Shown in pieces: positions 1 to 64,000 of a stretch of 64,000 bases of DNA. Below the pieces are notes generated by a model. It was not told the origin of the DNA, searched no databases, and saw only the letters and a program-made list of their open reading frames with translations. The DNA is from Flagellimonas marinaquae. GTDB taxonomy: Bacteria > Bacteroidota > Bacteroidia > Flavobacteriales > Flavobacteriaceae. The stretch spans positions 523,001 to 587,000 of the forward strand of contig NZ_CP092415.1 of the NCBI RefSeq assembly GCF_023716465.1, read 5' to 3'. The number at the start of each line of letters is the position of its first letter. Within the stretch, counting starts at the first letter, position 1. The translations under genes and the position numbers were made by a program.

Positions 1-478
1 CCAAAAACCATCCTATACCAGAACTGATTCCATAATTAAGAGCTAACCCTATATTTGGAATATCTCTTGTCTGCATAAAAAGTGACCCACCCAAAATAGC
101 ACAGTTTACCGCGATCAACGGCAAGAAAATACCTAGTGAGTTGTACAAAGAGGGAGAAAATTTTTCCACCACGATCTCTACCAACTGTACCATTGTTGCA
201 ATGGTGGCAATAAATAGAATAAATGATAGGAAACTAAGGTCGTAATCTGCATACTCAGGCCCTAACCATACCAATGCTCCATCTTGAAGCAAATACTTAT
301 CCAACAACCAGTTTAAAGGTACTGTAACACCCAAAACGAATATTACAGCAGCTCCCAATCCTACAGCGGTAGAAACTTTCTTGGATACGGCCAAATAGGA
401 ACACATTCCCAAAAAGACCGCAAACACCATGTTGTCTATAAAAATCGACTTAAAAAATAGTTCTAAATGCTCTAACAT
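1..478 (-). CDS. nqrE: Na+-translocating NADH:quinone reductase subunit E (partial, 3' end outside window)
   Basis: Integral membrane subunit of the Na+-pumping NADH:quinone oxidoreductase, which couples NADH oxidation to sodium export. About 159 codons are visible, from the ATG at 476-478 (MLEHLELFFKSIFIDN...) to the window edge; the C-terminus lies outside. The visible part is a series of hydrophobic helices. NqrD and NqrE are related and together hold an iron centre in known complexes (family knowledge). It follows nqrD by 11 nt on the same strand, so it belongs to the nqrABCDE(F) operon. NqrF, the NADH-oxidising subunit, would be expected just beyond the edge. Identification is firm from sequence and context. 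Confidence 0.96.
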   Translation of the reverse strand, partial: MLEHLELFFKSIFIDNMVFAVFLGMCSYLAVSKKVSTAVGLGAAVIFVLGVTVPLNWLLDKYLLQDGALVWLGPEYADYDLSFLSFILFIATIATMVQLVEIVVEKFSPSLYNSLGIFLPLIAVNCAILGGSLFMQTRDIPNIGLALNYGISSGIGWFL

Positions 479-489
479 GCTCCCTAAGT

Positions 490-1137
490 TTATGCTTCTT
501 CAATTAATGCCCTGTTTCTAGAACGTTGCACCCATATTATGATCCCCACAACAATCAGTGCTGCCGGTGGAATGATCATAAATCCATTGTTCTCGTAACC
601 GATGGCGTACAGTCCTGTTTTTGCAATGGGATCTCCCAGTACCTTGATTCCAAAAAGTGTCCCAGAACCCAAAAGCTCCCTAAAGAACCCAACAATTACC
701 AAAATCACACCATATCCCAACGCGTTTCCTATACCATCAAGGAAAGCTCTACGAGGGCCGTTTCCAAGAGCAAATGCCTCAAAACGTCCCATAATAATAC
801 AGTTGGTAATAATAAGTCCAATAAATACCGATAGGGTTTTGCTCAAATCGTAAGCGAAAGCTTTCAACACCTGATCCACCACAATTACCAAGGTCGCTAC
901 GACCACCAATTGCACAATGATCCTAATTTTCGAAGGAATAATATTTCGTATCAACGAAATGACCACGTTACCTACTCCCATTACAAACAATACGGATATT
1001 GCCATTACAACCGAAGCTTTAAGTTCTGCCGTAATCGCCAACGCAGAACAAATACCCAAAACCTGAATGGTAATAGGATTGTTATCCGTTAACGGATCTT
1101 TTATAAGATTTGCATCTTTTTTTGATAATAGCGCCAT
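490..1137 (-). CDS. nqrD: Na+-translocating NADH:quinone reductase subunit D
   Basis: Integral membrane subunit of Na+-NQR, 215 aa, the usual length. It has about six hydrophobic helices and the family N-terminus MALLSKKDANLIKDPL. It sits one nucleotide after nqrC and 11 nt before nqrE, all on the minus strand, so the genes are surely co-transcribed. Its partner NqrE is a paralogue, and in known complexes the pair carries a metal site at the membrane centre. Nothing is odd in the sequence. Confidence 0.97.
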   Translation of the reverse strand: MALLSKKDANLIKDPLTDNNPITIQVLGICSALAITAELKASVVMAISVLFVMGVGNVVISLIRNIIPSKIRIIVQLVVVATLVIVVDQVLKAFAYDLSKTLSVFIGLIITNCIIMGRFEAFALGNGPRRAFLDGIGNALGYGVILVIVGFFRELLGSGTLFGIKVLGDPIAKTGLYAIGYENNGFMIIPPAALIVVGIIIWVQRSRNRALIEEA

Positions 1138-1138
1138 A

Positions 1139-1888
1139 TTAATTGGTTCTTATGGTTTCTAAATAAGGTTTGTAAAGCTTAAGGCTTTCTTTTATCATTG
1201 CCGCTATCCCATTACCGGTAATGGTTGCTCCTGCCAAGGCATCCACGGCATTATCTTCTTTATCGTTGTTCAATGGATCATTGTTTCCTTTTGCCACGGC
1301 AATACCTTCGTAAGCTCCGTTGTTCAGGACAGATTCTCCTTTAAAATCATCCATAAAAAAGCGCTGGTTAATGTTGGATCCAAGACCTGGTGTTTCTCCT
1401 TTGTGATCAAAAAAGACACCTTTAACTTCCATATTTTCATCCAAAGAAATGTATCCCCATATTGCATCCCAAAGTCCTTTGCCGTACATGGGTATGATAT
1501 AGTATTTCTCTCCGTCTTTCTCACCGATCAACAAAGGAAGTTCCGCATCTTTACCGGATTTGGCGTCCGCCAATGCCTTTTGAACATCGATCAGATATGC
1601 ATTTTCTTTTTGAACCACCTCTGTGCCATCCCAAACCAATTGCTGGGTGATGTACTTTGAAAATGCTCCCTCCACATCGGTTGTGGGAACAAAGGCAACA
1701 TCGCCATCGCCTTCATTTTGATTGACACCCATGGCATAAAGGATATTCTGTTGCTTTTCAAAGCGCTCGTTCTCATCAATCCTAGGCTTGAGGCCGGTTG
1801 CCAAAAAGGCCAGTATAGAACCTACAACAACCACCATGATCGCTGCAAAAATTACTGTATAGCTATTCTTTTCCGTATTCATTGCCAT
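1139..1888 (-). CDS. nqrC: Na+-translocating NADH:quinone reductase subunit C
   Basis: FMN-carrying subunit of Na+-NQR, 249 aa. One N-terminal membrane helix (about residues 10-31) is followed by a periplasmic FMN-binding domain. The flavinylation motif near the C-terminus reads DALAGATIT, and the threonine expected to carry covalent FMN is Thr222 (assigned by analogy with the family motif (S/A)GAT). Two closely spaced ATG codons (1886-1888 and 1880-1882) are both possible starts. It lies between nqrB (5-nt gap) and nqrD (1-nt gap). Covalent attachment would need an ApbE flavin transferase, which is not in this window. Confidence 0.97.
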   Translation of the reverse strand: MAMNTEKNSYTVIFAAIMVVVVGSILAFLATGLKPRIDENERFEKQQNILYAMGVNQNEGDGDVAFVPTTDVEGAFSKYITQQLVWDGTEVVQKENAYLIDVQKALADAKSGKDAELPLLIGEKDGEKYYIIPMYGKGLWDAIWGYISLDENMEVKGVFFDHKGETPGLGSNINQRFFMDDFKGESVLNNGAYEGIAVAKGNNDPLNNDKEDNAVDALAGATITGNGIAAMIKESLKLYKPYLETIRTN

Positions 1889-1893
1889 TTCAC

Positions 1894-3144
1894 TTAAGCT
1901 GTTTCCGTTTTTAATGAATCTACCTCATCCGAAGCTTTAGGGTATATGGTAGCCGACTTCAATCGCTTCAATCTCTTTTTAACATTGCCCTTAACCACAT
2001 AATGGTCAATTGTCGGAGCAAATACGTTCATCAGTAAGATGGCCAAGAATACGCCCTCTGGGTAGCCAGGATTGAAAACCCTTATCATTACCGACAGGAA
2101 TCCTATAAAGAAGCCATAATACCATTTGCCCTTGTTGGTCTGGGAACCTGTTACCGGATCGGTAGCCATAAATACGATACCGAAAGCCAATCCACCCACC
2201 AATAAGTGCTGCCAGTATGGGAAACTCATCAACGTATAGAACTTACTATATTCTGGAAGCCAACCAGCCTCAACAACTCCATTGAAAATCAAGCCCATTG
2301 CCAATGAACCGATAACGGCACTCACCATAATTCTCCAAGAGGCAATCTTGGTGAATATCAAAAAAAGACCTCCCAACAAAATCAACAAGGTGGACGTTTC
2401 ACCGACCGAACCAGGAATAAAGCCGTAGAACATATCGGACAAGGAGTAACTGTAATCGGCACCTTGTGCCAATGAACCAAGAACGGTTTCTCCAGAAATG
2501 GCATCTGCAGTTCCGGCTCTTTCAACTGCCTCGTGCACCCATACCTTATCCCCACTCATCCATGTTGGATAAGCGAAGAACAGAAATGCACGAATCGTTA
2601 ATGCCGGGTTAAGGATGTTCATCCCGGTGCCTCCGAACACTTCCTTACCGATCACAACCCCAAAGGCAACTGCAATCGTAAGCATCCAAAGTGGGGTATC
2701 CACAGGAATGATCAACGGTACAAGCATACCGGTTACCAAATAACCTTCCTCTACTTCGTGTCCTTTTATTACAGCGAACAAAAATTCGATGGCCAGACCC
2801 ACACCGTAGGATACGATCACCAACGGCAATACGGTGGTGATTCCGACCAAAAAGTTGTCCCAGGTCAAGAAATGTTCCATAAGGGAGAAACTTTCCGGAA
2901 ATCCATTGATCGCTGAATAGTGCTGATATCCTGCATTGAACATACCAAATAGCAAGCATGGCACCAACGATAAAATTACCGTGTTCATGGTACGCTTTAG
3001 ATCGTCCGCAGCTCGAACGTGCCCTCCCGAATGGGTAGTTTCGTTCGGCATATAAAGAAATGTATGCAGAGCATTAAAGGCAGGAGCCATTTTTTTGCCC
3101 TGGTACTTAAGTTTTAACTGATGTAGTTTTTCTTTCATTCCCAT
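1894..3144 (-). CDS. nqrB: Na+-translocating NADH:quinone reductase subunit B
   Basis: Large membrane subunit of Na+-NQR, 416 aa from the ATG at 3142-3144; the frame can be extended three codons to a TTG at 3153. It has about ten membrane helices and the conserved GKEVFGGTGMNILNPAL segment. The site matching the covalent-FMN motif SGAT reads SGETVLG here, so the expected acceptor is Thr220 with Glu instead of Ala before it. It starts 1 nt after the nqrA stop at 3146, consistent with translational coupling. NqrB with NqrD/E forms the Na+ pathway (family knowledge). Confidence 0.96.
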   Translation of the reverse strand: MGMKEKLHQLKLKYQGKKMAPAFNALHTFLYMPNETTHSGGHVRAADDLKRTMNTVILSLVPCLLFGMFNAGYQHYSAINGFPESFSLMEHFLTWDNFLVGITTVLPLVIVSYGVGLAIEFLFAVIKGHEVEEGYLVTGMLVPLIIPVDTPLWMLTIAVAFGVVIGKEVFGGTGMNILNPALTIRAFLFFAYPTWMSGDKVWVHEAVERAGTADAISGETVLGSLAQGADYSYSLSDMFYGFIPGSVGETSTLLILLGGLFLIFTKIASWRIMVSAVIGSLAMGLIFNGVVEAGWLPEYSKFYTLMSFPYWQHLLVGGLAFGIVFMATDPVTGSQTNKGKWYYGFFIGFLSVMIRVFNPGYPEGVFLAILLMNVFAPTIDHYVVKGNVKKRLKRLKSATIYPKASDEVDSLKTETA

Positions 3145-3145
3145 A

Positions 3146-4498
3146 TTATCCAAGTTCTTTTTGCAATAAATCCAATCCTTCCCTGATTATTTGCTGGTGC
3201 GGTTGTTTTGATATGCATATGAATTCTGTCAAAGAAAAATCCTCTGGAGCGACTTCGTATAGACCCAACTGCTCCATCTCGTCCAAATCTTTAATCATAC
3301 AGGCCTTTAAGAGTTGAAGAGGGTAAATATCCAATGGAAAGACCTCTTCATATTTTCCTGTTACAACAAAAGCTCTGTGCTCCCCGTTGGTATTGGTATC
3401 CAAATCGTATTTCTTTTTGGGCTGCAACCAAGAAAAAGTCAAAGCCCTAGTAGACGATATTTTATTGAAAATAGGCTTGTTCCATCCAAAGAACTCATAA
3501 TCGTCCCCTTCCGGAATTGCCGTTACGGTATTATTATAAAATCCAAGATAACCTTCCGTACTGGTTTTTGTACCTGTAAGCACATCCCCGTTGATCAATC
3601 GAAATCTATCCTGTTTTACACCACTGGCATACAAAAAGGTAGATATTTCCGCACCGATCTTGGTTTTGTAATACTTAGGCTCTTTAATCACAGAGCCAGC
3701 CAGCGCTACAATTCTTTCCGCATTGAACTTGCCCGTTAACAACAACTCGCCCAACATTACCAAATCTTGCGGAGAAATGGTCCAAACGGTCTCACCTTTA
3801 TTGATCGGATCTATTTTGTTGATCTGCGTTCCAACCAATCCGGCAGGATGTGGCCCGGAAATCTTATGAAGCTCAACCCCTTCGATATCATTAAATGGTG
3901 ATCTGTTGGATTTCCCAACGGTTACATGGATTTTTCCGGGAGTAAGTTTGCCAAGCCCCAATATGGCCGCCTGAATTTCTTGCTCCTTATCCTTGAGGAT
4001 AAAGTCTGGATTGGCCGCCAATGGCGCTGTACCGTAAGCCGAAATAAAAATAGCCTTCGGGGTAACGCCCGGGTCGGCGATCACATCGTAGGGCCTTTGC
4101 TTTATAAAAGGCCAACCACCACATTGCAATAGATAAGACTTGATCGTCTCCCCATTTGCAGTGTCCAAATCCGGCACCTTGTTTATTACATAATCCTGTT
4201 CTTTGTCGGCAAGGATCTTTAAGGTTAAGATTCTTCTCCTTGCTCCCCTGACAATTTCCACAAGTTCACCGCTCACTGGGGAAACAAAGTGCATTTCTTC
4301 GTTGTTCTTGTTATAAAAGAGGGGCTCCCCCGCCTTTATATCCTCCCCTTGTTTTATCAACATTTTTGGAGTGATACCATGGAAATCATCTAGGTTCAGG
4401 GCATAAACGTTACTAGTAACGGCTTTGGAAATAGTCTGCTCTGCTGCCCCAACGAGGTTGATATTCAACCCCTTTCTAATCCGGATGTCTTTAGACAT
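3146..4498 (-). CDS. nqrA: Na+-translocating NADH:quinone reductase subunit A
   Basis: Cytoplasmic peripheral subunit of Na+-NQR and first gene of the operon, 450 aa, family length. The N-terminus (MSKDIRIRKGLNINLVGAAE) and the ADPGVTPKAIFISAYGTAPLA region are typical. It has no cofactor of its own; in known complexes it anchors the assembly on the cytoplasmic side. A promoter-like TATTTTTG on the minus strand (4533-4540) lies about 35 nt upstream of the ATG and fits the Bacteroidota -7 element, with no clear -33 box. It is divergent from the plug-protein gene. Confidence 0.97.
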   Translation of the reverse strand: MSKDIRIRKGLNINLVGAAEQTISKAVTSNVYALNLDDFHGITPKMLIKQGEDIKAGEPLFYNKNNEEMHFVSPVSGELVEIVRGARRRILTLKILADKEQDYVINKVPDLDTANGETIKSYLLQCGGWPFIKQRPYDVIADPGVTPKAIFISAYGTAPLAANPDFILKDKEQEIQAAILGLGKLTPGKIHVTVGKSNRSPFNDIEGVELHKISGPHPAGLVGTQINKIDPINKGETVWTISPQDLVMLGELLLTGKFNAERIVALAGSVIKEPKYYKTKIGAEISTFLYASGVKQDRFRLINGDVLTGTKTSTEGYLGFYNNTVTAIPEGDDYEFFGWNKPIFNKISSTRALTFSWLQPKKKYDLDTNTNGEHRAFVVTGKYEEVFPLDIYPLQLLKACMIKDLDEMEQLGLYEVAPEDFSLTEFICISKQPHQQIIREGLDLLQKELG

Positions 4499-4532
4499 AT
4501 TGTTGTAGACCTTTTGTTATCAAAATCGGACG

Positions 4533-4540
4533 CAAAAATA
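4533..4540 (-). promoter_or_regulatory. Candidate -7 element of the nqr operon
   Basis: Minus-strand TATTTTTG matches the Bacteroidota TAnnTTTG -7 consensus and lies about 35 nt upstream of the nqrA start codon. No convincing TTG/TTTG -33 element is seen at 19-21 nt spacing, so the call rests on the -7 match and position. Confidence 0.45.
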
Positions 4541-4649
4541 GTACTAAAAGGATTGTTTTCATAATTATTAACTATAAAATTGGGATTATACCGAGCTTAG
4601 TTCGCTGGGCATACTTTTTGTTTAACTTTACCAAAAATTGTTACGTTTG

Positions 4650-5894
4650 ATGCGTTTTACCTACTTTGTGCTGTTGTTTATATGGATGGGCCACTATGCT
4701 TTTGCCCAAGTAATGAAGGAAGTCAACCCTCCTGAAAACATAAAAACCATTGTATTTAAAGGACCTACGGACGATCAATTCCCGGTGGTGAAACTAGGGG
4801 AACCCATTACCTTGGAATTTGATGATCTATTGGCCAACGAACAGGACTACTATTATAAGATAATCCATTGCGATTACGACTGGACCCCTTCGCAACTTTT
4901 AAAATCGCAATATCTTTCCGGAGCGGACAACCAACGCATTATAGATTACGAAAACAGCTATACCACTCTGCAGCCTTATTCCAATTATAGGCTCACAATA
5001 CCGAACGAGAATGTAAATCTCCGGGTTTCTGGAAATTATTTATTGGAAATCTACAACAGTTACGGGGAACTTCAATTTTCTAGAAGATTCGTGGTCTTTC
5101 GGGATGCGGTCACTGTTGCCGGCACAGTAAAAAGATCTAGAGATTTCAATTACATCAACACGAAGCAGGTAGTGCAATTCAACATTAATACTGCCGGCTT
5201 TCGGGTAGTGAACCCCAAAAAAGAAGTAAAAGTTGCAATTTTACAAAACCATCATTGGCCCACTACATTGTACCATATTGCACCCCAATTCACCATTGGT
5301 AGCGAATTAGTGTACAAATACGATCAAGAAACCAGTTTTTTCGGAGGCAATGAATTTTTGAATTTTGACACCAAAGACCTTCGCTCCCCTACTTTCGCTA
5401 TCTCCAAAATTGAAATGAGGGAGGTATACCACCATTATTTATTTACCAATCAATATCGATATGATCGCGAATACACTTACTTTCCCGACATTAACGGTGA
5501 CTTTGCCGTTCGCACGCTCCAAGGTGACGACGTTTCAAGGGAGGCAGAATATTCAAAAGTCCATTTTAGCCTACCTTACTCGGATAAGATTGGACTGGAC
5601 CAAGTGTTTGTAATCGGAAAATTCAATAATTACGCCTTGGAAGAGGAGAACAAAATGACCTTTAACGAGGCTACTGGAAAATTTGAGACTTCTTTAATGA
5701 TCAAACAGGGCTTTTACAATTATAAGTATGTCGTTCAACGTGAAGACGGCTCCCTGGACCCCCATTTGGTAAGCGGCAATTTCCATTTTACCGAGAACAA
5801 CTACTTAATTCTGGTATATTACCGCGATTTTGGCGAAATGTACGATAGCATCATCGGAATTGGCTCTGTAAACTCCAGAAATATTAGCAATTAA
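4650..5894 (+). CDS. Type IX secretion system plug protein (DUF5103 family)
   Basis: 414 aa from the ATG at 4650. The open frame begins 12 nt earlier at a TTG, but the ATG starts directly on a clean signal peptide (MRFTYFVLLFIWMGHYAFAQ), so it is preferred. The mature protein is a beta-rich periplasmic or outer-membrane-associated protein of the DUF5103 family. In Flavobacterium a member of this family acts as the 'plug' that seals the periplasmic side of the SprA translocon pore (family knowledge). Typical segments are the KTIVFKGPTDDQFPVVKLGE start and the DGSLDPHLVSGNFHFTENNY end. It is monocistronic or co-transcribed with the DUF3667 gene 29 nt downstream. Confidence 0.85.
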   Translation: MRFTYFVLLFIWMGHYAFAQVMKEVNPPENIKTIVFKGPTDDQFPVVKLGEPITLEFDDLLANEQDYYYKIIHCDYDWTPSQLLKSQYLSGADNQRIIDYENSYTTLQPYSNYRLTIPNENVNLRVSGNYLLEIYNSYGELQFSRRFVVFRDAVTVAGTVKRSRDFNYINTKQVVQFNINTAGFRVVNPKKEVKVAILQNHHWPTTLYHIAPQFTIGSELVYKYDQETSFFGGNEFLNFDTKDLRSPTFAISKIEMREVYHHYLFTNQYRYDREYTYFPDINGDFAVRTLQGDDVSREAEYSKVHFSLPYSDKIGLDQVFVIGKFNNYALEEENKMTFNEATGKFETSLMIKQGFYNYKYVVQREDGSLDPHLVSGNFHFTENNYLILVYYRDFGEMYDSIIGIGSVNSRNISN

Positions 5895-5923
5895 TTATAT
5901 TTAAGATTAAATTATAGGGCAAC

Positions 5924-7177
5924 ATGGGCAAAAAAGGCGGTTTGATCACAAAAGGTCGATACGAGCTTCAGTTTAGAGGTGTAGAATGCCTTAATTGCGG
6001 ACACCCCCTGGATGTAAGCGATAGATATTGCCCCAACTGCTCCCAAGCAAATAGCACCAAAAAACTCACGCTCAAAGATTTTTTTGACGAGTTTTTTTCC
6101 AACCTCATCAATTACGACTCAAGATTATTCAAAACATTATCGGCACTGTTACTAAAGCCAGGCCGAATGACCAGGGATTATGTAAATGGCAAACGAGTTA
6201 CCTATACCAATCCATTCCGTTTTTTATTGAGTGTGGCCTTTGTTTACTTTTTGATGGTGACCTACAACAACCAGTTCGCCAATTTGGATGAAGCCGCAAA
6301 AGATTTTGATGGCACTATATATAATGGCGCTTTTGGCGTTGACCTAAACTCAGGAGATTTAAAAATTGATAGTGTGGCATTGAAAAAACAGTCCGATCAA
6401 GCCATAACACGATTGGACTCCATACAAAAAGCAAACCCCGAATTCCTTTCTGGACTCTCAATATTGGACTCCTCACAAATACATGGACAAAACCCGGTCG
6501 AACAGCAACAATTCATGGACACTTTGGGCACATTTGTGAACACCATGAACCAGATAAAAAAACGAAAGGATTCTTTTATGCATGCCAATCCAAAAGCCTA
6601 TTTTAACACACTCGAGGAAAAGTCGGGAATAGAGGCTTTCTCGAAAAAAGCAGAGTTTTTTGGATTGTACATTAAAAAAGATACCCTTTATAACTTTGAG
6701 CAGGCCCAAACGCGGTATAATATTAAGGAGAGCACCACCAATAAAATGGCCTTTAATTTTTCCAACAGCATATGGAAGGTAATGAGCAGACCTGGAACCT
6801 GGATAAACGACACCATTTCCAAGCTCCCATTTGTTATATTTTTCTTTATGCCCGTGTTCACCCTCTTTATATCTTTGGTTTACATCAGAAATAAATATAC
6901 GTACACCGATCATCTCATATTTAGCTTTCACAATCAATCACTCTTGTTTATCTTGCTCATCCTTAGTCTTATATTGGATTCAATTTTCAATATAGACAGT
7001 GCAGGGATCTTCTTGATCATATTCGGTATCTACCTATATAAGGCAATGCGAAATTTTTATGACCAAGGCCGATTTAAAACTATTATTAAGTACATCTTTC
7101 TGAACACTATATTTATGATCTTGGCCTTTCTGACCATCATAGTTACGTTTACAGGAAGTGTTTTTACCTATAACTGA
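5924..7177 (+). CDS. DUF3667 membrane protein with N-terminal zinc ribbon
   Basis: 417 aa. The N-terminus carries a four-cysteine zinc ribbon (Cys22, Cys25, Cys36, Cys39 in CxxC...CPNC spacing). A conserved block follows in which LINYDSRLFKTLSALLLKPGRMTRDYVNGKR is typical of DUF3667 (quoted here only as a family hallmark region, about residues 58-88). There is one membrane helix at about 92-110, a long polar region, and three to four C-terminal helices. DUF3667 proteins are widespread in Bacteroidota and have no settled function. It lies between the plug gene (29-nt gap) and apaG, whose ATG comes 1 nt after its stop, so the three are probably one transcript. Confidence 0.8.
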   Translation: MGKKGGLITKGRYELQFRGVECLNCGHPLDVSDRYCPNCSQANSTKKLTLKDFFDEFFSNLINYDSRLFKTLSALLLKPGRMTRDYVNGKRVTYTNPFRFLLSVAFVYFLMVTYNNQFANLDEAAKDFDGTIYNGAFGVDLNSGDLKIDSVALKKQSDQAITRLDSIQKANPEFLSGLSILDSSQIHGQNPVEQQQFMDTLGTFVNTMNQIKKRKDSFMHANPKAYFNTLEEKSGIEAFSKKAEFFGLYIKKDTLYNFEQAQTRYNIKESTTNKMAFNFSNSIWKVMSRPGTWINDTISKLPFVIFFFMPVFTLFISLVYIRNKYTYTDHLIFSFHNQSLLFILLILSLILDSIFNIDSAGIFLIIFGIYLYKAMRNFYDQGRFKTIIKYIFLNTIFMILAFLTIIVTFTGSVFTYN

Positions 7178-7178
7178 T

Positions 7179-7565
7179 ATGTTCACACAAGTTACCAAAG
7201 GAATTAAAGTCTCGGTCAGCACTACTTTTGAAGGCACTTTCTTTAAAAACTACAAAGTACACTATGCATTTGGCTACACCGTAACCATTGAAAATCTTGG
7301 CAAGGACACCGTTCAGCTTACAGCCAGACATTGGGATGTATTCGATGCCCTCAAAGAAATGGAAACCGTCGATGGTGAAGGCGTTATAGGAAGAAAGCCG
7401 GTTATAAAACCCGGAAAATCCCACACCTATAGTTCAGGATGCCTCTTGGCCTCACCTGTGGGCGCCATGCGCGGACACTACCACATGGTAAACTTTTCTA
7501 CCGCTGAAGAATTTGAGGTAGAAATCCCCACTTTTAAGTTTGCAGCTCCCTTCGCTATAAACTAA
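7179..7565 (+). CDS. apaG: ApaG domain protein
   Basis: 128 aa from the ATG at 7179. The frame extends seven codons upstream to a GTG, but homologues begin MFTQVTKGIKVSV, so the ATG is chosen. Single fibronectin-like beta-sandwich domain with the family signature YHMVNFSTAEEFEVEIPTF near the C-terminus. ApaG was linked genetically to Co2+/Mg2+ homeostasis in enterobacteria, but its biochemical role is not settled. It starts 1 nt after the DUF3667 stop, suggesting coupling. Confidence 0.92.
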   Translation: MFTQVTKGIKVSVSTTFEGTFFKNYKVHYAFGYTVTIENLGKDTVQLTARHWDVFDALKEMETVDGEGVIGRKPVIKPGKSHTYSSGCLLASPVGAMRGHYHMVNFSTAEEFEVEIPTFKFAAPFAIN

Positions 7566-7598
7566 TCCACATCATTTTATAATCGCAACAGGTTTCAT

Positions 7599-7606
7599 TA
7601 CCTTTG
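7599..7606 (+). promoter_or_regulatory. -7 promoter element of pruA
   Basis: TACCTTTG is an exact match to TAnnTTTG and lies 29 nt upstream of the pruA ATG. The -33 region is only T-rich (TTTT at 7575-7578). Confidence 0.5.
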
Positions 7607-7635
7607 GTCGCATTGTAAAACATAAAAATATAACT

Positions 7636-9264
7636 ATGGGAAAAGGATTTTTTCAAGTTCCGACCGCTGTCAACGAGCCGGTATTAAGCTATGCTCCAGG
7701 TTCTCCAGAACGAGAAGAAGTACTCGAACAATATAAGGCGTACTACAATGGCAAGGTGGAAGTACCACTTTACATTGGGAACGAAGAGATAAAAACAGGC
7801 AACACAAGACCCATGTCCCCGCCGCACGACCACAGGCACATTGTGGGACACTACCATTTGGCGGAAAAAAAACATGTGGAAAAGGCCATCGCCAATTGCC
7901 TTGAATCCAGAAAGGCCTGGGCCGACCTGACCTGGGAACAGCGTGCCGCCATTTTCTTAAAGGCCGCAGAACTGATCGCAGGGCCCTACCGCGCCAAAAT
8001 GAACGCCGCCACAATGATCGCGCAATCCAAGAACATTTATCAGGCTGAGATAGATTCCGCCTGCGAAATTGTCGACTTTCTGCGTTTCAACGTGGAGTAC
8101 ATGTCACAGATATACAGCGAGCAACCGGAATCCTCCGAGGGAATCTGGAACCGTGTGGAATACCGCCCCCTCGAGGGCTTTGTGTACGCCATAACCCCGT
8201 TCAACTTTACCGCCATTGCAGGCAACCTGCCCGCCAGCGCCGCCATGATGGGGAACGTAGTGGTATGGAAGCCGAGCGACAGCCAGATATTCTCCGCCAA
8301 GGTAATCGTCGATGTGTTCAAAGAGGCAGGATTGCCCGATGGCGTGATCAATGTGGTCTACGGTGACCCGGTAATGGTTTCCGATACCGTATTGTCAAGC
8401 CCAGACTTCTCCGGAATCCACTTTACCGGCTCCACGGATGTGTTCAAATCCCTTTGGAAACAGATCGGGAACAACATACACAGGTACAAGACCTACCCCA
8501 GAATCGTTGGGGAGACCGGGGGCAAGGATTTCATTATTGCACACCCGACGGCAAAACCCAAGCAAGTGGCCACCGCCATTACCCGTGGGGCCTTCGAGTT
8601 CCAGGGACAAAAATGTAGTGCGGCATCCAGGGTATATCTTCCCAAATCCACGGCCAATGAAATCTTGGAATTGGTGAAAGCTGATATAGCCTCCTTCAAC
8701 AAACCTGGCTCACCGGAAGATATGGGCAACTTTATCACCGCTGTGATACACGAAGGTGCATTTGACAAATTGGCCAGCTATATAGACAAGGCCAAGGCCG
8801 ACAAGGATGCAGAGGTAATCGCAGGGGGCAATTACGATAAATCCGTGGGCTACTTTATAGAACCCACCGTGATCCTGACCACCGACCCGCAGTACGAGAC
8901 CATGTACACCGAACTGTTCGGGCCCATTGTTACCGTTTATGTCTACGAGGACAAGGATTGGGGCGAGACCCTAAAACTGGTGGACGGAACTTCCGAATAT
9001 GGACTTACCGGCGCCGTGCTTTCCGCGGACCGCTATGCCATAGATGAGGCCACCAAGGCCTTACAGAACTGCGCGGGCAACTTTTACATCAACGACAAGC
9101 CAACCGGTGCCGTTGTGGGACAACAGCCTTTCGGCGGCGCAAGGGCCTCAGGGACCAACGATAAGGCCGGGTCCATGCAAAACCTCTTGCGATGGGTATC
9201 GCCAAGGTTGATCAAGGAAACTTTTGTTACCCCGGAGGATTATCGATATCCTTTCCTGGGTTAA
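7636..9264 (+). CDS. pruA: L-glutamate gamma-semialdehyde dehydrogenase (P5C dehydrogenase)
   Basis: 542 aa, full length for the monofunctional PruA family. It oxidises glutamate-gamma-semialdehyde (from proline or ornithine breakdown) to glutamate with NAD+. Visible catalytic residues are Asn190 in TPFNFTAIAGN, Glu293 in VGETGGKD and the nucleophile Cys327 in FQGQKCSAAS. The C-terminal QQPFGGARASGTNDKAGS motif is typical. There is no proline dehydrogenase domain, so PutA activity would be encoded elsewhere. Codon use is richer in G/C-ending codons than in neighbours, as for highly expressed genes. A strong terminator follows at 9287-9322. Confidence 0.97.
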   Translation: MGKGFFQVPTAVNEPVLSYAPGSPEREEVLEQYKAYYNGKVEVPLYIGNEEIKTGNTRPMSPPHDHRHIVGHYHLAEKKHVEKAIANCLESRKAWADLTWEQRAAIFLKAAELIAGPYRAKMNAATMIAQSKNIYQAEIDSACEIVDFLRFNVEYMSQIYSEQPESSEGIWNRVEYRPLEGFVYAITPFNFTAIAGNLPASAAMMGNVVVWKPSDSQIFSAKVIVDVFKEAGLPDGVINVVYGDPVMVSDTVLSSPDFSGIHFTGSTDVFKSLWKQIGNNIHRYKTYPRIVGETGGKDFIIAHPTAKPKQVATAITRGAFEFQGQKCSAASRVYLPKSTANEILELVKADIASFNKPGSPEDMGNFITAVIHEGAFDKLASYIDKAKADKDAEVIAGGNYDKSVGYFIEPTVILTTDPQYETMYTELFGPIVTVYVYEDKDWGETLKLVDGTSEYGLTGAVLSADRYAIDEATKALQNCAGNFYINDKPTGAVVGQQPFGGARASGTNDKAGSMQNLLRWVSPRLIKETFVTPEDYRYPFLG

Positions 9265-9286
9265 GCAACAGACGAAAAAACTGCAC

Positions 9287-9322
9287 AAAGGCCGTCACTC
9301 TTAAAAAATGACGGCCTTTTTT
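9287..9322 (+). terminator. Rho-independent terminator after pruA
   Basis: An 11-bp stem (AAAGGCCGTCA paired with TGACGGCCTTT) with an A-rich loop is followed by a T run. It ends the pruA transcript. Confidence 0.9.
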
Positions 9323-9488
9323 ATGCACTGAAATTACCATTCCATTGATTGTTAACCGAAATTCCGTTAACCTCTTTTAACAAACCCAAGCATTGATCAC
9401 AAAGACATTTTCAACACCTCAACAGATTCATTTAATGTGATTTACACACATAAACAAAATAGCACAGAGCATCAAAACACAATTTCAA

Positions 9489-9526
9489 TGTAAATTTTAC
9501 GTTAACTAATTGTAAATTAAACGTAA
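9489..9526 (+). promoter_or_regulatory. Tandem operator-like repeat upstream of the 40-codon ORF
   Basis: Two direct repeats, TGTAAATTTTACGTTA (9489-9504) and TGTAAATTAAACGTAA (9511-9526), match at 13 of 16 positions and are spaced exactly 22 nt apart, about two helical turns. They also contain an inverted TTACGTT...AACGTAA pair. The second copy covers the spacer just behind the -33 box at 9510-9512, a position suited to repression. The regulator is unknown. Confidence 0.45.
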
Positions 9527-9540
9527 TACAACTATATTTG
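9510..9540 (+). promoter_or_regulatory. Flavobacterial-type promoter for the 40-codon ORF
   Basis: TTG (9510-9512), a 20-nt spacer, then TATATTTG (9533-9540). This fits the Bacteroidota TTTG-N19-21-TAnnTTTG promoter better than almost any other site in the window. It lies 22 nt upstream of the ATG at 9562. Confidence 0.65.
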
Positions 9541-9561
9541 TATGACATAAATCAATTAGTT

Positions 9562-9684
9562 ATGATAGATAGAATTAATGCATGGACGAGATTGATGGCA
9601 AGAAAATATCAGCAATTGTGGCTCTACGCCAAGAATTACGCCAGAAAATGCAGATTGGTATATAAGAGAATGTACAGTATCTAA
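9562..9684 (+). CDS. Small basic protein of 40 residues, function unknown
   Basis: ATG at 9562, stop TAA at 9682-9684. The product starts MIDRINAWTRLMARKYQQLW and has about ten Lys/Arg, six Tyr/Trp and only two acidic-type residues, so it is a strongly basic aromatic peptide, probably one amphipathic helix. Support comes from a near-consensus promoter 22 nt upstream, a tandem operator-like repeat, and its position as the only ORF in a 420-nt gap. It ends 1 nt before the convergent rsmG stop, and no separate terminator is seen. I do not recognise a family; it could be a DNA- or RNA-binding microprotein, a membrane-active peptide, or chance. Confidence 0.5.
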   Translation: MIDRINAWTRLMARKYQQLWLYAKNYARKCRLVYKRMYSI

Positions 9685-9685
9685 A

Positions 9686-10321
9686 CTAGCCTTTAAATTT
9701 TTGAGGCAGGTACACTACCTTTTTGGTCTCAAAAAACTGCTCTTCAAAATACTCGTTTAAATCAAAGACCTGAACGGTCTCATAACCTTTCAGTTCATCA
9801 GAGAGATCTCCGCCCTTAAGGTAAAGAATACCATTTTTACGTTGATGGGCGGAATCTTTTTTGATTTTCCCCTTGGTCCAATGAACAAAGGTGGGCATTG
9901 CGGCCACTGCACGACTCACAATAAAATCGAACTGCCCAGGGATATCCTCCACACGGGAATGGTGGGTTTGTACATTCTGAAGCCCGAGTCCTTCCACCAC
10001 CTCGTTTACCACTTTTATTTTTTTGCCTATGGCATCAACAAGGGTAAATTTCACGTTCGGAAATAATATCGCCAAAGGAATTCCCGGAAATCCACCGCCT
10101 GTACCTACATCCAAAACACTGGACCCCTCATTAAATACCTGGATCTTTGCGATTCCAAGAGAATGAAGCACATGCCTCAGGTACAGCTCATCGATATCCT
10201 TTCTGGAAACCACATTTATTTTTTGGTTCCAATCATGGTAGAGCTCTTCCAACTTGGCAAATTGCTCTTTTTGCTCATCGTTGAGCGTCGTAAAATATTT
10301 GAATATAAGTCCCGAATTCAT
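9686..10321 (-). CDS. rsmG: 16S rRNA (guanine527-N7)-methyltransferase
   Basis: 211 aa, family length. It transfers a methyl group from SAM to N7 of G527 in 16S rRNA. The SAM-binding loop is seen as VLDVGTGGGFPGIPLA (about residues 69-84), and the downstream FIVSRAVAAMPTF motif is characteristic of RsmG. It is a single gene, convergent with the small ORF at 9562 and divergent from the desaturase gene, with about 115 nt between starts. Loss of RsmG gives low-level streptomycin resistance in other bacteria (family knowledge). Confidence 0.95.
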   Translation of the reverse strand: MNSGLIFKYFTTLNDEQKEQFAKLEELYHDWNQKINVVSRKDIDELYLRHVLHSLGIAKIQVFNEGSSVLDVGTGGGFPGIPLAILFPNVKFTLVDAIGKKIKVVNEVVEGLGLQNVQTHHSRVEDIPGQFDFIVSRAVAAMPTFVHWTKGKIKKDSAHQRKNGILYLKGGDLSDELKGYETVQVFDLNEYFEEQFFETKKVVYLPQKFKG

Positions 10322-10412
10322 TCTCCAAACGTTAATTTTACAAATTTAATACTTTTAACGTGCTTAACACCGTTCTAACACAACAGTGTAAGCTCGAAAG
10401 AAGCATTTTAAT

Positions 10413-10420
10413 TACATTTG
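10413..10420 (+). promoter_or_regulatory. -7 promoter element of the desaturase gene
   Basis: TACATTTG exactly matches TAnnTTTG, 15 nt upstream of the ATG at 10436, implying a very short leader. Confidence 0.5.
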
Positions 10421-10435
10421 TAAAAAACTTTTTTT

Positions 10436-11539
10436 ATGGATAAGAATACCATCCGGTTTTCACGAAAGGATTCCGCACAATTTTTCAGGACACTGAACAA
10501 GAGAGTGAACGAATACTTTAAAGAAAACAACCTCAAGAAAACCGGGAACTGGAAACTTCACTTGAAAACCATAGTGATGTTCGCCATCTTTTTGACCCCT
10601 TATTTCTTAATGTTAACCTTAGACTTGCCTTTTTGGGGCTACCTATTGCTCTCCATAACCATGGGAGTTGGGATGGCCGGCGTTGGGATGAATGTGATGC
10701 ACGATGGAAACCACGGTGCCTATTCCAATAAAAAATGGGTAAACAAACTCATGGGAAGCAGCATTTACATTTTGGCCGGAAATGTGTACAACTGGCAAGT
10801 ACAACACAATGTTCTGCACCACACATACACCAACATCCATGAGCACGACGAAGATATGGAAGCAGGCAGGATCTTAAGGTTCTCCAAGCATGCAGAGTGG
10901 AGAAAGCACCACAAATTCCAACACTATTACTCTATTTTTCTTTACGGATTATTGACATTCAATTGGGCAATAACCACGGATTTTCAACAAATGTACCGTT
11001 ACATGAAGAGAAAATTGAGCTATGGTAAATTACCCAATCCGGTAATCAATTGGAGCACTTTGGTAATCACCAAAATAATCTACTTGACCATCTGGATCAT
11101 ACTTCCATTGATTTTTGTTGATATTGCTTGGTGGCAGGTATTGCTAGGCTTTTTTATTATGCACTACGTAGCTGGAGTAATACTTAGCGTGGTATTCCAA
11201 TTGGCCCATATTGTGGACCATGCCGATACACCGTTACCGGACAATGAAGGAAACATGAAAAACACCTGGGCCATCCATCAATTGTTCACAACCGTGAACT
11301 TCGGCACCAAAAATAGAATAGTCAACTGGTTTACAGGAGGATTGAACCACCAAGTGGAACACCACATCTTTCCCAACATCAGCCATATACATTACACAAA
11401 TATTTCCAAAATTGTGAAACAGACCGCTCAGGAGTTCAATTTACCGTATCACGAGTACAAAACTACCAGAAAAGCTATAATTTCACACTTCAAACACCTT
11501 AAGGAGCTAGGCAAAAAACCTACCCTTCAATATCAGTAA
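10436..11539 (+). CDS. Membrane fatty-acid (acyl-CoA) desaturase
   Basis: 367 aa integral membrane di-iron desaturase that introduces a double bond into a fatty acyl chain. All three histidine boxes are present: HDGNH (89-93), HNVLHH (124-129) and HQVEHH (305-310). The last, with Q before V, is typical of front-end or linoleoyl-CoA-type desaturases. Hydrophobic pairs lie at about 45-90 and 200-245. It probably adjusts membrane fluidity; the exact regiospecificity cannot be told from sequence. An aminotransferase gene starts 13 nt after its stop. Confidence 0.9.
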   Translation: MDKNTIRFSRKDSAQFFRTLNKRVNEYFKENNLKKTGNWKLHLKTIVMFAIFLTPYFLMLTLDLPFWGYLLLSITMGVGMAGVGMNVMHDGNHGAYSNKKWVNKLMGSSIYILAGNVYNWQVQHNVLHHTYTNIHEHDEDMEAGRILRFSKHAEWRKHHKFQHYYSIFLYGLLTFNWAITTDFQQMYRYMKRKLSYGKLPNPVINWSTLVITKIIYLTIWIILPLIFVDIAWWQVLLGFFIMHYVAGVILSVVFQLAHIVDHADTPLPDNEGNMKNTWAIHQLFTTVNFGTKNRIVNWFTGGLNHQVEHHIFPNISHIHYTNISKIVKQTAQEFNLPYHEYKTTRKAIISHFKHLKELGKKPTLQYQ

Positions 11540-11552
11540 AAAAGAAGTACAA

Positions 11553-12737
11553 ATGAGCAACCATCTATCTGACAGGATCAAGAATATGTCCACGTCAGCA
11601 ACCTTGGCCATGGCAGCCAAAGCCAGAGAATTAAGAAGTGAAGGAAAGGATATTATCGGATTGAGTTTGGGCGAGCCGGACTTTAATATTCCCGATTTTA
11701 TAAAAGATGCCGCAAAAAACGCCATCGACGAAAACTATAGCAGTTACACCCCTGTTGATGGATACGCCGAACTAAAGACCGCTATCTCCAACAAATTTAA
11801 AAGAGATAATGACCTTGACTATGGATTGAATCAAATTGTGGTCTCCACAGGCGCAAAACAATCCTTGTTCAATGTGGCGATGGTGGTTTTAAATCCGGGT
11901 GACGAAGTAATCCTGCCCGCTCCATACTGGGTAAGCTACAGTGATATTGTAAAGTTGGCCGAAGGAGTACCTGTGGAAGTTCTCACACAAATCGATACCG
12001 ATTTTAAGATGACCCCCGCTCAATTGGAAGCTGCAATTACACCTAAAACCAAAATGATCTGGTTTAGTTCACCCTGCAACCCAAGTGGTTCGGTATACAG
12101 TAAAAGCGAATTGGAAGGTCTGGCAGAAGTGCTGAAAAAGCACCCAGATATTTATGTTGTATCAGATGAAATTTACGAACATATCAATTTTGCGGGTGGC
12201 CATGTGAGCATTGCCAGTATCGATGGAATGTACGACAGAACCATTACCGTGAACGGGGTATCCAAGGCGTTTGCCATGACGGGCTGGCGAATTGGTTACA
12301 TCGGCGCACCGGAATGGATTGCCAAAGGATGTACCAAATTACAAGGGCAAGTGACAAGTGGTGCCAACGCCATTGCTCAACGAGCTGTGATCACCGCATT
12401 GGAAGCTCCAGTGAGCAAAATCCAATATATGATCGACAAGTTCCACGAAAGAAGGGATCTTGTTTTAGAATTATTAGGGGAAATAGAAGGTTTTAACCTC
12501 AACGTGCCCGAAGGCGCATTTTATGTGTTTCCGGACATATCCGCTTTCTTCGGCAAAACCTTGAACGGTGTTGCCATTAACAATGCTTCCGATTTCTCTT
12601 TGTATTTATTGGAGCATGCCAATGTGGCCACGGTAACAGGTGAGGCTTTCGGAAACCCGAATTGTATCCGAATTTCTTACGCGGCATCCGAAAAAGAACT
12701 AAAAGAAGCGATTGCCCGTATAAAGGCTGTGCTGTAA
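11553..12737 (+). CDS. PLP-dependent aspartate-type aminotransferase
   Basis: 394 aa, fold type I class I/II aminotransferase of the AspC/AAT-I gamma group. Cofactor residues visible are Asn176 (SPCNPSG), Asp205 and Tyr208 (YVVSDEIYEH), the Schiff-base Lys238 in NGVSKAFAMTGWRIGY, and the substrate-binding Arg in NCIRISYA. The likely reaction is aspartate + 2-oxoglutarate to oxaloacetate + glutamate, but some members also use prephenate or aromatic amino acids. It is 13 nt downstream of the desaturase gene and is followed by a terminator shared with trkH. Confidence 0.9.
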   Translation: MSNHLSDRIKNMSTSATLAMAAKARELRSEGKDIIGLSLGEPDFNIPDFIKDAAKNAIDENYSSYTPVDGYAELKTAISNKFKRDNDLDYGLNQIVVSTGAKQSLFNVAMVVLNPGDEVILPAPYWVSYSDIVKLAEGVPVEVLTQIDTDFKMTPAQLEAAITPKTKMIWFSSPCNPSGSVYSKSELEGLAEVLKKHPDIYVVSDEIYEHINFAGGHVSIASIDGMYDRTITVNGVSKAFAMTGWRIGYIGAPEWIAKGCTKLQGQVTSGANAIAQRAVITALEAPVSKIQYMIDKFHERRDLVLELLGEIEGFNLNVPEGAFYVFPDISAFFGKTLNGVAINNASDFSLYLLEHANVATVTGEAFGNPNCIRISYAASEKELKEAIARIKAVL

Positions 12738-12790
12738 AATATGGGGTAGCTTTGCTGAACTTTGATTCCGTATTTCGCCGTCCATTTAAA

Positions 12791-12826
12791 AAAACCTCCC
12801 GAAAATAAACTCCGGGAGGTTTTTTA
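12791..12826. terminator. Bidirectional terminator between the aminotransferase gene and trkH
   Basis: The stem AAAACCTCCCG / CGGGAGGTTTT has A and T runs on both sides. It lies between two convergent genes, so it probably serves both. Confidence 0.88.
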
Positions 12827-12827
12827 A

Positions 12828-14318
12828 TTAAGTCTTTCTCCAAAAATATGGGGTAAGTACAATGAGTACGGTAAACAGTTCCAATCGTCCCAAAAGCATC
12901 AAAAAAGCGCACCACCATTTTCCTGCTGCAGGAAGGCCATTATAATTGCTCACGGGGTTTAAACTGCCCAAAGCTGGGCCTACATTTCCCAAAGAAGAGG
13001 CTGAACCGCCAACTGCAGAAATAAAATCCAACCCCAAGAAACCCAGCACTAAAGAACCGATTATGAATAGGAGCATATACAGCACAAAAAAGGCGATTAC
13101 ATTATAGACAATGTGTTCTGTTACGGTCTTCTGGTTGTATCGTACCGGTATCAACGCGTTGGGATGCAAGGTTCGCTTAAATTCCAGAATACCGTTCTTT
13201 ATAATCAAAAGGTGACGCATTACCTTGATTCCACCAGCAGTGGAACCTGCGGAGCCTCCAAGAAACATCAATCCAAAAAAGAAAACAGTTAAAAATGGAG
13301 TCCATGATGTAAAATCCGCCGTAACAAACCCTGTTGTGGTAATCACCGCGATTACTTGAAATAAGGTGTGGCGAACGGTACTTTCCACCTTGCCCAAAAC
13401 CATGGGATGAAAATCGGAAATAGGAACATCCGCCCTAAAATACACGCCCAATGCGGCAATTATAGTGAACACAACAATGAATCCGAGATAATATTTAAAC
13501 TCTTCGTCCTTGAGGATACGTTGCACCTTACCGGTCAAGGCAAAGTAACTGAGTACAAAATTACTACCTGCCAAAAACATGAACAATGCGATAATGTATT
13601 GAATGAGTGGTTGATCGTTCCAAAAGGCAACGCTGGCATTTTTGGTGGAGAACCCACCTGTGGACATAGTGGCCAATGAGTGGTTTATGGCATCGAAAAA
13701 TGACATGCCCGCAAATTTCAGCAAGAATGTTTCCAGTACAGTGTACCCTACATAGATCAACCATAACCTCTTAGCGGTATCCGTGATCCTTGGGTGAAGT
13801 TTATCCCCTCCCGGTCCCGGTGCCTCTGCCGCAAACAACTGCATGCCCCCAATTCCCAACAGCGGCAATATGGCTATGGCCAATACAATAATTCCCATTC
13901 CCCCGATCCAATGGGTAAGGCTTCTCCAAAGGAGAATTCCTTCGGGAAGCGCCTCGATATCGTCCAAAATTGAAGCGCCGGTAGTCGTGTAACCGGACAT
14001 GGTTTCGAAAAATGCATCGGTTATGGATGGTATGGAGCCGGAAAAAAGATAGGGCAACATGCCCGATAGGGACATTACGACCCATCCAAAAGTTACTACG
14101 ATGTAGCCTTCTTTGCGTTTCACCTCCTTTTTATGTCCCCGGGTGTAGAACATGGCCATCATTCCAAAAAGCATGGTCACAATTGCGGCCAGCATAATAT
14201 CCATGGTCACACCATCTTTATAAATGCCACTGGCCAAAGCGGCCACAAGCATAAAAGAGCCATTGCACAGCAACAATAGCCCCATTATATGGATTATGAT
14301 TCTTGTATTGAGCTTCAT
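12828..14318 (-). CDS. trkH: Trk-type potassium uptake protein TrkH
   Basis: Membrane K+-translocating subunit, 496 aa from the ATG at 14316-14318 (MKLNTRIIIHIMG). The frame runs 16 codons further upstream, but the chosen ATG overlaps the trkA stop as TAATG, a classical coupled junction. Four pore-loop repeats with glycine-rich filters are visible, e.g. TTTGAS (about residue 115), MSTGGFST, TTTGFV and SASSLGNVGP. It works with TrkA, encoded immediately upstream, which gates the channel by nucleotide binding. Confidence 0.95.
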   Translation of the reverse strand: MKLNTRIIIHIMGLLLLCNGSFMLVAALASGIYKDGVTMDIMLAAIVTMLFGMMAMFYTRGHKKEVKRKEGYIVVTFGWVVMSLSGMLPYLFSGSIPSITDAFFETMSGYTTTGASILDDIEALPEGILLWRSLTHWIGGMGIIVLAIAILPLLGIGGMQLFAAEAPGPGGDKLHPRITDTAKRLWLIYVGYTVLETFLLKFAGMSFFDAINHSLATMSTGGFSTKNASVAFWNDQPLIQYIIALFMFLAGSNFVLSYFALTGKVQRILKDEEFKYYLGFIVVFTIIAALGVYFRADVPISDFHPMVLGKVESTVRHTLFQVIAVITTTGFVTADFTSWTPFLTVFFFGLMFLGGSAGSTAGGIKVMRHLLIIKNGILEFKRTLHPNALIPVRYNQKTVTEHIVYNVIAFFVLYMLLFIIGSLVLGFLGLDFISAVGGSASSLGNVGPALGSLNPVSNYNGLPAAGKWWCAFLMLLGRLELFTVLIVLTPYFWRKT

Positions 14319-15667
14319 TATAGAAACAACTTTTCTATGCGCGGTATGGCCTTGGGCAAACAGCACACCACTACCTTATCGCCTTCGGCTATCCTAAAAT
14401 CACCAAGAGCAATAATCCCTTCCCCGTTACGGATCACACCACCAATACTTGCTTCCCTCGGAAAATTAAGTTCCCGTATTATTTCTCCGTTTACCAGGGA
14501 GGTGGCCTTTACTTCGAACTCCAAAATTTCTGCGTTCAAGTTGTTCAATCGGGTCAAGGCCAGCACCTCTCCCTTACGGATGTACCTAAAAATGCTATTG
14601 GCGGCCAACAGTTTTTTATTAATGAGCGTATCCACTCCAATGGATTGGGACAATTGGAAATAATCCATGTTTTCCACCAGTGCGATGGTCTTCTTTATTT
14701 TTTTATTCTTCGCCACTAAACAGGACATTATATTGGTTTCGGAATTTCCGGTTACGGCTATAAAGGCATCCATGGATTCCAAATTCTCTTCTTCCAACAG
14801 CTCTACATTTCTACCATCTCCATTTATTACAAGTGCGTGGGGCAGATCATCCGCAATATCGAAGGCTTTTTCCTTATTCTTTTCTATAAGTTTTACGTTG
14901 AACTTATTTGAACAAAGGTCCCTTGCCGTTTTGTATCCTACCTTGCTCCCGCCGAGTATCATTACGTTCTTAATATCCTGCTTTTGCATTCCGGACAACT
15001 TGTACAACTCCTCCACTCCTTTGTCCGAGGTAATAAAATATACCTGATCGCCTTCTTTAAAAACCGTATCCCCTCTGGGAATCAAAGTAAATTGAGTTCC
15101 CGTACGCTGTAAAGCTATGGGCATAAAGTTGAGTTCGGGAAAGATTCGCGCCGCTTCTTTGACCATTTTACCCACAAATGGTGCGTTCTTGGGCAAAATA
15201 ACGCCGAACATGGTCAATAGGCCTTCTTCAAATTGATACGTATCGTTGAATGCGGATTGATTTAACATTAACTGTATTTCCGTAGCCGCCAAGCGTTCCG
15301 GAGAGATCAATTCATCGATACCCAACTCCTCAAACTTGACCAGCTCGCGGTTATCCATAAATTCCGTATTCGAAATTCTGGCAATGGTGCGTTTGCACCC
15401 CAACTGTTTTGCCAAAACACAAAGGGTTAAATTGGTAGTTTCGGAAGCTGTTACCCCGATCACCAGATCCGACCCATCCACTTGTGCATCTTGTAACACT
15501 TGGATGGAAGTTGCATCTCCTCTGAGCACTCTAATGTCCAAATGATTATCTGCATAGGACAATCTTTCTTTATCGGTATCGATCAAGGTAATCTCCTGCG
15601 CTTCATAGGACAGTAATTTTGCCAAATGAAACCCCACTTCACCAGCACCTGCAATAATGATTCTCAT
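14318..15667 (-). CDS. trkA: Trk system potassium transporter peripheral protein TrkA
   Basis: 449 aa cytoplasmic gating subunit with two RCK units. The first Rossmann motif is GAGEVG at residues 7-12, the second is GGSKVGYKTA at about 231-240, and each is followed by an RCK-C domain. It binds NAD(H)/ATP and controls TrkH. Its stop overlaps the trkH ATG (TAATG), so the two form an operon. It is divergent from ubiE, about 195 nt apart. Confidence 0.96.
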   Translation of the reverse strand: MRIIIAGAGEVGFHLAKLLSYEAQEITLIDTDKERLSYADNHLDIRVLRGDATSIQVLQDAQVDGSDLVIGVTASETTNLTLCVLAKQLGCKRTIARISNTEFMDNRELVKFEELGIDELISPERLAATEIQLMLNQSAFNDTYQFEEGLLTMFGVILPKNAPFVGKMVKEAARIFPELNFMPIALQRTGTQFTLIPRGDTVFKEGDQVYFITSDKGVEELYKLSGMQKQDIKNVMILGGSKVGYKTARDLCSNKFNVKLIEKNKEKAFDIADDLPHALVINGDGRNVELLEEENLESMDAFIAVTGNSETNIMSCLVAKNKKIKKTIALVENMDYFQLSQSIGVDTLINKKLLAANSIFRYIRKGEVLALTRLNNLNAEILEFEVKATSLVNGEIIRELNFPREASIGGVIRNGEGIIALGDFRIAEGDKVVVCCLPKAIPRIEKLFL

Positions 15668-15837
15668 TAATTAAAATAGGATGTGTTCTTAAATAAACTC
15701 TATTTGACCGTAACAAACAACACAAGGAATGGCATGCGATACGTAAATTACATATTTACAACCAAATACGGTATATGATTCCTTTTTGTGGGCAAAATTA
15801 CACAAATATTTTTGTCCGCATCCCTTATGCTAAGTTG

Positions 15838-15845
15838 TATATTTG
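15838..15845 (+). promoter_or_regulatory. -7 promoter element of ubiE
   Basis: TATATTTG matches TAnnTTTG exactly, 16 nt before the ATG at 15862. A TTTG at 15811-15814 is 23 nt upstream, slightly longer than the usual spacing. Confidence 0.5.
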
Positions 15846-15861
15846 CGAGCAAATTAACGCA

Positions 15862-16590
15862 ATGTCTAAAAAGGTTACCCCATACAAAGAATCCGAACTT
15901 GGAAAAAAAGAACAGGTAAAGCAAATGTTCGATACCATTTCCAAAAATTACGACGGCCTTAACCGAGTAATTTCTTTTGGAACGGACATAAAGTGGCGGA
16001 AACGAATCGTGGCCTACCTTAAAGACAAATCCCCAAATTCCATTCTGGACATTGCTACGGGAACAGGCGATCTCGCCATTGCCATGACGCAAACCGGAGC
16101 AGAAAAAATCGTGGGACTTGATCTTTCTCCGGGCATGTTGGAAGTAGGAAAGCATAAAGTGGTCAACAAAAATCTACAATCCACCATTGAAATGGTGGTG
16201 GGCGACAGCGAGAACCTTCCTTTTGAGGATAACTCCTTTGATGCCATCACGGTTGCATTCGGGGTTCGGAATTTTGAAAATCTGGAGAAGGGTCTACAAG
16301 AAATTTATCGTGTATTGAAACCACAAGGACATTTTTTGGTCCTGGAGACCTCCGTACCCACCAAAACCCCTTTCAAACAGGGATACAGGGCGTATACAAA
16401 ATACATATTGCCCACCATAGGAAAACTGTTCTCCAAAGACAGGTCCGCCTATAAATATTTGAGTGAATCGGCATCAGTTTTTCCACATGGCGAGGCTTTC
16501 AACAATATTTTGAGAAAAATCGGGTTTATAGGAGTAGAGAACAAACCACAGACCATGGGTGTAGCATCCATTTATGTCGCATCAAAATAG
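15862..16590 (+). CDS. ubiE: Demethylmenaquinone methyltransferase
   Basis: 242 aa from the ATG at 15862 (MSKKVTPYKESELGKKEQ). The open frame starts 29 codons earlier, but homologues and the promoter position favour this ATG. SAM-dependent class I methyltransferase (UbiE/MenG) making menaquinone from demethylmenaquinone, the last step of quinone synthesis. Motif I is ILDIATGTGDLA, and the GVRNFENLEKGLQEIYRVLKP block is a UbiE signature. Bacteroidota use menaquinone, so the role is MenG, and it feeds the same quinone pool as Na+-NQR. The PorT-like gene starts 4 nt downstream. Confidence 0.95.
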   Translation: MSKKVTPYKESELGKKEQVKQMFDTISKNYDGLNRVISFGTDIKWRKRIVAYLKDKSPNSILDIATGTGDLAIAMTQTGAEKIVGLDLSPGMLEVGKHKVVNKNLQSTIEMVVGDSENLPFEDNSFDAITVAFGVRNFENLEKGLQEIYRVLKPQGHFLVLETSVPTKTPFKQGYRAYTKYILPTIGKLFSKDRSAYKYLSESASVFPHGEAFNNILRKIGFIGVENKPQTMGVASIYVASK

Positions 16591-16594
16591 ATTA

Positions 16595-17293
16595 ATGAAA
16601 AATCTCCTTATCCTTTTTGGACTGATAGTTTTGTCCGGTACCAATGTTGTTGCCCAATTTGGTGGCGACCCTATCTTGAACCTTCAGAACGAGGATAAGA
16701 AATTTTTGAACTGGGGCTACTACCTTGGTTTTAATCAGTACGATTTTCAATTTGAGTACAAAGAGGATGTTGGCCGGGACATATTGGTGGATAAAACTTT
16801 AGGGTTTAATGTAGGTTTGATCGGCGAGCTGAGGATAAACGAGTTTCTTGATGCCCGTTTTGAGCCAGGTTTGCTCTACACTTCAAGAACACTAGGATTT
16901 CCCGGATTTTCCACGCAAGCAGAAGCAATTCGCGAAGTGCGCTCGACCTATATTCGCTTTCCTTTTCTGTTAAAAGCCAGCACACGTAGAATTGGCAATT
17001 GGAGGCCTTTTATTGTTGGTGGCGTGTACACATCCATCAACCTGGGGAGCAACGAAGATAGTTTGGACGACAACAGCACCGGTCAGTTTCGGATGAAACA
17101 AAATGTTTACGGGTACGAAGTTGGCTTCGGCATCGATTTTTATACAGAATATTTTAAGTTCACTCCATCCATCAGAGGGGTTTTTGCCCTGACCGACGAA
17201 TTGGTACCGGACAATGACCCGAACAGCCCATGGACAGGAAATATAAATGCCATGCGCACCCGAGGGATTTTCATCAATTTTACTTTCGAGTAA
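16595..17293 (+). CDS. Outer-membrane beta-barrel protein, PorT/SprT-like (type IX secretion)
   Basis: 232 aa from the ATG at 16595, which begins a clean signal peptide (MKNLLILFGLIVLSGTNVVAQ). An upstream ATG at 16574 in the same frame overlaps the end of ubiE and would spoil the signal. The mature part has alternating amphipathic strands and ends on a phenylalanine-containing beta strand (GIFINFTFE), as expected for an eight-stranded barrel. The length and position directly after ubiE match the PorT/SprT protein needed for T9SS and gliding in Bacteroidota. The assignment is by context and overall pattern and would need a profile search. Confidence 0.75.
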   Translation: MKNLLILFGLIVLSGTNVVAQFGGDPILNLQNEDKKFLNWGYYLGFNQYDFQFEYKEDVGRDILVDKTLGFNVGLIGELRINEFLDARFEPGLLYTSRTLGFPGFSTQAEAIREVRSTYIRFPFLLKASTRRIGNWRPFIVGGVYTSINLGSNEDSLDDNSTGQFRMKQNVYGYEVGFGIDFYTEYFKFTPSIRGVFALTDELVPDNDPNSPWTGNINAMRTRGIFINFTFE

Positions 17294-17298
17294 ACCAT

Positions 17299-18018
17299 TT
17301 ATCGCCTTCTAATTTCGTTTAGCAAGATACCTGTTGCCGTGGCAACATTTAAGCTTTCGGTACTGGCAGATCCAAATTGAGGAATGGCTATTTTAGAAGT
17401 AATATACTCATCCACTTCATCGGAAATGCCATTGGCTTCGTTACCCATTACCAATATTCCTTTTTGTGGAAGATCAAGCCCATAAACAGAGGCGCCGTCC
17501 ATAAAAGCCCCATAAACAGGGAGTGATGTATTTTTAAAATAACCGATCAAATCTGTGTAGACAACATTTACCCTGGCAACCGATCCCATAGTCGCTTGTA
17601 GAACCTTGGGATTATAGCAATCCACCGTATCCTTGGAACAAACCAATTGCTGTATTCCAAACCAATCGCACAACCGGATAATGGTACCCAAATTGCCCGG
17701 GTCACGAACAGCATCCAAAACCACTACCCAATCTTGCAGGTCATCAGTCCCAAATTCAATCATATAAAAAACACCGAGTACACCATTGGGATGTACCAAA
17801 CTGCTCATTTGCTTTAAATCCCTTTTGGAGACCAATTCCGCATCCCCGAATTTTTGGATCTGATCGGCTTTGTCCACAAAAATTTTGAACGGCCGTATTC
17901 CCGCTCCCAGCAACTCATTTACAACTTTTTCCCCTTCAACAACAAAGAGTCCATGTTGAGATCGGTACTTTTTTTGCTTTAAGCTAACAACTAGTTTAAT
18001 TTGGTTTTTTGTAACCAT
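17299..18018 (-). CDS. TrmH/SpoU-family RNA 2'-O-methyltransferase
   Basis: 239 aa. It has an N-terminal substrate-binding domain (about 1-85) and a C-terminal SPOUT domain with the trefoil-knot motifs NLGTIIR (about 126-132), LVMGNEANGIS (about 190-200) and SASTESLNVATATGILL near the end. It methylates a ribose 2'-OH in rRNA or tRNA; the target (e.g. 23S G2251 or another site) cannot be told. It is convergent with the PorT-like gene (5-nt gap). Its ATG lies only 24 nt from the ATG of the divergent TamL-like gene, so each promoter must overlap the other's coding or leader sequence. Confidence 0.93.
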   Translation of the reverse strand: MVTKNQIKLVVSLKQKKYRSQHGLFVVEGEKVVNELLGAGIRPFKIFVDKADQIQKFGDAELVSKRDLKQMSSLVHPNGVLGVFYMIEFGTDDLQDWVVVLDAVRDPGNLGTIIRLCDWFGIQQLVCSKDTVDCYNPKVLQATMGSVARVNVVYTDLIGYFKNTSLPVYGAFMDGASVYGLDLPQKGILVMGNEANGISDEVDEYITSKIAIPQFGSASTESLNVATATGILLNEIRRR

Positions 18019-18028
18019 CTAAATCGTG

Positions 18029-18036
18029 TATTTTTG
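18029..18036 (+). promoter_or_regulatory. -7 promoter element of the TamL-like gene
   Basis: TATTTTTG matches TAnnTTTG and ends 6 nt before the ATG at 18043. Transcription would start about at the start codon, giving a leaderless or nearly leaderless mRNA. Confidence 0.45.
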
Positions 18037-18042
18037 GCGTCT

Positions 18043-20628
18043 ATGAGGGGTTCTTTAGGTCTAATCTGTAACTGGGCAAAAATAGGATTATTGTTTCTTT
18101 TGCTATGCATTTCGGGTTGCAATACCTTAAAAAAGGTTGGGGAGGATGAATTATTGCTCACCAAAAACTCCATTTTTGTTGATGATGAAAAAGTAAACAA
18201 CAGTGAAATAAAGGGCCTAATTTCCCAGAAACCCAACAGCAGCGTACTGGGCTACCCTTTAAAATTGAATCTCTATAATCTGGCAAAGGAAAATCCAGAC
18301 TCTTCTTTCCAGGATTGGCTTAACCGAAAAGAAAAAAGGGAGAAACGCCTAAACAAACTACTTTCCGAGAAACAGGTAAATCGATTACGCGAATCTTTTA
18401 TGGTCTCTGGAGCCAGTGAATTCCTAAAAAGAATTGGCGAACCTCCGGTAATTATCGATACAGCGGAAACCAACAAGTCCATTAGGAGACTTAAAGCATT
18501 TTACAACAGTAAAGGGTATTTTAACAACGAGGGGAATTACGAAATAGTCGATGTAAAAAACAAGAAAGCTTCGATATCGTACCACATAACATTGAACAAA
18601 CCCTACATCGTAGATACCGTTCAAAAAAATATTACTTCACCGGAACTGGATTCCATCTACCTAAAGACCGCCAACAAAAGTTTGATCAAACCAGGAGAAC
18701 AATTTGATCTGGACAAATTTACATTGGAACGGGAACGGCTTACCACTCTTTTTCGTAATTCGGGGGTATATAATTTTCAGGAAAGTTCCATTAATTACGA
18801 TGTTTTAAGGGACACCACCGTTACTGCAGATGACCAACTAATGGACGTGCTGCTCAACATCAATAAATTTAGAAGCTCCTCGGACAGCACTGATGCGGGC
18901 ACTCCCTACAAAGTGGCGCGACATAAAAAAATAAACATTTATGCAGACTATGACATAAACGGCACCACCGACACCCTTAAAAGCCTGGCCTACGAAAACT
19001 ATAATATTTACTATAGCGGAAAGCTCAGGTACAAGCCAAAAGCGCTTACCGATGCCATATTCTTTAAAAAAGACAGTTTGTATCGTGATCTCGACAGGAT
19101 AAGGACCTATCGCCAGATCACCAACCTCAATACCTTTAAATATCCCAATATTGAGTTTATACCAGATTCCACTCAAACACAACTGGAATCCAACATATAC
19201 CTTGCTGCCAAACCAAAATATTCGCTCAACCTAAATTTTGATGTAACCCACTCCAACATCCAACAAGTAGGAACCGCTTTTAGTGCTTCGGTAATTACCC
19301 GAAATGTTTTTGGGGGTGCCGAAACATTGAACGTTTCTGCAAGAGGATCCATAGGCCTGCTAAGTGATGCCTCCCTATCCAACGAAACCTTTACTTCTGA
19401 ACTTGGCGGGGACATCAACATAACATTTCCCCGTATCTGGTTCCCGTTGAACACCGAAAAGATCATACCCTATTATATGCTGCCGCAAAGTCGTTTATCG
19501 GTAGGTACCAACTTCCAGCGGAACATTGGCCTGGACAAACAATCCCTAAATTCCATTTTATCCTATAATTGGTCCCCGTCCGATCGTCTTAAAAACAACA
19601 TCGAACTGCTGAATGTCGAATTTGTACGCAACGTTAACACAGACAACTTCTATAATGTGTACCGAAACACTTTTTCCAATTTGGACGATATCGCGGATGA
19701 TTTTCAGGACGACCCCCAATATTCCGAATATTTTAGTGCGGTGGAAAATGAAGGAGATGAACCACGACTTGATATCCCCACGGGTGCCAATAATTTTGCC
19801 CAAGATGTATTGAATGGGACACTTACCGTAACCGAAGATGATTTTCAAACCGTAAACAGTATAGAGGAAAGAAGAAGGAGATTAACAGAGAACAACCTCA
19901 TTTTCGCTTCCAATTTTACACATACCAAAAACAGTAAATCCGGAATAAACGACCTTGACTTTTATCAATACCGAATCAAATTGGAGAGTGCCGGTGGTAT
20001 GCTGTCCATGCTCACCAATGTAATCCCTTTTAATAAAAACGAAGAGGGCCAGAACCTAGTTTTCGGGGTACCCTTTTCACAATATGCCAAAACCGAGTTC
20101 GATTATATACGACACTGGAAAATTGGAGAATCCCAGGTAATCGCGTTCAGAAGTTTTACAGGACTGGCCATTCCCTACGGTAATTCGGACAACGTGCCCT
20201 TTGTTCGCAGTTATTTTGCAGGAGGTTCCAACGACAATAGGGCTTGGAACGCTTACGAACTGGGCCCTGGAAAAACCGACAACATCAACGACTTCAACGA
20301 GGCCAATCTCAAGCTGGCATTTAACCTGGAATATAGATTCCCGATCGCCGGCGACGTAAAAGGCGCTCTTTTTGCAGATGCAGGGAACATATGGAACGTT
20401 TTCGATAACGAAACCAACCCCGATGCCACATTCAATGGTTTTTCATCATTGGGCGACTTGGCCCTGGGAACTGGTCTCGGGCTTCGTTACGATTTCACCT
20501 ACTTCGTATTTAGGCTGGATGTAGGTTTTAAGACCTACAATCCCGCCAAAGTTGGATCCGATCGCTGGTTCGATGGTTATAACTTTAAAAGAGCCGTCTT
20601 CAACATCGGAATCAATTATCCTTTCTAG
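18043..20628 (+). CDS. Omp85/BamA-superfamily outer-membrane lipoprotein (TamL-like)
   Basis: 861 aa from the ATG at 18043. The N-terminus is a lipoprotein signal with lipobox ISGC and lipidation at Cys26. POTRA-like repeats follow (about 30-400), with the POTRA stretch SIRRLKAFYNSKGYFNNEG visible. The C-terminal half is a 16-strand Omp85 barrel ending with the aromatic terminal strand VFNIGINYPF. An Omp85 barrel carrying a lipid anchor is the mark of the Bacteroidota TamL group (a TamA counterpart that works with TamB in envelope biogenesis). The gene lies between trmH (divergent, 24 nt) and fbaA. BamA itself lacks a lipobox, so TamL is preferred. Confidence 0.82.
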   Translation: MRGSLGLICNWAKIGLLFLLLCISGCNTLKKVGEDELLLTKNSIFVDDEKVNNSEIKGLISQKPNSSVLGYPLKLNLYNLAKENPDSSFQDWLNRKEKREKRLNKLLSEKQVNRLRESFMVSGASEFLKRIGEPPVIIDTAETNKSIRRLKAFYNSKGYFNNEGNYEIVDVKNKKASISYHITLNKPYIVDTVQKNITSPELDSIYLKTANKSLIKPGEQFDLDKFTLERERLTTLFRNSGVYNFQESSINYDVLRDTTVTADDQLMDVLLNINKFRSSSDSTDAGTPYKVARHKKINIYADYDINGTTDTLKSLAYENYNIYYSGKLRYKPKALTDAIFFKKDSLYRDLDRIRTYRQITNLNTFKYPNIEFIPDSTQTQLESNIYLAAKPKYSLNLNFDVTHSNIQQVGTAFSASVITRNVFGGAETLNVSARGSIGLLSDASLSNETFTSELGGDINITFPRIWFPLNTEKIIPYYMLPQSRLSVGTNFQRNIGLDKQSLNSILSYNWSPSDRLKNNIELLNVEFVRNVNTDNFYNVYRNTFSNLDDIADDFQDDPQYSEYFSAVENEGDEPRLDIPTGANNFAQDVLNGTLTVTEDDFQTVNSIEERRRRLTENNLIFASNFTHTKNSKSGINDLDFYQYRIKLESAGGMLSMLTNVIPFNKNEEGQNLVFGVPFSQYAKTEFDYIRHWKIGESQVIAFRSFTGLAIPYGNSDNVPFVRSYFAGGSNDNRAWNAYELGPGKTDNINDFNEANLKLAFNLEYRFPIAGDVKGALFADAGNIWNVFDNETNPDATFNGFSSLGDLALGTGLGLRYDFTYFVFRLDVGFKTYNPAKVGSDRWFDGYNFKRAVFNIGINYPF

Positions 20629-20642
20629 AGCAAATAATTTAT

Positions 20643-20650
20643 TACTTTTG
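20643..20650 (+). promoter_or_regulatory. -7 promoter element of fbaA
   Basis: TACTTTTG fits TAnnTTTG exactly, 30 nt upstream of the fbaA ATG. No good -33 box is visible. Confidence 0.45.
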
Positions 20651-20680
20651 TTTCCTATTTAACTCGAAACCACTAATAAT

Positions 20681-21748
20681 ATGTCCCACAATATTAAGCC
20701 CGGTGTTGCTACCGGTGACGAAGTTCAAGCAATATTCGATCACGCCAAAGAAAATGGATATGCCCTACCAGCGGTCAATGTAATCGGATCGGATAGCATC
20801 AATGCCGTAATGGAAACTGCAGCAGCGTTGAACTCACCCGTAATCATTCAATTCTCAAACGGAGGCGCCCAGTTCAACGCAGGCAAAGGACTTTCCAACG
20901 AAGGTCAAAAAGCAGCCATTCTTGGAGCAGTGGCCGGAGCAAAACACGTTCATCAATTGGCAGAGGCCTACGGTGCAACCGTGATTCTGCATACAGACCA
21001 CTGTGCCAAAAAATTGTTGCCTTGGATAGATGGCCTTTTGGATGCCAGCGAAGCACATTATAAAGAAACAGGAAAATCTTTGTTCAGTTCGCACATGATC
21101 GACCTTTCCGAAGAACCCATCGAGGAAAACATCGAAATCTGTAAAGGATATTTGGAGCGAATGAGCAAAATGGACATGACCTTGGAGATAGAATTGGGCA
21201 TTACCGGGGGTGAAGAAGATGGTGTAGACAATACCGATGTGGACGACTCTAAATTGTACACACAGCCAGAGGAAGTAGCCTATGCCTATGAAGAACTTTC
21301 CAAAGTAAGTCTAAGATTTACCATTGCAGCTGCTTTTGGGAACGTACACGGTGTATACAAGCCCGGAAACGTAAAATTGACACCTAAAATCCTTAAGAAC
21401 TCCCAAGAATTCATCACAGAAAAATATGGCGTGGAACACAACCATATCGATTTTGTATTCCACGGAGGTTCCGGTTCAACAGTTGAAGAAATCAGGGAAG
21501 CTATTGGTTACGGTGTTATTAAAATGAACATCGACACCGATTTACAATATGCTTTCTTGGAAGGCGTTAGGGATTACATCCAAGGTAAATCGGCATACCT
21601 TCAGGCCCAGATCGGAAATCCAGACGGTGACGACCAACCCAACAAAAAGTACTACGACCCTCGAGTTTGGCTCAGAGAAGGAGAAAAAACCTTTAGCGAA
21701 CGCTTAAAAAAGGCCTTCGAAGACCTAAACAACATTAACACCTTATAA
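20681..21748 (+). CDS. fbaA: Class II fructose-bisphosphate aldolase
   Basis: 355 aa, the length of the class IIA (E. coli FbaA) group. Zn2+-dependent cleavage of fructose-1,6-bisphosphate to dihydroxyacetone phosphate and glyceraldehyde-3-phosphate, in glycolysis and gluconeogenesis. Metal and substrate motifs seen are HTDHCAKK (about 105-112), GNVHGVYKPGNVKL (about 222-235) and FVFHGGSGS (about 261-269). Followed 27 nt later by accD; the two may share a transcript that ends at the strong terminator after accD. Confidence 0.97.
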   Translation: MSHNIKPGVATGDEVQAIFDHAKENGYALPAVNVIGSDSINAVMETAAALNSPVIIQFSNGGAQFNAGKGLSNEGQKAAILGAVAGAKHVHQLAEAYGATVILHTDHCAKKLLPWIDGLLDASEAHYKETGKSLFSSHMIDLSEEPIEENIEICKGYLERMSKMDMTLEIELGITGGEEDGVDNTDVDDSKLYTQPEEVAYAYEELSKVSLRFTIAAAFGNVHGVYKPGNVKLTPKILKNSQEFITEKYGVEHNHIDFVFHGGSGSTVEEIREAIGYGVIKMNIDTDLQYAFLEGVRDYIQGKSAYLQAQIGNPDGDDQPNKKYYDPRVWLREGEKTFSERLKKAFEDLNNINTL

Positions 21749-21775
21749 ACCTTAGTTTAACTAAATATTGATTCC

Positions 21776-22636
21776 ATGTCGTCTTGGTTTAAAAGAAAGG
21801 AAAAAGGAATACAAACAGCCACCGAGGAGAAAAAAGACACTCCCAAAGGGCTTTGGTACAAATCCCCTACCGGAAAGATCGTAGAAGCAGAAGATCTTGC
21901 CAAGAACTTTTACGTAAGTCCGGAAGATGACTATCACGTGAGGATAGGTAGCAAGGAGTACTTTGAAATACTTTTTGATGACAACAAGTTCAGTGAGCTC
22001 GACACAAAAATGACCTCCAAAGACCCCTTAAAGTTTGTGGATACCAAAAAATACTCCGACAGGCTTAAAGCAGCCCAAAGCAAAACAGGCTTAAAAGATG
22101 CCGTTAGAACTGCGGTTGGAAAATCGCAAGGAAAGGACATCGTTGTGGCCTGTATGGATTTTAGTTTTATTGGAGGCTCCATGGGCAGTGTTGTTGGTGA
22201 AAAAATATCGCGTGCCATCGATGTCGCCAAAAGGAAAAAAATCCCATTTGTGATGATTTCCAAATCTGGAGGGGCACGTATGATGGAAGCAGCTCTATCC
22301 TTGATGCAGTTAGCAAAGACATCGGCAAAATTGGCCCAATTGGCCGAAGCTAAAATACCTTACATATCGTTATGTACAGACCCTACAACGGGTGGTACAA
22401 CAGCTTCCTATGCCATGTTGGGCGATATAAATATTGCAGAGCCAGGAGCACTGATCGGGTTTGCAGGACCTCGAGTGGTCAAGGATACTACGGGGAAAGA
22501 CCTTCCCGAAGGGTTCCAAACCTCCGAATTCCTGAAAGAACATGGTTTCTTGGATTTCATTACCCATCGAAGGGATTTAAAGAAAAAAATCAACTTATAC
22601 ATTGATTTGATCACCAATCAACCCATAAGAAATTAA
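21776..22636 (+). CDS. accD: Acetyl-CoA carboxylase carboxyltransferase subunit beta
   Basis: 286 aa. Beta half of the carboxyltransferase that moves CO2 from carboxybiotin to acetyl-CoA, the first step of fatty-acid synthesis. The crotonase-like core is intact, e.g. [16 protein letters not shown] (about 128-143), [16 protein letters not shown] and [18 protein letters not shown]. The N-terminal zinc ribbon that gives AccD four cysteines in most bacteria has the right length but no cysteine: the region reads WYKSPTGK...[12 protein letters not shown], and the first Cys of the protein is near residue 125. Flavobacterial AccD proteins, as I recall them, share this change, so it is not a local defect. 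Confidence 0.95.
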
Positions 22637-22638
22637 AA

Positions 22639-22663
22639 AAAGCCCCGATTATCGGGGCTTTTT
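22639..22663. terminator. Bidirectional terminator after accD
   Basis: An 11-bp stem AAAGCCCCGAT / ATCGGGGCTTT, with T runs readable on both strands, lies between accD and the convergent lipoprotein gene. Confidence 0.9.
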
Positions 22664-22683
22664 CTTTATAATATATCACTCCA

Positions 22684-23559
22684 TCAATTTCTAAATCGGC
22701 GCAAGACCACTTCCTCTTCCGCACCATCAGAATATGTTAGAGTTCCCTTGGCATCACAACTGCCATCCCCAAAATCCAAACTTACCGAATTGCCAAGTCG
22801 GGATATTTCCAATACTCCGCTCACAATAAATCGACACGACAACTCTCTTCTCAATGGCGTGGTAACTTCCTTCACAAACTCGTTTCCTTCTCTACCGATA
22901 TAAGTTCGCTTTCCAGTAATCAAAAAAACATTGTCACCCCAAAAACCGGATCCATACCCCTCTATCCACTCCCGAGTTCTGGTCCCGGTAAACAAAGCTG
23001 TTTCCCCGCTAGGCCAAGTTGCTTCAAAAAATCCGTTCGAGGTGCCTTGTGGATTTCCATTTTCATTACTTCTTACCCTAAGAATTTGCGCCTCCCCATC
23101 GATTGCCACTTCATTGAAAGTAAAACCGTCCAAAGTCATCTCAATGGTATTGGACGCGGCCTCCAAGTCCAAAGAGTAACTTAAATTAACCGTTCCACTA
23201 ACAGTATTTCCGGTAGATAGTTCGCATCCTTCGCCAAAATCCAGGACGACTTCTTTTGTATTCTGCGTTAGAACAACGGATACTACAACACAATCTGGCA
23301 TATAACCAGAAGCATAATTCATTTTTGACGTACTTCCGATTTCATCTGCAGTATAGACATCTTCGGCAATGGCCATAAGCTCCTCTGAAACCATTTCAGT
23401 TTCATCACTGTATTTTAGCTCTGTCGAGGAAATTACTTCCGCACTGGTTAGATCTTCTTCAACCGAGGATTCTGTACTGCACGAAACATAGGTCAACATT
23501 AAACTTCCCAGAAGGATCGGAGCAATTCCTTTAAACTTCATTTTTAGTTCCTTTCTCAT
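22684..23559 (-). CDS. Predicted lipoprotein of unknown function
   Basis: 291 aa (or 285 from the internal ATG at 23541). A hydrophobic N-terminus ends in a lipobox-like YVSC (Cys27 from the first ATG), followed by an acidic serine-rich linker typical of surface lipoproteins in this phylum. The remainder is beta-rich with several repeating 'TGTRTREWIEG' and 'GKRTYIGREGNEF' type segments and four further cysteines in the mature part. It could be an outer-surface or periplasmic beta-sandwich. I recognise no named family. It is convergent with accD and divergent from rpsO. Confidence 0.75.
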   Translation of the reverse strand: MRKELKMKFKGIAPILLGSLMLTYVSCSTESSVEEDLTSAEVISSTELKYSDETEMVSEELMAIAEDVYTADEIGSTSKMNYASGYMPDCVVVSVVLTQNTKEVVLDFGEGCELSTGNTVSGTVNLSYSLDLEAASNTIEMTLDGFTFNEVAIDGEAQILRVRSNENGNPQGTSNGFFEATWPSGETALFTGTRTREWIEGYGSGFWGDNVFLITGKRTYIGREGNEFVKEVTTPLRRELSCRFIVSGVLEISRLGNSVSLDFGDGSCDAKGTLTYSDGAEEEVVLRRFRN

Positions 23560-23651
23560 AATACTTGAATTTAATAGGTTTGCCTCTTTGACTTGAATGA
23601 CAGCAAAAGGTTTAATTTTATGTTAAAATTCGTAGATTAAAAAAAAGAGCC

Positions 23652-23659
23652 TATCTTTG
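23652..23659 (+). promoter_or_regulatory. -7 promoter element of rpsO
   Basis: TATCTTTG is an exact TAnnTTTG match 52 nt upstream of the rpsO ATG. This gives an mRNA leader of roughly 45 nt, room for the S15 autoregulation known in other bacteria. Confidence 0.6.
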
Positions 23660-23711
23660 CATGCTGATTGAAGGTCAATCAATACATAAAAATCATTTAA
23701 ATAATATTGGA

Positions 23712-23981
23712 ATGTATTTAACGAAAGAAGTTAAAGCCGAGATTTTTAAAAAATACGGCGGCTCAGAGAGCAACACAGGTTCAACGGAAGGACAAATTGC
23801 ATTGTTCACGCACCGAATCAACCATTTGACAGGTCACCTAAAAAGGAACCATAAGGATTTCAACACCGAACGTTCGTTGGTGGCATTGGTAGGTAAAAGA
23901 CGTAGTCTTTTGGATTACCTAAAGAAAAAAGATATTGCAAAATACCGTACCTTGATCAAAGAACTAGGTATTAGAAAATAA
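23712..23981 (+). CDS. rpsO: 30S ribosomal protein S15
   Basis: 89 aa, exactly the S15 length, from the ATG at 23712 (MYLTKEVKAEIFKKYGG). The frame is open 17 codons further up to an ATG at 23661, but that extension is not part of S15. S15 binds the central domain of 16S rRNA early in 30S assembly. Signature segments are STEGQIALFTHRINHLTGHL and RSLVALVGKRRSLLDYL. It precedes pnp, the conserved rpsO-pnp order, with a hairpin terminator or processing site between. Confidence 0.97.
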   Translation: MYLTKEVKAEIFKKYGGSESNTGSTEGQIALFTHRINHLTGHLKRNHKDFNTERSLVALVGKRRSLLDYLKKKDIAKYRTLIKELGIRK

Positions 23982-23987
23982 AAATAC

Positions 23988-24017
23988 AAGGGGAGGCATT
24001 GGCTTCCCCTTTGTTTT
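23988..24017 (+). terminator. Terminator or attenuator between rpsO and pnp
   Basis: A stem of about 10 bp (AAGGGGAGGC / GGCTTCCCCTT with one G-U pair) is followed by TTGTTTTTG. In many bacteria the rpsO-pnp gap holds a partial terminator and an RNase processing site, so read-through into pnp is likely. Confidence 0.65.
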
Positions 24018-24133
24018 TGTTGAATCGATTCTCAACAACCAAAAAGTCCCGGGAAATCGGGCAAACACAAAAAGCTACAAATAGTTTTTCATTGGTCAAG
24101 TGCCAAAGGCACACACAACAACAACACAACCCG

Positions 24134-24150
24134 ACCGCCCGGAAGGCGGT
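24134..24150 (+). repeat. GC-rich hairpin in the pnp leader
   Basis: ACCGCC-CGGAA-GGCGGT forms a 6-bp GC-rich stem, 50 nt before the pnp ATG in an otherwise AT-rich leader. A second small stem, GTGCC-AAA-GGCAC, lies at 24100-24112. They could be PNPase autoregulation structures; this is inference from position. Confidence 0.4.
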
Positions 24151-24199
24151 AGACCAAATGTTTAACGACCCGGAATAATATTCGGGTAAGATTAATTTT

Positions 24200-26431
24200 A
24201 TGATTCCAAAAACATTCAAAGAGGTCATAGACCTTGGTGACGGTAGAGAGATTTCTATCGAAACCGGAAAATTGGCAAAACAGGCCCACGGTTCTGTAGT
24301 TGTACAATCCGGCAAATGTATGCTATTGTGTACAGTTGTTTCCAACTATAAAGCCGCAGATGTCGACTTTTTGCCCCTAACCGTGGATTACCGCGAAAAA
24401 TTTGCTGCCGCAGGGCGCTACCCTGGCGGTTTCTTTAAAAGAGAAGCAAGACCAAGTGACGGTGAGGTATTGACGATGCGCTTAGTGGACAGGGTATTGA
24501 GGCCATTGTTCCCAAAAGACTACCATTCCGAAACACAGGTAATGATCCAATTGATGTCTCACGACGAAGACGTTATGCCCGATGCAATGGCCGGTTTGGC
24601 AGCATCAGCCGCCATTCAACTTTCGGATTTCCCATTCGAATGTGCTATTTCGGAGGTTCGAGTAGGTAGGGTAAACGGTGAGTTCATCATCAACCCAACA
24701 AGGGAGCAATTGAAAGAATCCGACATTGATATGATGATCGGTGCTTCTGCAGATTCTGTTATGATGGTAGAAGGTGAAATGGACGAGATTTCCGAAGAGG
24801 AAATGGTAGAAGCCATCAAATTTGCACACGAAGCCATTAAAGTACAATGTGTAGCTCAGGAAAAATTGGCCGAAGCTTTCGGTAAAAAAGAAGTTCGCGA
24901 GTACGAGCCAGAAGCCGAGGACGAAGCGCTTCAGAAGAAAATCCACGACATGGCCTACGATAAGGTGTATGAAGTGGCCAAAGCAGGTTCTTCCAAGCAT
25001 GAGCGTGGTGAAGCCTTTGCCGCCATTAAAGAAGAAATAAAAGCATCTTTCTCCGAAGAAGAGTTGGAAGAAATTGGCGACTTGGTTTCCAAATACTACC
25101 ATAAGACCGAAAAAGAAGCCGTAAGAAACCTTACTTTGAACGAAGGGCTTCGATTGGACGGACGTAAAACAACAGATGTTAGACCGATCTGGTGCGAAAC
25201 AGACTATCTGCCATCCGTACATGGTTCAGCCATCTTTACAAGAGGAGAAACACAGGCATTGGCAACGGTTACCTTAGGTACTTCCAGAGAGGCCAACCAA
25301 ATAGATATGCCATCTTACGAAGGTGAAGAAACATTCTATTTGCACTACAACTTCCCTCCTTTCTCAACTGGCGAAGCACGACCAATCCGTGGTACTTCCC
25401 GTAGAGAGGTTGGACACGGTAACTTGGCACAACGTGCACTTAAAGGAATGATTCCAGAAGATTGTCCTTATACTGTTCGTGTAGTATCCGAAGTATTGGA
25501 ATCCAATGGTTCATCCTCAATGGCAACCGTATGTTCGGGTACCATGGCGTTGATGGACGCCGGTGTTCAGTTGAAAAAACCTGTTTCCGGTATCGCCATG
25601 GGATTGATCACCGATACAGAAACTGGTAAATATGCCGTACTATCCGATATCTTGGGAGATGAAGACCACTTGGGAGACATGGACTTTAAAGTAACTGGTA
25701 CTGCGGATGGTATCACTGCTTGCCAAATGGATATTAAAGTAAAAGGACTTTCTTACGAAATCTTGGTAAAAGCTTTGATGCAGGCCAAAGACGGAAGAAT
25801 GCATATCTTGGGCAAACTAACCGAAACAATTGCCGAGCCAAGACCCGAAGTTAAATCCTACGCTCCAAAAATTGTTACCAGAATTATTCCTGGAGAATAT
25901 ATTGGAGCATTGATCGGCAAAGGTGGAGAAGTTATCCAAGAGCTTCAGAAAACAACCAACACTACAATTGTTATCAACGAAGACCCAGATACCGAAGAAG
26001 GTATTGTGGAAATCTTGGGAACCGATCAAAATGGTATCGATGCCGTATTGGCAAAAATCGATGCCTTGATGTTCAAACCTGAAGTAGGAAGTGTTTATGA
26101 GGTTAAAGTGATAAAAATGCTTGACTTCGGAGCAGTGGTGGAATATACAGAAGCACCGGGCAACGAAGTACTGCTTCACGTATCCGAATTGGCATGGGAA
26201 CGCACTGAAAACGTATCCGATGTAGTGAACATGGGCGATGTTTTTGATGTAAAATACTTCGGTCTAGATCCAAGGACCAAGAAGGAAAAAGTATCAAGAA
26301 AGGCCTTGTTGCCAAAACCGGAAGGTTACAAAGAGCGTCCACCAAGAACCGACGGCGACCGTAAGGGTGGTGATCGTAGAGGCGGTGATCGTAGAGGCGG
26401 CAACAGAGATAGAAAGCCAAGAAGAGATTAG
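24200..26431 (+). CDS. pnp: Polyribonucleotide nucleotidyltransferase (PNPase)
   Basis: 743 aa 3'-5' phosphorolytic exoribonuclease of the RNA degradosome. Domain order: RNase PH 1 (about 10-145), alpha-helical linker, RNase PH 2 (about 310-540), KH (about 555-615, with [19 protein letters not shown]), S1 (about 620-690) and a short Arg/Gly tail. The tail contains tandem [12 protein letters not shown] units (DNA at about 26367-26402), an RGG-like RNA-binding sequence common in flavobacterial PNPases. The catalytic region [11 protein letters not shown] is present. It lies after rpsO and has its own terminator. Confidence 0.97.
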
Positions 26432-26458
26432 GTAAATCCTATCTTTATCCGATAAACT

Positions 26459-26493
26459 AACCCTAAGGCACTCGCCTTGGGGTTTTGTTTTTT
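26459..26493 (+). terminator. Terminator after pnp
   Basis: An 11-bp stem AACCCTAAGGC / GCCTTGGGGTT with one T-G wobble is followed by a T-rich run. Confidence 0.8.
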
Positions 26494-26651
26494 GAGGAAT
26501 TGTCAGCGTCCAACAATGTCCCTTCGAGCACAGTGGAAAACTTGCGGTCCCAATACGTAAAAATGAGGTTTTTTTAAAAAAGTGCTACCAAAATGTAACT
26601 TTTTTACTTTTTGAACGTATAACCTAATGAGCTCCGGCTCACAAACTTAAT

Positions 26652-26672
26652 ATGAAGGGAAATTTTAGATGA
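26652..26672 (+). promoter_or_regulatory. Six-codon upstream ORF overlapping the rpoD start
   Basis: ATG at 26652 encodes MKGNFR and ends with TGA at 26670-26672, which overlaps the rpoD ATG (26669-26671) as ATGA. This arrangement would couple rpoD translation to the short ORF. It is seen in sequence; function is inferred. Confidence 0.35.
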
Positions 26673-27532
26673 GACAGTTAAAGATTACAAAACAGGTTAC
26701 CAATAGGGAAACCGCATCGTTGGACAAGTATCTACAAGAAATCGGTAAGGTTGATTTGATTACCGCCGATGAAGAAGTAGAGTTGGCACAACGCATTAAA
26801 GCCGGCGATCAGGTAGCCTTGGAAAAATTAACTAAAGCCAACCTAAGGTTCGTGGTATCGGTTGCAAAGCAATACCAAAACCAAGGGTTAACACTGCCCG
26901 ATTTGATCAATGAAGGCAATTTGGGACTTATCAAAGCAGCGCAACGTTTTGATGAAACCCGTGGATTTAAATTTATTTCATACGCTGTTTGGTGGATCCG
27001 CCAATCCATTTTGCAAGCTTTGGCAGAACAATCACGTATTGTTCGTTTGCCATTGAATAAGATCGGCTCCATCAATAAGATAAATAAAACTTTTGCTTTC
27101 TTGGAGCAAGCGCACGAGCGTCCACCATCTGCTGAGGAAATTGCCAAAGAATTGGACATGACCGTGGAAGATGTGAAACAATCCTTAAAGAACTCAGGCC
27201 GTCACGTATCAATGGATGCGCCTTTGATCGATGGCGAGGATTCCAACCTTTACGATGTGTTGCGTAGTGGCGAATCTCCAAACCCTGACAAGGAGCTTTT
27301 GCACGATTCGTTACGTACCGAAATTGAACGTGCCCTGGAAACCCTTACTCCTCGAGAAGCTGATGTAATAAGACTTTACTTTGGATTGGCCGGCCAACAT
27401 TCCATGACGTTGGAAGAAATCGGAGAAACTTTTGATTTGACCCGCGAGCGAGTTCGTCAAATTAAAGAAAAGGCGATTAGAAGGTTGAAGCACACGTCAA
27501 GAAGTAAGATTTTAAAGACATATTTGGGGTAA
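26669..27532 (+). CDS. rpoD: Primary RNA polymerase sigma factor (RpoD/SigA)
   Basis: 287 aa housekeeping sigma-70 factor. Regions 1.2 ([16 protein letters not shown]), 2.1-2.4 ([33 protein letters not shown]), 3 and 4 (helix-turn-helix [21 protein letters not shown]) are all visible. Region 1.1 and the non-conserved insert are missing, as is normal for the Bacteroidota primary sigma that reads TTTG/TAnnTTTG promoters like those in this window. A T-rich TACTTTTTG (26605-26613) upstream is one base longer than the usual -7 element. Followed by a separate small transcriptional unit and rpe. Confidence 0.97.
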
Positions 27533-27585
27533 AACACCCAAAATCACCAACTAAAGTACAGTTAAACTATCCTTAAATTTGATTT

Positions 27586-27602
27586 TTGGCAGGAAAGTTG
27601 TA
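27586..27602 (+). promoter_or_regulatory. Sigma-54 (RpoN)-type promoter
   Basis: TTGGCAGGAAAGTTGTA fits the -24/-12 consensus (YTGGCACGRNNNTTGCW) at nearly every fixed position. GG and the downstream GT are separated by exactly 10 nt, and the only differences are C to G in GGCAC and C to T in TTGC. It lies 54 nt after rpoD and points away from it. An RpoN factor is not encoded in this window. Confidence 0.55.
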
Positions 27603-27612
27603 TTTTAGTAAG

Positions 27613-27685
27613 ATATAACAGTTTATCATGACTGTTCGTTTTTTGATTGATGAATAAACTCCGGCTGATTACCGGAGTTTTTTTC
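27613..27685 (+). ncRNA. Candidate small RNA or leader transcript between rpoD and rpe
   Basis: A transcript starting about 12 nt after the sigma-54-type element would run about 70 nt and stop at the hairpin 27656-27680. It has the compact promoter-terminator form of a bacterial small RNA. It includes a nine-codon ORF (ATG 27628, MTVRFLIDE, TAA 27655-27657) whose stop touches the terminator stem. Neither an sRNA family nor the peptide is recognised. Confidence 0.4.
27656..27685 (+). terminator. Strong terminator upstream of rpe
   Basis: A 9-bp stem AAACTCCGG / CCGGAGTTT is followed by seven T residues. Confidence 0.88.
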
Positions 27686-27708
27686 GTTCATGGATGGCCG
27701 TAATTGGC

Positions 27709-27716
27709 TAACTTTG
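27709..27716 (+). promoter_or_regulatory. -7 promoter element of rpe
   Basis: TAACTTTG fits TAnnTTTG and ends 4 nt before the rpe ATG, implying a leaderless mRNA. Confidence 0.5.
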
Positions 27717-27720
27717 TAAC

Positions 27721-28380
27721 ATGAACAAATCAATGATCGCCCCCTCGTTATTGGCATCCGACTTTGCCAATCTTCAGCAAGAAATCGAAATGGTCAACCA
27801 AAGCGAAGCCGACTGGTTCCATTTGGACGTTATGGACGGTGTTTTTGTGCCCAACATCTCCTTTGGTATGCCAGTGGTGCAAGCGATTGCCAAATATGCA
27901 AAAAAGCCGTTGGACACACATTTAATGATTGTAGATCCAGACAGATATATCAAGACTTTTGCGGATCTTGGGGTTCATAATTTATCCGTCCACTACGAGG
28001 CCTGTCCCCATCTGCACAGAACACTGCAAGCCATAAAAGCGGAAGGTATGAAAGCCGGTGTGGCGATTAACCCACATACTTCCGTAAAATTATTGGAAGA
28101 TACCATTCAGGATATCGATTTGGTCATTGTAATGAGTGTCAATCCCGGTTTTGGAGGCCAATCCTTTATAGAAAACACCTATCAGAAAGTAGCGGACCTA
28201 AAGGAATTGATCCTTAAGAAAAATGCCGCCACTTTAATTGAAATCGACGGCGGTGTCAATGCCAACAATGCCAAAAAACTGGTAGATGCCGGTGCCGATG
28301 TGTTGGTTGCCGGAAGTTTTGTATTTAAAAGCGATAACCCTACCGAAACCATTAAAAAACTAAAAGCAGAAACAGCGTAA
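27721..28380 (+). CDS. rpe: Ribulose-phosphate 3-epimerase
   Basis: 219 aa TIM-barrel enzyme interconverting ribulose-5-phosphate and xylulose-5-phosphate in the pentose phosphate pathway. Metal-site residues are in the motifs WFHLDVMDGVFVPN (about 37-50) and THLMIV (about 66-71), and the phosphate-binding loop in VMSVNPGFGGQSF (about 138-150) and EIDGGVN. The last base of its stop codon is the first base of the ypdA ATG (TAATG), so the two are translationally coupled. The -7 element 4 nt upstream suggests a leaderless transcript. Confidence 0.97.
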   Translation: MNKSMIAPSLLASDFANLQQEIEMVNQSEADWFHLDVMDGVFVPNISFGMPVVQAIAKYAKKPLDTHLMIVDPDRYIKTFADLGVHNLSVHYEACPHLHRTLQAIKAEGMKAGVAINPHTSVKLLEDTIQDIDLVIVMSVNPGFGGQSFIENTYQKVADLKELILKKNAATLIEIDGGVNANNAKKLVDAGADVLVAGSFVFKSDNPTETIKKLKAETA

Positions 28381-29360
28381 TGCAGGAATTTGATGTCATC
28401 ATCATCGGAGGTGGCCCTATTGGAATTGCATGCGGCCTCGAGGCCAAAAAACAGGGTTTATCCTATATCATAATAGAAAAAGGGACTATTGTAAACTCAC
28501 TTTTCAATTATCCTGTGAACATGCAGTTTTTTTCTTCTTCGGAAAAATTGGAAATAGACGACATTCCCTTTATCAGCAAAGAGGCCAAACCCAAACGCAA
28601 CGAAGCATTGGAGTACTATCGAAGAATTGTGACCTCCAACCAACTCGACATCCATCTATTTGAAAAAGTAACGGATACCATAAAGCACGGTGATTTTTTT
28701 GTGGTGAAGACTGACAAAAATGACTATCGGGCAAAAAATGTGGTCGTAGCGACCGGATTTTACGACTTACCCAACAAAATGAATGTTCCTGGAGAAGATT
28801 TATCCAAAGTCTCACATTATTACAACGACCCCCATTATTATGCCAGTCAAAAACTGGCGGTGGTAGGCGCAAGTAACTCCGCAATAGATGCTGCATTGGA
28901 ATGTTGGCGAAAAGGCGCCGATGTATCCTTGATTATCCGTGGCCCAGAAGTAGGTTCAAGAGTTAAATATTGGGTACGTCCGGATATTATCAACCGAATC
29001 GAAGAAGGCAGCATAAAAGCATATTACAACTCCACGGTCAAGGAGATAAAACCAACGGAAATTGTACTAAATACCCCAGAAGGCGATTTAACGTTGGAAA
29101 ATGATTTTGTTCTTGCGTTAACCGGATACATGCCCAACTTCGCCTTTTTGGAGAAACTTGGCATAACACTCTCCAGTGACCCCAAACGATTGCCGACCTA
29201 CGATCCTGAAACGATGGAAACCAATGTTGAAGGTCTTTTTTTAGCGGGTGTGATCTGCGGAGGAATGGAAACCCATAAATGGTTTATAGAAAACTCTAGG
29301 ATCCATGCGCCCATTATCATGAAAAGTATTGGACAAAAATTAAAGTCCACAACACCATAA
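28380..29360 (+). CDS. ypdA: YpdA-family bacillithiol disulfide reductase
   Basis: 326 aa FAD/NADPH flavoprotein. FAD motif GGGPIGIACGLEA at about 10-22; second Rossmann motif VGASNSAIDAALE for NADPH at about 162-174; FAD end motif FLAGVICGG near 285. It has no redox CxxC pair like thioredoxin reductase, which is typical of YpdA, the enzyme reducing bacillithiol disulfide. Coupled to rpe (TAATG), it suggests this organism uses bacillithiol as low-molecular-weight thiol and draws NADPH from the pentose phosphate pathway (inference). The next genes, DoxX and glutathione peroxidase, extend the redox theme. Confidence 0.9.
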   Translation: MQEFDVIIIGGGPIGIACGLEAKKQGLSYIIIEKGTIVNSLFNYPVNMQFFSSSEKLEIDDIPFISKEAKPKRNEALEYYRRIVTSNQLDIHLFEKVTDTIKHGDFFVVKTDKNDYRAKNVVVATGFYDLPNKMNVPGEDLSKVSHYYNDPHYYASQKLAVVGASNSAIDAALECWRKGADVSLIIRGPEVGSRVKYWVRPDIINRIEEGSIKAYYNSTVKEIKPTEIVLNTPEGDLTLENDFVLALTGYMPNFAFLEKLGITLSSDPKRLPTYDPETMETNVEGLFLAGVICGGMETHKWFIENSRIHAPIIMKSIGQKLKSTTP

Positions 29361-29452
29361 AGAAGTTGATTTGCGTCAACATTTAAAGCTTTTGCAAAAG
29401 TGCTTTTACCCTAACATAAGTACCTTTAAACCAACACATAAAAAGTTTTTAA

Positions 29453-29872
29453 ATGAATTTAAGTACGATGCAAAATGTATTTAGGGTCATCCTTGGCCTT
29501 TTAATGATGATGGCCGGAATAGCTCATCTCACTTTTCAAAGGGAAGAGTTTCAGGCCCAAGTGCCCCGATGGTTGCCCACAAGCGAAGCTTTTATGGATT
29601 TTATAGTGGTAGCTTCTGGTGTGATAGAAATTTTATTGGGGTTATCCATGGTTTTATTGACCAAATACAAAGCAAAAGTGGGCATTGCGCTTGCCTTTTT
29701 CTATGTTTTGATTTTTCCCGGAAACATTTCTCAATACACCAATGCCATTGACGCATTTGGACTGGACACCGATCTAAAGAGATTTGTTCGGTTGTTTTTT
29801 CAGCCCGTTTTAATTCTATGGGCCCTTTGGTCCACGAAAGTATTTGAACACCTTAAAGACAAAAACAAATAA
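29453..29872 (+). CDS. DoxX-like integral membrane protein
   Basis: 139 aa with four membrane helices (about 8-27, 45-68, 72-92, 108-128) and the GLLMMMAGIAHLTF N-terminal motif typical of DoxX-like proteins. The family often sits with thiol or redox genes and is linked to oxidative-stress control in other bacteria, but its activity here is unknown. The 92-nt gap to ypdA contains no clear promoter. The peroxidase ATG comes 2 nt after its stop, so they form a pair. Confidence 0.8.
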   Translation: MNLSTMQNVFRVILGLLMMMAGIAHLTFQREEFQAQVPRWLPTSEAFMDFIVVASGVIEILLGLSMVLLTKYKAKVGIALAFFYVLIFPGNISQYTNAIDAFGLDTDLKRFVRLFFQPVLILWALWSTKVFEHLKDKNK

Positions 29873-29874
29873 CC

Positions 29875-30348
29875 ATGGAGTTTTACAATTTTGAAGCAGA
29901 ACGATTGGACGGTACTACAGAATCCATGAAAACCTATAAAGGCAAAACCATTATTGTGGTGAATACTGCAAGTAAGTGTGGATTGACTCCGCAATACGAG
30001 GGCCTGGAAGACCTCTATACAAAATATAAGGACCAAGGATTGGTGGTTTTGGGGTTTCCATGCAATCAGTTTGGAAACCAAGAACCGGGAGACGCCAATG
30101 ACATCAAGGAGTTTTGCCAAATAAACTACGGGGTCAGTTTTCCAATGTTTGCCAAAATCGATGTGAACGGCAACGACACACACCCGATCTTTAAATATTT
30201 AAAATCGGAATTAAGAGGATTGTTGGGAGGTAAGGTCAAATGGAACTTTACCAAGTTTGTAATAGACAAAAACGGAAAACCTGTAAAACGATTCGCGCCC
30301 ATATCAAAACCAAAGGCCATGGAAAGTTTTATCAGTGGCATTTTATAA
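29875..30348 (+). CDS. Glutathione peroxidase family protein (Cys type, thiol-dependent)
   Basis: 157 aa thioredoxin-fold peroxidase. Peroxidatic Cys35 in NTASKCGLTPQYEGL, Gln69 in FGNQEPG, and the Trp-Asn pair in WNFTKF complete the active-site tetrad. Cys81 (EFCQ) is in the position of the resolving Cys of thioredoxin-dependent members, so the reductant is more likely thioredoxin than glutathione (inference). It reduces H2O2 or lipid hydroperoxides. 2 nt after the DoxX gene; convergent with the ATP-grasp gene with only 6 nt between. Confidence 0.93.
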   Translation: MEFYNFEAERLDGTTESMKTYKGKTIIVVNTASKCGLTPQYEGLEDLYTKYKDQGLVVLGFPCNQFGNQEPGDANDIKEFCQINYGVSFPMFAKIDVNGNDTHPIFKYLKSELRGLLGGKVKWNFTKFVIDKNGKPVKRFAPISKPKAMESFISGIL

Positions 30349-30354
30349 ACCCTG

Positions 30355-31398
30355 CTAAACTACTTTTAACCGAGATTGAAGAGCTCCGGACTCTTTGAGC
30401 ATGGTTCTACCATCCCTGAAGCTCAGATATGAATGGCCTTGCTTATAATTTAAAATGCTTATTTCGCATAAATGGTTCCAATGGCGGGCCACTTCGCGCC
30501 AAGCCCAGAACAGCGAATGTTTGGGGTCGTAAATATGGGTCGCCTCCCCGCCTGCCCCATTTATTTCGATAATACTGAATTTTTCTCCTATACAAAATTC
30601 CTCAAAGGTATTGCAAAGAACATCCAGTCGACCATAATAAAAGCCGCTCATTTGTGTGCATACCTCATTTATAGTATTGTTCAAATCCGCATTGATCAAA
30701 TGACAGATGTCCACAAATTTGGCTCCTCGGGTGTGACTGCCGTAGGGCACCAGAACAAATTCTTTTCCCAAGGGGAGAACATTGTTTAACTGATCACCAA
30801 ACTTTTGTTTTAGCACCTTTAATTGAAAATGGCTCCTCGGATTACTCTTTATCAACTGCAATAAGGTACTTTTACCATCACCCGTAACCGACAAAAATTC
30901 TTTGGACACGACCCCAGTAATCTTGCCTTTGGCCTCTCCGGGTTTTCGAACATAAAAAACACCAACTTCCTTCTGGAACGGAACAAATTCCTGAACCAAA
31001 AAATGGGAGGGACTCCATTTTACATATTTTTGAAATTCAACCTTATTATGGATTTTTTCCACGCCAAACGCCTTCATTCCAATATCGGGCTTGGCTATAA
31101 ATGGAAATGCGATCCCGGATTTTAAAACCCGTTCCAATGCCTGGTCGGCCATCTCGTCCTTTTTTACAAATATTGTTCTTGGTATGTATTGGGCAGGAAT
31201 CATATTGTAAATATCCATTTTGGATATCATGGCCATTCCCCCATTCTTCATGCCTGGATTGGCGGCATTAAAAAAGAATAAAGAACGTGCTCTTATCGAA
31301 TAATAAAGCCAAACTGGAAACATCGGATAATAAATCAACCAGAAAGGCCAATATTCCCAATGTGTGATTTTATGCCAAGCGAGCTTTAATGGACCCAT
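30355..31398 (-). CDS. ATP-grasp superfamily protein (D-Ala-D-Ala ligase-like)
   Basis: 347 aa. N-terminal aromatic region with a hydrophobic stretch (WPFWLIYYPMFPVWLYYSI, about 17-35), then an ATP-grasp fold: FPFIAKPDIGMKAFGVE (about 99-115), HFLVQEFVPFQKEVGVFYVR (about 136-155), SVTGDGKSTLLQLI and the metal-binding end KFSIIEINGAGGEATHIYDP. The ligase substrate is unknown; annotators often call these D-alanine-D-alanine ligase, but the usual Ddl signature is not convincing. It lies 6 nt after the NRDE gene stop side on the same strand, so NRDE and DinB genes are probably in its operon. Confidence 0.75.
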   Translation of the reverse strand: MGPLKLAWHKITHWEYWPFWLIYYPMFPVWLYYSIRARSLFFFNAANPGMKNGGMAMISKMDIYNMIPAQYIPRTIFVKKDEMADQALERVLKSGIAFPFIAKPDIGMKAFGVEKIHNKVEFQKYVKWSPSHFLVQEFVPFQKEVGVFYVRKPGEAKGKITGVVSKEFLSVTGDGKSTLLQLIKSNPRSHFQLKVLKQKFGDQLNNVLPLGKEFVLVPYGSHTRGAKFVDICHLINADLNNTINEVCTQMSGFYYGRLDVLCNTFEEFCIGEKFSIIEINGAGGEATHIYDPKHSLFWAWREVARHWNHLCEISILNYKQGHSYLSFRDGRTMLKESGALQSRLKVV

Positions 31399-31404
31399 AT
31401 AGTT

Positions 31405-32124
31405 TTAATTGATCAGTTGACCGGTGGAAAAGGGCACTTCATAATCAACTTTGTTGAGCAGGTCGAAATGATGCATTACAACATCGCTCTCTTTGTTCAA
31501 TATGGCCTGTGTTACACTAAAGGTTTTTAAGCCCGATGCCCTATTGATTATAAATCCGTTCTCAAAATCGTCATGATTGTTCGAGTGAAAATCGACCACA
31601 TCTTGAGAAGTTATGAAGGAGTTGCCTTTAACAAACTTTTTAAACAACGTTTGCCTGTGTTCGATTACCTTATCTTGGTAAAGTGTTGATGATGACCATA
31701 TGTAATTTTTATCCTTGTTCAACGGCCTAAAGTATTTTTGATGGCCGTCCCAGCGAAACTCCAGCAATTCGGCTGTGTACAACACCAATGTAAAGGGTTC
31801 TATTCTCAATAGGTCAATTTCTTGCAACAAAGCTAAGGGATTGTCAGAAACAACAATATCCAAAAGCACCAGTCCCCTGCTCCTTTCATATTTTCCATTG
31901 GGCGGGTGACCCACAAAACCACCGTTCAGCAGCACAGCTACCGAACCGTTTTCATTTATGGCGAACCAGGTACCCCCCGCCTTGGGATCTTTTGGAAAAA
32001 GTACCTTCACCGAACCTATGGTTTCTTCTTGTGGCCGTAATGCCATAGGACGATCAATATGCTCGTCCCTGTTCGATGTAATAAAACGTTGTCCACCGGA
32101 CGATATAAAACTTACTGTGCACAT
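31405..32124 (-). CDS. NRDE family protein
   Basis: 239 aa. Starts with MCTVSFISSGG and the diagnostic NRDE motif in ITSNRDEHIDRP. The catalytic-looking N-terminal Cys2 is that of an Ntn-type hydrolase fold seen in the family (TANGO2-like). Proposed roles in eukaryotes concern haem or lipid handling; the bacterial role is unknown. Its start overlaps the end of the DinB-like gene by 13 nt, so translation is coupled. Confidence 0.85.
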   Translation of the reverse strand: MCTVSFISSGGQRFITSNRDEHIDRPMALRPQEETIGSVKVLFPKDPKAGGTWFAINENGSVAVLLNGGFVGHPPNGKYERSRGLVLLDIVVSDNPLALLQEIDLLRIEPFTLVLYTAELLEFRWDGHQKYFRPLNKDKNYIWSSSTLYQDKVIEHRQTLFKKFVKGNSFITSQDVVDFHSNNHDDFENGFIINRASGLKTFSVTQAILNKESDVVMHHFDLLNKVDYEVPFSTGQLIN

Positions 32125-32597
32125 TCTTTTCTAATTTGTAAGGTGGAAGGAGCAACTCCAAAAGTTTCGGGCACTTTCTGGTCCGAAAAATGACATATCC
32201 CAATTTTGATCAACGCTTGATGATGAATGGTGTGTTCCAAGTTGTACATAACTTCCCGGTGGTAATTGGTATCCAATGTAAGTATTTCACCATTAAGTTC
32301 ATAACTGATCTGAATGGCCTTGTTGGGCTTTTTTAAATGCATTTGTATAAAAGCCAATTTCTCAATGGCAAACGATAGGTCTTTTTCAATTTTACGGTCT
32401 CTTTTTCTTCTATCGTAGGACACATCTGCTTGATCATACCCCTTGATCAAACATAGGTAAAGCTCGATCACATGTCTTGTATGCTGACCTATACTGGCAT
32501 TGGACAATATATTACATGATCGGGAGTAACAATCTTTAGGCAGTTCCAAAAGAACCTGTTTAAACTGTTCCAATGTATCCAAGGTTGATTTGAACAT
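32112..32597 (-). CDS. DinB-like four-helix metalloprotein
   Basis: 161 aa, all-helical. Three histidines in DinB-like positions, His in SIGQHTRHVIEL (about 38-49) and His in LEHTIHHQALIKIG (about 125-138), make up a metal site. DinB-fold proteins include thiol transferases for bacillithiol and mycothiol, so a link to the YpdA-based thiol system nearby is possible but not shown. It overlaps the NRDE gene by 13 nt on the minus strand. Confidence 0.75.
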   Translation of the reverse strand: MFKSTLDTLEQFKQVLLELPKDCYSRSCNILSNASIGQHTRHVIELYLCLIKGYDQADVSYDRRKRDRKIEKDLSFAIEKLAFIQMHLKKPNKAIQISYELNGEILTLDTNYHREVMYNLEHTIHHQALIKIGICHFSDQKVPETFGVAPSTLQIRKECAQ

Positions 32598-32704
32598 AGT
32601 TATTGTTTAATTATTTACGTATTTATATGCGAACAAAGCAACTCATCCAGCGATAGGATACAAAAGGTTGTCCACTCTCAGAAATCTCATGCCCTTAAAG
32701 ATAT

Positions 32705-33148
32705 TCAATTCTTGATATTCTCCCAGTTTATATCCGCTTTCGATATAAGGGAATTCGGTGATTGGTTCAACCAAAATTGGAGGGTATTGTTCTTTCCTTT
32801 GTTGTAGAATAGATAAAGTTTTCCACCTCTTATCTCAAAAGTTTCGGGATCTACATTAACCTTTTTTGAATTTACTGCGACAGCATAGGCACAATAACCC
32901 CCATACTGTGGTACGTAACTATTGGGTTGTACAACAAACTTTTCCAGATTTGCCTCGCTGACAAACTTATAATTTACCCCATCAAACATGGCGGTAAATT
33001 GGTCTTTGCCCATGGTCGCGATACCATCAAAATAGGCGACCACATCATATCCATGAGCTGCATACCCTTTTTTGGTATTATAATCTATGGATTGCCCTTG
33101 AACTAAAACACCTGTTAAAAACAGAAAAACCATTATTCGATACTTCAT
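32705..33148 (-). CDS. Secreted YHS-domain protein
   Basis: 147 aa. Signal peptide (about 1-18), then a YHS domain with GYAAHGYDVVAYF (about 28-40) and the paired YGGYCAYAVA (about 80-89), motifs thought to bind metals. It is the last chromosomal gene before the genomic island. No partner is evident; the function of exported YHS proteins is not established. Confidence 0.82.
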   Translation of the reverse strand: MKYRIMVFLFLTGVLVQGQSIDYNTKKGYAAHGYDVVAYFDGIATMGKDQFTAMFDGVNYKFVSEANLEKFVVQPNSYVPQYGGYCAYAVAVNSKKVNVDPETFEIRGGKLYLFYNKGKNNTLQFWLNQSPNSLISKADINWENIKN

Positions 33149-33255
33149 AAATTCTGGAATTTTTATGGTTCCTTATTGGTATTGAAGATTTTGTCTAAAA
33201 ATAAAGGTGTTCCTTTCAAGATTAGAAAAAAAGATTTGATATATAAGCTATTACG

Positions 33256-33292
33256 AACAAAAAAAGCACGCTCTACTAGCGTGCTTTTTTAC
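33256..33292. terminator. Terminator, probably the original tRNA-Arg terminator displaced by the island
   Basis: A 13-bp stem (AAAAAAGCACGCT / AGCGTGCTTTTTT) reads as a terminator on both strands. On the minus strand it lies directly after the duplicated tRNA 3' end (33300-33324), i.e. where the tRNA-Arg transcript would have ended before island insertion. Confidence 0.8.
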
Positions 33293-33299
33293 TAAACTT

Positions 33300-33324
33300 G
33301 TGACCCAGGGAGGATTCGAACCCC
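33300..33324 (-). other. attL: 25-bp copy of the tRNA-Arg 3' end
   Basis: Identical over 25 nt to 41533-41557, covering the T-arm and acceptor 3' strand of the tRNA-Arg gene (on the plus strand it begins GTGACCCAGGGAGG). Beyond base 25 the two copies diverge. A direct repeat of a tRNA 3' end is the standard footprint of an integrated element. Confidence 0.88.
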
Positions 33325-33377
33325 ATCCGTTAGCCCTTAAGTTTATTGACTTGTGCCTTGCTTATGTTTTGTAACAA

Positions 33378-33392
33378 ACCGAATTACAGACC
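33378..33392 (+). promoter_or_regulatory. Candidate integrase arm-type site, left end
   Basis: ACCGAATTACAGACC matches the right-end copy at 41415-41429 in 14 of 15 positions and in the same orientation. It lies 53 nt inside attL. The pairing of near-identical sites just inside both ends suits integrase arm binding; this is inference. Confidence 0.4.
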
Positions 33393-33486
33393 ACTTTGAG
33401 CAATCTCCTTTCGTATAAGCCAAAATTAATCAATAATTATCAAATAGGGATAAATATCTATCCAAGTAAGAACTATGTAAACTGTT

Positions 33487-33504
33487 AATCGTTTATTTGA
33501 ACTT
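33487..33504 (-). repeat. Cassette-boundary repeat R1
   Basis: Perfect copy of AAGTTCAAATAAACGATT (gene sense). It follows the stop codon of the last cassette gene (33522) by 17 nt and closes the array on the attL side. Confidence 0.85.
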
Positions 33505-33521
33505 TACCATTTTCATTTTAC

Positions 33522-34388
33522 CTAATAATCTATTAAATACCTGTTTTTAAACTCTTTGATTTGATTTTCCTCATAAAAAGGAACCCCTGGTTGAGTGCCA
33601 AATATTTGCTTTCCATCCATTCTCCAATGATATCGGTCCACCAGAAGTATGAATATGTTTTCACTCAAATCCTCATTTTGGTATGCTTTCAAAGCATATG
33701 GAAATAATGTGCTAAAAACTTCCAACTTGTTTGTATGTGTCATTATAACAGCTGCATTGGACGCAAATTTTGAACCAACTAAAGAAATTCCAGGATAACC
33801 ATGTTTCCTACATATCTTATACAATGCCTCACTATTGGCATCATCCAAGATCCTTTGCTTTTCAATCAGGGTTTGGTCCTGAAGAAAATTCGGCAAACTC
33901 CGATATTCTTGATCTTTGGCAGACAAAGTTTTTATAGTGTCTATTAGACCAAAGTTCAACTGTTTTGCAGGGACATGGCTATCGGATACATTTTGTCCCA
34001 TTTCTGCCTTATCAGGTGTTACCTTGGTTTCCATTAGATCAATGAATTTCTTACCCAACATTTCATGAAATGGAAGTTTTTCGATACTTCCATAATATCT
34101 TGAACTATCATCAATCAAACCTTGAAACTTAACATTGTTCTTGGCTTTACTTTTCAATAACAGAACTTCTACTTTGTCTATGTCTTCCGATAATAAACAA
34201 TGGGCAAGTGCCAAGTTCCAATAATCGGCATATGTGGTATCCTTTGACCTGGACAATAGCCTAGTAGTATTTTCAAGAATCTTTTGACCATATTCAAGCT
34301 TGAACTCCTCGGTCATTTTTGGTGCTCTGATTTGACTTGCCAATATATTGGCGATGAATAAGAATAAAATAAATGTTATTTTTTTCAT
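33522..34388 (-). CDS. Secreted DUF6624-like cassette protein
   Basis: 288 aa. Signal peptide MKKITFILFLFIANILAS, a helical region, then a C-terminal domain with ICRKHGYPGISLVGSKFASNAA, DRYHWRMDGKQIFGTQ and the FYEENQIKEFKNRYLIDY end. This pattern of 'HGWPGxSLVG ... GxPQxYGTQ' is that of DUF6624 proteins, which often occur beside toxin or immunity genes; function is unknown. It is the last cassette of the array, flanked by repeats R1 and R2. Confidence 0.65.
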   Translation of the reverse strand: MKKITFILFLFIANILASQIRAPKMTEEFKLEYGQKILENTTRLLSRSKDTTYADYWNLALAHCLLSEDIDKVEVLLLKSKAKNNVKFQGLIDDSSRYYGSIEKLPFHEMLGKKFIDLMETKVTPDKAEMGQNVSDSHVPAKQLNFGLIDTIKTLSAKDQEYRSLPNFLQDQTLIEKQRILDDANSEALYKICRKHGYPGISLVGSKFASNAAVIMTHTNKLEVFSTLFPYALKAYQNEDLSENIFILLVDRYHWRMDGKQIFGTQPGVPFYEENQIKEFKNRYLIDY

Positions 34389-34416
34389 GAGCTTGCTTTA
34401 ATCATACAAGGAATTT

Positions 34417-34434
34417 TATCGTTTTATTGAACTT
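34417..34434 (-). repeat. Cassette-boundary repeat R2
   Basis: Variant copy (AAGTTCAATAAAACGATA, 15/18) in which CAAATAAAC is replaced by CAATAAAAC, the same variant as R6. The 16-nt AAATTTCCTACATTTA just before it recurs before the degenerate copy at 38520-38540. Confidence 0.75.
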
Positions 34435-34508
34435 TTATAAATGTAGGAAATTTAGTTCGGGCAAAAAGGATAGTAATAAGCTATACATAATGTCAAGAAC
34501 AAGCTTTT

Positions 34509-35099
34509 CTATTTATTGTTTTGAGTCTCCTCACGTAAATCTAAATCCATTTGTAATTGTATTGCCCAAAATGCCCCATTTTCCATAGCCTTAGAGTCCG
34601 CAAGTTGAATTTCATCTTTTAGTTTTTCAAATTGATCATCAGTAAAGTCAGAATCTAGGTAAGCATCTTCTCCATTTTCTTCGAGAATCGTGTCTACGAA
34701 GTTTCTATAGGCTAGTAAACATTTAGCAAGTCTAGAAATATCAGAATTGAAAATCCTAGAGGAAAAATAATCTTCGTGATCCAAAAACTCAATTCGGTCA
34801 CCCTGTTTGGTATTTACAACAATTGGGTCGCCATCACTACACGAGCCAATTACAACATACTTTTCGAATTCAGGTTCTAAAATGTCATAGACTTTGTTAA
34901 GCTTATGAACTCCATCAAATAAGTCCTCAGAGTTTTCAGAAAATGAAAGGAATGGAGAGGCACTGTCAGGCAAACCAGAGTTAACCAAAAATTCAATTGT
35001 TTCACAACATAACCCGAGCCCCCTTAATCTTTCGGCACTTATAGGGTTTAAATTGTCTTCAATAGAAGTCCATTTTTGCTTAAAATCTTCTGGTGTCAT
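34509..35099 (-). CDS. SMI1/KNR4 (SUKH) family immunity-like protein
   Basis: 196 aa. The SUKH pattern is visible: an N-terminal helix with LRGLGLCCETIEFLVNSGLP (about 26-45), the FLSFSENSED strand-turn, then YVVIGSCSDGDPIVVNT and IEFLDHEDYF (about 80-115), and a final helical region. SUKH proteins are immunity proteins against bacterial polymorphic and contact-dependent toxins. No toxin gene is next to it, fitting an 'orphan immunity' role. It is flanked by repeats R2 and R3. Confidence 0.75.
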   Translation of the reverse strand: MTPEDFKQKWTSIEDNLNPISAERLRGLGLCCETIEFLVNSGLPDSASPFLSFSENSEDLFDGVHKLNKVYDILEPEFEKYVVIGSCSDGDPIVVNTKQGDRIEFLDHEDYFSSRIFNSDISRLAKCLLAYRNFVDTILEENGEDAYLDSDFTDDQFEKLKDEIQLADSKAMENGAFWAIQLQMDLDLREETQNNK

Positions 35100-35192
35100 C
35101 AGCTTGTATCTAACTTATTGATATGGATGAAAAATACATCTATGCACACCCGATATGGCATATAACAGATGTATTTGATTATCTTCTATTGG

Positions 35193-35210
35193 AATCGTTT
35201 ATTTGAACTT
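35193..35210 (-). repeat. Cassette-boundary repeat R3
   Basis: Perfect 18-nt copy, 23 nt after the stop codon side of the 72-aa gene and about 90 nt before the SUKH gene start. Confidence 0.85.
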
Positions 35211-35233
35211 TAATTTAAAATAAAAAGGTGTAA

Positions 35234-35452
35234 TCAATCTATCCATTCAATCTTCCAATCATTTTCAAAGATGTAACCTTTGACATCATTTTCAGTTTCA
35301 AGCCAAGTATCAAAACCCTCATCACCCTCAGGATCTTCAAATTCATTTATATAAAATCCTCCTGTATGCTCACGATCATCAATAAATTTCACAAACCATC
35401 CGAGGTTGTTTCCTTCTTTAATTTTGCCTAAAATACCATACTTGAGTTGCAA
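35234..35452 (-). CDS. Small acidic cassette protein
   Basis: 72 aa with a TTG start (35450-35452); no in-frame ATG is near. Very acidic, with tryptophan/aromatic-rich segments (NNLGWFVKFIDD, FDTWLETENDV, FENDWKIEWID), a composition common among small immunity proteins that mask basic toxin surfaces. I recognise no named family. It lies between repeats R3 and R4. Confidence 0.6.
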   Translation of the reverse strand: MQLKYGILGKIKEGNNLGWFVKFIDDREHTGGFYINEFEDPEGDEGFDTWLETENDVKGYIFENDWKIEWID

Positions 35453-35482
35453 TTCTTTTCTATTTTATTTCAAGGTTATCAC

Positions 35483-35500
35483 AATCGTTTATTTGAACTT
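35483..35500 (-). repeat. Cassette-boundary repeat R4
   Basis: Perfect 18-nt copy, 4 nt downstream of the stop codon of the 96-aa gene (stop at 35504-35506 in plus coordinates). Confidence 0.85.
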
Positions 35501-35503
35501 AGG

Positions 35504-35794
35504 TTACTTGGTGAATTTTGATTCAATGATTTTTCCATTTGCAATATCAACTAAAACAGTAAACCCGTTCCATGTTGATGATTGGATTAATCCATCTTTC
35601 CGTATAATCATATCATTTGAATAACAATCCTTTTCATTTGGCAATTCAGCAAACCAAATTAACTGTCCCTCCTGATCTTTTGCATAGATGTTACTTTCCC
35701 CCTCAGGATAGTCAATATAATTTTCACGAACAATATGAATTCCTTTAACTTGTAAGCTCTCGACTATTTCTGTATGTATGGCTTGAAGCTCCAT
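35504..35794 (-). CDS. Small cassette protein of unknown function
   Basis: 96 aa. The ATG is formed at the edge of repeat R5: the final AT of the repeat (…AAACGAT) plus G starts the gene. The product looks like a single beta-meander domain with YPEGESNIYAKDQEGQLIWFAELP and WNGFTVLVDIANGKIIESKF. It has no signal peptide or membrane helix. No family recognised; the size and setting suggest an immunity-type protein. Confidence 0.6.
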   Translation of the reverse strand: MELQAIHTEIVESLQVKGIHIVRENYIDYPEGESNIYAKDQEGQLIWFAELPNEKDCYSNDMIIRKDGLIQSSTWNGFTVLVDIANGKIIESKFTK

Positions 35795-35809
35795 CGTTTA
35801 TTTGAACTT
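35792..35809 (-). repeat. Cassette-boundary repeat R5
   Basis: 17/18 match. It overlaps the stop codon (TAA, 35808-35810) of the upstream gene and the ATG of the downstream gene, so the two cassettes abut at the repeat. Confidence 0.85.
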
Positions 35810-36203
35810 ATCTATTAAGAATTGAATCTCTGTAATCAATCCATTTTTGTAAATCTCCTTTCGACTTTTCAACATCAAAGAAGAAAGGACTAGAACCATC
35901 TGAAGCTTTTAATTCAAGGCTGCTCAAAATATTTCCGATACATGGCATCGCAAGTTCATTTCCTCTTATATGCATTACGAAACCATTGAAATCCTCAGAT
36001 TCACCCATGTTAAATTCAATAGAGAATTGTCCGTTCTCCAATATCCCCCATGATGGATTTGAAAAATCTACCGTAGGTTCAACTGTCTTGATCTTATCAA
36101 TGATTTCTGACCTAAAACCAATTGATTTTGGTTCAAAGTCATCGGCAATCTCATCCAAAGAATCAAAATCTCCCCAGTCTTGCACGAATAAATCCCAACT
36201 CAT
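35808..36203 (-). CDS. Conserved cytoplasmic cassette protein (MSWDLFVQDWG family)
   Basis: 131 aa. The start MSWDLFVQDWGDFDSLDEI and the following GFRSEIIDKIKTVEP...DFSNPSWGILENGQFSIEFN pattern recall a family I have seen as short hypothetical proteins in many phyla, often in polymorphic-toxin immunity loci or gene-cassette arrays. No catalytic motif is visible. It lies between R5 and R6 with its stop inside R5. Confidence 0.65.
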   Translation of the reverse strand: MSWDLFVQDWGDFDSLDEIADDFEPKSIGFRSEIIDKIKTVEPTVDFSNPSWGILENGQFSIEFNMGESEDFNGFVMHIRGNELAMPCIGNILSSLELKASDGSSPFFFDVEKSKGDLQKWIDYRDSILNR

Positions 36204-36211
36204 TTTGATAC

Positions 36212-36229
36212 AATCGTTTTATTGAACTT
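36212..36229 (-). repeat. Cassette-boundary repeat R6
   Basis: Variant copy AAGTTCAATAAAACGATT (16/18). It encodes the last residues and stop of the upstream gene (CAA GTT CAA TAA, ending ...QVQ) and lies 8 nt before the next ATG. Confidence 0.82.
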
Positions 36230-36512
36230 GTATTATTTCATTTTTAATATTTTCTGGAACATTTATCCAAACAGTTTCTTTGGTTAAACTAAGCTCGCAG
36301 AAGCATTCTTGGTGGACAACTTCAATTATATGATTATACCAATCAAAATATGTCCAATCCGATGGTTTGGGTGAATAAAGAGTTTGGTTTTGAGAGTCCC
36401 AATGAACTTGTGTTGCTGTTCTATATATCAGAGTGAACTTTTGCTCAGCTGGACTAATATTAAGACGGCCTAGGGTATCAATCTCTACTTTCTTTATTAC
36501 ATCTCTCTTCAA
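36219..36512 (-). CDS. Small cassette protein, unknown function
   Basis: 97 aa with a TTG start at 36510-36512; no in-frame ATG exists between the repeat R7 and this point. Features: RLNISPAEQKFTLIYRTA, then VHWDSQNQTLYSPKPSDWTYFDW (aromatic-rich, about 36-58) and ETVWINVPENIKNEII. The last two sense codons and the stop are supplied by repeat R6. No named family; soluble and cytoplasmic by composition. Confidence 0.6.
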   Translation of the reverse strand: MKRDVIKKVEIDTLGRLNISPAEQKFTLIYRTATQVHWDSQNQTLYSPKPSDWTYFDWYNHIIEVVHQECFCELSLTKETVWINVPENIKNEIIQVQ

Positions 36513-36519
36513 CCTTTTG

Positions 36520-36537
36520 AATCGTTTATTTGAACTT
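36520..36537 (-). repeat. Cassette-boundary repeat R7
   Basis: Perfect 18-nt copy between the disrupted membrane-protein gene and the 97-aa gene. Confidence 0.85.
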
Positions 36538-36569
36538 TAAATTCTGTTATACTTCTTGCACATCAATTT

Positions 36570-37084
36570 TTACTCAATATTTATTTTTTGCAACCCAAAA
36601 GGAGTTTCTTTAAATAACGAATCTTTAAAGGTTAGAAAAAGTATTTCACTGTCATTTCTATTCATTCTCAGTAAATAGCTTTTAATTCCAATAGTTTTGA
36701 TTTGAACACGAAGCTTTTTGCTAAGAAACAGTTTCTTATAAGAGATTTTAAGTATTTTTTCTTTTTCAACTTTACAACTTGACCTTCCCAATCAAATTCA
36801 ATCCCATTTTCAAATAAATGAAAATCCGTTTCTGTCCATTTTTTAATATCCGATACTTTTGAGCCAATCCATCCTAAGACCAAAGAACCTGCGAAAAAGA
36901 AATAACCATGTTGAGGGATAATTGTACCATAGTAGAAAATGGACGCATCAATTGGAAGGTTTTTTCCAGTTCCAAGAATATACAGTGTAATCACAAATAT
37001 CACCATGGCTACCAATATCCAAATAAGACCAATTTTTGATAGCCAATTATCTGTTCCATATTCTATGCTTACAGTTTCCTCCAA
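36570..37084 (-). pseudogene. Frameshifted membrane cassette protein
   Basis: Two overlapping minus-strand frames make one protein. The first (from TTG at 37084) has two membrane helices (about 15-37 and 56-75) and reads to FDWEGQVVKLKKKK; the second (to 36570) continues KEKILKISYKKLFLSKK... to GLQKINIE. The change of frame falls in the A-rich run around 36755-36775 and is explained by one inserted or deleted base. The full product would be about 170 aa: two helices, then a cytoplasmic domain. No family is recognised. Confidence 0.65.
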
Positions 37085-37105
37085 ATTATAATACTTGATT
37101 GTCCG

Positions 37106-37123
37106 AATCGTTTATTTGAAATT
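37106..37123 (-). repeat. Cassette-boundary repeat R8
   Basis: 17/18 copy (AATTTC in place of AAGTTC), between the 72-aa membrane gene and the disrupted membrane gene. Confidence 0.82.
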
Positions 37124-37153
37124 TGTTGATTTTAGTTTTAGGCACAACAATTA

Positions 37154-37372
37154 TTAATAAATGAATTCCTTTCCTGATATGAAATTGCCACCACCGATTA
37201 TCACCAATCCGATGATAATTGAAATGGTCAATGCTATTATTATGATTGGACCAAAATCTAAAACATTTTCAGTTCCATCATTGTTGTATTTTATTTCTCG
37301 TTTAAACAAAAAGGAAATAAATAAAGCGATAAATCCAGTTCCAAAAACAATTCTTGCGAAGGTTCTGTTCAT
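37154..37372 (-). CDS. Small membrane protein with two helices
   Basis: 72 aa, ATG at 37370-37372. Helix 1 FARIVFGTGFIALFISFLF (about 4-22), a short KREIKYNNDG loop, helix 2 IIIIALTISIIIGLVIIGGG (about 43-62). The form is that of a hairpin membrane protein, e.g. a membrane-bound immunity protein, but no family is recognised. It lies between repeat R8 and a degenerate copy at 37456-37473. Confidence 0.55.
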   Translation of the reverse strand: MNRTFARIVFGTGFIALFISFLFKREIKYNNDGTENVLDFGPIIIIALTISIIIGLVIIGGGNFISGKEFIY

Positions 37373-37455
37373 AGATTTATGATATCGAGCTTCTTCAAAT
37401 CTTAAGAATTGAATATTGTTTTGTTCTAACGTATAAATATACTCGTCTTTTGAGC

Positions 37456-37473
37456 CTACGTTTATTTTAGTTC
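37456..37473 (-). repeat. Degenerate cassette-boundary repeat
   Basis: Only 11 of 18 positions match, including the CGTTTATTT core (plus strand), but it lies exactly where a boundary repeat is expected between two cassette genes. Confidence 0.4.
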
Positions 37474-37778
37474 CTTTTTTTTACTAACCTTTTAAAATTT
37501 TTGTGCCTTATGTATTTGTAATCAATACCATTGATTACATATTTTCCTTTATCTGTATAAAGTTCAACCCAATAACTTGAAGCAGGTAACGATTGCTTTT
37601 TAAAGCTTGGCTCCCTTGTTAGGGTTAAACTAATATTTGTCAAATCGCTCACTAGTGGAGAAGGGGTCATCAAAAAGGTGAAACATATTAAAAGGAAAAA
37701 AACTATAGTCCCTCCTAAGTAAAATTTACGCTTTTCTTTAAATGTAAGCCCTTTCCATTTTCTTCCTTTATCAGACAT
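37467..37778 (-). CDS. Single-helix membrane cassette protein
   Basis: 103 aa. A basic start (MSDKGRKWKGLTFKEKRKF) precedes one membrane helix (about 23-42, LGGTIVFFLLICFTFLM), and an exported or cytoplasmic 55-aa beta-rich domain follows with YWVELYTDKGKYVINGIDYKY. Could be a membrane-anchored immunity protein; no family recognised. The Cα-rich basic tail overlaps the degenerate repeat. Confidence 0.55.
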   Translation of the reverse strand: MSDKGRKWKGLTFKEKRKFYLGGTIVFFLLICFTFLMTPSPLVSDLTNISLTLTREPSFKKQSLPASSYWVELYTDKGKYVINGIDYKYIRHKNFKRLVKKRN

Positions 37779-37812
37779 TAATTAAAATTAATACAACCCT
37801 CTAAACTGATTT

Positions 37813-37830
37813 AATCGTTTATTTAAACAT
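37813..37830 (-). repeat. Cassette-boundary repeat R9
   Basis: 16/18 copy (ATGTTTAAATAAACGATT) between the GLPGLI-like gene and the 103-aa gene. Confidence 0.78.
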
Positions 37831-37854
37831 TGTTTTGACTCCTTTGTTTGTAAA

Positions 37855-38499
37855 TCATTGTGATTTTTCAATTAGGACTGCATCTTTAGGTATTTCAAAT
37901 TCACTGTTATCTATTTTAAGTGTTTCAATTTTAATAGCTTCTTGAGTTATTTTCATTCCTCCACTTAATGACTCGTATCTTAGAATAACAGATTTTGTAA
38001 GTTCCATAATCTTATTCAAATTGTCTTGTCTGTAGTTTTTATAATGATTTGGGTTTTGTTTCAGATCTGGTGCAAAATAACAAAGTAGTACAGAACCGTT
38101 ATTTTTATCAGTAACAATCAATTTATCACATGCATAACCCAAAATATTATCTGAATTCCTTTCAATACTATATTCAAAATCAAAGTCACTAAATTTTCGA
38201 TAATCTATAAAATAGAGAGTGTCAGATTTAATTTTCTCCTTGTAATAACAAATTGGATTTGATGAATTATATAACTCGTATGGCTTAAAATTACCGTTTG
38301 TGATTTTTTTGTAGGACCCTTCTTTGGTGATGATATTGGTTGTGTCTCCCATAAAAACCAAAAAGCTTTGTATATCAAATGAATTTCTCTCATCGATTTT
38401 TTCACAGGAATTCATGTATGTTATTCTACCCTCAAATTCTTGTGAAAATATTTGATTAGATAGAAGAAACAAAATGAGTAGTATAGCCTTTTTAATCAT
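37855..38499 (-). CDS. Secreted GLPGLI-like protein
   Basis: 214 aa. Signal peptide (about 1-19, ends IFSQ), then a beta-strand-rich domain with FEGRITYMNSC, SDTLYFIDYRKFSDF, DNILGYACDKLIVTDKNNG (about 117-135) and the C-terminal FEIPKDAVLIEK. The order recalls the GLPGLI/DUF4412-type periplasmic proteins of Bacteroidota. First gene of the array on the recombinase side. No function is known. Confidence 0.6.
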   Translation of the reverse strand: MIKKAILLILFLLSNQIFSQEFEGRITYMNSCEKIDERNSFDIQSFLVFMGDTTNIITKEGSYKKITNGNFKPYELYNSSNPICYYKEKIKSDTLYFIDYRKFSDFDFEYSIERNSDNILGYACDKLIVTDKNNGSVLLCYFAPDLKQNPNHYKNYRQDNLNKIMELTKSVILRYESLSGGMKITQEAIKIETLKIDNSEFEIPKDAVLIEKSQ

Positions 38500-38519
38500 C
38501 CTATTATTAGTTTCTTAGT

Positions 38520-38540
38520 TATCATCATTGTTTAAATGTA
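38520..38540 (-). repeat. Degenerate boundary repeat at the recombinase end of the array
   Basis: TTTAAACAATGATGAT (gene sense) resembles TTCAAATAAACGATT with an indel. It is preceded by AAATTTCCTACATTTA, the same 16-nt sequence found before R2, which supports common origin. Confidence 0.35.
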
Positions 38541-38593
38541 GGAAATTTCCAAAAACCAAGAATTCAGTTTTCGGTGAAAGGAGAGTTAAACAG

Positions 38594-39258
38594 TCAATCA
38601 GATTTGATTTTCCTTTTGTGCCTATTACAATTGGCTTTGTCAATATCCTGTTTCTTGTCCCAAAACAAAATTCCACATTCAATACACTTTCTTCTGCCTT
38701 GGTACGCCAAATATTTATAGAGGGTCTTTTTAGAACCAACATCAATGAGTTTCATGATTTCTTCAATGCTTAACTTGTTGTCCCTGTAGTATCGTTCTGC
38801 CAACATTGCTTTGTTCAATGCCTGTTTACTGAGACCAGGCTTCCGACCAATTTTCAATCCACGTCTTCTTGAGCTTTCCATTCCTGCCCGTGTACGTTCA
38901 ATAATTATATCTCGTTCCAATTAGCGAACAAATTGAAGATAAACCTTCCATGAGGGGATGTGGTATCAATGAAGCTTTCCTGAATACTCTTGAAGTGGAT
39001 TCCTTTTTTTTCAAAGTCCTCAATGAGTTTAGTGAGATGTGAAAGGCTTCTGGCGATTCGGTCCAGTTTCCAGACTACGAGAGTGTCACCTTCACGCAAA
39101 ATGGACAAAAGTTCATCAAGTCCCTTTCTTTCCGCTTTTGCTCCAGATGAAATATCGGCATAGATGTTCTTGGGTTTGATTCCTTCCTTTAAAAAGGCAT
39201 CCACCTGTAAATCGTGTTTCTGTGATTTTGTACTCACTCTTGCATAACCGAACTTCAT
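38594..39258 (-). pseudogene. Serine recombinase (resolvase/invertase family), frameshifted
   Basis: Two frames. The first (39258 to 38905) holds the catalytic domain: MKFGYARVSTKSQKHDLQ with nucleophile Ser9, LVVWKLDRIARSL, then HGRFIFNLFA. The second (38920 to 38594) continues ERDIIIERTRAGM and a DNA-binding domain with the helix-turn-helix LSIEEIMKLIDVGSKKTLYKYL. In intact relatives NLFA...ERDIIIERT is continuous, so one base is missing near 38918-38922 (AATTGG where AATTTGG would keep frame). It carries a Cys/His tail (CIECGILFW...CNRH), possibly a zinc finger. It may have served inversion, resolution or cassette movement. Confidence 0.85.
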
Positions 39259-40031
39259 CTTAGGTGTAAAAAAGGGTATATAAGGTAAACTATTTAAGTG
39301 TACCGAAAAAGTAAACTCTTTGGAATCAGTGAACTTGTTTAAGAGTGAAAGTTCAAAAAAACGGTGCCTTAAAATCTACTGATTTAAAATGAAATTCCAA
39401 TCAAAGGCGAACGCAACGCAGTGGAGTGCTGCAAGCCCCAAATCTTGCCAAACTAACCTTACTGAGCGAGGCAATTTTATCTATTAATACGGTATACTCT
39501 TCTCATCATTCGAAGTGATCCAATGGTTTGTTGGCCTCAATTTTATATCGTTCCAATCTCCATTCTGTTATTTTAAGCTTTAGATTGCTTTTCCATAGGT
39601 GCGATTTTGTTTTTTAGTGAAATTGCGCCAATTTTTTCGTCAAAAATTTCCAGTGTTTACAGGGCCTGCCAAAGGGTTTAATGTAGATTTCGGAAAAGTC
39701 TACTGTAGCCCCAATTTTTGCACAGTATTTCAAATACTATTCAATTAACTGGTTTTCAACTTTTTGAACACCCAAAAACAACCGTGATGGCGCAATTTGC
39801 GCATCACCCTCTTGCTATTCATTTTTTCACGCAAGCGTGAAAACCCAAATACCTTTCAATAGTGTATAGATTATCAATTAACTAAGTGGTGGTTGTTTCC
39901 TTGGAGCTATTAATTGAACTTATCTTTCCGAACATTATAAAATTGCAACAGGGACCAAGTGCAAAAGTTTGGGTAAGAAATGGGACTTTTGATACGTCTT
40001 GGTTTAAAAAGAAGGAGATCAGAGTTCCTTT
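39259..40031. other. Non-coding 0.77 kb between the two recombinases, with hairpins
   Basis: No convincing gene on either strand. Two hairpins stand out: 39784-39807 (GTGAT-GCGCAA paired with TTGCGC-ATCAC, one bulge) and 39824-39843 (TTTTCACG-CAAG-CGTGAAAA). The block TTGAACTTATCT at 39914-39925 also occurs at 35802-35813 within R5 and its flank and equals one half of the cassette repeat. The region could contain recombination sites or the promoter feeding the array. Confidence 0.45.
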
Positions 40032-41239
40032 TCAATGGTCAAAATTTCCAAACCTTTCCTTTGCAATATTTGTTTCTGACATTTTTTTGTCCAGTATGGT
40101 ATCCAGTCCGTCCATGTCCTCACTTATCTTTCTGTCCAGCACCCGTGCATAGATCTGGGTGGTGGCCAATTTAGTATGCCCCAATATCTTCGAGACCGTC
40201 TCTATTGGCACCCCGTTACTCAAGGTAATCGTAGTTGCAAATGTGTGCCTTGCCATGTGAAAAGTGATATTCTTCTTTATTTTACAAGCATCTGCCAACT
40301 CTTTGAGATAACTGTTCAGTTTTTGGTTCGAGATGCTTGGGAATAATTTTTCCGGGCTCTTTTTCGGGTGGTAATGGTATCTCTTGATAATGGCTAGGGC
40401 AGGACCTATTAGGGGAAGCTTGAAGGCGTTCTTGGTCTTTAGCCTTTTGGTACTTATCCAATGTTTTCCATCTATTCCCAGAATTAGGTTATCCTCTCCA
40501 GTTCCATCAGATCACAATAGGAAATGCCAGTGTAACAACTGAAAACAAATAGGTCCCTGACAATGCGTAGCCGCTCAATACCCGTATAGTATTCTTGAAT
40601 GTCCTGTAGTTCCTGCAAGGTCAGGAACTCCTTTTCTTTTCTTTCCATCTTTACTTTGAACCTGCGGAAGGGATCTCTGTCTATCCATTCATTGTCCAAA
40701 GCCATTCTTGTCATCTTGCGCAGGCGTTGGATATGCTTCATCGCTCCATTATTTGAGAGCTTTTCATGTTTATGCCTGGGATAGAGTTTGCGAAGGAACG
40801 TCTCAAATCCGACAATAAACTTATGGTCTAGCTGTGAAATTGGATAATCGTCGCTTTTATATTGTTCATTGATATACTTCAATAGGTAGTTCTGTGTCGT
40901 CCTGTAATGCCTCAGGGTAGCCTTGCACAAATTGTGGGCGCAATGCACATTGTGGTGCTCGAAGAGTGTCTTTATTTTTATATTACTCCCGTCTTCACCA
41001 AAATAGTGAGCCTTGACCATCTGTGGTGTAACATAGTGGGATTTAGATCTTAATTCTCGATAGCATTGAAAAAGTTCTGTTTCAACCTCCATCAGATAGG
41101 TGTTGATTTCCCTTGCCTCTTTGGTATGTCCCGAATCCCTCGACCCTTTTCTATCCCAAATTACTATCGGGATAGTATACTTCAAACTCATGTTAATCCT
41201 TTGTGAATCGACCGTGATACGGGCATAAATATTTACCAT
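40032..41239 (-). pseudogene. Tyrosine recombinase (phage-integrase family), frameshifted
   Basis: Reads as a 400-residue integrase of the Bacteroidota mobile-element type once one base is restored. Part 1 (41239 to 40484): arm-binding domain (IYARITVDSQRINMSLK), SAM-like core-binding domain, and the start of the catalytic domain (LFVFSCYTGISYCDLMELER). After LER a single missing G near 40485-40490 shifts the frame. Part 2 continues DNLILGIDGKHWISTKRLKTKN, then HMARHTFA (HxxR), ILGHTKLATTQIYARV with the catalytic Tyr. The first catalytic Arg is replaced (TGIS). Upstream of the ATG, FSISFW-like codons (about 41246-41270) look like the true N-terminus without a start codon. Confidence 0.88.
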
Positions 41240-41414
41240 TCCGCCAACGCTCCTTGCTATACTTATCCAAAAACTAATGGAAAATATTGATCATGTTCTC
41301 ATAGGATTTGTGTTAAATCCAACGATTTTAAACTACGAAAATCAAATGCCAAACATTTGTAATACTGTTAATTACAAATTAATTCAGTTAACATTATCAA
41401 TAAAAATCTTACTA

Positions 41415-41429
41415 ACCGAATTACAAACC
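41415..41429 (+). promoter_or_regulatory. Candidate integrase arm-type site, right end
   Basis: ACCGAATTACAAACC, 14/15 identical and in the same orientation as 33378-33392, lies 104 nt inside attR between the integrase gene and the tRNA. Confidence 0.4.
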
Positions 41430-41476
41430 AAAAAAGGTCAAATCAAACCATATCATATGATAGCTCAAAAAAGTCA

Positions 41477-41515
41477 AAACCTTGCAAATCAATAAGATAT
41501 GCAAGGTTTTGTTTT
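41477..41515. terminator. Island-borne terminator downstream of tRNA-Arg
   Basis: An 11-bp stem AAAACCTTGCA / TGCAAGGTTTT has a T run on each strand. On the minus strand it lies about 20 nt after the tRNA 3' end, so it replaces the displaced chromosomal terminator at 33256-33292. Confidence 0.75.
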
Positions 41516-41532
41516 TGTTTAAAACTTAAAAA

Positions 41533-41557
41533 GTGACCCAGGGAGGATTCGAACCCC
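41533..41557 (-). other. attR: 3' end of the intact tRNA-Arg shared with attL
   Basis: 25 nt identical to 33300-33324. It restores the T-arm and acceptor end of tRNA-Arg so that the host tRNA stays functional. Confidence 0.88.
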
Positions 41558-41607
41558 CAACCCTCAGAGCCGAAATCTGATATTCTATCCAGTTGAACTA
41601 CTGGGCC
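41534..41607 (-). tRNA. tRNA-Arg, anticodon UCG
   Basis: 74 nt without encoded CCA. The acceptor pairs GGCCCAG with CTGGGTC, the anticodon stem is TCAGA/TCTGA, and the loop TTTCGGC places UCG at 34-36 (reads CGA/CGN codons). The T-loop is GGTTCGAATCC. It is the insertion target of the island. The yqeY stop is only 9 nt upstream on the same strand, so the tRNA may be cut out of a yqeY-tRNA transcript. Confidence 0.95.
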
Positions 41608-41616
41608 ATTTATAAT

Positions 41617-42069
41617 CTATGAACTCAATTTAGCCTTGACAATTGCAGAAATGGTCTTTCCATCCGCCTGTCCGGCCAATTCTTTGGAAACAATTCCCAT
41701 TACTTTTCCCATATCTTGCATACCGGAAGCTCCAACGGCATCGATGGTTTGCACCACTACTTTTTCAATTTCTTCTTCTGTAAGCTGCTCGGGCAAAAAC
41801 TTTTCAATTACGGCCACTTGCGCCAATTCGGGCTCTGCTAAATCATCGCGGCCCTGTTCCTTGTAAATGGCCGCACTATCCTTACGTTGCTTAACCAACT
41901 TTTGAACCAATTTGATTTCGTCCTCTTCCGATAACTCTGCTCCCGCACCTTTATCGGTCTTGGCCAACAAGATTGCCGATTTAACAGCACGCAAAGATTC
42001 TAGGGCAACGGTATCCTTGGCCTTCATTGCGGCTTTCATTTCTGTCATTACCTTTTCTTGCAAACCCAT
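41617..42069 (-). CDS. GatB/YqeY domain protein
   Basis: 150 aa, all-helical YqeY protein with the family start MGLQEKVMTEMKAAMKAKDT and the C-terminal MGKVMGIVSKELAGQADGKTIS motif. It is similar to the tail domain of GatB, which binds tRNA in the Glu/Asp-tRNA amidotransferase, so a tRNA-related role is suspected but unproven. It follows ftsZ at the end of the dcw cluster and is separated from it by a terminator. tRNA-Arg follows 9 nt later. Confidence 0.92.
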   Translation of the reverse strand: MGLQEKVMTEMKAAMKAKDTVALESLRAVKSAILLAKTDKGAGAELSEEDEIKLVQKLVKQRKDSAAIYKEQGRDDLAEPELAQVAVIEKFLPEQLTEEEIEKVVVQTIDAVGASGMQDMGKVMGIVSKELAGQADGKTISAIVKAKLSS

Positions 42070-42100
42070 CTATTCCGATTTAGATCGCGAAGATAAAAAA

Positions 42101-42132
42101 TAAACCCGAAAGTACGTCTACTTTCGGGTTTA
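42101..42132 (-). terminator. Terminator of the dcw transcript after ftsZ
   Basis: A perfect 14-bp stem TAAACCCGAAAGTA / TACTTTCGGGTTTA with a CGTC loop is followed on the minus strand by a T-rich run. Confidence 0.9.
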
Positions 42133-42168
42133 TGCCTTCCACAAAAATGGAAGTTAATTTAAACACTA

Positions 42169-44160
42169 CTAATCAACATTATCGTGCAAAAAAGAATTAT
42201 TGGAACGCAACTGTAGATCATCGTTGCTATCTTCCCCCAAGGTAGTCCTTGATACTTTCTGTTCTCTGGGAACATCGTTCAAATCGACACCCTGGCGCTT
42301 ATAAGCGGGCTCCTTTTCAATATCGTCTATGCTATTCCTATTGTTTTGAAACTTGTAATTAAAGTTTTTCAACTTTCGCCTACGCTCATCTGCCCTATCT
42401 TTTAGGATATCGCTGATGGAACTGTTCATCGGATCTAAATTGGCCGTAGTTTCTTCGTTTTTACCGGCTCCTTGATCTTTTTCTTCTACCCTAATGGTCT
42501 TTTTCTCGAATACAATTTCGTTTTCGACCATTTTTGGTTCGTGGGTCTCTGCTTTTGACTTGGCTCCGGTCAGTTTTTCCTCCAACTCCATATACTCTTG
42601 CAAGTCATAACGTGTCTCCCCTTCTTTCTTGTATTCCAAAACGGGCTTAACTTCTACGTAGTCGTTTACTTCCACATCACCTAAGCCATCATCATCTAGG
42701 TTAAACGTTATGGTATGCTCTTTTTCTTCTTCTTCTACCTCATTGTTCAATGGCATATCAAAACTCAAGGTAAATTGGTCTTCATTGCTTTTTGTGGACA
42801 CCTCTTCCGCATCAACAACGTTTATATTGTTGATTACATTTTTGGCCTCGATAATTACAAAGTCGTCCTCCACATTCTCTGGGACCACTTCTTCGTAAAA
42901 AACATTAAAGTTTCTGATATAGCTAGTGGTCGGTATCAAGTCCGGGTCTCTTAATTGTATTTTTTGAGGGACTATTTTGGGCTCCTCTTCCATTTCCAAT
43001 GTATGCTTCACCACTTTTGGCCCTGGTTCGGTAGTTGGTTCTGGAGTTACCGTATTCTCCACATTCACTTCTTGCACCGAAGTGGATTCGGGAGTTAAAT
43101 CCTGTTCTGCGGTTTGCTCATCCTCCAAGGTATAGAATACTTTTTTGGACTCGGTGTTCACAATATTATCTTGTTGATCTACATTAAAGCCTGTAGCGAT
43201 CACGGTAACAGCAATTGCCTCTCCCAAGTTCTCATCTTCTCCTACCCCCATAATTATGTTGGCTCCATGTCCGGCTTCAATCTGGATGTGATCATTGATC
43301 TCCCCGATTTCGTCTATTGTAATTTCCTGCGTGCCGGAAACTATTAACAGCAGTACATTTTTTGCACCATTGATCTTGTTATCGTTCAGCAATGGCGAAT
43401 CCAAAGCTTTCATAATGGCTTCGGTGGCCCTTGCAGAACCGGAGGCTGCAGCCGACCCCATTATGGCCGTACCACTGTTGGAAAGAACGGTCTTGGCATC
43501 CCTAAGGTCGATGTTTTGTGTATAGTGGTGCGTAATTACCTCTGCGATACCCCTTGCCGCCGTGGCCAAAACTTCGTCTGCTTTAGAGAAACCGGCCTTA
43601 AACCCAAGATTTCCGTATACTTCTCTTAGCTTATTGTTATTGATGACTATTAAAGAATCTACATTTGCGCGCAATTTCTCTATCCCCATTTGCGCTTGCT
43701 TATTACGCATGGCCCCTTCGAACTGGAACGGCATGGTAACTATACCTACCGTAAGAACATCCATTTCTTTGGCCAACTTGGCAATAACAGGAGCAGCTCC
43801 GGTACCTGTACCTCCACCCATTCCTGCGGTGATAAAGGCCATTTTTGTGTTATTGTCCAACATGGCCTTAAGGTCCTCCATACTTTCCAATGCGGCTTGC
43901 TCGCCTATTTCTGGATTGGCACCAGCTCCCAGCCCTTCCGTAAGGGATACCCCTAACTGGATTTTGTTGGGTACGGAACTGTTTTGCAATGCTTGTGCAT
44001 CGGTGTTACAGATTACGAAGTCCACACCGTTGATTCCGGCCTGGAACATGTGGTTGATGGCATTGCTTCCGCCACCGCCCACGCCAATAACTTTAATTAC
44101 GTTGCTTTTGTTCTTGGGCAAATCAAAAGCGATGTTGTCAAACTCAGTGTTCTTACTCAT
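42169..44160 (-). CDS. ftsZ: Cell division protein FtsZ
   Basis: 663 aa tubulin-like GTPase that forms the division ring. The GTP-binding signature GGGTGTG is at about 115-121, the N-terminal GVGGGGSNAI at 26-35, and the T7-loop NIDLRDAKTV at about 214-223. Residues after about 325 form a long acidic, low-complexity linker of some 330 residues, roughly doubling the usual length; this is typical of flavobacterial FtsZ. The usual C-terminal FtsA-binding peptide is not obvious; the end reads QLRSNNSFLHDNVD. Last gene of the dcw cluster, 27 nt after ftsA. Confidence 0.97.
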   Translation of the reverse strand: MSKNTEFDNIAFDLPKNKSNVIKVIGVGGGGSNAINHMFQAGINGVDFVICNTDAQALQNSSVPNKIQLGVSLTEGLGAGANPEIGEQAALESMEDLKAMLDNNTKMAFITAGMGGGTGTGAAPVIAKLAKEMDVLTVGIVTMPFQFEGAMRNKQAQMGIEKLRANVDSLIVINNNKLREVYGNLGFKAGFSKADEVLATAARGIAEVITHHYTQNIDLRDAKTVLSNSGTAIMGSAAASGSARATEAIMKALDSPLLNDNKINGAKNVLLLIVSGTQEITIDEIGEINDHIQIEAGHGANIIMGVGEDENLGEAIAVTVIATGFNVDQQDNIVNTESKKVFYTLEDEQTAEQDLTPESTSVQEVNVENTVTPEPTTEPGPKVVKHTLEMEEEPKIVPQKIQLRDPDLIPTTSYIRNFNVFYEEVVPENVEDDFVIIEAKNVINNINVVDAEEVSTKSNEDQFTLSFDMPLNNEVEEEEKEHTITFNLDDDGLGDVEVNDYVEVKPVLEYKKEGETRYDLQEYMELEEKLTGAKSKAETHEPKMVENEIVFEKKTIRVEEKDQGAGKNEETTANLDPMNSSISDILKDRADERRRKLKNFNYKFQNNRNSIDDIEKEPAYKRQGVDLNDVPREQKVSRTTLGEDSNDDLQLRSNNSFLHDNVD

Positions 44161-44187
44161 GACAGTCGTGTTTCTCTACTGGGGTTA

Positions 44188-45525
44188 TTATTCTGCATTA
44201 TCCAAAAAGTCCTTCAACTTTTCAGACCATTTGTCAAAAATGGATTTTCTCTCCGTTTGGGTCACCGTAGCTTTGTTCGCCTGTGCTCCCAAATCGTTTT
44301 CTTGGCCTACCAAAATTTCTTCTTCTTGGTGTACTTCTTCTTGGTGCACCTCCTGATTCTTCTTTTTTGCTTCCAAAGAATTCATCAGTAATCCTACCGC
44401 CGTGGCATATAGTGGACTGGCTACTTCTTCGTCCGAGTCCCCTGCAAGGTGCTCATTGGGGTATCCTATTCTGGTATCCATTCCGGTAATGTATTCGACC
44501 AATTGCTTAAGGTGCTTTAATTGGCTTCCTCCACCGGTCAAAACAATACCTGCTATCAATTTTTTCTTTTGTTCTTCGTGGCCATAGTTTTTGATCTCCA
44601 CATACACCTGTTCCACGATTTCCACCACGCGGGCATGAATGATCTTGGAAAGATTCTTTAAAGTAATTTCCTTGGGTTCCCGACCTCTTAATCCTGGAAT
44701 GGAAACTATTTCGTTATCCTTGTTCTCGCCAGGCCATGCGGAACCGAATTTTATCTTCAATAGTTCGGCCTGCTTTTCGATAATCGAGCAACCCTCTTTA
44801 ATGTCATCCGTAATTACGTTCCCTCCAAATGGGATAACAGAAGTATGACGGATAATGCCATCCTTAAAAATGGCAAGGTCGGTTGTTCCGCCTCCTATAT
44901 CGATCAAAGCAACACCGGCTTCTTTCTCTTCTTGACTAAGAACGGCATCTGCAGATGCCAAAGGCTCCAAAGTGATGTTGCCTAGGTCCAAACCTGCACT
45001 TTTAATGCACCGTCCAATGTTTTTAATGGATGATACTTGACCCACCACTACATGAAAATTGGCTTCCAAGCGCCCACCGTACATTCCCACAGGCTCTTTG
45101 ATTTCGGATTGACCATCCACTTTATATTCTTGTGGCAACACGTGAATGATTTCCTCACCCGGCAGCATGACCAACTTATACACTTGGTTGCACAGTTTAT
45201 CCAAATCCACGTGATCTATAACTTCTTCAGAATTTGGTCTTGTGATATAATCGCTGTGGTGCAAACTCCGGATATGTTGACCTGCAATACCAACCACAAC
45301 GGAACCGATCTTTAAACCGGAATTGAGCTCCGCTTGTTCAACAGCTTGCTGAATAGACGATATGGTCTGTGTTATATTATTGACCACACCGCGGTGAACG
45401 CCCAAACTTTTAGAGCGCCCTATACCCAATATTTCAATCTTTCCATACTCATTTTCCCTACCAATGATAGCTACGATCTTGGTAGTTCCAATATCCAACC
45501 CAACTGAATAATTACCCTGTTCCAT
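44188..45525 (-). CDS. ftsA: Cell division protein FtsA
   Basis: 445 aa actin-like ATPase that anchors FtsZ to the membrane. The phosphate-1 motif SVGLDIGTTKIVAIIG (about 6-21), DIGGGTTDLAIF (about 207-218) and ADENOSINE-loop motif VLTGGGSQLKHLK are present. A C-terminal amphipathic helix (SIFDKWSEKLKDFLDNAE) would bind the membrane. Just before it lies a short tandem duplication EVHQEEVHQEE (DNA at about 44320-44350) in a charged linker. Between ftsQ (3-nt gap) and ftsZ. Confidence 0.96.
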   Translation of the reverse strand: MEQGNYSVGLDIGTTKIVAIIGRENEYGKIEILGIGRSKSLGVHRGVVNNITQTISSIQQAVEQAELNSGLKIGSVVVGIAGQHIRSLHHSDYITRPNSEEVIDHVDLDKLCNQVYKLVMLPGEEIIHVLPQEYKVDGQSEIKEPVGMYGGRLEANFHVVVGQVSSIKNIGRCIKSAGLDLGNITLEPLASADAVLSQEEKEAGVALIDIGGGTTDLAIFKDGIIRHTSVIPFGGNVITDDIKEGCSIIEKQAELLKIKFGSAWPGENKDNEIVSIPGLRGREPKEITLKNLSKIIHARVVEIVEQVYVEIKNYGHEEQKKKLIAGIVLTGGGSQLKHLKQLVEYITGMDTRIGYPNEHLAGDSDEEVASPLYATAVGLLMNSLEAKKKNQEVHQEEVHQEEEILVGQENDLGAQANKATVTQTERKSIFDKWSEKLKDFLDNAE

Positions 45526-45528
45526 AAT

Positions 45529-46248
45529 TTAAATTTTGGTGCAAACCACTTGATTGTTGAATTCCAAACTAACTGTTGCATAATCCTCCAAGGAATTGTC
45601 CTTGGCCGCCTTTGCATAAAAGGCCATAAAATTTTTGAACTTCTTGTTCAAATTGTCCACTCCTCCCAAATTCACAACAAAATTTTCCATGCGAAATCTG
45701 AGCTGATAATTTCCTTCTTCCTCAATATGTATCCCGATGACGTTCTTTCTCAGAAAATCATCTTGATTGATATAATCCAATATCACGTAGGCATCCTCGA
45801 GGGTTTTTCCTGTAATTTTTCCTGTAATTATTGGTACCCTGGCCGAATGATACTTTGACAGCGGCATGCGTTTGCCCTGATCATCCAAATAAAACTTGGA
45901 GACACCCTCTATTCTACCAATTGGCTTACGCTGAACAATCTTGGATACAAGCTCCCCATTTACAGTAAGATACACCTGGGCATTTTTGACCATATCGCTG
46001 GATAAAAGAATCTCCTCTATGGTATTCAAAACTAACTGTTCTTTGGGCGTATTTTTTAGTGGCCCGTAATTTTGTATTAACAATTTATTAACCGCATCCT
46101 CAGTTAAATACAAATTGCTTTCACCAACAAATTTTACAGTCACATTTTCGACTTTTTTCTGTTGATTTCTTTGTCCGGCAAAGCCATAGAGTGCAACTAC
46201 GGCCACGGACAAAAATGTAAGTTTTATGTAATCCCAATTAATGCGCAT
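45529..46248 (-). CDS. ftsQ: Cell division protein FtsQ
   Basis: 239 aa from the ATG at 46246-46248 ([20 protein letters not shown]). A longer frame to 46302 would lie inside murC and is not preferred. One N-terminal membrane helix (about 8-25) is followed by a POTRA-like domain with VTVKFVGESNLYLTEDAVNKLL and the beta domain. FtsQ links the early and late divisome through FtsB/FtsL. Its start overlaps the end of murC by 11 nt, indicating coupling. Confidence 0.92.
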   Translation of the reverse strand: MRINWDYIKLTFLSVAVVALYGFAGQRNQQKKVENVTVKFVGESNLYLTEDAVNKLLIQNYGPLKNTPKEQLVLNTIEEILLSSDMVKNAQVYLTVNGELVSKIVQRKPIGRIEGVSKFYLDDQGKRMPLSKYHSARVPIITGKITGKTLEDAYVILDYINQDDFLRKNVIGIHIEEEGNYQLRFRMENFVVNLGGVDNLNKKFKNFMAFYAKAAKDNSLEDYATVSLEFNNQVVCTKI

Positions 46249-47587
46249 AGCCCAATGCTTTTTTAATTTTTGGAACCTCAAGTCCAATATCCCCTGCTCC
46301 AAGAGTTACCAGTACTCCTGATTTGCAGCTACTTGCCTCCCCTACCAATTCCGATTTGGAAATCAGCTTTTTATTGGGGTTCTTTATTTTTTCCAACAGC
46401 CATTCCGATGTTACTCCCTCAATGGGTTCTTCCCTGGCCGGATAGATGTCCAGTAAAATGACATGGTCAAAATTCGAAAGACTATCTGCGAAATCATCGG
46501 CAAAATCCTGTGTTCTTGAAAATAAATGTGGTTGGAAAATTACAGTGACCTGTTCTCCTGCATGCATTTCTCGGACGGCTTGATGCACTGCATTGATTTC
46601 GGTCGGATGATGTGCATAGTCATCTATAAAAACAAAATCCTTGGTATTTATCTGATACGAGAATCTACGCTGAACCCCTTTAAATGTTCCTAAAGCCTTT
46701 GCAAGGGCATGCGAGGAGCAACCGGTTTGTTCCGCCATTGCAAAAGCGGCCAATCCATTGAGCAGATTATGTCTTCCCGGCTTGTTGAACGTTACTCTCT
46801 TGATTACTTCCGAGGGCGTCACAATGTCAAATATGTAGGCTCCTTGTTCAATTTCGATATTTGTAATGCAATAATCGGCTCCATCTTCTATCCCAAAAGT
46901 GGTTCCCGCCAAAGGCAACCCCTTTCTCAAAAATAACTTTCCTTCTGGTTTGATTTTTCCAATGAACTCATGAAACGATCGTTCCAACTCCTCTTTGCTA
47001 CCATAAATATCCAAATGGTCAGCATCCATAGATGTGATGCATGCGACCGTCGGTGTCAAACGTAAAAATGAACGATCAAACTCATCGGCTTCAACAACAG
47101 AGTATTCAGTGCCATCCAGCACAAAATTGCTATCGAAGTCTTCCGAAATCCCCCCTAAAAATGCAGTCATCGGCAAGTTACACTCCTTGAGCAAATGCGC
47201 CAAAATACAAGTCGTGGTTGTTTTACCATGTGTCCCGGCCACTGCTAAACAGAATGAGTCCTTGGTTATAATCCCAAGCACTTCAGAACGCTTTTTTATA
47301 TCAAAGCCGTTGTTTTTATAAAACTGATATTCAGAATGTGATGTTGGAACTGCAGGAGTATACACCACCAAAGTTTGTGGGTGCTTGAACGTATCCGCAA
47401 TCAAATCCACATTGTCCTCAAAATGAACCGAGATACCTAAGGATTCCAAACCTTCAGTTATTGGGGTTGGGGTTTTATCATAGCCGGCCACTTCTTTCCC
47501 TATAAAATTGAAATAACGGGCAAGAGCGGACATTCCGATTCCACCGATACCGATAAAATAAACACTATGTATATCCTTCAAATTCAC
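46238..47587 (-). CDS. murC: UDP-N-acetylmuramate--L-alanine ligase
   Basis: 449 aa Mur ligase adding L-Ala to UDP-MurNAc, the first step of stem-peptide synthesis. It begins with GTG (47585-47587) overlapping the murG stop codon (GTGA). Rossmann domain [11 protein letters not shown] (13-23), ATP loop GTHGKTTTT (118-126), and the conserved [10 protein letters not shown] and [12 protein letters not shown] segments. Next to ftsQ and murG in the dcw cluster. Confidence 0.97.
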
Positions 47588-48672
47588 TTCAACAACTTTT
47601 CAATTTCGTCCACAATATGTTCCGTAGCCTTTGGCATTGCCATTTTTTTAATGTTTGTTCCCAACCGTTCTCGTATGCTTTCGGACTTCAGCAATTCGGA
47701 AAACTTGCCTTCAAATACAGCATCCAACTGATTTTCCTTGATCAAAATGGCAGCTTCCTTTGCGACCAGTGCTTTGGCATTCTGGGTCTGATGGTCCTCT
47801 GCCACGTTTGGAGACGGTATAAATATCACCGGTTTACCTACCAGACAAAGCTCTGACACAGAGCTCGCTCCTGCCCTAGATATAATTACATCGGCTATTG
47901 AATAGGCTAAATCCATCCGGTTGACAAAAGCCGATACTTTGACGGCTTCGGAGTTATGTTTTTCGTAATCATCGAAATACAGTTTTCCACATTGCCAAAG
48001 TACCTGTAACTGGTTTTTTTGAAAAAATCCCAACTCTTTTTCGATCAACTGGTTAATTCTTCTTGCCCCTAGGCTACCACCCAAAACCAGAACAGTTTTT
48101 CTATTGTCATCTAATCCAAAAAAATTAGCTGCTTCTTGTTTATTTTCCTTCAGTTCTATCAAATCTGTTCTGATGGGGTTTCCGGTCTTCACTATTTTCT
48201 CTTTCGGAAAAAAACGTTCCATCCCATCATAGGCTACACAAATTTTCTCCGCTTTGCCCGCCAATAGTTTGTTGGTGATACCTGCAAAAGAATTCTGTTC
48301 CTGCAACACACATGGAACGCCAGAACTTTCGGCCATTCGCAACAAAGGGCCACTAGCAAACCCACCTGTTCCTATAGCAACATGGGGCTTGAACTCTTTT
48401 ATTATTTTGCGCGCTCCTAACAAACTACTCATCAGTTTAAATGGAAACATGAGATTTTTAAATGTCAGTTTCCGTTGTATTCCACTAATCCACAATCCTT
48501 TTATTTCATATCCGGCCTGTGGCACTTTTTCCATTTCCATTTTATCCTTTGCCCCCACGAACAAAAACTTGGCATCCGGGTACCTCCTCTTTAGCTCGTT
48601 GGCAATGGCCACTGCGGGATATATATGTCCCCCTGTTCCTCCTCCAGATAGTATAAATCTATAATTGCCCAC
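47584..48672 (-). CDS. murG: UDP-GlcNAc:undecaprenyl-PP-MurNAc-pentapeptide GlcNAc transferase (lipid II synthase)
   Basis: 362 aa GT-B glycosyltransferase making lipid II from lipid I at the inner face of the membrane. It starts with GTG (48670-48672), overlapping the ftsW stop region by 14 nt. Motifs: [16 protein letters not shown] (about 9-24), [14 protein letters not shown] (about 190-203) and [17 protein letters not shown] (about 262-278). Full length for the family. Confidence 0.97.
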
Positions 48673-49864
48673 TTAATACTTCTAAAGGGTTTGTATCTTC
48701 TATGCCTTGGGATTGCTCCTCCAAATTTTCCTTTTTATTGCTTGCGCTCAAAACTATTCCTATCGCCATACAAGTCATCCAAATAGATGTTCCTCCCATA
48801 CTGATCAACGGTAACGGCTGACCGGTAACAGGGAACAACTGGACCACCACCGCCATATTGATGAATGCCTGGAACACAATAGGCAGACCCACCCCAATCA
48901 CCAGTAATTTCGAAAAAACTGTTTTGGACGAATGTGCGACTACCAGAATGCGAAAAAGCAGCAGTAGATAAAAAAACAGCAACGCTCCGCCGCCGAGCAA
49001 ACCATATTCTTCGATAATAATGGCAAAAATGAAATCGGAAGTACTCTGCGACAATAAGTTTTTCATCACACTTTTGCCCGCTCCCTTTCCTACAATGCCC
49101 CCTTCCGCCACGGCAATCTGAGCCAATGTCAACTGGTGCAGATTGTCCTTGTCCGCTTGTTCCGGATGGATAAAGGTCTCTATCCTCGATTTCCAGGTTC
49201 CGGCACGTTGCGGCAATACTTCGGGCGCCTTGAACAGTACAAACAGGAACATTCCTGCCAATACAATCCCTGTGGCTACCATGGCAAACAAATACTTTAG
49301 GGGATATCCGCCCAAAAAACACAGAACCAGAGCCATAAAACTTATAATGGCTGCGGTTGAGAAATTTTCTGGCAAAATCAATAGCACTACCAAAGCTACC
49401 GGCAACCAGAGTGGCAGAATACTTTCCTTAAAAGTTATCTTTACGTCTTTGATCTTGGTCAGGTATCTAGCAATCCAAATCATTAAGACTACTGCCGCCA
49501 AGGTGGATGTTTGAAAATTGACCCCCACCAACGGAATTTTTATCCAACGGTTGGCCGTTACCCCACCTATGCGGGTTTCCACGGTCAAAGTATAGATCAG
49601 AAGCAGAATAACAATAGGCATAGCTATTATGGACAGCCCTTTAAAGTAATGGGTAGGAATTCTGTGTACGGCATAGATTATCCCAAAACCCAAAAACAGT
49701 AATACAGCATGCTTTACCAGGTGACCCAAGGTTGTTCCGTCTCCATTAACATAAACCAAATTGGTACTGGCGCTGTACACTGGCAAAAATGAGAAAAGCG
49801 CCAATAGGGCCACAACACCCCAAATGGCTTTATCACCTTTCAGATTTTTGAATACTCTCAACAC
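48659..49864 (-). CDS. ftsW: Peptidoglycan polymerase FtsW (SEDS family)
   Basis: 401 aa with ten membrane helices. SEDS glycosyltransferase that polymerises lipid II at the septum with its partner FtsI, encoded in the same cluster. Family segments: VARYL-type helix with [18 protein letters not shown], the [20 protein letters not shown] loop (about 276-295) and [16 protein letters not shown] near the C-terminus. Starts with GTG (49862-49864), with a TTG directly after it. Confidence 0.95.
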
Positions 49865-49867
49865 TTT

Positions 49868-51202
49868 TTACAACTTTTTTACTGCGTTTTTAAATTGATC
49901 TCCCCTATCCTCATAATTGGAAAACAGGTCAAAACTTGCGCAAGCTGGGGACAACAAAACGGCATCTCCACGTTCTGCAATCTTATAGGCCACTTTTACG
50001 GCTTCTTCCATGGAAAAGGTCTCGACCACCAAATCGATTACATTCCCAAAAGCATCTTTTAACTTGGAGTTGTCCACTCCCAAACAAACAACGGCCTTTA
50101 CTTTTTCCCTAACCAATGGCATAAGCTCGGAATAGTCATTGCCTTTGTCCACACCGCCTGCAATCCAAACAATAGGTCGTTTTATACCGTCCAAAGCGTA
50201 AAATGTAGCATTTACATTGGTCGCTTTGGAATCGTTAATGTATTCCACATGGTTTATCTTAAGTACCTTCTCCAATCTGTGGGGTACTCCCTGAAACGAC
50301 TGGATACTTTGGCGAATAGTTTCTTTTCTAACTTTTACCAACATAGCCGCCATACTGGCCGCCATGGTATTTTTTACGTTGTGCTGACCTTCCAAGGCCA
50401 AAATATCTTCGTTCATCTCCAAGGTTTTATGTTCTAATTTCATTTTTATCTTTTTGTTTTCTAACCAAGCTCCCTCGTCCAGTTTTCTTTTTACAGAAAA
50501 GGGCAACAATTTGGATCTAACTGGGTGTTTTTTTAACCAATCAAGGATTACTTGATCATCGGCATCGTAGATCAGGTAATCATTTTCATCTTGATTCATG
50601 GCTATTCTGAACTTGGAAGCGATATAGTTTTCGAATTTATACTCATATCGATCCAAATGATCAGGTGTTATATTGGTAATAATGGCTATATGGGGCTTAA
50701 AATCCACAATACCATCCAACTGGAAGCTGCTTATCTCCAATACATAATGATCATAGTCCTCTTCGGACACCATTTTAGCATAACTATCTCCAATATTTCC
50801 GGCCATACCTACATGCATCCCTTCATTTTTCAATAAATGATAGGTTAGCATAGTGGTGGTGGTTTTACCGTTACTACCTGTGATGCCGATCAAACTTGTC
50901 TTGGTGTATTTTGATGCAAATTCTATTTCCGAAATAACTGGTACACCTTTTTCAAGGAGCAACTTTACCAACGGCACCTTGTCCGGTATCCCCGGGCTTT
51001 TCATAACTACATCGGCATTCAATATTTTGGATTCGGTATGCTTTCCCGATTCCCATTCAATCTCAAAATGTTCAAGAACTTTCTTGTACTTATCCTTTAT
51101 TTCGCCTTTGTCGGATACAAAGACCTCAAATCCTTCTTTTTTTCCCAATATGGCCGTACCTACGCCACTTTCTCCTCCACCGAGTATCACCAAACGACCC
51201 AT
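49868..51202 (-). CDS. murD: UDP-N-acetylmuramoyl-L-alanine--D-glutamate ligase
   Basis: 444 aa from the ATG at 51200-51202, which overlaps the mraY stop as TAATG; the 19-codon longer frame is rejected. It adds D-Glu to UDP-MurNAc-L-Ala. Motifs: N-terminal LGGGESGVGTAIL (7-19), ATP loop GITGSNGKTTTT (106-117), NITPDHLDRYEYKFENY (about 190-206) and WIAGGVDKGNDYSEL. Member of the dcw cluster. Confidence 0.97.
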   Translation of the reverse strand: MGRLVILGGGESGVGTAILGKKEGFEVFVSDKGEIKDKYKKVLEHFEIEWESGKHTESKILNADVVMKSPGIPDKVPLVKLLLEKGVPVISEIEFASKYTKTSLIGITGSNGKTTTTMLTYHLLKNEGMHVGMAGNIGDSYAKMVSEEDYDHYVLEISSFQLDGIVDFKPHIAIITNITPDHLDRYEYKFENYIASKFRIAMNQDENDYLIYDADDQVILDWLKKHPVRSKLLPFSVKRKLDEGAWLENKKIKMKLEHKTLEMNEDILALEGQHNVKNTMAASMAAMLVKVRKETIRQSIQSFQGVPHRLEKVLKINHVEYINDSKATNVNATFYALDGIKRPIVWIAGGVDKGNDYSELMPLVREKVKAVVCLGVDNSKLKDAFGNVIDLVVETFSMEEAVKVAYKIAERGDAVLLSPACASFDLFSNYEDRGDQFKNAVKKL

Positions 51203-52422
51203 TATCTTATTTTTAGCGTAACTATGGTAATTATGGCCAACAAAATTCCAACAATCCAAAAACGGGTCACTATTTTACTCTCGTGGTAGGATTTTTTCTG
51301 ATAATGATGGTGCAATGGCGCCATTAAGAATATTCGCCTACCTTCGCCATACTTTTTCTTGGTATGCTTAAAGTACCCAACCTGTAACATTACCGACAGT
51401 GATTCCGCGAAGAAGATTCCGCACAAAATCGGTATCAATAATTCCTTTCTAACTATAATGGCGATTACTGCAATGACTCCCCCTATGGTTAAACTCCCTG
51501 TATCCCCCATAAAAACCTGGGCCGGATAAGCATTGTACCATAGAAAACCTACCAGGGCGCCAACAAAAGCCGCGATAAAAACTACCAATTCCCCCACTCT
51601 GGGCAAGTAAAAGATGTCTAGATAATCGGAAAATTCAATGTTCCCCGATACCCAAGCAAAAATTCCCAGGGTCAACACAATAATAGCGGACGAACCAGCG
51701 GCCAGACCATCAATCCCATCGGTTAGATTGGCCCCGTTGGACACGGCTGTTACGATCAAGATCACTACCGGGATAAATATGAGCCAGGCATAATCTTCCG
51801 CTCCCTCTCCCATCCAAGAAATAAAATCTGCGTAATCCAACTCGTTGTTCTTAAAAAAGGGCACATTGGTCCGTACAGACTTGGTCTCTTCACCAAAAAC
51901 ATTTTCTACCCGAAAATTCTCGGTTATGGTTGTGGTATCTTTCTCCTTAATGGTAACCTCGGGATGGAAATACAGTGTCAAGCCAACAATCAACCCTAAA
52001 ACAACTTGACCCATTACTTTAAAGCGCCCCTTTAATCCCTGTTTGTCCTTTTTAAAGGTTTTTATATAGTCATCTATAAAACCGATTATCCCCATCCAAA
52101 TGGTGGTCACAATCAGTAGAATCACATAAATATTCTTGATATCAGCAAAAAGAATTACCGGCAACAAGGTGGACATAATAATGATCAACCCTCCCATTGT
52201 GGGTGTTCCAGCTTTCTGTTTTTGTCCTTCCAGACCCAAATCCCGAATGCTTTCCCCTATCTGTTTTTTTTGAAGCAAAAGAATGATTCGCTTTCCGTAG
52301 ACCATGGCGATCAATAGCGATAACAATACGGACATGGCAGCCCTAAAGGTGAGGAACTGAAAAAGTCCTGCTCCCGGCAATTGATATTGTTTCTCTAAAA
52401 ATTCGAACAAGTAGTATAACAT
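51202..52422 (-). CDS. mraY: Phospho-N-acetylmuramoyl-pentapeptide transferase
   Basis: 406 aa integral membrane enzyme making lipid I from UDP-MurNAc-pentapeptide and undecaprenyl phosphate. Signatures: [15 protein letters not shown] (about 72-86), [18 protein letters not shown] (about 113-130), [13 protein letters not shown] (about 233-245) and the [10 protein letters not shown] end (about 363-372). It carries an inserted hydrophilic stretch at about 160-205 ([15 protein letters not shown]), longer than in E. coli, common in Bacteroidota. Coupled to murD by TAATG. Confidence 0.97.
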
Positions 52423-52430
52423 GGACTACA

Positions 52431-53894
52431 TTATTTTTTTAGGCTCTTAAGAGCTTCTTTCACTTCTTTAAAATCATCAAAATCTACCCGGACACCATTG
52501 GTTTCCTGATAGGTCTCGTGGCCTTTTCCGGCCACAAGGATTATATCGTTGGCCATTGCCAATTTACAAGCTGTATTTATGGCCTGCCTCCTGTTTTCAA
52601 TGGACAACACCTTTCTGGTATTTTGAGGTTCCACACCCGTTTCCATTTCTTCTATAATGGTTTTAGGGGATTCCGTTCGTGGATTATCGGAGGTAAATAT
52701 GGCTTGGTCGCTCATTTCTGAAGCGATATGACCCATAACCGGACGCTTTGACTTGTCACGGTCACCACCACACCCCACTACGGTGATGACGTTTTCATTT
52801 CCAGTCCTCAAGGCGTTGATAGTAACCAACACATTTTTGAGTGCATCCGGCGTATGGGCATAATCAACAATTGCCGTTATTCGCTCTTTTGATATATAAT
52901 ATTGAAACCTTCCATCCACATTTTCCAGCTCGCTCATCAACCTAAGGGTCTCCATTTTTTCTAGACCTAGTATATCCGCGGTGGCATAGATGGCCAACAG
53001 ATTGTATGCGTTAAAATCTCCAATAAGTTTGGACCATAGTTCGTTCTCATCAACTTTCAACAATTGACCATTGAACTGTTTCTCCAAAATTTGTGCCCTG
53101 TAATCGGCGAAGGATTTTAATGCGTAGGTGTATTTTTTTGCCTTGGTGTTCTGCAACATAACAGGCCCGTTTTTATCGTCGATATTTACCAGCGCGAAGG
53201 CCGTTTTTGGCAACCCATCGAACAATTTTTTCTTGGTATCCCGATATTCGGCAAATGTTTTATGGTAATCCAGATGATCATGGGAAAGGTTGGTAAAGAT
53301 GGCACCTTCAAAAAAAAGTCCCTCTGCCCTTTTTTGATGAATACCGTGAGAACTCACCTCCATAAAACAATACTCCACACCAACATCGTTCATTTTGGAC
53401 AAATAATCGTTGATCGTTATTACATCGGGAGTGGTGTGTGTAGCCTTATGCTCGATATCATCCACCAGCACTTTAATCGTTGAAATAAGCCCGACCTTGA
53501 ATCCTGCTTTTTTAAACAGATTGTACAGCAGGGTCGTTACCGTTGTTTTTCCGTTGGTGCCGGTTACCCCAATAAGTTTTAGGTTTTTGGAGGGGTTTTC
53601 GTAAAAATTGGATGCTATTACCGCCAATGCACTATTGCAATCGTTCACCTGAAGATAAGTGACACCGTTCACAACAAGTTCCGGCAGTTCTTCACAGACA
53701 ATGGCCCTAGCACCTAAATCTATAGCCTTTTGGATGTATTCATGCCCATCTGTCACCGTACCTCGAATGGCCACGAACACATCGTCCATTTCCACTTTTC
53801 TGGAATCGAAGTGGATTTGGTTCACCATTACACCGGTATCCCCGCTCACTGCGGAAAGACTTACACCATATAATATGTCCTTCAATAACTTCAT
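52431..53894 (-). CDS. murE: UDP-MurNAc-L-Ala-D-Glu--meso-diaminopimelate ligase
   Basis: 487 aa. ATP loop GVTGTNGKTTVT (109-120). The motif DNPR at 403-406 (TSDNPRTESP) is the mark of meso-diaminopimelate-adding MurE as opposed to lysine-adding enzymes, so the peptidoglycan should be of the mDAP type. The C-terminal AGKGHETYQ is conserved. Its start (53894) overlaps the end of the ftsI gene by 4 nt. Confidence 0.97.
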   Translation of the reverse strand: MKLLKDILYGVSLSAVSGDTGVMVNQIHFDSRKVEMDDVFVAIRGTVTDGHEYIQKAIDLGARAIVCEELPELVVNGVTYLQVNDCNSALAVIASNFYENPSKNLKLIGVTGTNGKTTVTTLLYNLFKKAGFKVGLISTIKVLVDDIEHKATHTTPDVITINDYLSKMNDVGVEYCFMEVSSHGIHQKRAEGLFFEGAIFTNLSHDHLDYHKTFAEYRDTKKKLFDGLPKTAFALVNIDDKNGPVMLQNTKAKKYTYALKSFADYRAQILEKQFNGQLLKVDENELWSKLIGDFNAYNLLAIYATADILGLEKMETLRLMSELENVDGRFQYYISKERITAIVDYAHTPDALKNVLVTINALRTGNENVITVVGCGGDRDKSKRPVMGHIASEMSDQAIFTSDNPRTESPKTIIEEMETGVEPQNTRKVLSIENRRQAINTACKLAMANDIILVAGKGHETYQETNGVRVDFDDFKEVKEALKSLKK

Positions 53895-55900
53895 GAAAGC
53901 TCCAATATTATTTTCTTTACTAGATCAAGACGGGTGCCTTGATCAACAGATTGTTTCTTCACCTTTCCATTTCCATGCACCTCAACCTGAATACCAAGGT
54001 TCTCCAAAAGGGAAACGGCATCCATTCCACTCATACCCCTTACATTGGGCAAGGTGCTGTGTTTTTTTTGCACTTGTGCAAAATATTGTTGGTAGTCCTT
54101 GTCCAAATCGGAATCTTTAAAACTCCCACCGTCCACTTCGTCTACCATGGGTGAAATGGCATGGATCTTCTGGGCCATGGACTTAAATACCGGACCGGAT
54201 ACATCGGCTCCATAATACCCTTCTTCCTTATCTGGTTCGTGAATCACGACAATGCAGGAATATTTGGGGTTGTCTGCCGGAAAATAACCCGCAAACGATG
54301 AGATATAAGCCAACTTGTCCGGGTTTTTAGCTACGTAATTTTTCTGCGTGGTACCTGTTTTACCGGCCATAGAAAAATTCTTGGAGTATAATTTATGGCC
54401 TGTCCCGTAATCTTTCTCCACCACATCCTTTAATAATTGTTGCGCTTTTTTCACAGTTTCTTTGGAACAGATGGAGGAGTTGAGCACTTGTTTATCAAAA
54501 CGCTTAACCACTTTGTTGCCGTCCTTTACTTCTTGGATCAAACGAGGTTTCACATATTCTCCATCATTGGCAATGGCATTGTAAAAAGCCAATGTTTGAA
54601 TGGGTGTCAACGATACTTCGTAGCCATGGGACATCCATCCCAAAGATATCCCCGACCATCCTTTGTCACCAGGATAACGGATAACCGGGTCGCCCTCCCC
54701 TATAATGGGTAGATCCAACTTTTTGTGAAGCCCCATGTTCATTAGGCGGTTTACAAACTTTTCGGGCTCTTCTTTATAATTTTCATTAATGATTTTTGCG
54801 AATGCCGTGTTGGAGGATACGGCGAATGCCCTGGATACGGTAATTTTTCCATACCCGCCCCATCTGGAATCTTTAACCACACCATCATAAATTCGATACC
54901 TTCCTTTTTCCGTATCGATGACAGAACTGGTATCCACCACCTTATCTTCCATAGCAGCGACAAGGGACATCAATTTGAATGTAGAGCCTGGTTCATGTGA
55001 CTCGCCAACGGCATAATTCAATTTCTCGTAATATTTTCCTTCAGAAGTTCTACCCAAGTTGGAAATCGCCTTGATTTCCCCTGTTTGGGTCTCCATCACC
55101 ACTACGCAGCCATGATCGGCCTTGTATTTTTCCAGTTGCTTTAATAGTTCGTGATGCGCTATATCTTGAATATTGACATCGATTGTGGAAACCACATCCA
55201 ATCCATCCTGTGGCTCCACAATATTGTCCAAACCAACGGGTTTCCACTGCCCTTTGGCTATTTTCTGTTTTAAGCGTTTGCCTTCTTTACCTCTTAAATA
55301 GGTTTCGCCAAATGCCCCATCGAGGCCTACGCGGGTATAGTAACCGTTTTCGTCAACACGTTCGTAACCAATGCTACGGGCGGCCATTTTACCCAAAGGA
55401 TATTCGCGCACAACACGATGCGTTTCCACAAAACCTCCTTTATAGGGTCCCAGGTTAAAGAGCGGGAATTGTTTGATCCTAACATAATCCAAATAACCAA
55501 CATTACGAGCGACCAGTTTATACCTATTGCCATTGGCCCTGGCCTTACGGAACAATTGTCTGTAATACGAAGATGGACGATCGAACAATTTGCCCAAAGA
55601 ATCGGACAAGGCACCTACGTGGTTCTCAAAATTTTCTTGTGATACGGTCTTGGCATCGAACCTGATTTCATATTTTGGAACCGATGCCGCCAACAGACTA
55701 CCATCTTCTGAATAAAGATTGCCCCGATTTGGTTCAATAGTGAACATCTTCTCGGTTTTGCTGAGCGCCAATTCCTTGTATTTTTCGCCCTGCACCATTT
55801 GGATATCCACCAATTTCACCACCACTGCTATGGCCAAAACAACAAGCCCCGTTGCTACGAGGTACAATCTGTTCATTATATTTTTTTCGGTGATGGCCAC
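53891..55900 (-). CDS. ftsI: Septal penicillin-binding protein FtsI (PBP3) with PASTA domain
   Basis: 669 aa. One membrane helix (about 12-30), pedestal domain, transpeptidase domain with SxxK as STFK (306-309), SSN (362-364) and KTGT (514-517), and a C-terminal PASTA domain (about 608-668). It starts with GTG at 55898-55900, overlapping the ftsL stop; an ATG eight codons on (55876) is also possible. Class B PBP cross-linking septal peptidoglycan with FtsW. Confidence 0.96.
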   Translation of the reverse strand: MAITEKNIMNRLYLVATGLVVLAIAVVVKLVDIQMVQGEKYKELALSKTEKMFTIEPNRGNLYSEDGSLLAASVPKYEIRFDAKTVSQENFENHVGALSDSLGKLFDRPSSYYRQLFRKARANGNRYKLVARNVGYLDYVRIKQFPLFNLGPYKGGFVETHRVVREYPLGKMAARSIGYERVDENGYYTRVGLDGAFGETYLRGKEGKRLKQKIAKGQWKPVGLDNIVEPQDGLDVVSTIDVNIQDIAHHELLKQLEKYKADHGCVVVMETQTGEIKAISNLGRTSEGKYYEKLNYAVGESHEPGSTFKLMSLVAAMEDKVVDTSSVIDTEKGRYRIYDGVVKDSRWGGYGKITVSRAFAVSSNTAFAKIINENYKEEPEKFVNRLMNMGLHKKLDLPIIGEGDPVIRYPGDKGWSGISLGWMSHGYEVSLTPIQTLAFYNAIANDGEYVKPRLIQEVKDGNKVVKRFDKQVLNSSICSKETVKKAQQLLKDVVEKDYGTGHKLYSKNFSMAGKTGTTQKNYVAKNPDKLAYISSFAGYFPADNPKYSCIVVIHEPDKEEGYYGADVSGPVFKSMAQKIHAISPMVDEVDGGSFKDSDLDKDYQQYFAQVQKKHSTLPNVRGMSGMDAVSLLENLGIQVEVHGNGKVKKQSVDQGTRLDLVKKIILELS

Positions 55901-56217
55901 TATTCCGATGATTTAACTTTAATTTTTTTTGGTGGATTTTTAGAAGGCACCAAACCTTTTTCCGCTACAACCTCGCGCAACGTTGATTCCAATTTTAACT
56001 GTTGCACACTGGAACGAGCTTCAAAAAACTCACTTTTAAGTTTACGGACCTCCTCGTTCAATTGAGCGATCTCCAATACTTTTTTATCGGCATTATGACT
56101 ACTGGAAATCATCATTGCTGCCAAAAACGAGGCAAACAACAGGAACATCCAATTCTTGGGAGCATCTCCGCTCACCAAAAATTTTCCTTTTAATATGTCC
56201 AGCAATCCTTTTCTCAT
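55900..56217 (-). CDS. FtsL-like divisome membrane protein
   Basis: 105 aa. A short cytoplasmic start with FLVSGDAPKN, one membrane helix (about 23-40), then a periplasmic coiled coil of heptads (ADKKVLEIAQLNEEVRKLKSE...) and a basic Lys/Pro tail. Topology, size and location between rsmH and ftsI match FtsL, although direct sequence similarity is weak, as usual for this protein. Its stop overlaps the ftsI GTG start. Confidence 0.85.
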   Translation of the reverse strand: MRKGLLDILKGKFLVSGDAPKNWMFLLFASFLAAMMISSSHNADKKVLEIAQLNEEVRKLKSEFFEARSSVQQLKLESTLREVVAEKGLVPSKNPPKKIKVKSSE

Positions 56218-56257
56218 TTTGTGTTCGTTTTGTTATTCCCATCTTCGCGGGAATCTA

Positions 56258-57160
56258 CTATATGCGTTCCGCAATGCGGAGTTTTGCACTTCTTGCCCTA
56301 TTATTGACCTTTACTTCTTCTGCTGATGGCTTTATCAATCCCCCTACTTTTTTTAACGGGACATTTATGTTCCCGTAAAAATCCTTCTCTGGCTCTCCAT
56401 CGAATTTGCCTGCCCGTATAAATCGTTTTGCCAACCGGTCTTCCAAAGAGTGATAACTGATCAAGCTCAACCGACCACCCTGGACAAGCACTTCGGGAAC
56501 TTGCTCCAAAAATTCCTTGAGCACCTCAATTTCTTGGTTCACCTCTATCCTGATAGCTTGATAGATCTGTGCCAAAATCTTGTTCTCTTTCATCTTGGGC
56601 AAAAATCGTTTGAGCACCCCTTTAAGGTCATCCGTTGTTTTGATAGGCTCTTCCGACCGGGACGCAACAATAGTTTTGGCCAAGGTATTTGCATTTCGCA
56701 ATTCACCATACTGAAAAAGAACCGATGCTAAATCTTCTTGGGAATAGGCATTGACCACCTGATAGGCCGATAATTGGTTGCTTTTGTCCATTCGCATATC
56801 CAAATCTGCGTTGAACCGAATGGAAAAACCACGTTCGGCCTCATCGAACTGATGGGAGGAAACCCCAAAATCCGCCAAGATTCCATCAACTTTCCGAATG
56901 CCATAGAACTTTAAAAATTGTTTGAGATAGCGAAAGTTTTGATTGATCAACTGGAACCTACCATCTTCCAGCGCATTTTGGAGCGCATCTTCATCCTGAT
57001 CAAAAGCGAACAACTTTCCACTTTCCCCCAATCTTTTCAAAATTTCTTTGGAGTGTCCGCCGCCCCCGAAAGTAACATCCACATACACTCCATCTTCTTT
57101 AATATTCAATCCGTCCACCGATTCTTTCAACAAAACCGGATTGTGATATGCACTACTCAT
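56258..57160 (-). CDS. rsmH: 16S rRNA (cytosine1402-N4)-methyltransferase
   Basis: 300 aa from the third of three consecutive ATGs (57158-57160; MSSAYHNPVLLKES). The longer frame to 57268 lies inside mraZ and is rejected; the overlap with mraZ is 8 nt. SAM motif VDVTFGGGGHSKEIL (about 25-39), DGILADFGVSSHQFDEAERGFS (about 98-119) and LISYHSLEDRLAKRF. Second gene of the dcw cluster. Confidence 0.95.
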   Translation of the reverse strand: MSSAYHNPVLLKESVDGLNIKEDGVYVDVTFGGGGHSKEILKRLGESGKLFAFDQDEDALQNALEDGRFQLINQNFRYLKQFLKFYGIRKVDGILADFGVSSHQFDEAERGFSIRFNADLDMRMDKSNQLSAYQVVNAYSQEDLASVLFQYGELRNANTLAKTIVASRSEEPIKTTDDLKGVLKRFLPKMKENKILAQIYQAIRIEVNQEIEVLKEFLEQVPEVLVQGGRLSLISYHSLEDRLAKRFIRAGKFDGEPEKDFYGNINVPLKKVGGLIKPSAEEVKVNNRARSAKLRIAERI

Positions 57161-57608
57161 CATCATCAAAAATCTCCTCGGCCAGATCGGCATAATCCTT
57201 CTCCCCTTCTGCCAAGACTTTTTCGTACATATCCTTGTTCCAGATCTCGATTTTATCAAAAACCGCATTTAGAACCACTTCTTTTTCGATTGCAGCAAAC
57301 TCCACCAAATTTTTTGGGATTTGCAGCCTTCCCGAATCACCATCTATGCTCACCTCTTTCATTCCGGCAACAAAATTTCGGACAAACGCATCGTATTTGC
57401 GATTGATCTTGCTTTTCTTCATCACTTTCTGCATCAAAACATCAAACTCCGCTTTGGGATACAATTCCAGACATTGCTGAAAAACCGATCTTTTTATCAC
57501 AAACCCATCTTGTAGAACAGGCAAAAGCTGATTCTTCAAAGAAATGGGCAATAAAACCCTTCCCTTGGAGTCTGCTTTGCAATCATGTTGTCCTATGATA
57601 TGGGTCAC
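57153..57608 (-). CDS. mraZ: Transcriptional regulator MraZ
   Basis: 151 aa with two AbrB-like SpoVT folds. Starts with GTG at 57606-57608 (MTHIIGQHDCKADSKGRVLLP). Each half has the DxKGRxxxP-type motif: DSKGRVLLPISLK (about 13-25) and DSGRLQIPKNLVEF (about 86-99). MraZ represses the dcw cluster in several bacteria. Here three evenly spaced GTGG boxes (57658-57684) lie just upstream of the -7 element, fitting autoregulation. First gene of the cluster. Confidence 0.95.
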   Translation of the reverse strand: MTHIIGQHDCKADSKGRVLLPISLKNQLLPVLQDGFVIKRSVFQQCLELYPKAEFDVLMQKVMKKSKINRKYDAFVRNFVAGMKEVSIDGDSGRLQIPKNLVEFAAIEKEVVLNAVFDKIEIWNKDMYEKVLAEGEKDYADLAEEIFDDDE

Positions 57609-57637
57609 TAGAAATCAATTGGTTAGTTAATACAACT

Positions 57638-57645
57638 CAAATATA
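57638..57645 (-). promoter_or_regulatory. -7 promoter element of the dcw cluster
   Basis: Minus-strand TATATTTG, an exact TAnnTTTG match, 30 nt upstream of the mraZ GTG start. The -33 region is covered by MraZ boxes. Confidence 0.6.
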
Positions 57646-57657
57646 TAGATTTTATTT

Positions 57658-57684
57658 CCACATTTCTCCACTTAACACCACTTT
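57658..57684 (-). promoter_or_regulatory. MraZ operator: three 7-nt boxes with 3-nt spacers
   Basis: On the minus strand the boxes read AAAGTGG (57678-57684), TAAGTGG (57668-57674) and AATGTGG (57658-57664), each separated by exactly 3 nt, giving a 10-bp period. This matches the repeated AAAGTG-like boxes bound by MraZ in other bacteria. They lie 13-39 nt upstream of the -7 element, over the -33 region. A fourth copy, AAAGTGG at 57699-57705, is one base out of phase. Confidence 0.7.
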
Positions 57685-57840
57685 TGTTAATAAATTCTCC
57701 ACTTTTAAGAAAAAAGCAGCAAAACTAGGAGAAAAAATCAGAAGAGCAACATGGTCCTCTTTTTAGAAGAAGAACCACTGGATTAAGAAAAGTTATTTTA
57801 GATATGACAAAATCCTAAAATCTTTGTGATATGAAATTCC

Positions 57841-57848
57841 TATATTTG
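57841..57848 (+). promoter_or_regulatory. -7 promoter element of the alpha/beta hydrolase gene
   Basis: TATATTTG exactly matches TAnnTTTG, 26 nt before the ATG at 57875. Confidence 0.5.
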
Positions 57849-57874
57849 CCGCTCTTACTACCAACTAACTATTG

Positions 57875-58639
57875 ATGGAGGAGCATTTAATCGATGATGG
57901 CAAATACCGGTATATAGAAAAAGGAGAAGGTACTCCTATGATTATATTACATGGTTTAATGGGAGGCCTGAGCAATTTCCAAGGGGTTTCCGAATATTTC
58001 CCCTCCATGGGATACAAGGTCCTTATCCCGGAACTGCCCATTTACGATATGCCCCTATTAAAGACTACGGTAAAGAACTTTGCTACCTTTTTAGAAGGCT
58101 TTATTGAACACAAAGGCTTAAAGGATGTAATATTACTTGGGAATTCCTTGGGCGGACATATTGGACTCCTACACACCAAAATGTACCCCGAAATGGTAAA
58201 GGCACTTGTAATTACAGGTAGTTCGGGACTTTACGAAAGTGCCATGGGGGACGGATACCCAAAGCGTGGCGACTACGAATTCATAAAAAAGAAGGCAGAA
58301 GATGTTTTCTATGACCCAAAAGTAGCCACCAAAGAAATCGTGGACGAGGTTTTTGCCACGGTAAACGATAGAATGAAACTGGTAAAAACATTGGCCATTG
58401 CCAAAAGTGCCATTCGACACAATATGTCAAAAGATTTACCGCACATGAACACCCCAACCTGTATTATTTGGGGAGAAAACGATACCGTAACCCCTCCCAA
58501 CGTAGCCACAGAGTTCCACGAATTGTTGCCAGACTCGGACCTATATTGGATAGAAAAGTGTGGCCATGCCCCCATGATGGAGCACCCCAATGAGTTTAAC
58601 CGTATTCTTGAGGCTTGGCTCAAAAAGCGTAACTTCTAA
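57875..58639 (+). CDS. Alpha/beta-fold hydrolase
   Basis: 254 aa from the ATG at 57875 (the frame extends one codon to a TTG). Catalytic triad visible: nucleophile Ser91 in LLGNSLGGH, acid Asp203 in IWGENDTVTP, base His231 in KCGHAPMMEHP; oxyanion-hole motif LHGLMGG at about 26-32. Substrate unknown; similar proteins are esterases or C-C hydrolases. No cap domain is clear. engB starts 2 nt after its stop, so they are co-transcribed. Confidence 0.88.
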   Translation: MEEHLIDDGKYRYIEKGEGTPMIILHGLMGGLSNFQGVSEYFPSMGYKVLIPELPIYDMPLLKTTVKNFATFLEGFIEHKGLKDVILLGNSLGGHIGLLHTKMYPEMVKALVITGSSGLYESAMGDGYPKRGDYEFIKKKAEDVFYDPKVATKEIVDEVFATVNDRMKLVKTLAIAKSAIRHNMSKDLPHMNTPTCIIWGENDTVTPPNVATEFHELLPDSDLYWIEKCGHAPMMEHPNEFNRILEAWLKKRNF

Positions 58640-58641
58640 AC

Positions 58642-59256
58642 ATGAAAATTACATCGGCAGAATTTGTAATGAGCAACTCCAATGTTGCCAAATGCCCCAA
58701 TGAACCCATACCAGAATATGCGTTTATAGGACGGTCCAATGTTGGCAAATCATCGCTGATCAATATGTTGGTAGAGCGAAAGGCTTTGGCAAAAACATCC
58801 GGAAGGCCAGGAAAAACCCAACTCATCAATCATTTTAAGATCAACAACAATTGGTTTCTTGTAGATTTGCCGGGTTATGGATATGCAAGAGTCTCGAAAA
58901 AAGACAAAAAAACCTTTCAGAAATACATTACCGAGTATTTTCAAAAAAGAAAGCAGTTGGTTTGTGCCTTTGTTTTAGTAGATGTTCGCCATGATCCACA
59001 ACCGGTGGATTTGGAGTTTATGGAGTGGCTCGGCATTAATCAGATTCCATTCGCCATAATTTTTACCAAAGCGGACAAACTTAAGCCCAATGCAATAAAA
59101 AAACAGACCGCAGCCTATCTTCAAAAGTTATTGGATGGCGTATGGGAAGAAGCACCCCCACATTTTACCACTTCATCCTCCAACCGAATGGGACGAGAAG
59201 AGCTTTTGGATTTTATTGACGGGATCAATCAAGATTTTTTTCAAAACAAGAGCTGA
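58642..59256 (+). CDS. engB: Ribosome biogenesis GTP-binding protein EngB/YsxC
   Basis: 204 aa. G1 GRSNVGKSSLIN (about 33-44), G3 DLPGYGYARV (about 76-85) and G4 TKADKLK (about 143-149) are seen, plus the SSSNRMGREELLDFI C-terminus. Essential GTPase in late large-subunit assembly in several bacteria. It is 2 nt after the hydrolase gene and is followed by about 190 nt with no obvious feature. Confidence 0.95.
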   Translation: MKITSAEFVMSNSNVAKCPNEPIPEYAFIGRSNVGKSSLINMLVERKALAKTSGRPGKTQLINHFKINNNWFLVDLPGYGYARVSKKDKKTFQKYITEYFQKRKQLVCAFVLVDVRHDPQPVDLEFMEWLGINQIPFAIIFTKADKLKPNAIKKQTAAYLQKLLDGVWEEAPPHFTTSSSNRMGREELLDFIDGINQDFFQNKS

Positions 59257-59443
59257 CTTCTTCTGCACCAACTCGGCCATTACACAACACCTATTCTATA
59301 TCCCCAATACACAACTTGTTAATCTGACCGTCTCTATCTTGATATATCTCAGTGCAAATATGTTTTACAAAGTACTGGATTAATAAAAATAGTTAGCAAA
59401 GCAAACACACAATTCCGTACTTTAGACCACCTAAACCACAAAA

Positions 59444-59941
59444 ATGCTATCCAACGATACACGATTCTCCCCTGCAGGATTTATTAAGATAATGTCATTA
59501 TTGCACTTGGGCATTTCAGCAACGCCCATTGTTTTAGGAACACTTTTTTACTTCAACACTGATAATGCGATATTCGATATTTCCAGTACAGATGACTTTT
59601 TTTTGGCGTTAGTACCCTTGGGCGCTATTGGCAGTATCTTTTTTGGTGACTTGGTTTTCAAGAAAATGACACGCAATTTACCGGACAGCATAGATCTACG
59701 CACCAAGCTGGCAAGGTTCCAAACCGCCTCGATCATAAAATATGCCTTATTGGAAGGGGCTGCTATCCTCGGAATTGTAGTCTTTATCCACACACAAAAC
59801 CTGATCTATTTGATCATTGGGGCCCTGGTGGTTTTTTACCTAGCATTGCTCCATCCTACCAAGCAAAAAATTGAAAATTCACTTTCCCTAACCGGCGAGG
59901 ACAAAGCAAAATTTGACCGTGTAAACGCTCCCTTGGACTAA
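59444..59941 (+). CDS. Membrane protein of unknown function
   Basis: 165 aa with four membrane helices (about 12-36, 49-68, 97-116, 119-138) and a charged C-terminal tail (PTKQKIENSLSLTGEDKAKFDR). ATG at 59444. No named family is recognised. Its stop overlaps the stop of gldC by 4 nt on the opposite strand. No terminator is seen. Confidence 0.75.
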   Translation: MLSNDTRFSPAGFIKIMSLLHLGISATPIVLGTLFYFNTDNAIFDISSTDDFFLALVPLGAIGSIFFGDLVFKKMTRNLPDSIDLRTKLARFQTASIIKYALLEGAAILGIVVFIHTQNLIYLIIGALVVFYLALLHPTKQKIENSLSLTGEDKAKFDRVNAPLD

Positions 59942-60279
59942 CGGTCCTTTTTCAATTCCAATTTTTCCGCAAAATAGTCGCAGAAATCCTTCATGGTGGC
60001 CGTCATTTTTTCATCTTGGGTAGCCTTATAAAAAGTATCGGCCATTGTTTCCAAAGTTTGATGAAAAAATACCTTCATCTCATCTACGGGCATATCCTTG
60101 GTCCACAGGTCGATTTTTAGGGATTCTTGATTTTTACTGTCCCAAACGGACAACAACATGGCTTTGGCCTCTTCCTCGTTAATTCCACCATCTTGTGCCG
60201 ACCATTTTAACTCCTCGGGCACTCTGTTCTCGTCCAGCCCAACCTTCAATGTAATCTCCGAAGTATGTTTTACTGCCAT
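59938..60279 (-). CDS. gldC: Gliding motility protein GldC
   Basis: 113 aa cytoplasmic protein (MAVKHTSEITLKVGLDENRV), with the SVWDSKNQESLKIDLWTKDMPVDEMKVFF core that is diagnostic of GldC. In Flavobacterium johnsoniae, loss of GldC reduces gliding. It immediately follows gldB (stop and start adjacent at 60279/60280), the known gldB-gldC order. Confidence 0.92.
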   Translation of the reverse strand: MAVKHTSEITLKVGLDENRVPEELKWSAQDGGINEEEAKAMLLSVWDSKNQESLKIDLWTKDMPVDEMKVFFHQTLETMADTFYKATQDEKMTATMKDFCDYFAEKLELKKDR

Positions 60280-61269
60280 TTATCTTTTTGGTTTGTAATT
60301 TGATTGTTTTAGAATTTCATCTGCCGGCGTATCCAATAACTGTTTTAGACCTTCACCGTTTTTTTCCATATATGCCCTAACGATCTGCCAGCCCATATAT
60401 CGCCCCAATCTTGGTGGTGACTCATTGTCCAGTTCCAATCCAAATTTGGAAAATGGAGCGGGATCTAAAAACTTTCTATCCAGACCTGCATCTGTACTGT
60501 ACAATAATTCTCGCTCAACAAAATATTTCCACATTTGCTCTTCGTTTGCGCCGGCCCACTCCATTTCCTCATCGGAATATCCAATCTTTTGGGCATCAGT
60601 TGCAAACGGGATTAGTTTATCCTTTAAGTATAGTTCTTTACCGTAGTATACCATTCGGGAAAGTAATGTTCTGTTACGTGGATACGTAAGTACTTTTTTG
60701 GAAAATGCACTGGATACATCCGATACTAAATACTTTTTATCCAGATTTGATGCAATATACCGCTGTATCCCTTCATAAAAATGATGGTCTTCCCCGAGAT
60801 AATTGTCCAGTCCTATCAACAACAGGGAATCTGTTAAGATGATCCTATTTTCATATCTCACATCCGAAGTTAAGGTTACCACGTGGGGCACTCGAATTCC
60901 CGGAAAATAATATTTTATATGTTTAAAAAGAGATTCAAGTTCTTCCGATTCCTTATCGAAATCGGGAAATGCCTTTTCAACTTCGTTCGATAATTCCACC
61001 TGAAGGGTATCCGTTAGTTTGGCCACCCAAACACTGTCCGTAAACTGTTCGGGGAACAAATATGGATACTTTGTTTTTAATTTAGGGATATCGGTCTCGG
61101 ACGCCCTTGCAAATTCTTGGTCAAACCTGGAAACCTTTAAATCTATCGTAATTTTCTCGATTTCCTCTTCGGTTTTATCCGTTTCGGCACATGCTGCAAA
61201 CAGAAAAACCACCAATACAGAAAAGCTTTTATAAAAGGTATTTCCAAAGTATTTCAACAAGCACTTCAT
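60280..61269 (-). CDS. gldB: Gliding motility lipoprotein GldB
   Basis: 329 aa from the ATG at 61267-61269, which begins a lipoprotein signal (MKCLLKYFGNTFYKSFSVL...AAC; lipobox FAAC, Cys about 27). The frame extends 31 codons upstream into the nadE region and is rejected. Family segments: LDNYLGEDHHFY, YPRNRTLLSRMVYYGKELYLKDK (about 195-217) and APFSKFGLELDNESPPRLGRYMGWQIVRAYM near the end. GldB is essential for gliding; mutants also lose chitin use and phage sensitivity in F. johnsoniae. Divergent from nadE. Confidence 0.93.
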   Translation of the reverse strand: MKCLLKYFGNTFYKSFSVLVVFLFAACAETDKTEEEIEKITIDLKVSRFDQEFARASETDIPKLKTKYPYLFPEQFTDSVWVAKLTDTLQVELSNEVEKAFPDFDKESEELESLFKHIKYYFPGIRVPHVVTLTSDVRYENRIILTDSLLLIGLDNYLGEDHHFYEGIQRYIASNLDKKYLVSDVSSAFSKKVLTYPRNRTLLSRMVYYGKELYLKDKLIPFATDAQKIGYSDEEMEWAGANEEQMWKYFVERELLYSTDAGLDRKFLDPAPFSKFGLELDNESPPRLGRYMGWQIVRAYMEKNGEGLKQLLDTPADEILKQSNYKPKR

Positions 61270-61335
61270 TTTTAAGGGCACAGGGTTTAAATTTACAGGG
61301 CACAAAGGTAATTTATTGAATCTAAATAGTAGAAC

Positions 61336-62124
61336 ATGCAAACAGAAAAGGTAATCGACCATATAGTCAAGTGGCTAAAGGAGTATGCTTTAAATGCAAA
61401 ATGCAAAGGTTTTGTAATCGGTGTTTCCGGAGGAATAGACTCCGCTGTAACTTCGACCCTTTGCGCAAAAACAGGTCTCGACCTTTTGTGTTTGGAAATG
61501 CCCATTCACCAAGGCAAAAACCAAGTGACCCGTGCAGACAGGCATATAGATTGGCTGATGGAAAATTTTTCCAATGTTTCCCGTCAAGCGGTCGACCTTA
61601 CCCCCGTGTTCGATAGCCTCGTGGATTCCTTTCCAAAAGTGGAAAACGAAGAAGAGCGATTTATGTCACTAGCCAACACGCGCGCACGCCTGCGGATGAC
61701 CTCCCTTTACTATTTTGCAGCTCTTGAGGGCTATCTGGTTGCTGGTACCGGAAATAAGGTCGAAGACTTTGGTATAGGGTTTTACACAAAATATGGTGAT
61801 GGAGGTGTGGACCTAAGCCCAATTGCCGATCTTTTAAAAACAGAGGTTTATGAAATTGGAAGGGTTCTCGGGGTAAACCAAGATATTATGGACGCAGCGC
61901 CAACTGACGGGCTCTGGGGCGACAGCAGAACAGATGAGGATCAGATCGGAGCATCTTACCCCGAACTGGAATGGGCTATGGAAATGGATGATAAAGGAAA
62001 AAAAGCCGATGATTTTTCTGGCAGGAAAAAAGAAGTTTTTCTAATCTATAAAAAATTCAATACTGCCAACAAACACAAGATGATTCCCATTCCCATCTGT
62101 GATATTCCAACTAACTTAAAATAA
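61336..62124 (+). CDS. nadE: NH3-dependent NAD+ synthetase
   Basis: 262 aa. PP-loop ATP pyrophosphatase motif GVSGGIDSAVTS (about 30-41). It converts nicotinic acid adenine dinucleotide to NAD+ using ammonia; no glutaminase domain is present. Conserved GTGNKVEDFGIGFYTKYGDGGVDLSP (about 136-161) and DAAPTDGLWGD (about 188-198). Divergent from gldB, about 66 nt between starts. This nadE-gldB arrangement is common in flavobacteria. Confidence 0.95.
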   Translation: MQTEKVIDHIVKWLKEYALNAKCKGFVIGVSGGIDSAVTSTLCAKTGLDLLCLEMPIHQGKNQVTRADRHIDWLMENFSNVSRQAVDLTPVFDSLVDSFPKVENEEERFMSLANTRARLRMTSLYYFAALEGYLVAGTGNKVEDFGIGFYTKYGDGGVDLSPIADLLKTEVYEIGRVLGVNQDIMDAAPTDGLWGDSRTDEDQIGASYPELEWAMEMDDKGKKADDFSGRKKEVFLIYKKFNTANKHKMIPIPICDIPTNLK

Positions 62125-62283
62125 CACTTTAACCCAAAAACCCCAGTTTAAGACGAAAAAAACCATAGTTTTTCTGTGGTTTTAAGAAAAAAATTACAGT
62201 TTTACATGAATTAATTGTTATCTTGCCTGCTAGTTATTGTAGGTATTTAGCCACTAACCATTCATTAAATTAAACCTAACAAA

Positions 62284-62913
62284 ATGATAAAAGTATTGAT
62301 AGCTGATAACCATCCTGTTGTAAGGCTTGGTATCAAAAAGGTACTTGAATCCAGCACAGACATAGAGATTATTGCTGATGTTTCAACTACCGAGGAGCTT
62401 TTTAATACATTGAAAAACTTAACCCCCGATGTAGTGATTTTGGAAATGGACATTCCCGAAATCAATGGAATTGCTACCCTTAGAAAAATGAAAATGGAGT
62501 TCCCCGACATTAAAACTTTGATGTACAGCGGACAATCCGAAGATGTTTACGCTCTGAGCACGATCAGGGCAGGTGCTTTTGGTTACCTTTCCAAAACTGC
62601 CGACTTGGATTACATTGTATCTGCAGTAAAAAAAGTGAGCGAGGGGAACATGTTCATCACAAATGAACTGGCACAACGTCTTGCTTTTGATGAAAGTACC
62701 CAAAAACCGCGTAGGTTCTTTAGAAAACTATCGTCCAGAGAAGTAGAAGTTCTAAAACTATTGGCCAGCGGAAAAAGAAACAAGGAGGTTGCAGAAGGCC
62801 TCAACTTGAACGAAAAAACAGTAAGTACTTACAAAGCAAGATTGATGAAGAAACTGAATGTGGACAATTTGGTGGACTTGCTGCAACAGGCTAAAGCCCT
62901 GGAATTATATTAG
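62284..62913 (+). CDS. NarL/LuxR-family response regulator with atypical receiver
   Basis: 209 aa. Receiver domain about 1-120 and LuxR-type HTH about 143-205 (LSSREVEVLKLLASGKRNKEVA...VSTYKARLMKKL). The acidic pocket has Asp8 followed by Asn, and the phospho-acceptor position, where homologues have LLD or LMD, reads ILE54MDIP: glutamate instead of aspartate. The signalling Lys (YLSKT, about 103) and a Ser in the Thr position (MYSGQ) are kept. So it may be constitutively active or act without phosphorylation. No histidine kinase gene is nearby. Two genes after gldB/nadE in the typical flavobacterial order. Confidence 0.9.
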   Translation: MIKVLIADNHPVVRLGIKKVLESSTDIEIIADVSTTEELFNTLKNLTPDVVILEMDIPEINGIATLRKMKMEFPDIKTLMYSGQSEDVYALSTIRAGAFGYLSKTADLDYIVSAVKKVSEGNMFITNELAQRLAFDESTQKPRRFFRKLSSREVEVLKLLASGKRNKEVAEGLNLNEKTVSTYKARLMKKLNVDNLVDLLQQAKALELY

Positions 62914-62942
62914 GAATACCCAACCAAACCAACTATTGTGGT

Positions 62943-62975
62943 AAATCCCTTTCAATCTTGTATTGGAAGGGATTT
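62943..62975. terminator. Terminator between the response regulator and dnaG
   Basis: A 13-bp stem including two G-U pairs (AAATCCCTTTCAA / TTGGAAGGGATTT) lies between convergent genes, and T runs are seen on both strands. Confidence 0.75.
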
Positions 62976-62981
62976 AATATT

Positions 62982-64000
62982 TTAGGAAAGAACTCGGTTC
63001 AACTTAGCGTTCAACAACTTATTTAGTTGGAGATAGTTTACTATTTCTTCCAAAACCTCGGTATTGTCCCCTTGCTGGTCCTGGGTCTTTTCCTGTAGCT
63101 TTTGTATCCGATTTTTGATCAAATTACAACGTAAGGTCAAAATAGTTTCTCCAACCAACTGGGCCACCCCAATATTTTTCCCTTTCGGATAAATATCCCT
63201 TCGCTCCCAGTCGTGAAGTACATATTGCTCTTCTTCCATTAAAATGGAAGACACTTGCGATACTGTTTCTTGATCTAGTTCGGACAAAAATGTACTTACA
63301 GAAAAGTTGGTATCCTCGTTCAATTTTTCAATCAATTTATAATAAATGGTCTTGAACTGTTCGTTGGAAAGCTCAATTTCATCATCCTGAAGATCTAAAA
63401 ATACTTTTTCATATACTTTCGCCTGTATGACCTCAGGTTCGAGCACGAGTTCACCTTCTTCGTTCTCCTTGAGTACTAAATCCTCAAATTCTTGTTTTTG
63501 ATTTCCATATAACAGCAGTACTTCAATTATTTTTCGCTCCAGTTCGTACTGCACATCCACCTTTTCCACCACCCGATCAGTCTTCACAACTTCAAAGGCC
63601 TTTTGTTCCTGCTTTACTTTTTTGGCTGTATCGGTTTGCAGTTTTTTATCGATCTGGGCCAAAGTATTATAAAGCACATCTTCCGAAACCTGCATAATTT
63701 TTGCGCATTCCTGCACATAAATTTCTTGCCGAATTCGGTCCGGGATTTTACTAATACTATTAACAATATCCCTAACCGTATCTGCACGTTTTATAGGGTC
63801 GCTTGCGGCTTCTTCTGCGAGCAATGAAGTTTTGAACTGAATAAAATCCTTGGCATTCTCACTCAAGTATTGTACTAAATCCTCGTAAGTATTGTTCTTG
63901 GCAAAGCTATCGGGATCCTCGCCTTCCGGAAACGTACAGATTTTCACGTTCATTCCCTGTTCCAAAATCAGGTCGATTCCACGCAGCGATGCACGTAGAC
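62982..64000 (-). CDS. dnaG: DNA primase (partial, C-terminal half)
   Basis: About 339 codons of the C-terminal region; the N-terminus lies beyond the window. The entry segment LRGIDLILEQGMNVKICTFPEGEDPDSFA is the end of the TOPRIM domain (positions quoted as motif only: DPDSF is typical). Helical linker and C-terminal DnaB-interaction domain follow, with IIEVLLLYGNQKQEF and the NLIKNRIQKLQEKTQDQ end. DnaG makes RNA primers at the replication fork. Convergent with the response-regulator gene. Confidence 0.95.
   Translation of the reverse strand, partial: LRASLRGIDLILEQGMNVKICTFPEGEDPDSFAKNNTYEDLVQYLSENAKDFIQFKTSLLAEEAASDPIKRADTVRDIVNSISKIPDRIRQEIYVQECAKIMQVSEDVLYNTLAQIDKKLQTDTAKKVKQEQKAFEVVKTDRVVEKVDVQYELERKIIEVLLLYGNQKQEFEDLVLKENEEGELVLEPEVIQAKVYEKVFLDLQDDEIELSNEQFKTIYYKLIEKLNEDTNFSVSTFLSELDQETVSQVSSILMEEEQYVLHDWERRDIYPKGKNIGVAQLVGETILTLRCNLIKNRIQKLQEKTQDQQGDNTEVLEEIVNYLQLNKLLNAKLNRVLS

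Follow-up and report, generated by a model that had tools for sequence, protein, structure and literature searches.

Integrons, in which a single family of recombinases acts on folded attC sites, are the model of modular gene capture. Small serine recombinases of the Gin/resolvase class are known mainly for intramolecular reactions, so that the capture of foreign cassettes is not a textbook activity for them. In the gut Bacteroidales, which belong to the same phylum as the bacterium considered here, rAID clusters are defined by orphan immunity genes together with a tyrosine recombinase; the recombinase is placed upstream of short genes that share one orientation, and conserved motifs lie between these genes (PMC12247911). 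The assembly of these arrays is still unexplained. Our literature search, which mostly covered papers outside subscription, met no description of an 18-bp cassette system.

The window, i.e. the whole stretch of DNA that was analyzed, comprises 64,000 nt of Flagellimonas marinaquae (NZ_CP092415.1, GCF_023716465.1; positions 523,001-587,000, forward strand). It contains an array of nine cassettes, with about ten genes that all lie on the minus strand and one site beyond the last gene. We read this locus, with a probability of about two in three, as an integron-like platform in which cassettes are exchanged site-specifically, a serine recombinase is the likely enzyme and a tRNA island carries the array. 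The features, by position in the window, are as follows (cassette sites were assigned by motif match).

33300..33324, minus: far attachment site; these 25 bp repeat the 3' end of tRNA-Arg (its positions 51-75) without a difference; a relative has the empty site
33325..33487, minus: conserved island right end; identity of 94% to the island that G017 carries at this tRNA, and of 81% to L065
33488..33505, minus: 18-bp cassette site, distal array end
33506..34417, minus: cassette 9, ORF 33522-34388 (288 aa), DUF6624 below cut-off; 96% copy in L147
34418..34435, minus: 18-bp cassette site (variant)
34436..35193, minus: cassette 8, ORF 34509-35099, SUKH-4 immunity protein (Pfam PF14435, 5.7e-12)
35194..35211, minus: 18-bp cassette site
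35212..35483, minus: cassette 7, ORF 35234-35452; 81% copy in L242
35484..35501, minus: 18-bp cassette site
35502..35792, minus: cassette 6, ORF 35504-35794; 12 homologs including itself, 11 with Pfam accession PF25857
35793..35810, minus: 18-bp cassette site, overlapping a start codon
35811..36212, minus: cassette 5, ORF 35808-36203; copies in L189 (96-97%), L197 (75%) and L216 (71%)
36213..36230, minus: 18-bp cassette site (variant)
36231..36520, minus: cassette 4, ORF 36219-36512, integron-cassette family Hfx_Cass5 (PF18287, 1.4e-17); 92% copy in L301
36521..36538, minus: 18-bp cassette site
36539..37106, minus: cassette 3, ORFs 36570-36791 and 36668-37084; 97% copy in L160
37107..37124, minus: 18-bp cassette site
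37125..37813, minus: cassette 2, ORFs 37154-37372 and 37467-37778; 96% copy in L076
37814..37831, minus: 18-bp cassette site (variant)
37832..38527, minus: cassette 1, head-proximal, ORF 37855-38499, DUF4412 below cut-off; 5' site unrecognisable
38528..38580, minus: promoter-like head block with TTCCTACATTTA; of 34 heads, 17 have this block, always spaced at set distances from the head site
38594..39258, minus: array-type serine recombinase gene, disrupted and split over two frames (N-terminal frame PF00239, 4.8e-32; compared with intact relatives)
39275..39319, minus: two AGTTTAC-type head motifs, putative res-like subsites (head alignment, 25 loci)
39348..39365, plus: inverted head site (L1), AAAGTTCAAAAAAACGGT, by motif match
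40035..41230, minus: island tyrosine recombinase, broken; two pieces with 88% and 75% amino acid identity to the intact L106 protein
41533..41607, minus: tRNA-Arg(tcg) gene, integration target of the island and source of the duplicated 3' end

Six of the nine window cassettes have copies elsewhere. The protein of cassette 5 has 83 homologs, and none of Pfam's families matched it. No site scoring 14 or more was found 5' of cassette 1, where a degenerate one is seen by eye only.

The site is an 18-bp word, AAAGTTCAAATAAACGAT, whose motif is sharp over 188 sites, with exactly 18 bp conserved and conservation absent outside the word. The original prediction had described such a repeat between co-oriented minus-strand genes and once beyond the last gene, with four perfect copies, two of 17/18 and others of 15-16/18, and the positions and mismatch counts that we obtained match it; relative to the predicted frame, the conserved word begins one base further left, and the final base of the word is weak. 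In the predicted frame, the perfect sites are at 33487, 35193, 35483 and 36520, those with one mismatch at 35792 and 37106, those with two at 36212 and 37813, and the one with three at 34417. These minus-strand array sites account for nine of the ten window matches to the 18-mer (up to three mismatches allowed), the tenth being the head site at 39349 on the plus strand; 0.28 matches were expected, and none of 100 shuffles reached ten. The whole genome holds 31 matches to the word with up to two mismatches, as compared to one for a reversed-pattern control, and several arrays, not just that of the window, are punctuated by it. When related genomes were searched, as had been suggested, 53 of 59 others in the genus (Muricauda/Flagellimonas group) had the word. 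The site lies close to the neighbouring genes, with a median of 14 bp to the stop codon 5' of it and of 29 bp to the start codon 3' of it, and in 403 of 426 segments the longest ORF runs in the site direction.

Cassette exchange was judged from arrays of different species and not from strains of one species, and this should be considered when referring to the following numbers. Both flanks were unrelated in 58 of 70 homologous cassette pairs (36 clusters), and identity falls from 0.75-0.80 to 0.29 at the edges of the word. Across the 36 clusters, single cassettes, and not blocks alone, swap neighbours with breakpoints at the word, and L064 and L083 carry two cassettes in opposite order; gene order is not conserved between species. 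Comparison of arrays from different species thus shows cassettes to have been exchanged and reordered at the 18-bp site. The turnover by recombination at a short repeat that had been proposed for a marine-flavobacterial cassette system is borne out by these clusters, with the breakpoints, which had been sought inside the repeat and among strains, being found at the edges of the word and between species.

Like integrons, the arrays are built of short cassettes that share one orientation, mostly hold a single gene and have a site at every junction; the cassettes change neighbours at the site and are shuffled between arrays; heads can carry a promoter-like block as well as a recombinase gene; and the cargo is very diverse and includes a window protein that belongs to a Pfam family of integron cassettes. 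They differ from integrons in that the site is only 18 bp and no inverted partner stands out clearly within 150 nt of it, and in that the head recombinase is of the serine class and co-directional with the cassettes. A search of the own genome for the integron integrase IntI (TIGR02249) gave 24 weak matches, none above the curated cut-off. Partner arms were sought by sequence matching, as complementary matches within 150 nt of 441 sites against a shuffled control. The best match averaged 10.5 upstream, 10.6 downstream and 10.4 in the control; at least 12 matches were reached at 65 sites upstream, 63 downstream and 47 in the control, i.e. little above the control, and at least 13 at 8, 13 and 11, respectively. 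As no clear inverted partner was seen and the flanks of the site are unconserved, attC-like arms were rejected, in agreement with the functional parallel to integrons without attC hairpins that had been put forward.

At the start of many arrays stand the word in inverted orientation and a gene for a Gin/resolvase-type serine recombinase. We considered 29 loci centred on an array-type serine recombinase. Cassette sites lie downstream of the gene in 23 of them, with a total of 140 direct sites downstream, no direct sites upstream and no inverted sites downstream, and the inverted head site lies within 250 bp of the gene in 21; other serine recombinases had no sites at 10 loci. Six of the 29 loci are siteless, two at contig ends (L281, L289) and four with more than 12 kb searched (L288, L291, L295, L303). 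Genomes with an array-type copy, intact or not, have a median of 10 sites versus 3 for those without, and a copy is found in 20 of the 22 genomes with at least eight sites and in none of the six without sites. The word is linked to recombinases and is not a genome-wide element independent of them. The two site-rich genomes without a copy are G270 (25 sites) and G268 (9 sites), and no copy was seen in the examined stretches of G178 (45 sites with up to two mismatches). All three copies in the own genome are broken. Recombinase-free array-rich genomes, broken own copies and siteless loci were counted against the serine recombinase reading. In seven heads (L059, L064, L077, L078, L086, L087, L350) the serine recombinase gene is missing; their head region is still there but shorter by about 646 bp, which would fit a deletion of the gene.

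The head recombinase contains a resolvase catalytic domain, whose residues R7, S9, R67 and R70 do not vary among nine aligned sequences, and its best solved relatives are the DNA invertase Gin (4m6f, 1.1e-36) and gamma-delta resolvase. As in the Gin/Hin invertases and Tn3/gamma-delta resolvases, the catalytic residues are kept and repeated motifs adjoin the gene. Those enzymes, however, act on one invertible segment or res site, whereas here many direct 18-bp sites bound unrelated genes, and seven of the nine aligned sequences end in a C-terminal Cys-x2-Cys...Cys-x2-His tail. The promoter-like block was found in none of nine RES_B heads; a recognisable site follows directly 3' of it in five of the 17 heads that have it, and degenerate versions are seen by eye in the others.

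From this linkage we infer that cassettes are likely moved by the serine recombinase that opens many arrays. The unit is one gene, sometimes two, with an 18-bp site, and arrays change by site-specific recombination, in which the enzyme would cut out cassettes between direct copies of the site and insert them at another copy. The recombinase would bind the site by its AAAGTT-type half, the inverted head site and the adjoining AGTTTAC motifs would act as a res-like control region, and the promoter-like block would transcribe the cassettes. The head site is oriented opposite to the cassette sites, which was counted against the main explanation, as were the mainly intramolecular reactions of this enzyme class and, in the site comparisons given below, the absence of a clear crossover signal and of a clear difference between recombinase clades.

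The window array is carried by an island of 8.2 kb at tRNA-Arg, which has a tyrosine recombinase of its own. As in known tRNA-targeting islands, the recombinase lies beside the tRNA gene, the tRNA 3' end is duplicated and a relative has the empty site; the difference is that the cargo here is a recombining cassette array. One may consider that this tyrosine recombinase (Arm-DNA-bind_5, SAM_5, Phage_integrase) moves both island and cassettes, in a rAID-like manner, with the serine recombinase as an accessory. Indeed, the tyrosine class is that of the integron and rAID recombinases, the gene lies upstream of several heads in the same direction, often with some 650-700 bp between it and the inverted site, and the site core GTTCAAAT is similar to the T-loop of the tRNA (GTTCRAAT), the duplicated ends of the island starting at this loop or close to it. 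We nonetheless find this explanation unlikely, as 10 of 13 site-free tyrosine recombinase loci have homologs of part of the island right end, and as only seven of 20 examined loci (of 23 matches with at least 80% identity) have arrays. None of 20 more distant loci has an array and one has a single site, a count that is biased low because these loci were chosen outside the known array loci. In addition, L279, L282, L285 and L287 are serine recombinase heads with no match to the tyrosine recombinase queries in 7 kb upstream. By these comparisons, the tyrosine recombinase behaves as an island integrase. The presence of tyrosine recombinases at some heads was also counted against the main explanation.

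A further alternative is that another recombinase acts in trans, or that whole islands recombine homologously, with the 18-bp word being a junction scar. Some arrays do lie in genomes without a linked serine recombinase, and whole-island transfer does happen, since an array-bearing stretch of at least 10,788 bp is 100% identical in two species while its flank is 81.5% identical. However, 18 bp is short for homologous recombination, and the swapping of single cassettes with breakpoints at the word makes this alternative improbable. That the word is merely a regulatory or translation-start element, as its distances to start and stop codons might suggest, is very hard to reconcile with the copy beyond the final gene, with the inverted orientation of the head copy and with the break of homology between arrays on both sides of the word.

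Returning to the serine recombinase platform, the cargo had been predicted to be rich in immunity-like proteins, and this was not supported. An immunity family (SUKH-4) was assigned to one of nine scanned window proteins, and a SUKH-1 protein was found in another array of the own genome. The wider cargo is mixed, as judged from 300 of 315 cassette-family representatives and from the best 25 of 101 and the best 25 of 92 families. PADLOC matched 55 families to members of 150 representatives, of which the best 25 are all candidate systems (PDC) with one member each. The parallel to rAID drawn in the original prediction holds for the layout of co-oriented short genes with a conserved intergenic motif, and SUKH proteins are shared. 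It does not hold for the recombinase class, since the most tightly linked enzyme is a serine recombinase, nor for the mixed cargo, rAID being compared here by its description. A tyrosine recombinase lies upstream of some heads, is unseen at others and also occurs in array-free islands.

The evidence leans, if not heavily, towards a second, independently evolved integron, in which a Gin/resolvase-type serine recombinase, an 18-bp double-stranded site and tRNA islands would serve an open-ended cassette pool across species and genera. If so, the logic of integrons would be realised here with a different class of enzyme and a simple site of 18 bp, and cassette capture would have evolved more than once. 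Such a platform would offer a handle on the circulation, in marine Bacteroidota, of large pools of small genes with no assigned function, as well as a testable comparison for the assembly of rAID arrays, and with so short a site, cassettes are easily detected in any genome.

A phage origin was also considered and rejected: viral contigs gave just six stretches with one exact site each, the closest recombinase relatives in phage records are at 46-47%, and those among the viral loci listed (80 of 447) do not exceed 49%. Relatives of the head recombinase at 53-55% are found on two Aureispira plasmids, whose annotation shows no comparable array. Along the arrays there was no age gradient, as site score and rank counted from the head gave a rho of 0.03 (n=113, 13 arrays), and site consensus did not clearly differ between recombinase clades. 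Crossover mapping by linkage between neighbouring sites gave no clear signal over 668 sites in 112 arrays; only position 1 of the site clearly moves together with the upstream cassette.

The window array is carried by an 8.2-kb island (33300 to 41532) that is bounded by 25 bp of the tRNA-Arg(tcg) 3' end. The island itself is demonstrated: the relative G012 has the empty site, with both flanks contiguous over the tRNA. A second relative, G017, carries an island at the same tRNA, with the recombinase end and leader 83-86% and the right end 94% identical to those of the window, and with only ~35-bp pieces around the sites matching in the cassette region.

Features of the window array
33487 to 37830, minus strand: nine copies of the 18-mer
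34509-35099: SUKH-4 protein, an immunity family
36219-36512: Hfx_Cass5 protein, of a Pfam family named for integron cassettes
39349, plus strand: one copy of the 18-mer

The copy positions and mismatch counts of the original prediction were borne out by our search of the window, in which 0.28 matches were expected and ten were reached in none of 100 shuffles. The whole genome holds 31 matches with up to 2 mismatches (1 for a reversed-pattern control), clustered at 297, 556-561, 980-987, 2476-2479 and 3123-3129 kb and single at 311, 658, 2441 and 3508 kb, and a weight matrix (score of at least 14) found 41 sites in ten stretches, versus 0 in the reversed control. Among 188 distinct sites with up to 2 mismatches, conservation starts and stops sharply at the consensus AAAGTTCAAATAAACGAT, with information near zero on either side, a profile that site selection biases inside the word and not outside it. 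An imperfect dyad can be seen by inspection (halves AAAGTT and AACGAT). As had been predicted for a system without attC hairpins, no clear complementary partner emerged within 150 nt across 441 sites.

Genome comparisons, made between species rather than strains, show that cassettes are exchanged at this site. Of 452 distinct segments, 70 pairs were homologous over their length, and the flanks were unrelated on both sides in 58 pairs, related on one side in 8 and on both in 4; the related-flank pairs include head-region pairs (from the recombinase end of the arrays) and an array stretch that is nearly identical in two species. For the 58 pairs, which form 36 independent clusters, mean identity steps at the site edges from 0.75-0.80 inside to 0.29 outside, as turnover by recombination at the repeat had led us to expect. 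Site position 1 goes with the upstream cassette (mismatch 6% versus 31%, 36 representatives); neither breakpoint pairs nor neighbouring-site linkage resolved a finer crossover position. Two cassettes of one array (L064) recur in another (L083) at 98-99% identity, in reversed order and apart from each other. Six of the nine window cassettes have copies elsewhere (81-97%, five at 92% or more); five of the six were examined for unrelated flanks, and the L301 copy of the sixth (36213-36540) ends at sites. Starting from a tRNA-Met, at least 10,788 bp are 100% identical between the species G000 and G018 (L062 8214-19001, L085 4751-15538), against 81.5% identity in the flank next to it; this array stretch is a very recent transfer.

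The cassettes are short and co-oriented. In 403 of 426 site-to-site segments (200-3500 bp), the longest ORF runs in the site direction, and 69 segments contain at least two ORFs of 70 aa or longer. For the 397 co-directional ORFs of at least 60 aa, the median length is 150 aa, and the median gaps are 29 bp between the site and the start codon and 14 bp between the stop codon and the following site. Grouping of 395 cassette proteins gave 315 families, 259 of them singletons. Pfam was run on 300 of the 315 representatives, and among the families listed (the first 25 of 101 and the first 25 of 92) the cargo is mixed, with a ParE toxin, DinB, a metallo-beta-lactamase fold, peptidases, methyltransferases and many DUFs. 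Eight loci supplied twenty more cassette proteins, 12 of which gave no match; among the others are a SUKH-1 protein, a RhuM-Fic protein, an esterase and an outer-membrane barrel. Nine window proteins were scanned, leaving out ORFs 36570-36791 and 37154-37372: besides the SUKH-4 and Hfx_Cass5 proteins, two match DUFs below the cut-off and five match nothing. With one immunity family in nine, the proposed richness in immunity-like proteins is not supported. The suggested parallel to rAID clusters (a tyrosine recombinase with orphan immunity genes in gut Bacteroidales) stands for the array layout but not for the cargo. The system works like an integron but fails two defining integron tests. The Hfx_Cass5 protein hints at cassette genes crossing between integrons and the 18-bp-site system. 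Relatives of the window ORF 35504-35794 bear Pfam accession PF25857.

The 17-mer with up to 1 mismatch was found in 53 of the 59 additional genomes from the genus. Of 198 other genera in the family, each sampled by one genome, 8 have it exactly, and the 18-mer with up to 1 mismatch was found in none of 23 genomes of other families. Named records among the matches listed include Allomuricauda, Flagellimonas, Muricauda, Maribacter, Arenibacter, Aquimarina, Pricia, Ulvibacterium and Euzebyella; single matches in unrelated phyla are probably chance.

As for the enzyme, the window's own genome gave 21 tyrosine and 4 serine recombinase matches. A tyrosine recombinase at least 80% identical to that of L065 was listed 23 times, and 7 of the 20 loci examined (L336-L351, fetched, with L065, L078, L080 and L276) have arrays. 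It occurs together with the island right end in 10 of the 13 site-free loci and therefore serves array-free islands. Twenty more distant tyrosine recombinase loci had no array and one single site, a count biased low by picking outside known array loci. A serine recombinase, in turn, heads many arrays, with an inverted site in front of it that usually ends in ACGGT, and matches over most of its length in 60 genomes of the genus are either 54-100% or below 45% identical. Besides array loci fetched earlier, 30 loci of the former kind were fetched, L304 and L305 resting on short fragments; L305, with the gene undetected, was dropped. Of the 29 counted, 23 have at least one and 22 at least two downstream sites. 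Direct sites number 140 downstream and 0 upstream, and no inverted site lies downstream; upstream, besides the inverted head sites, lies one distant inverted site (L285, 662). No downstream site was found in L281 and L289, which are at contig ends, or in L288, L291, L295 and L303, which are not. Ten loci of other serine recombinases had no sites. Genomes with the head serine recombinase, intact or not, have a median of 10 sites versus 3 without (p=3e-5, species kinship ignored); it is present in 20 of 22 genomes with at least 8 sites, 9 of 21 with 3-7, 4 of 11 with 1-2 and 0 of 6 with none. From linkage and polarity, the serine recombinase is what we best infer to be the putative cassette enzyme. 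All three own-genome copies are broken, and the tyrosine recombinase of the window is too. In G270, the head of a large array retains paired inverted sites and lacks the gene. In G178, which belongs to another genus, 45 sites were counted (up to 2 mismatches), with no head serine recombinase in the stretches fetched. Given these broken copies and gene-less arrays, the window array may be frozen or served in trans.

Three features stand out when 25 heads are aligned: the inverted site, a pair of AGTTTAC-type motifs and the start of the recombinase. A block CACCGAAAACCCAATTTTT...TTCCTACATTTA is present in 17 of 34 heads, and was not found in nine heads of the RES_B recombinase type, in three of greater divergence or in four others of the RES_A type; L164 has a one-base difference in it. 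The block's distance from the inverted site is 833 bp in nine heads that have the recombinase gene, 823 bp in the window, and 176-187 bp in seven heads that lack the gene; in these seven, sequence surrounding the start of the gene is still present, as it would be had the gene been deleted. At 12 bp past the start of CCTACATTT, 12 of the 17 block-bearing heads have, by eye, degenerate site versions only, and five have a recognisable site.

Several minor observations were also made. The site core GTTCAAAT matches the tRNA T-loop GTTCRAAT (window 33488-33505 and 41533-41557), which may be chance or common origin; duplicated island ends begin at or near this T-loop. A tRNA gene was found, at varying distance, in 15 of 27 array stretches scanned (L059-L065, L076-L095). 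Copies of a tRNA 3' part starting at or near the T-loop occur in seven further loci (L064, L065, L077, L078, L080, L087, L094); none of 15 nt or more was found in L059, L086 and L093. About 110 bp right after a site (window 35105-35213) recur post-site in other arrays (L077, L082, L093, L296 and others), perhaps as a shared regulatory segment. In L064 (10557-11847), L084 (2215-3445), L158 (5663-6874) and L258 (889-2164), a convergent tyrosine recombinase gene faces the array, its match ending a few to ~40 bases from the last cassette site. In 7 of 9 aligned sequences, the serine recombinase (L083 7175-7846) carries a Cys-x2-Cys ... Cys-x2-His tail at its C terminus, which is absent from the RES_B type. 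Four genomes (L306, L307, L308, L313) share a different serine recombinase at 100% identity, and in three of them an identical tyrosine recombinase adjoins it; in the window's own genome this serine recombinase lies on the 48-kb second contig.
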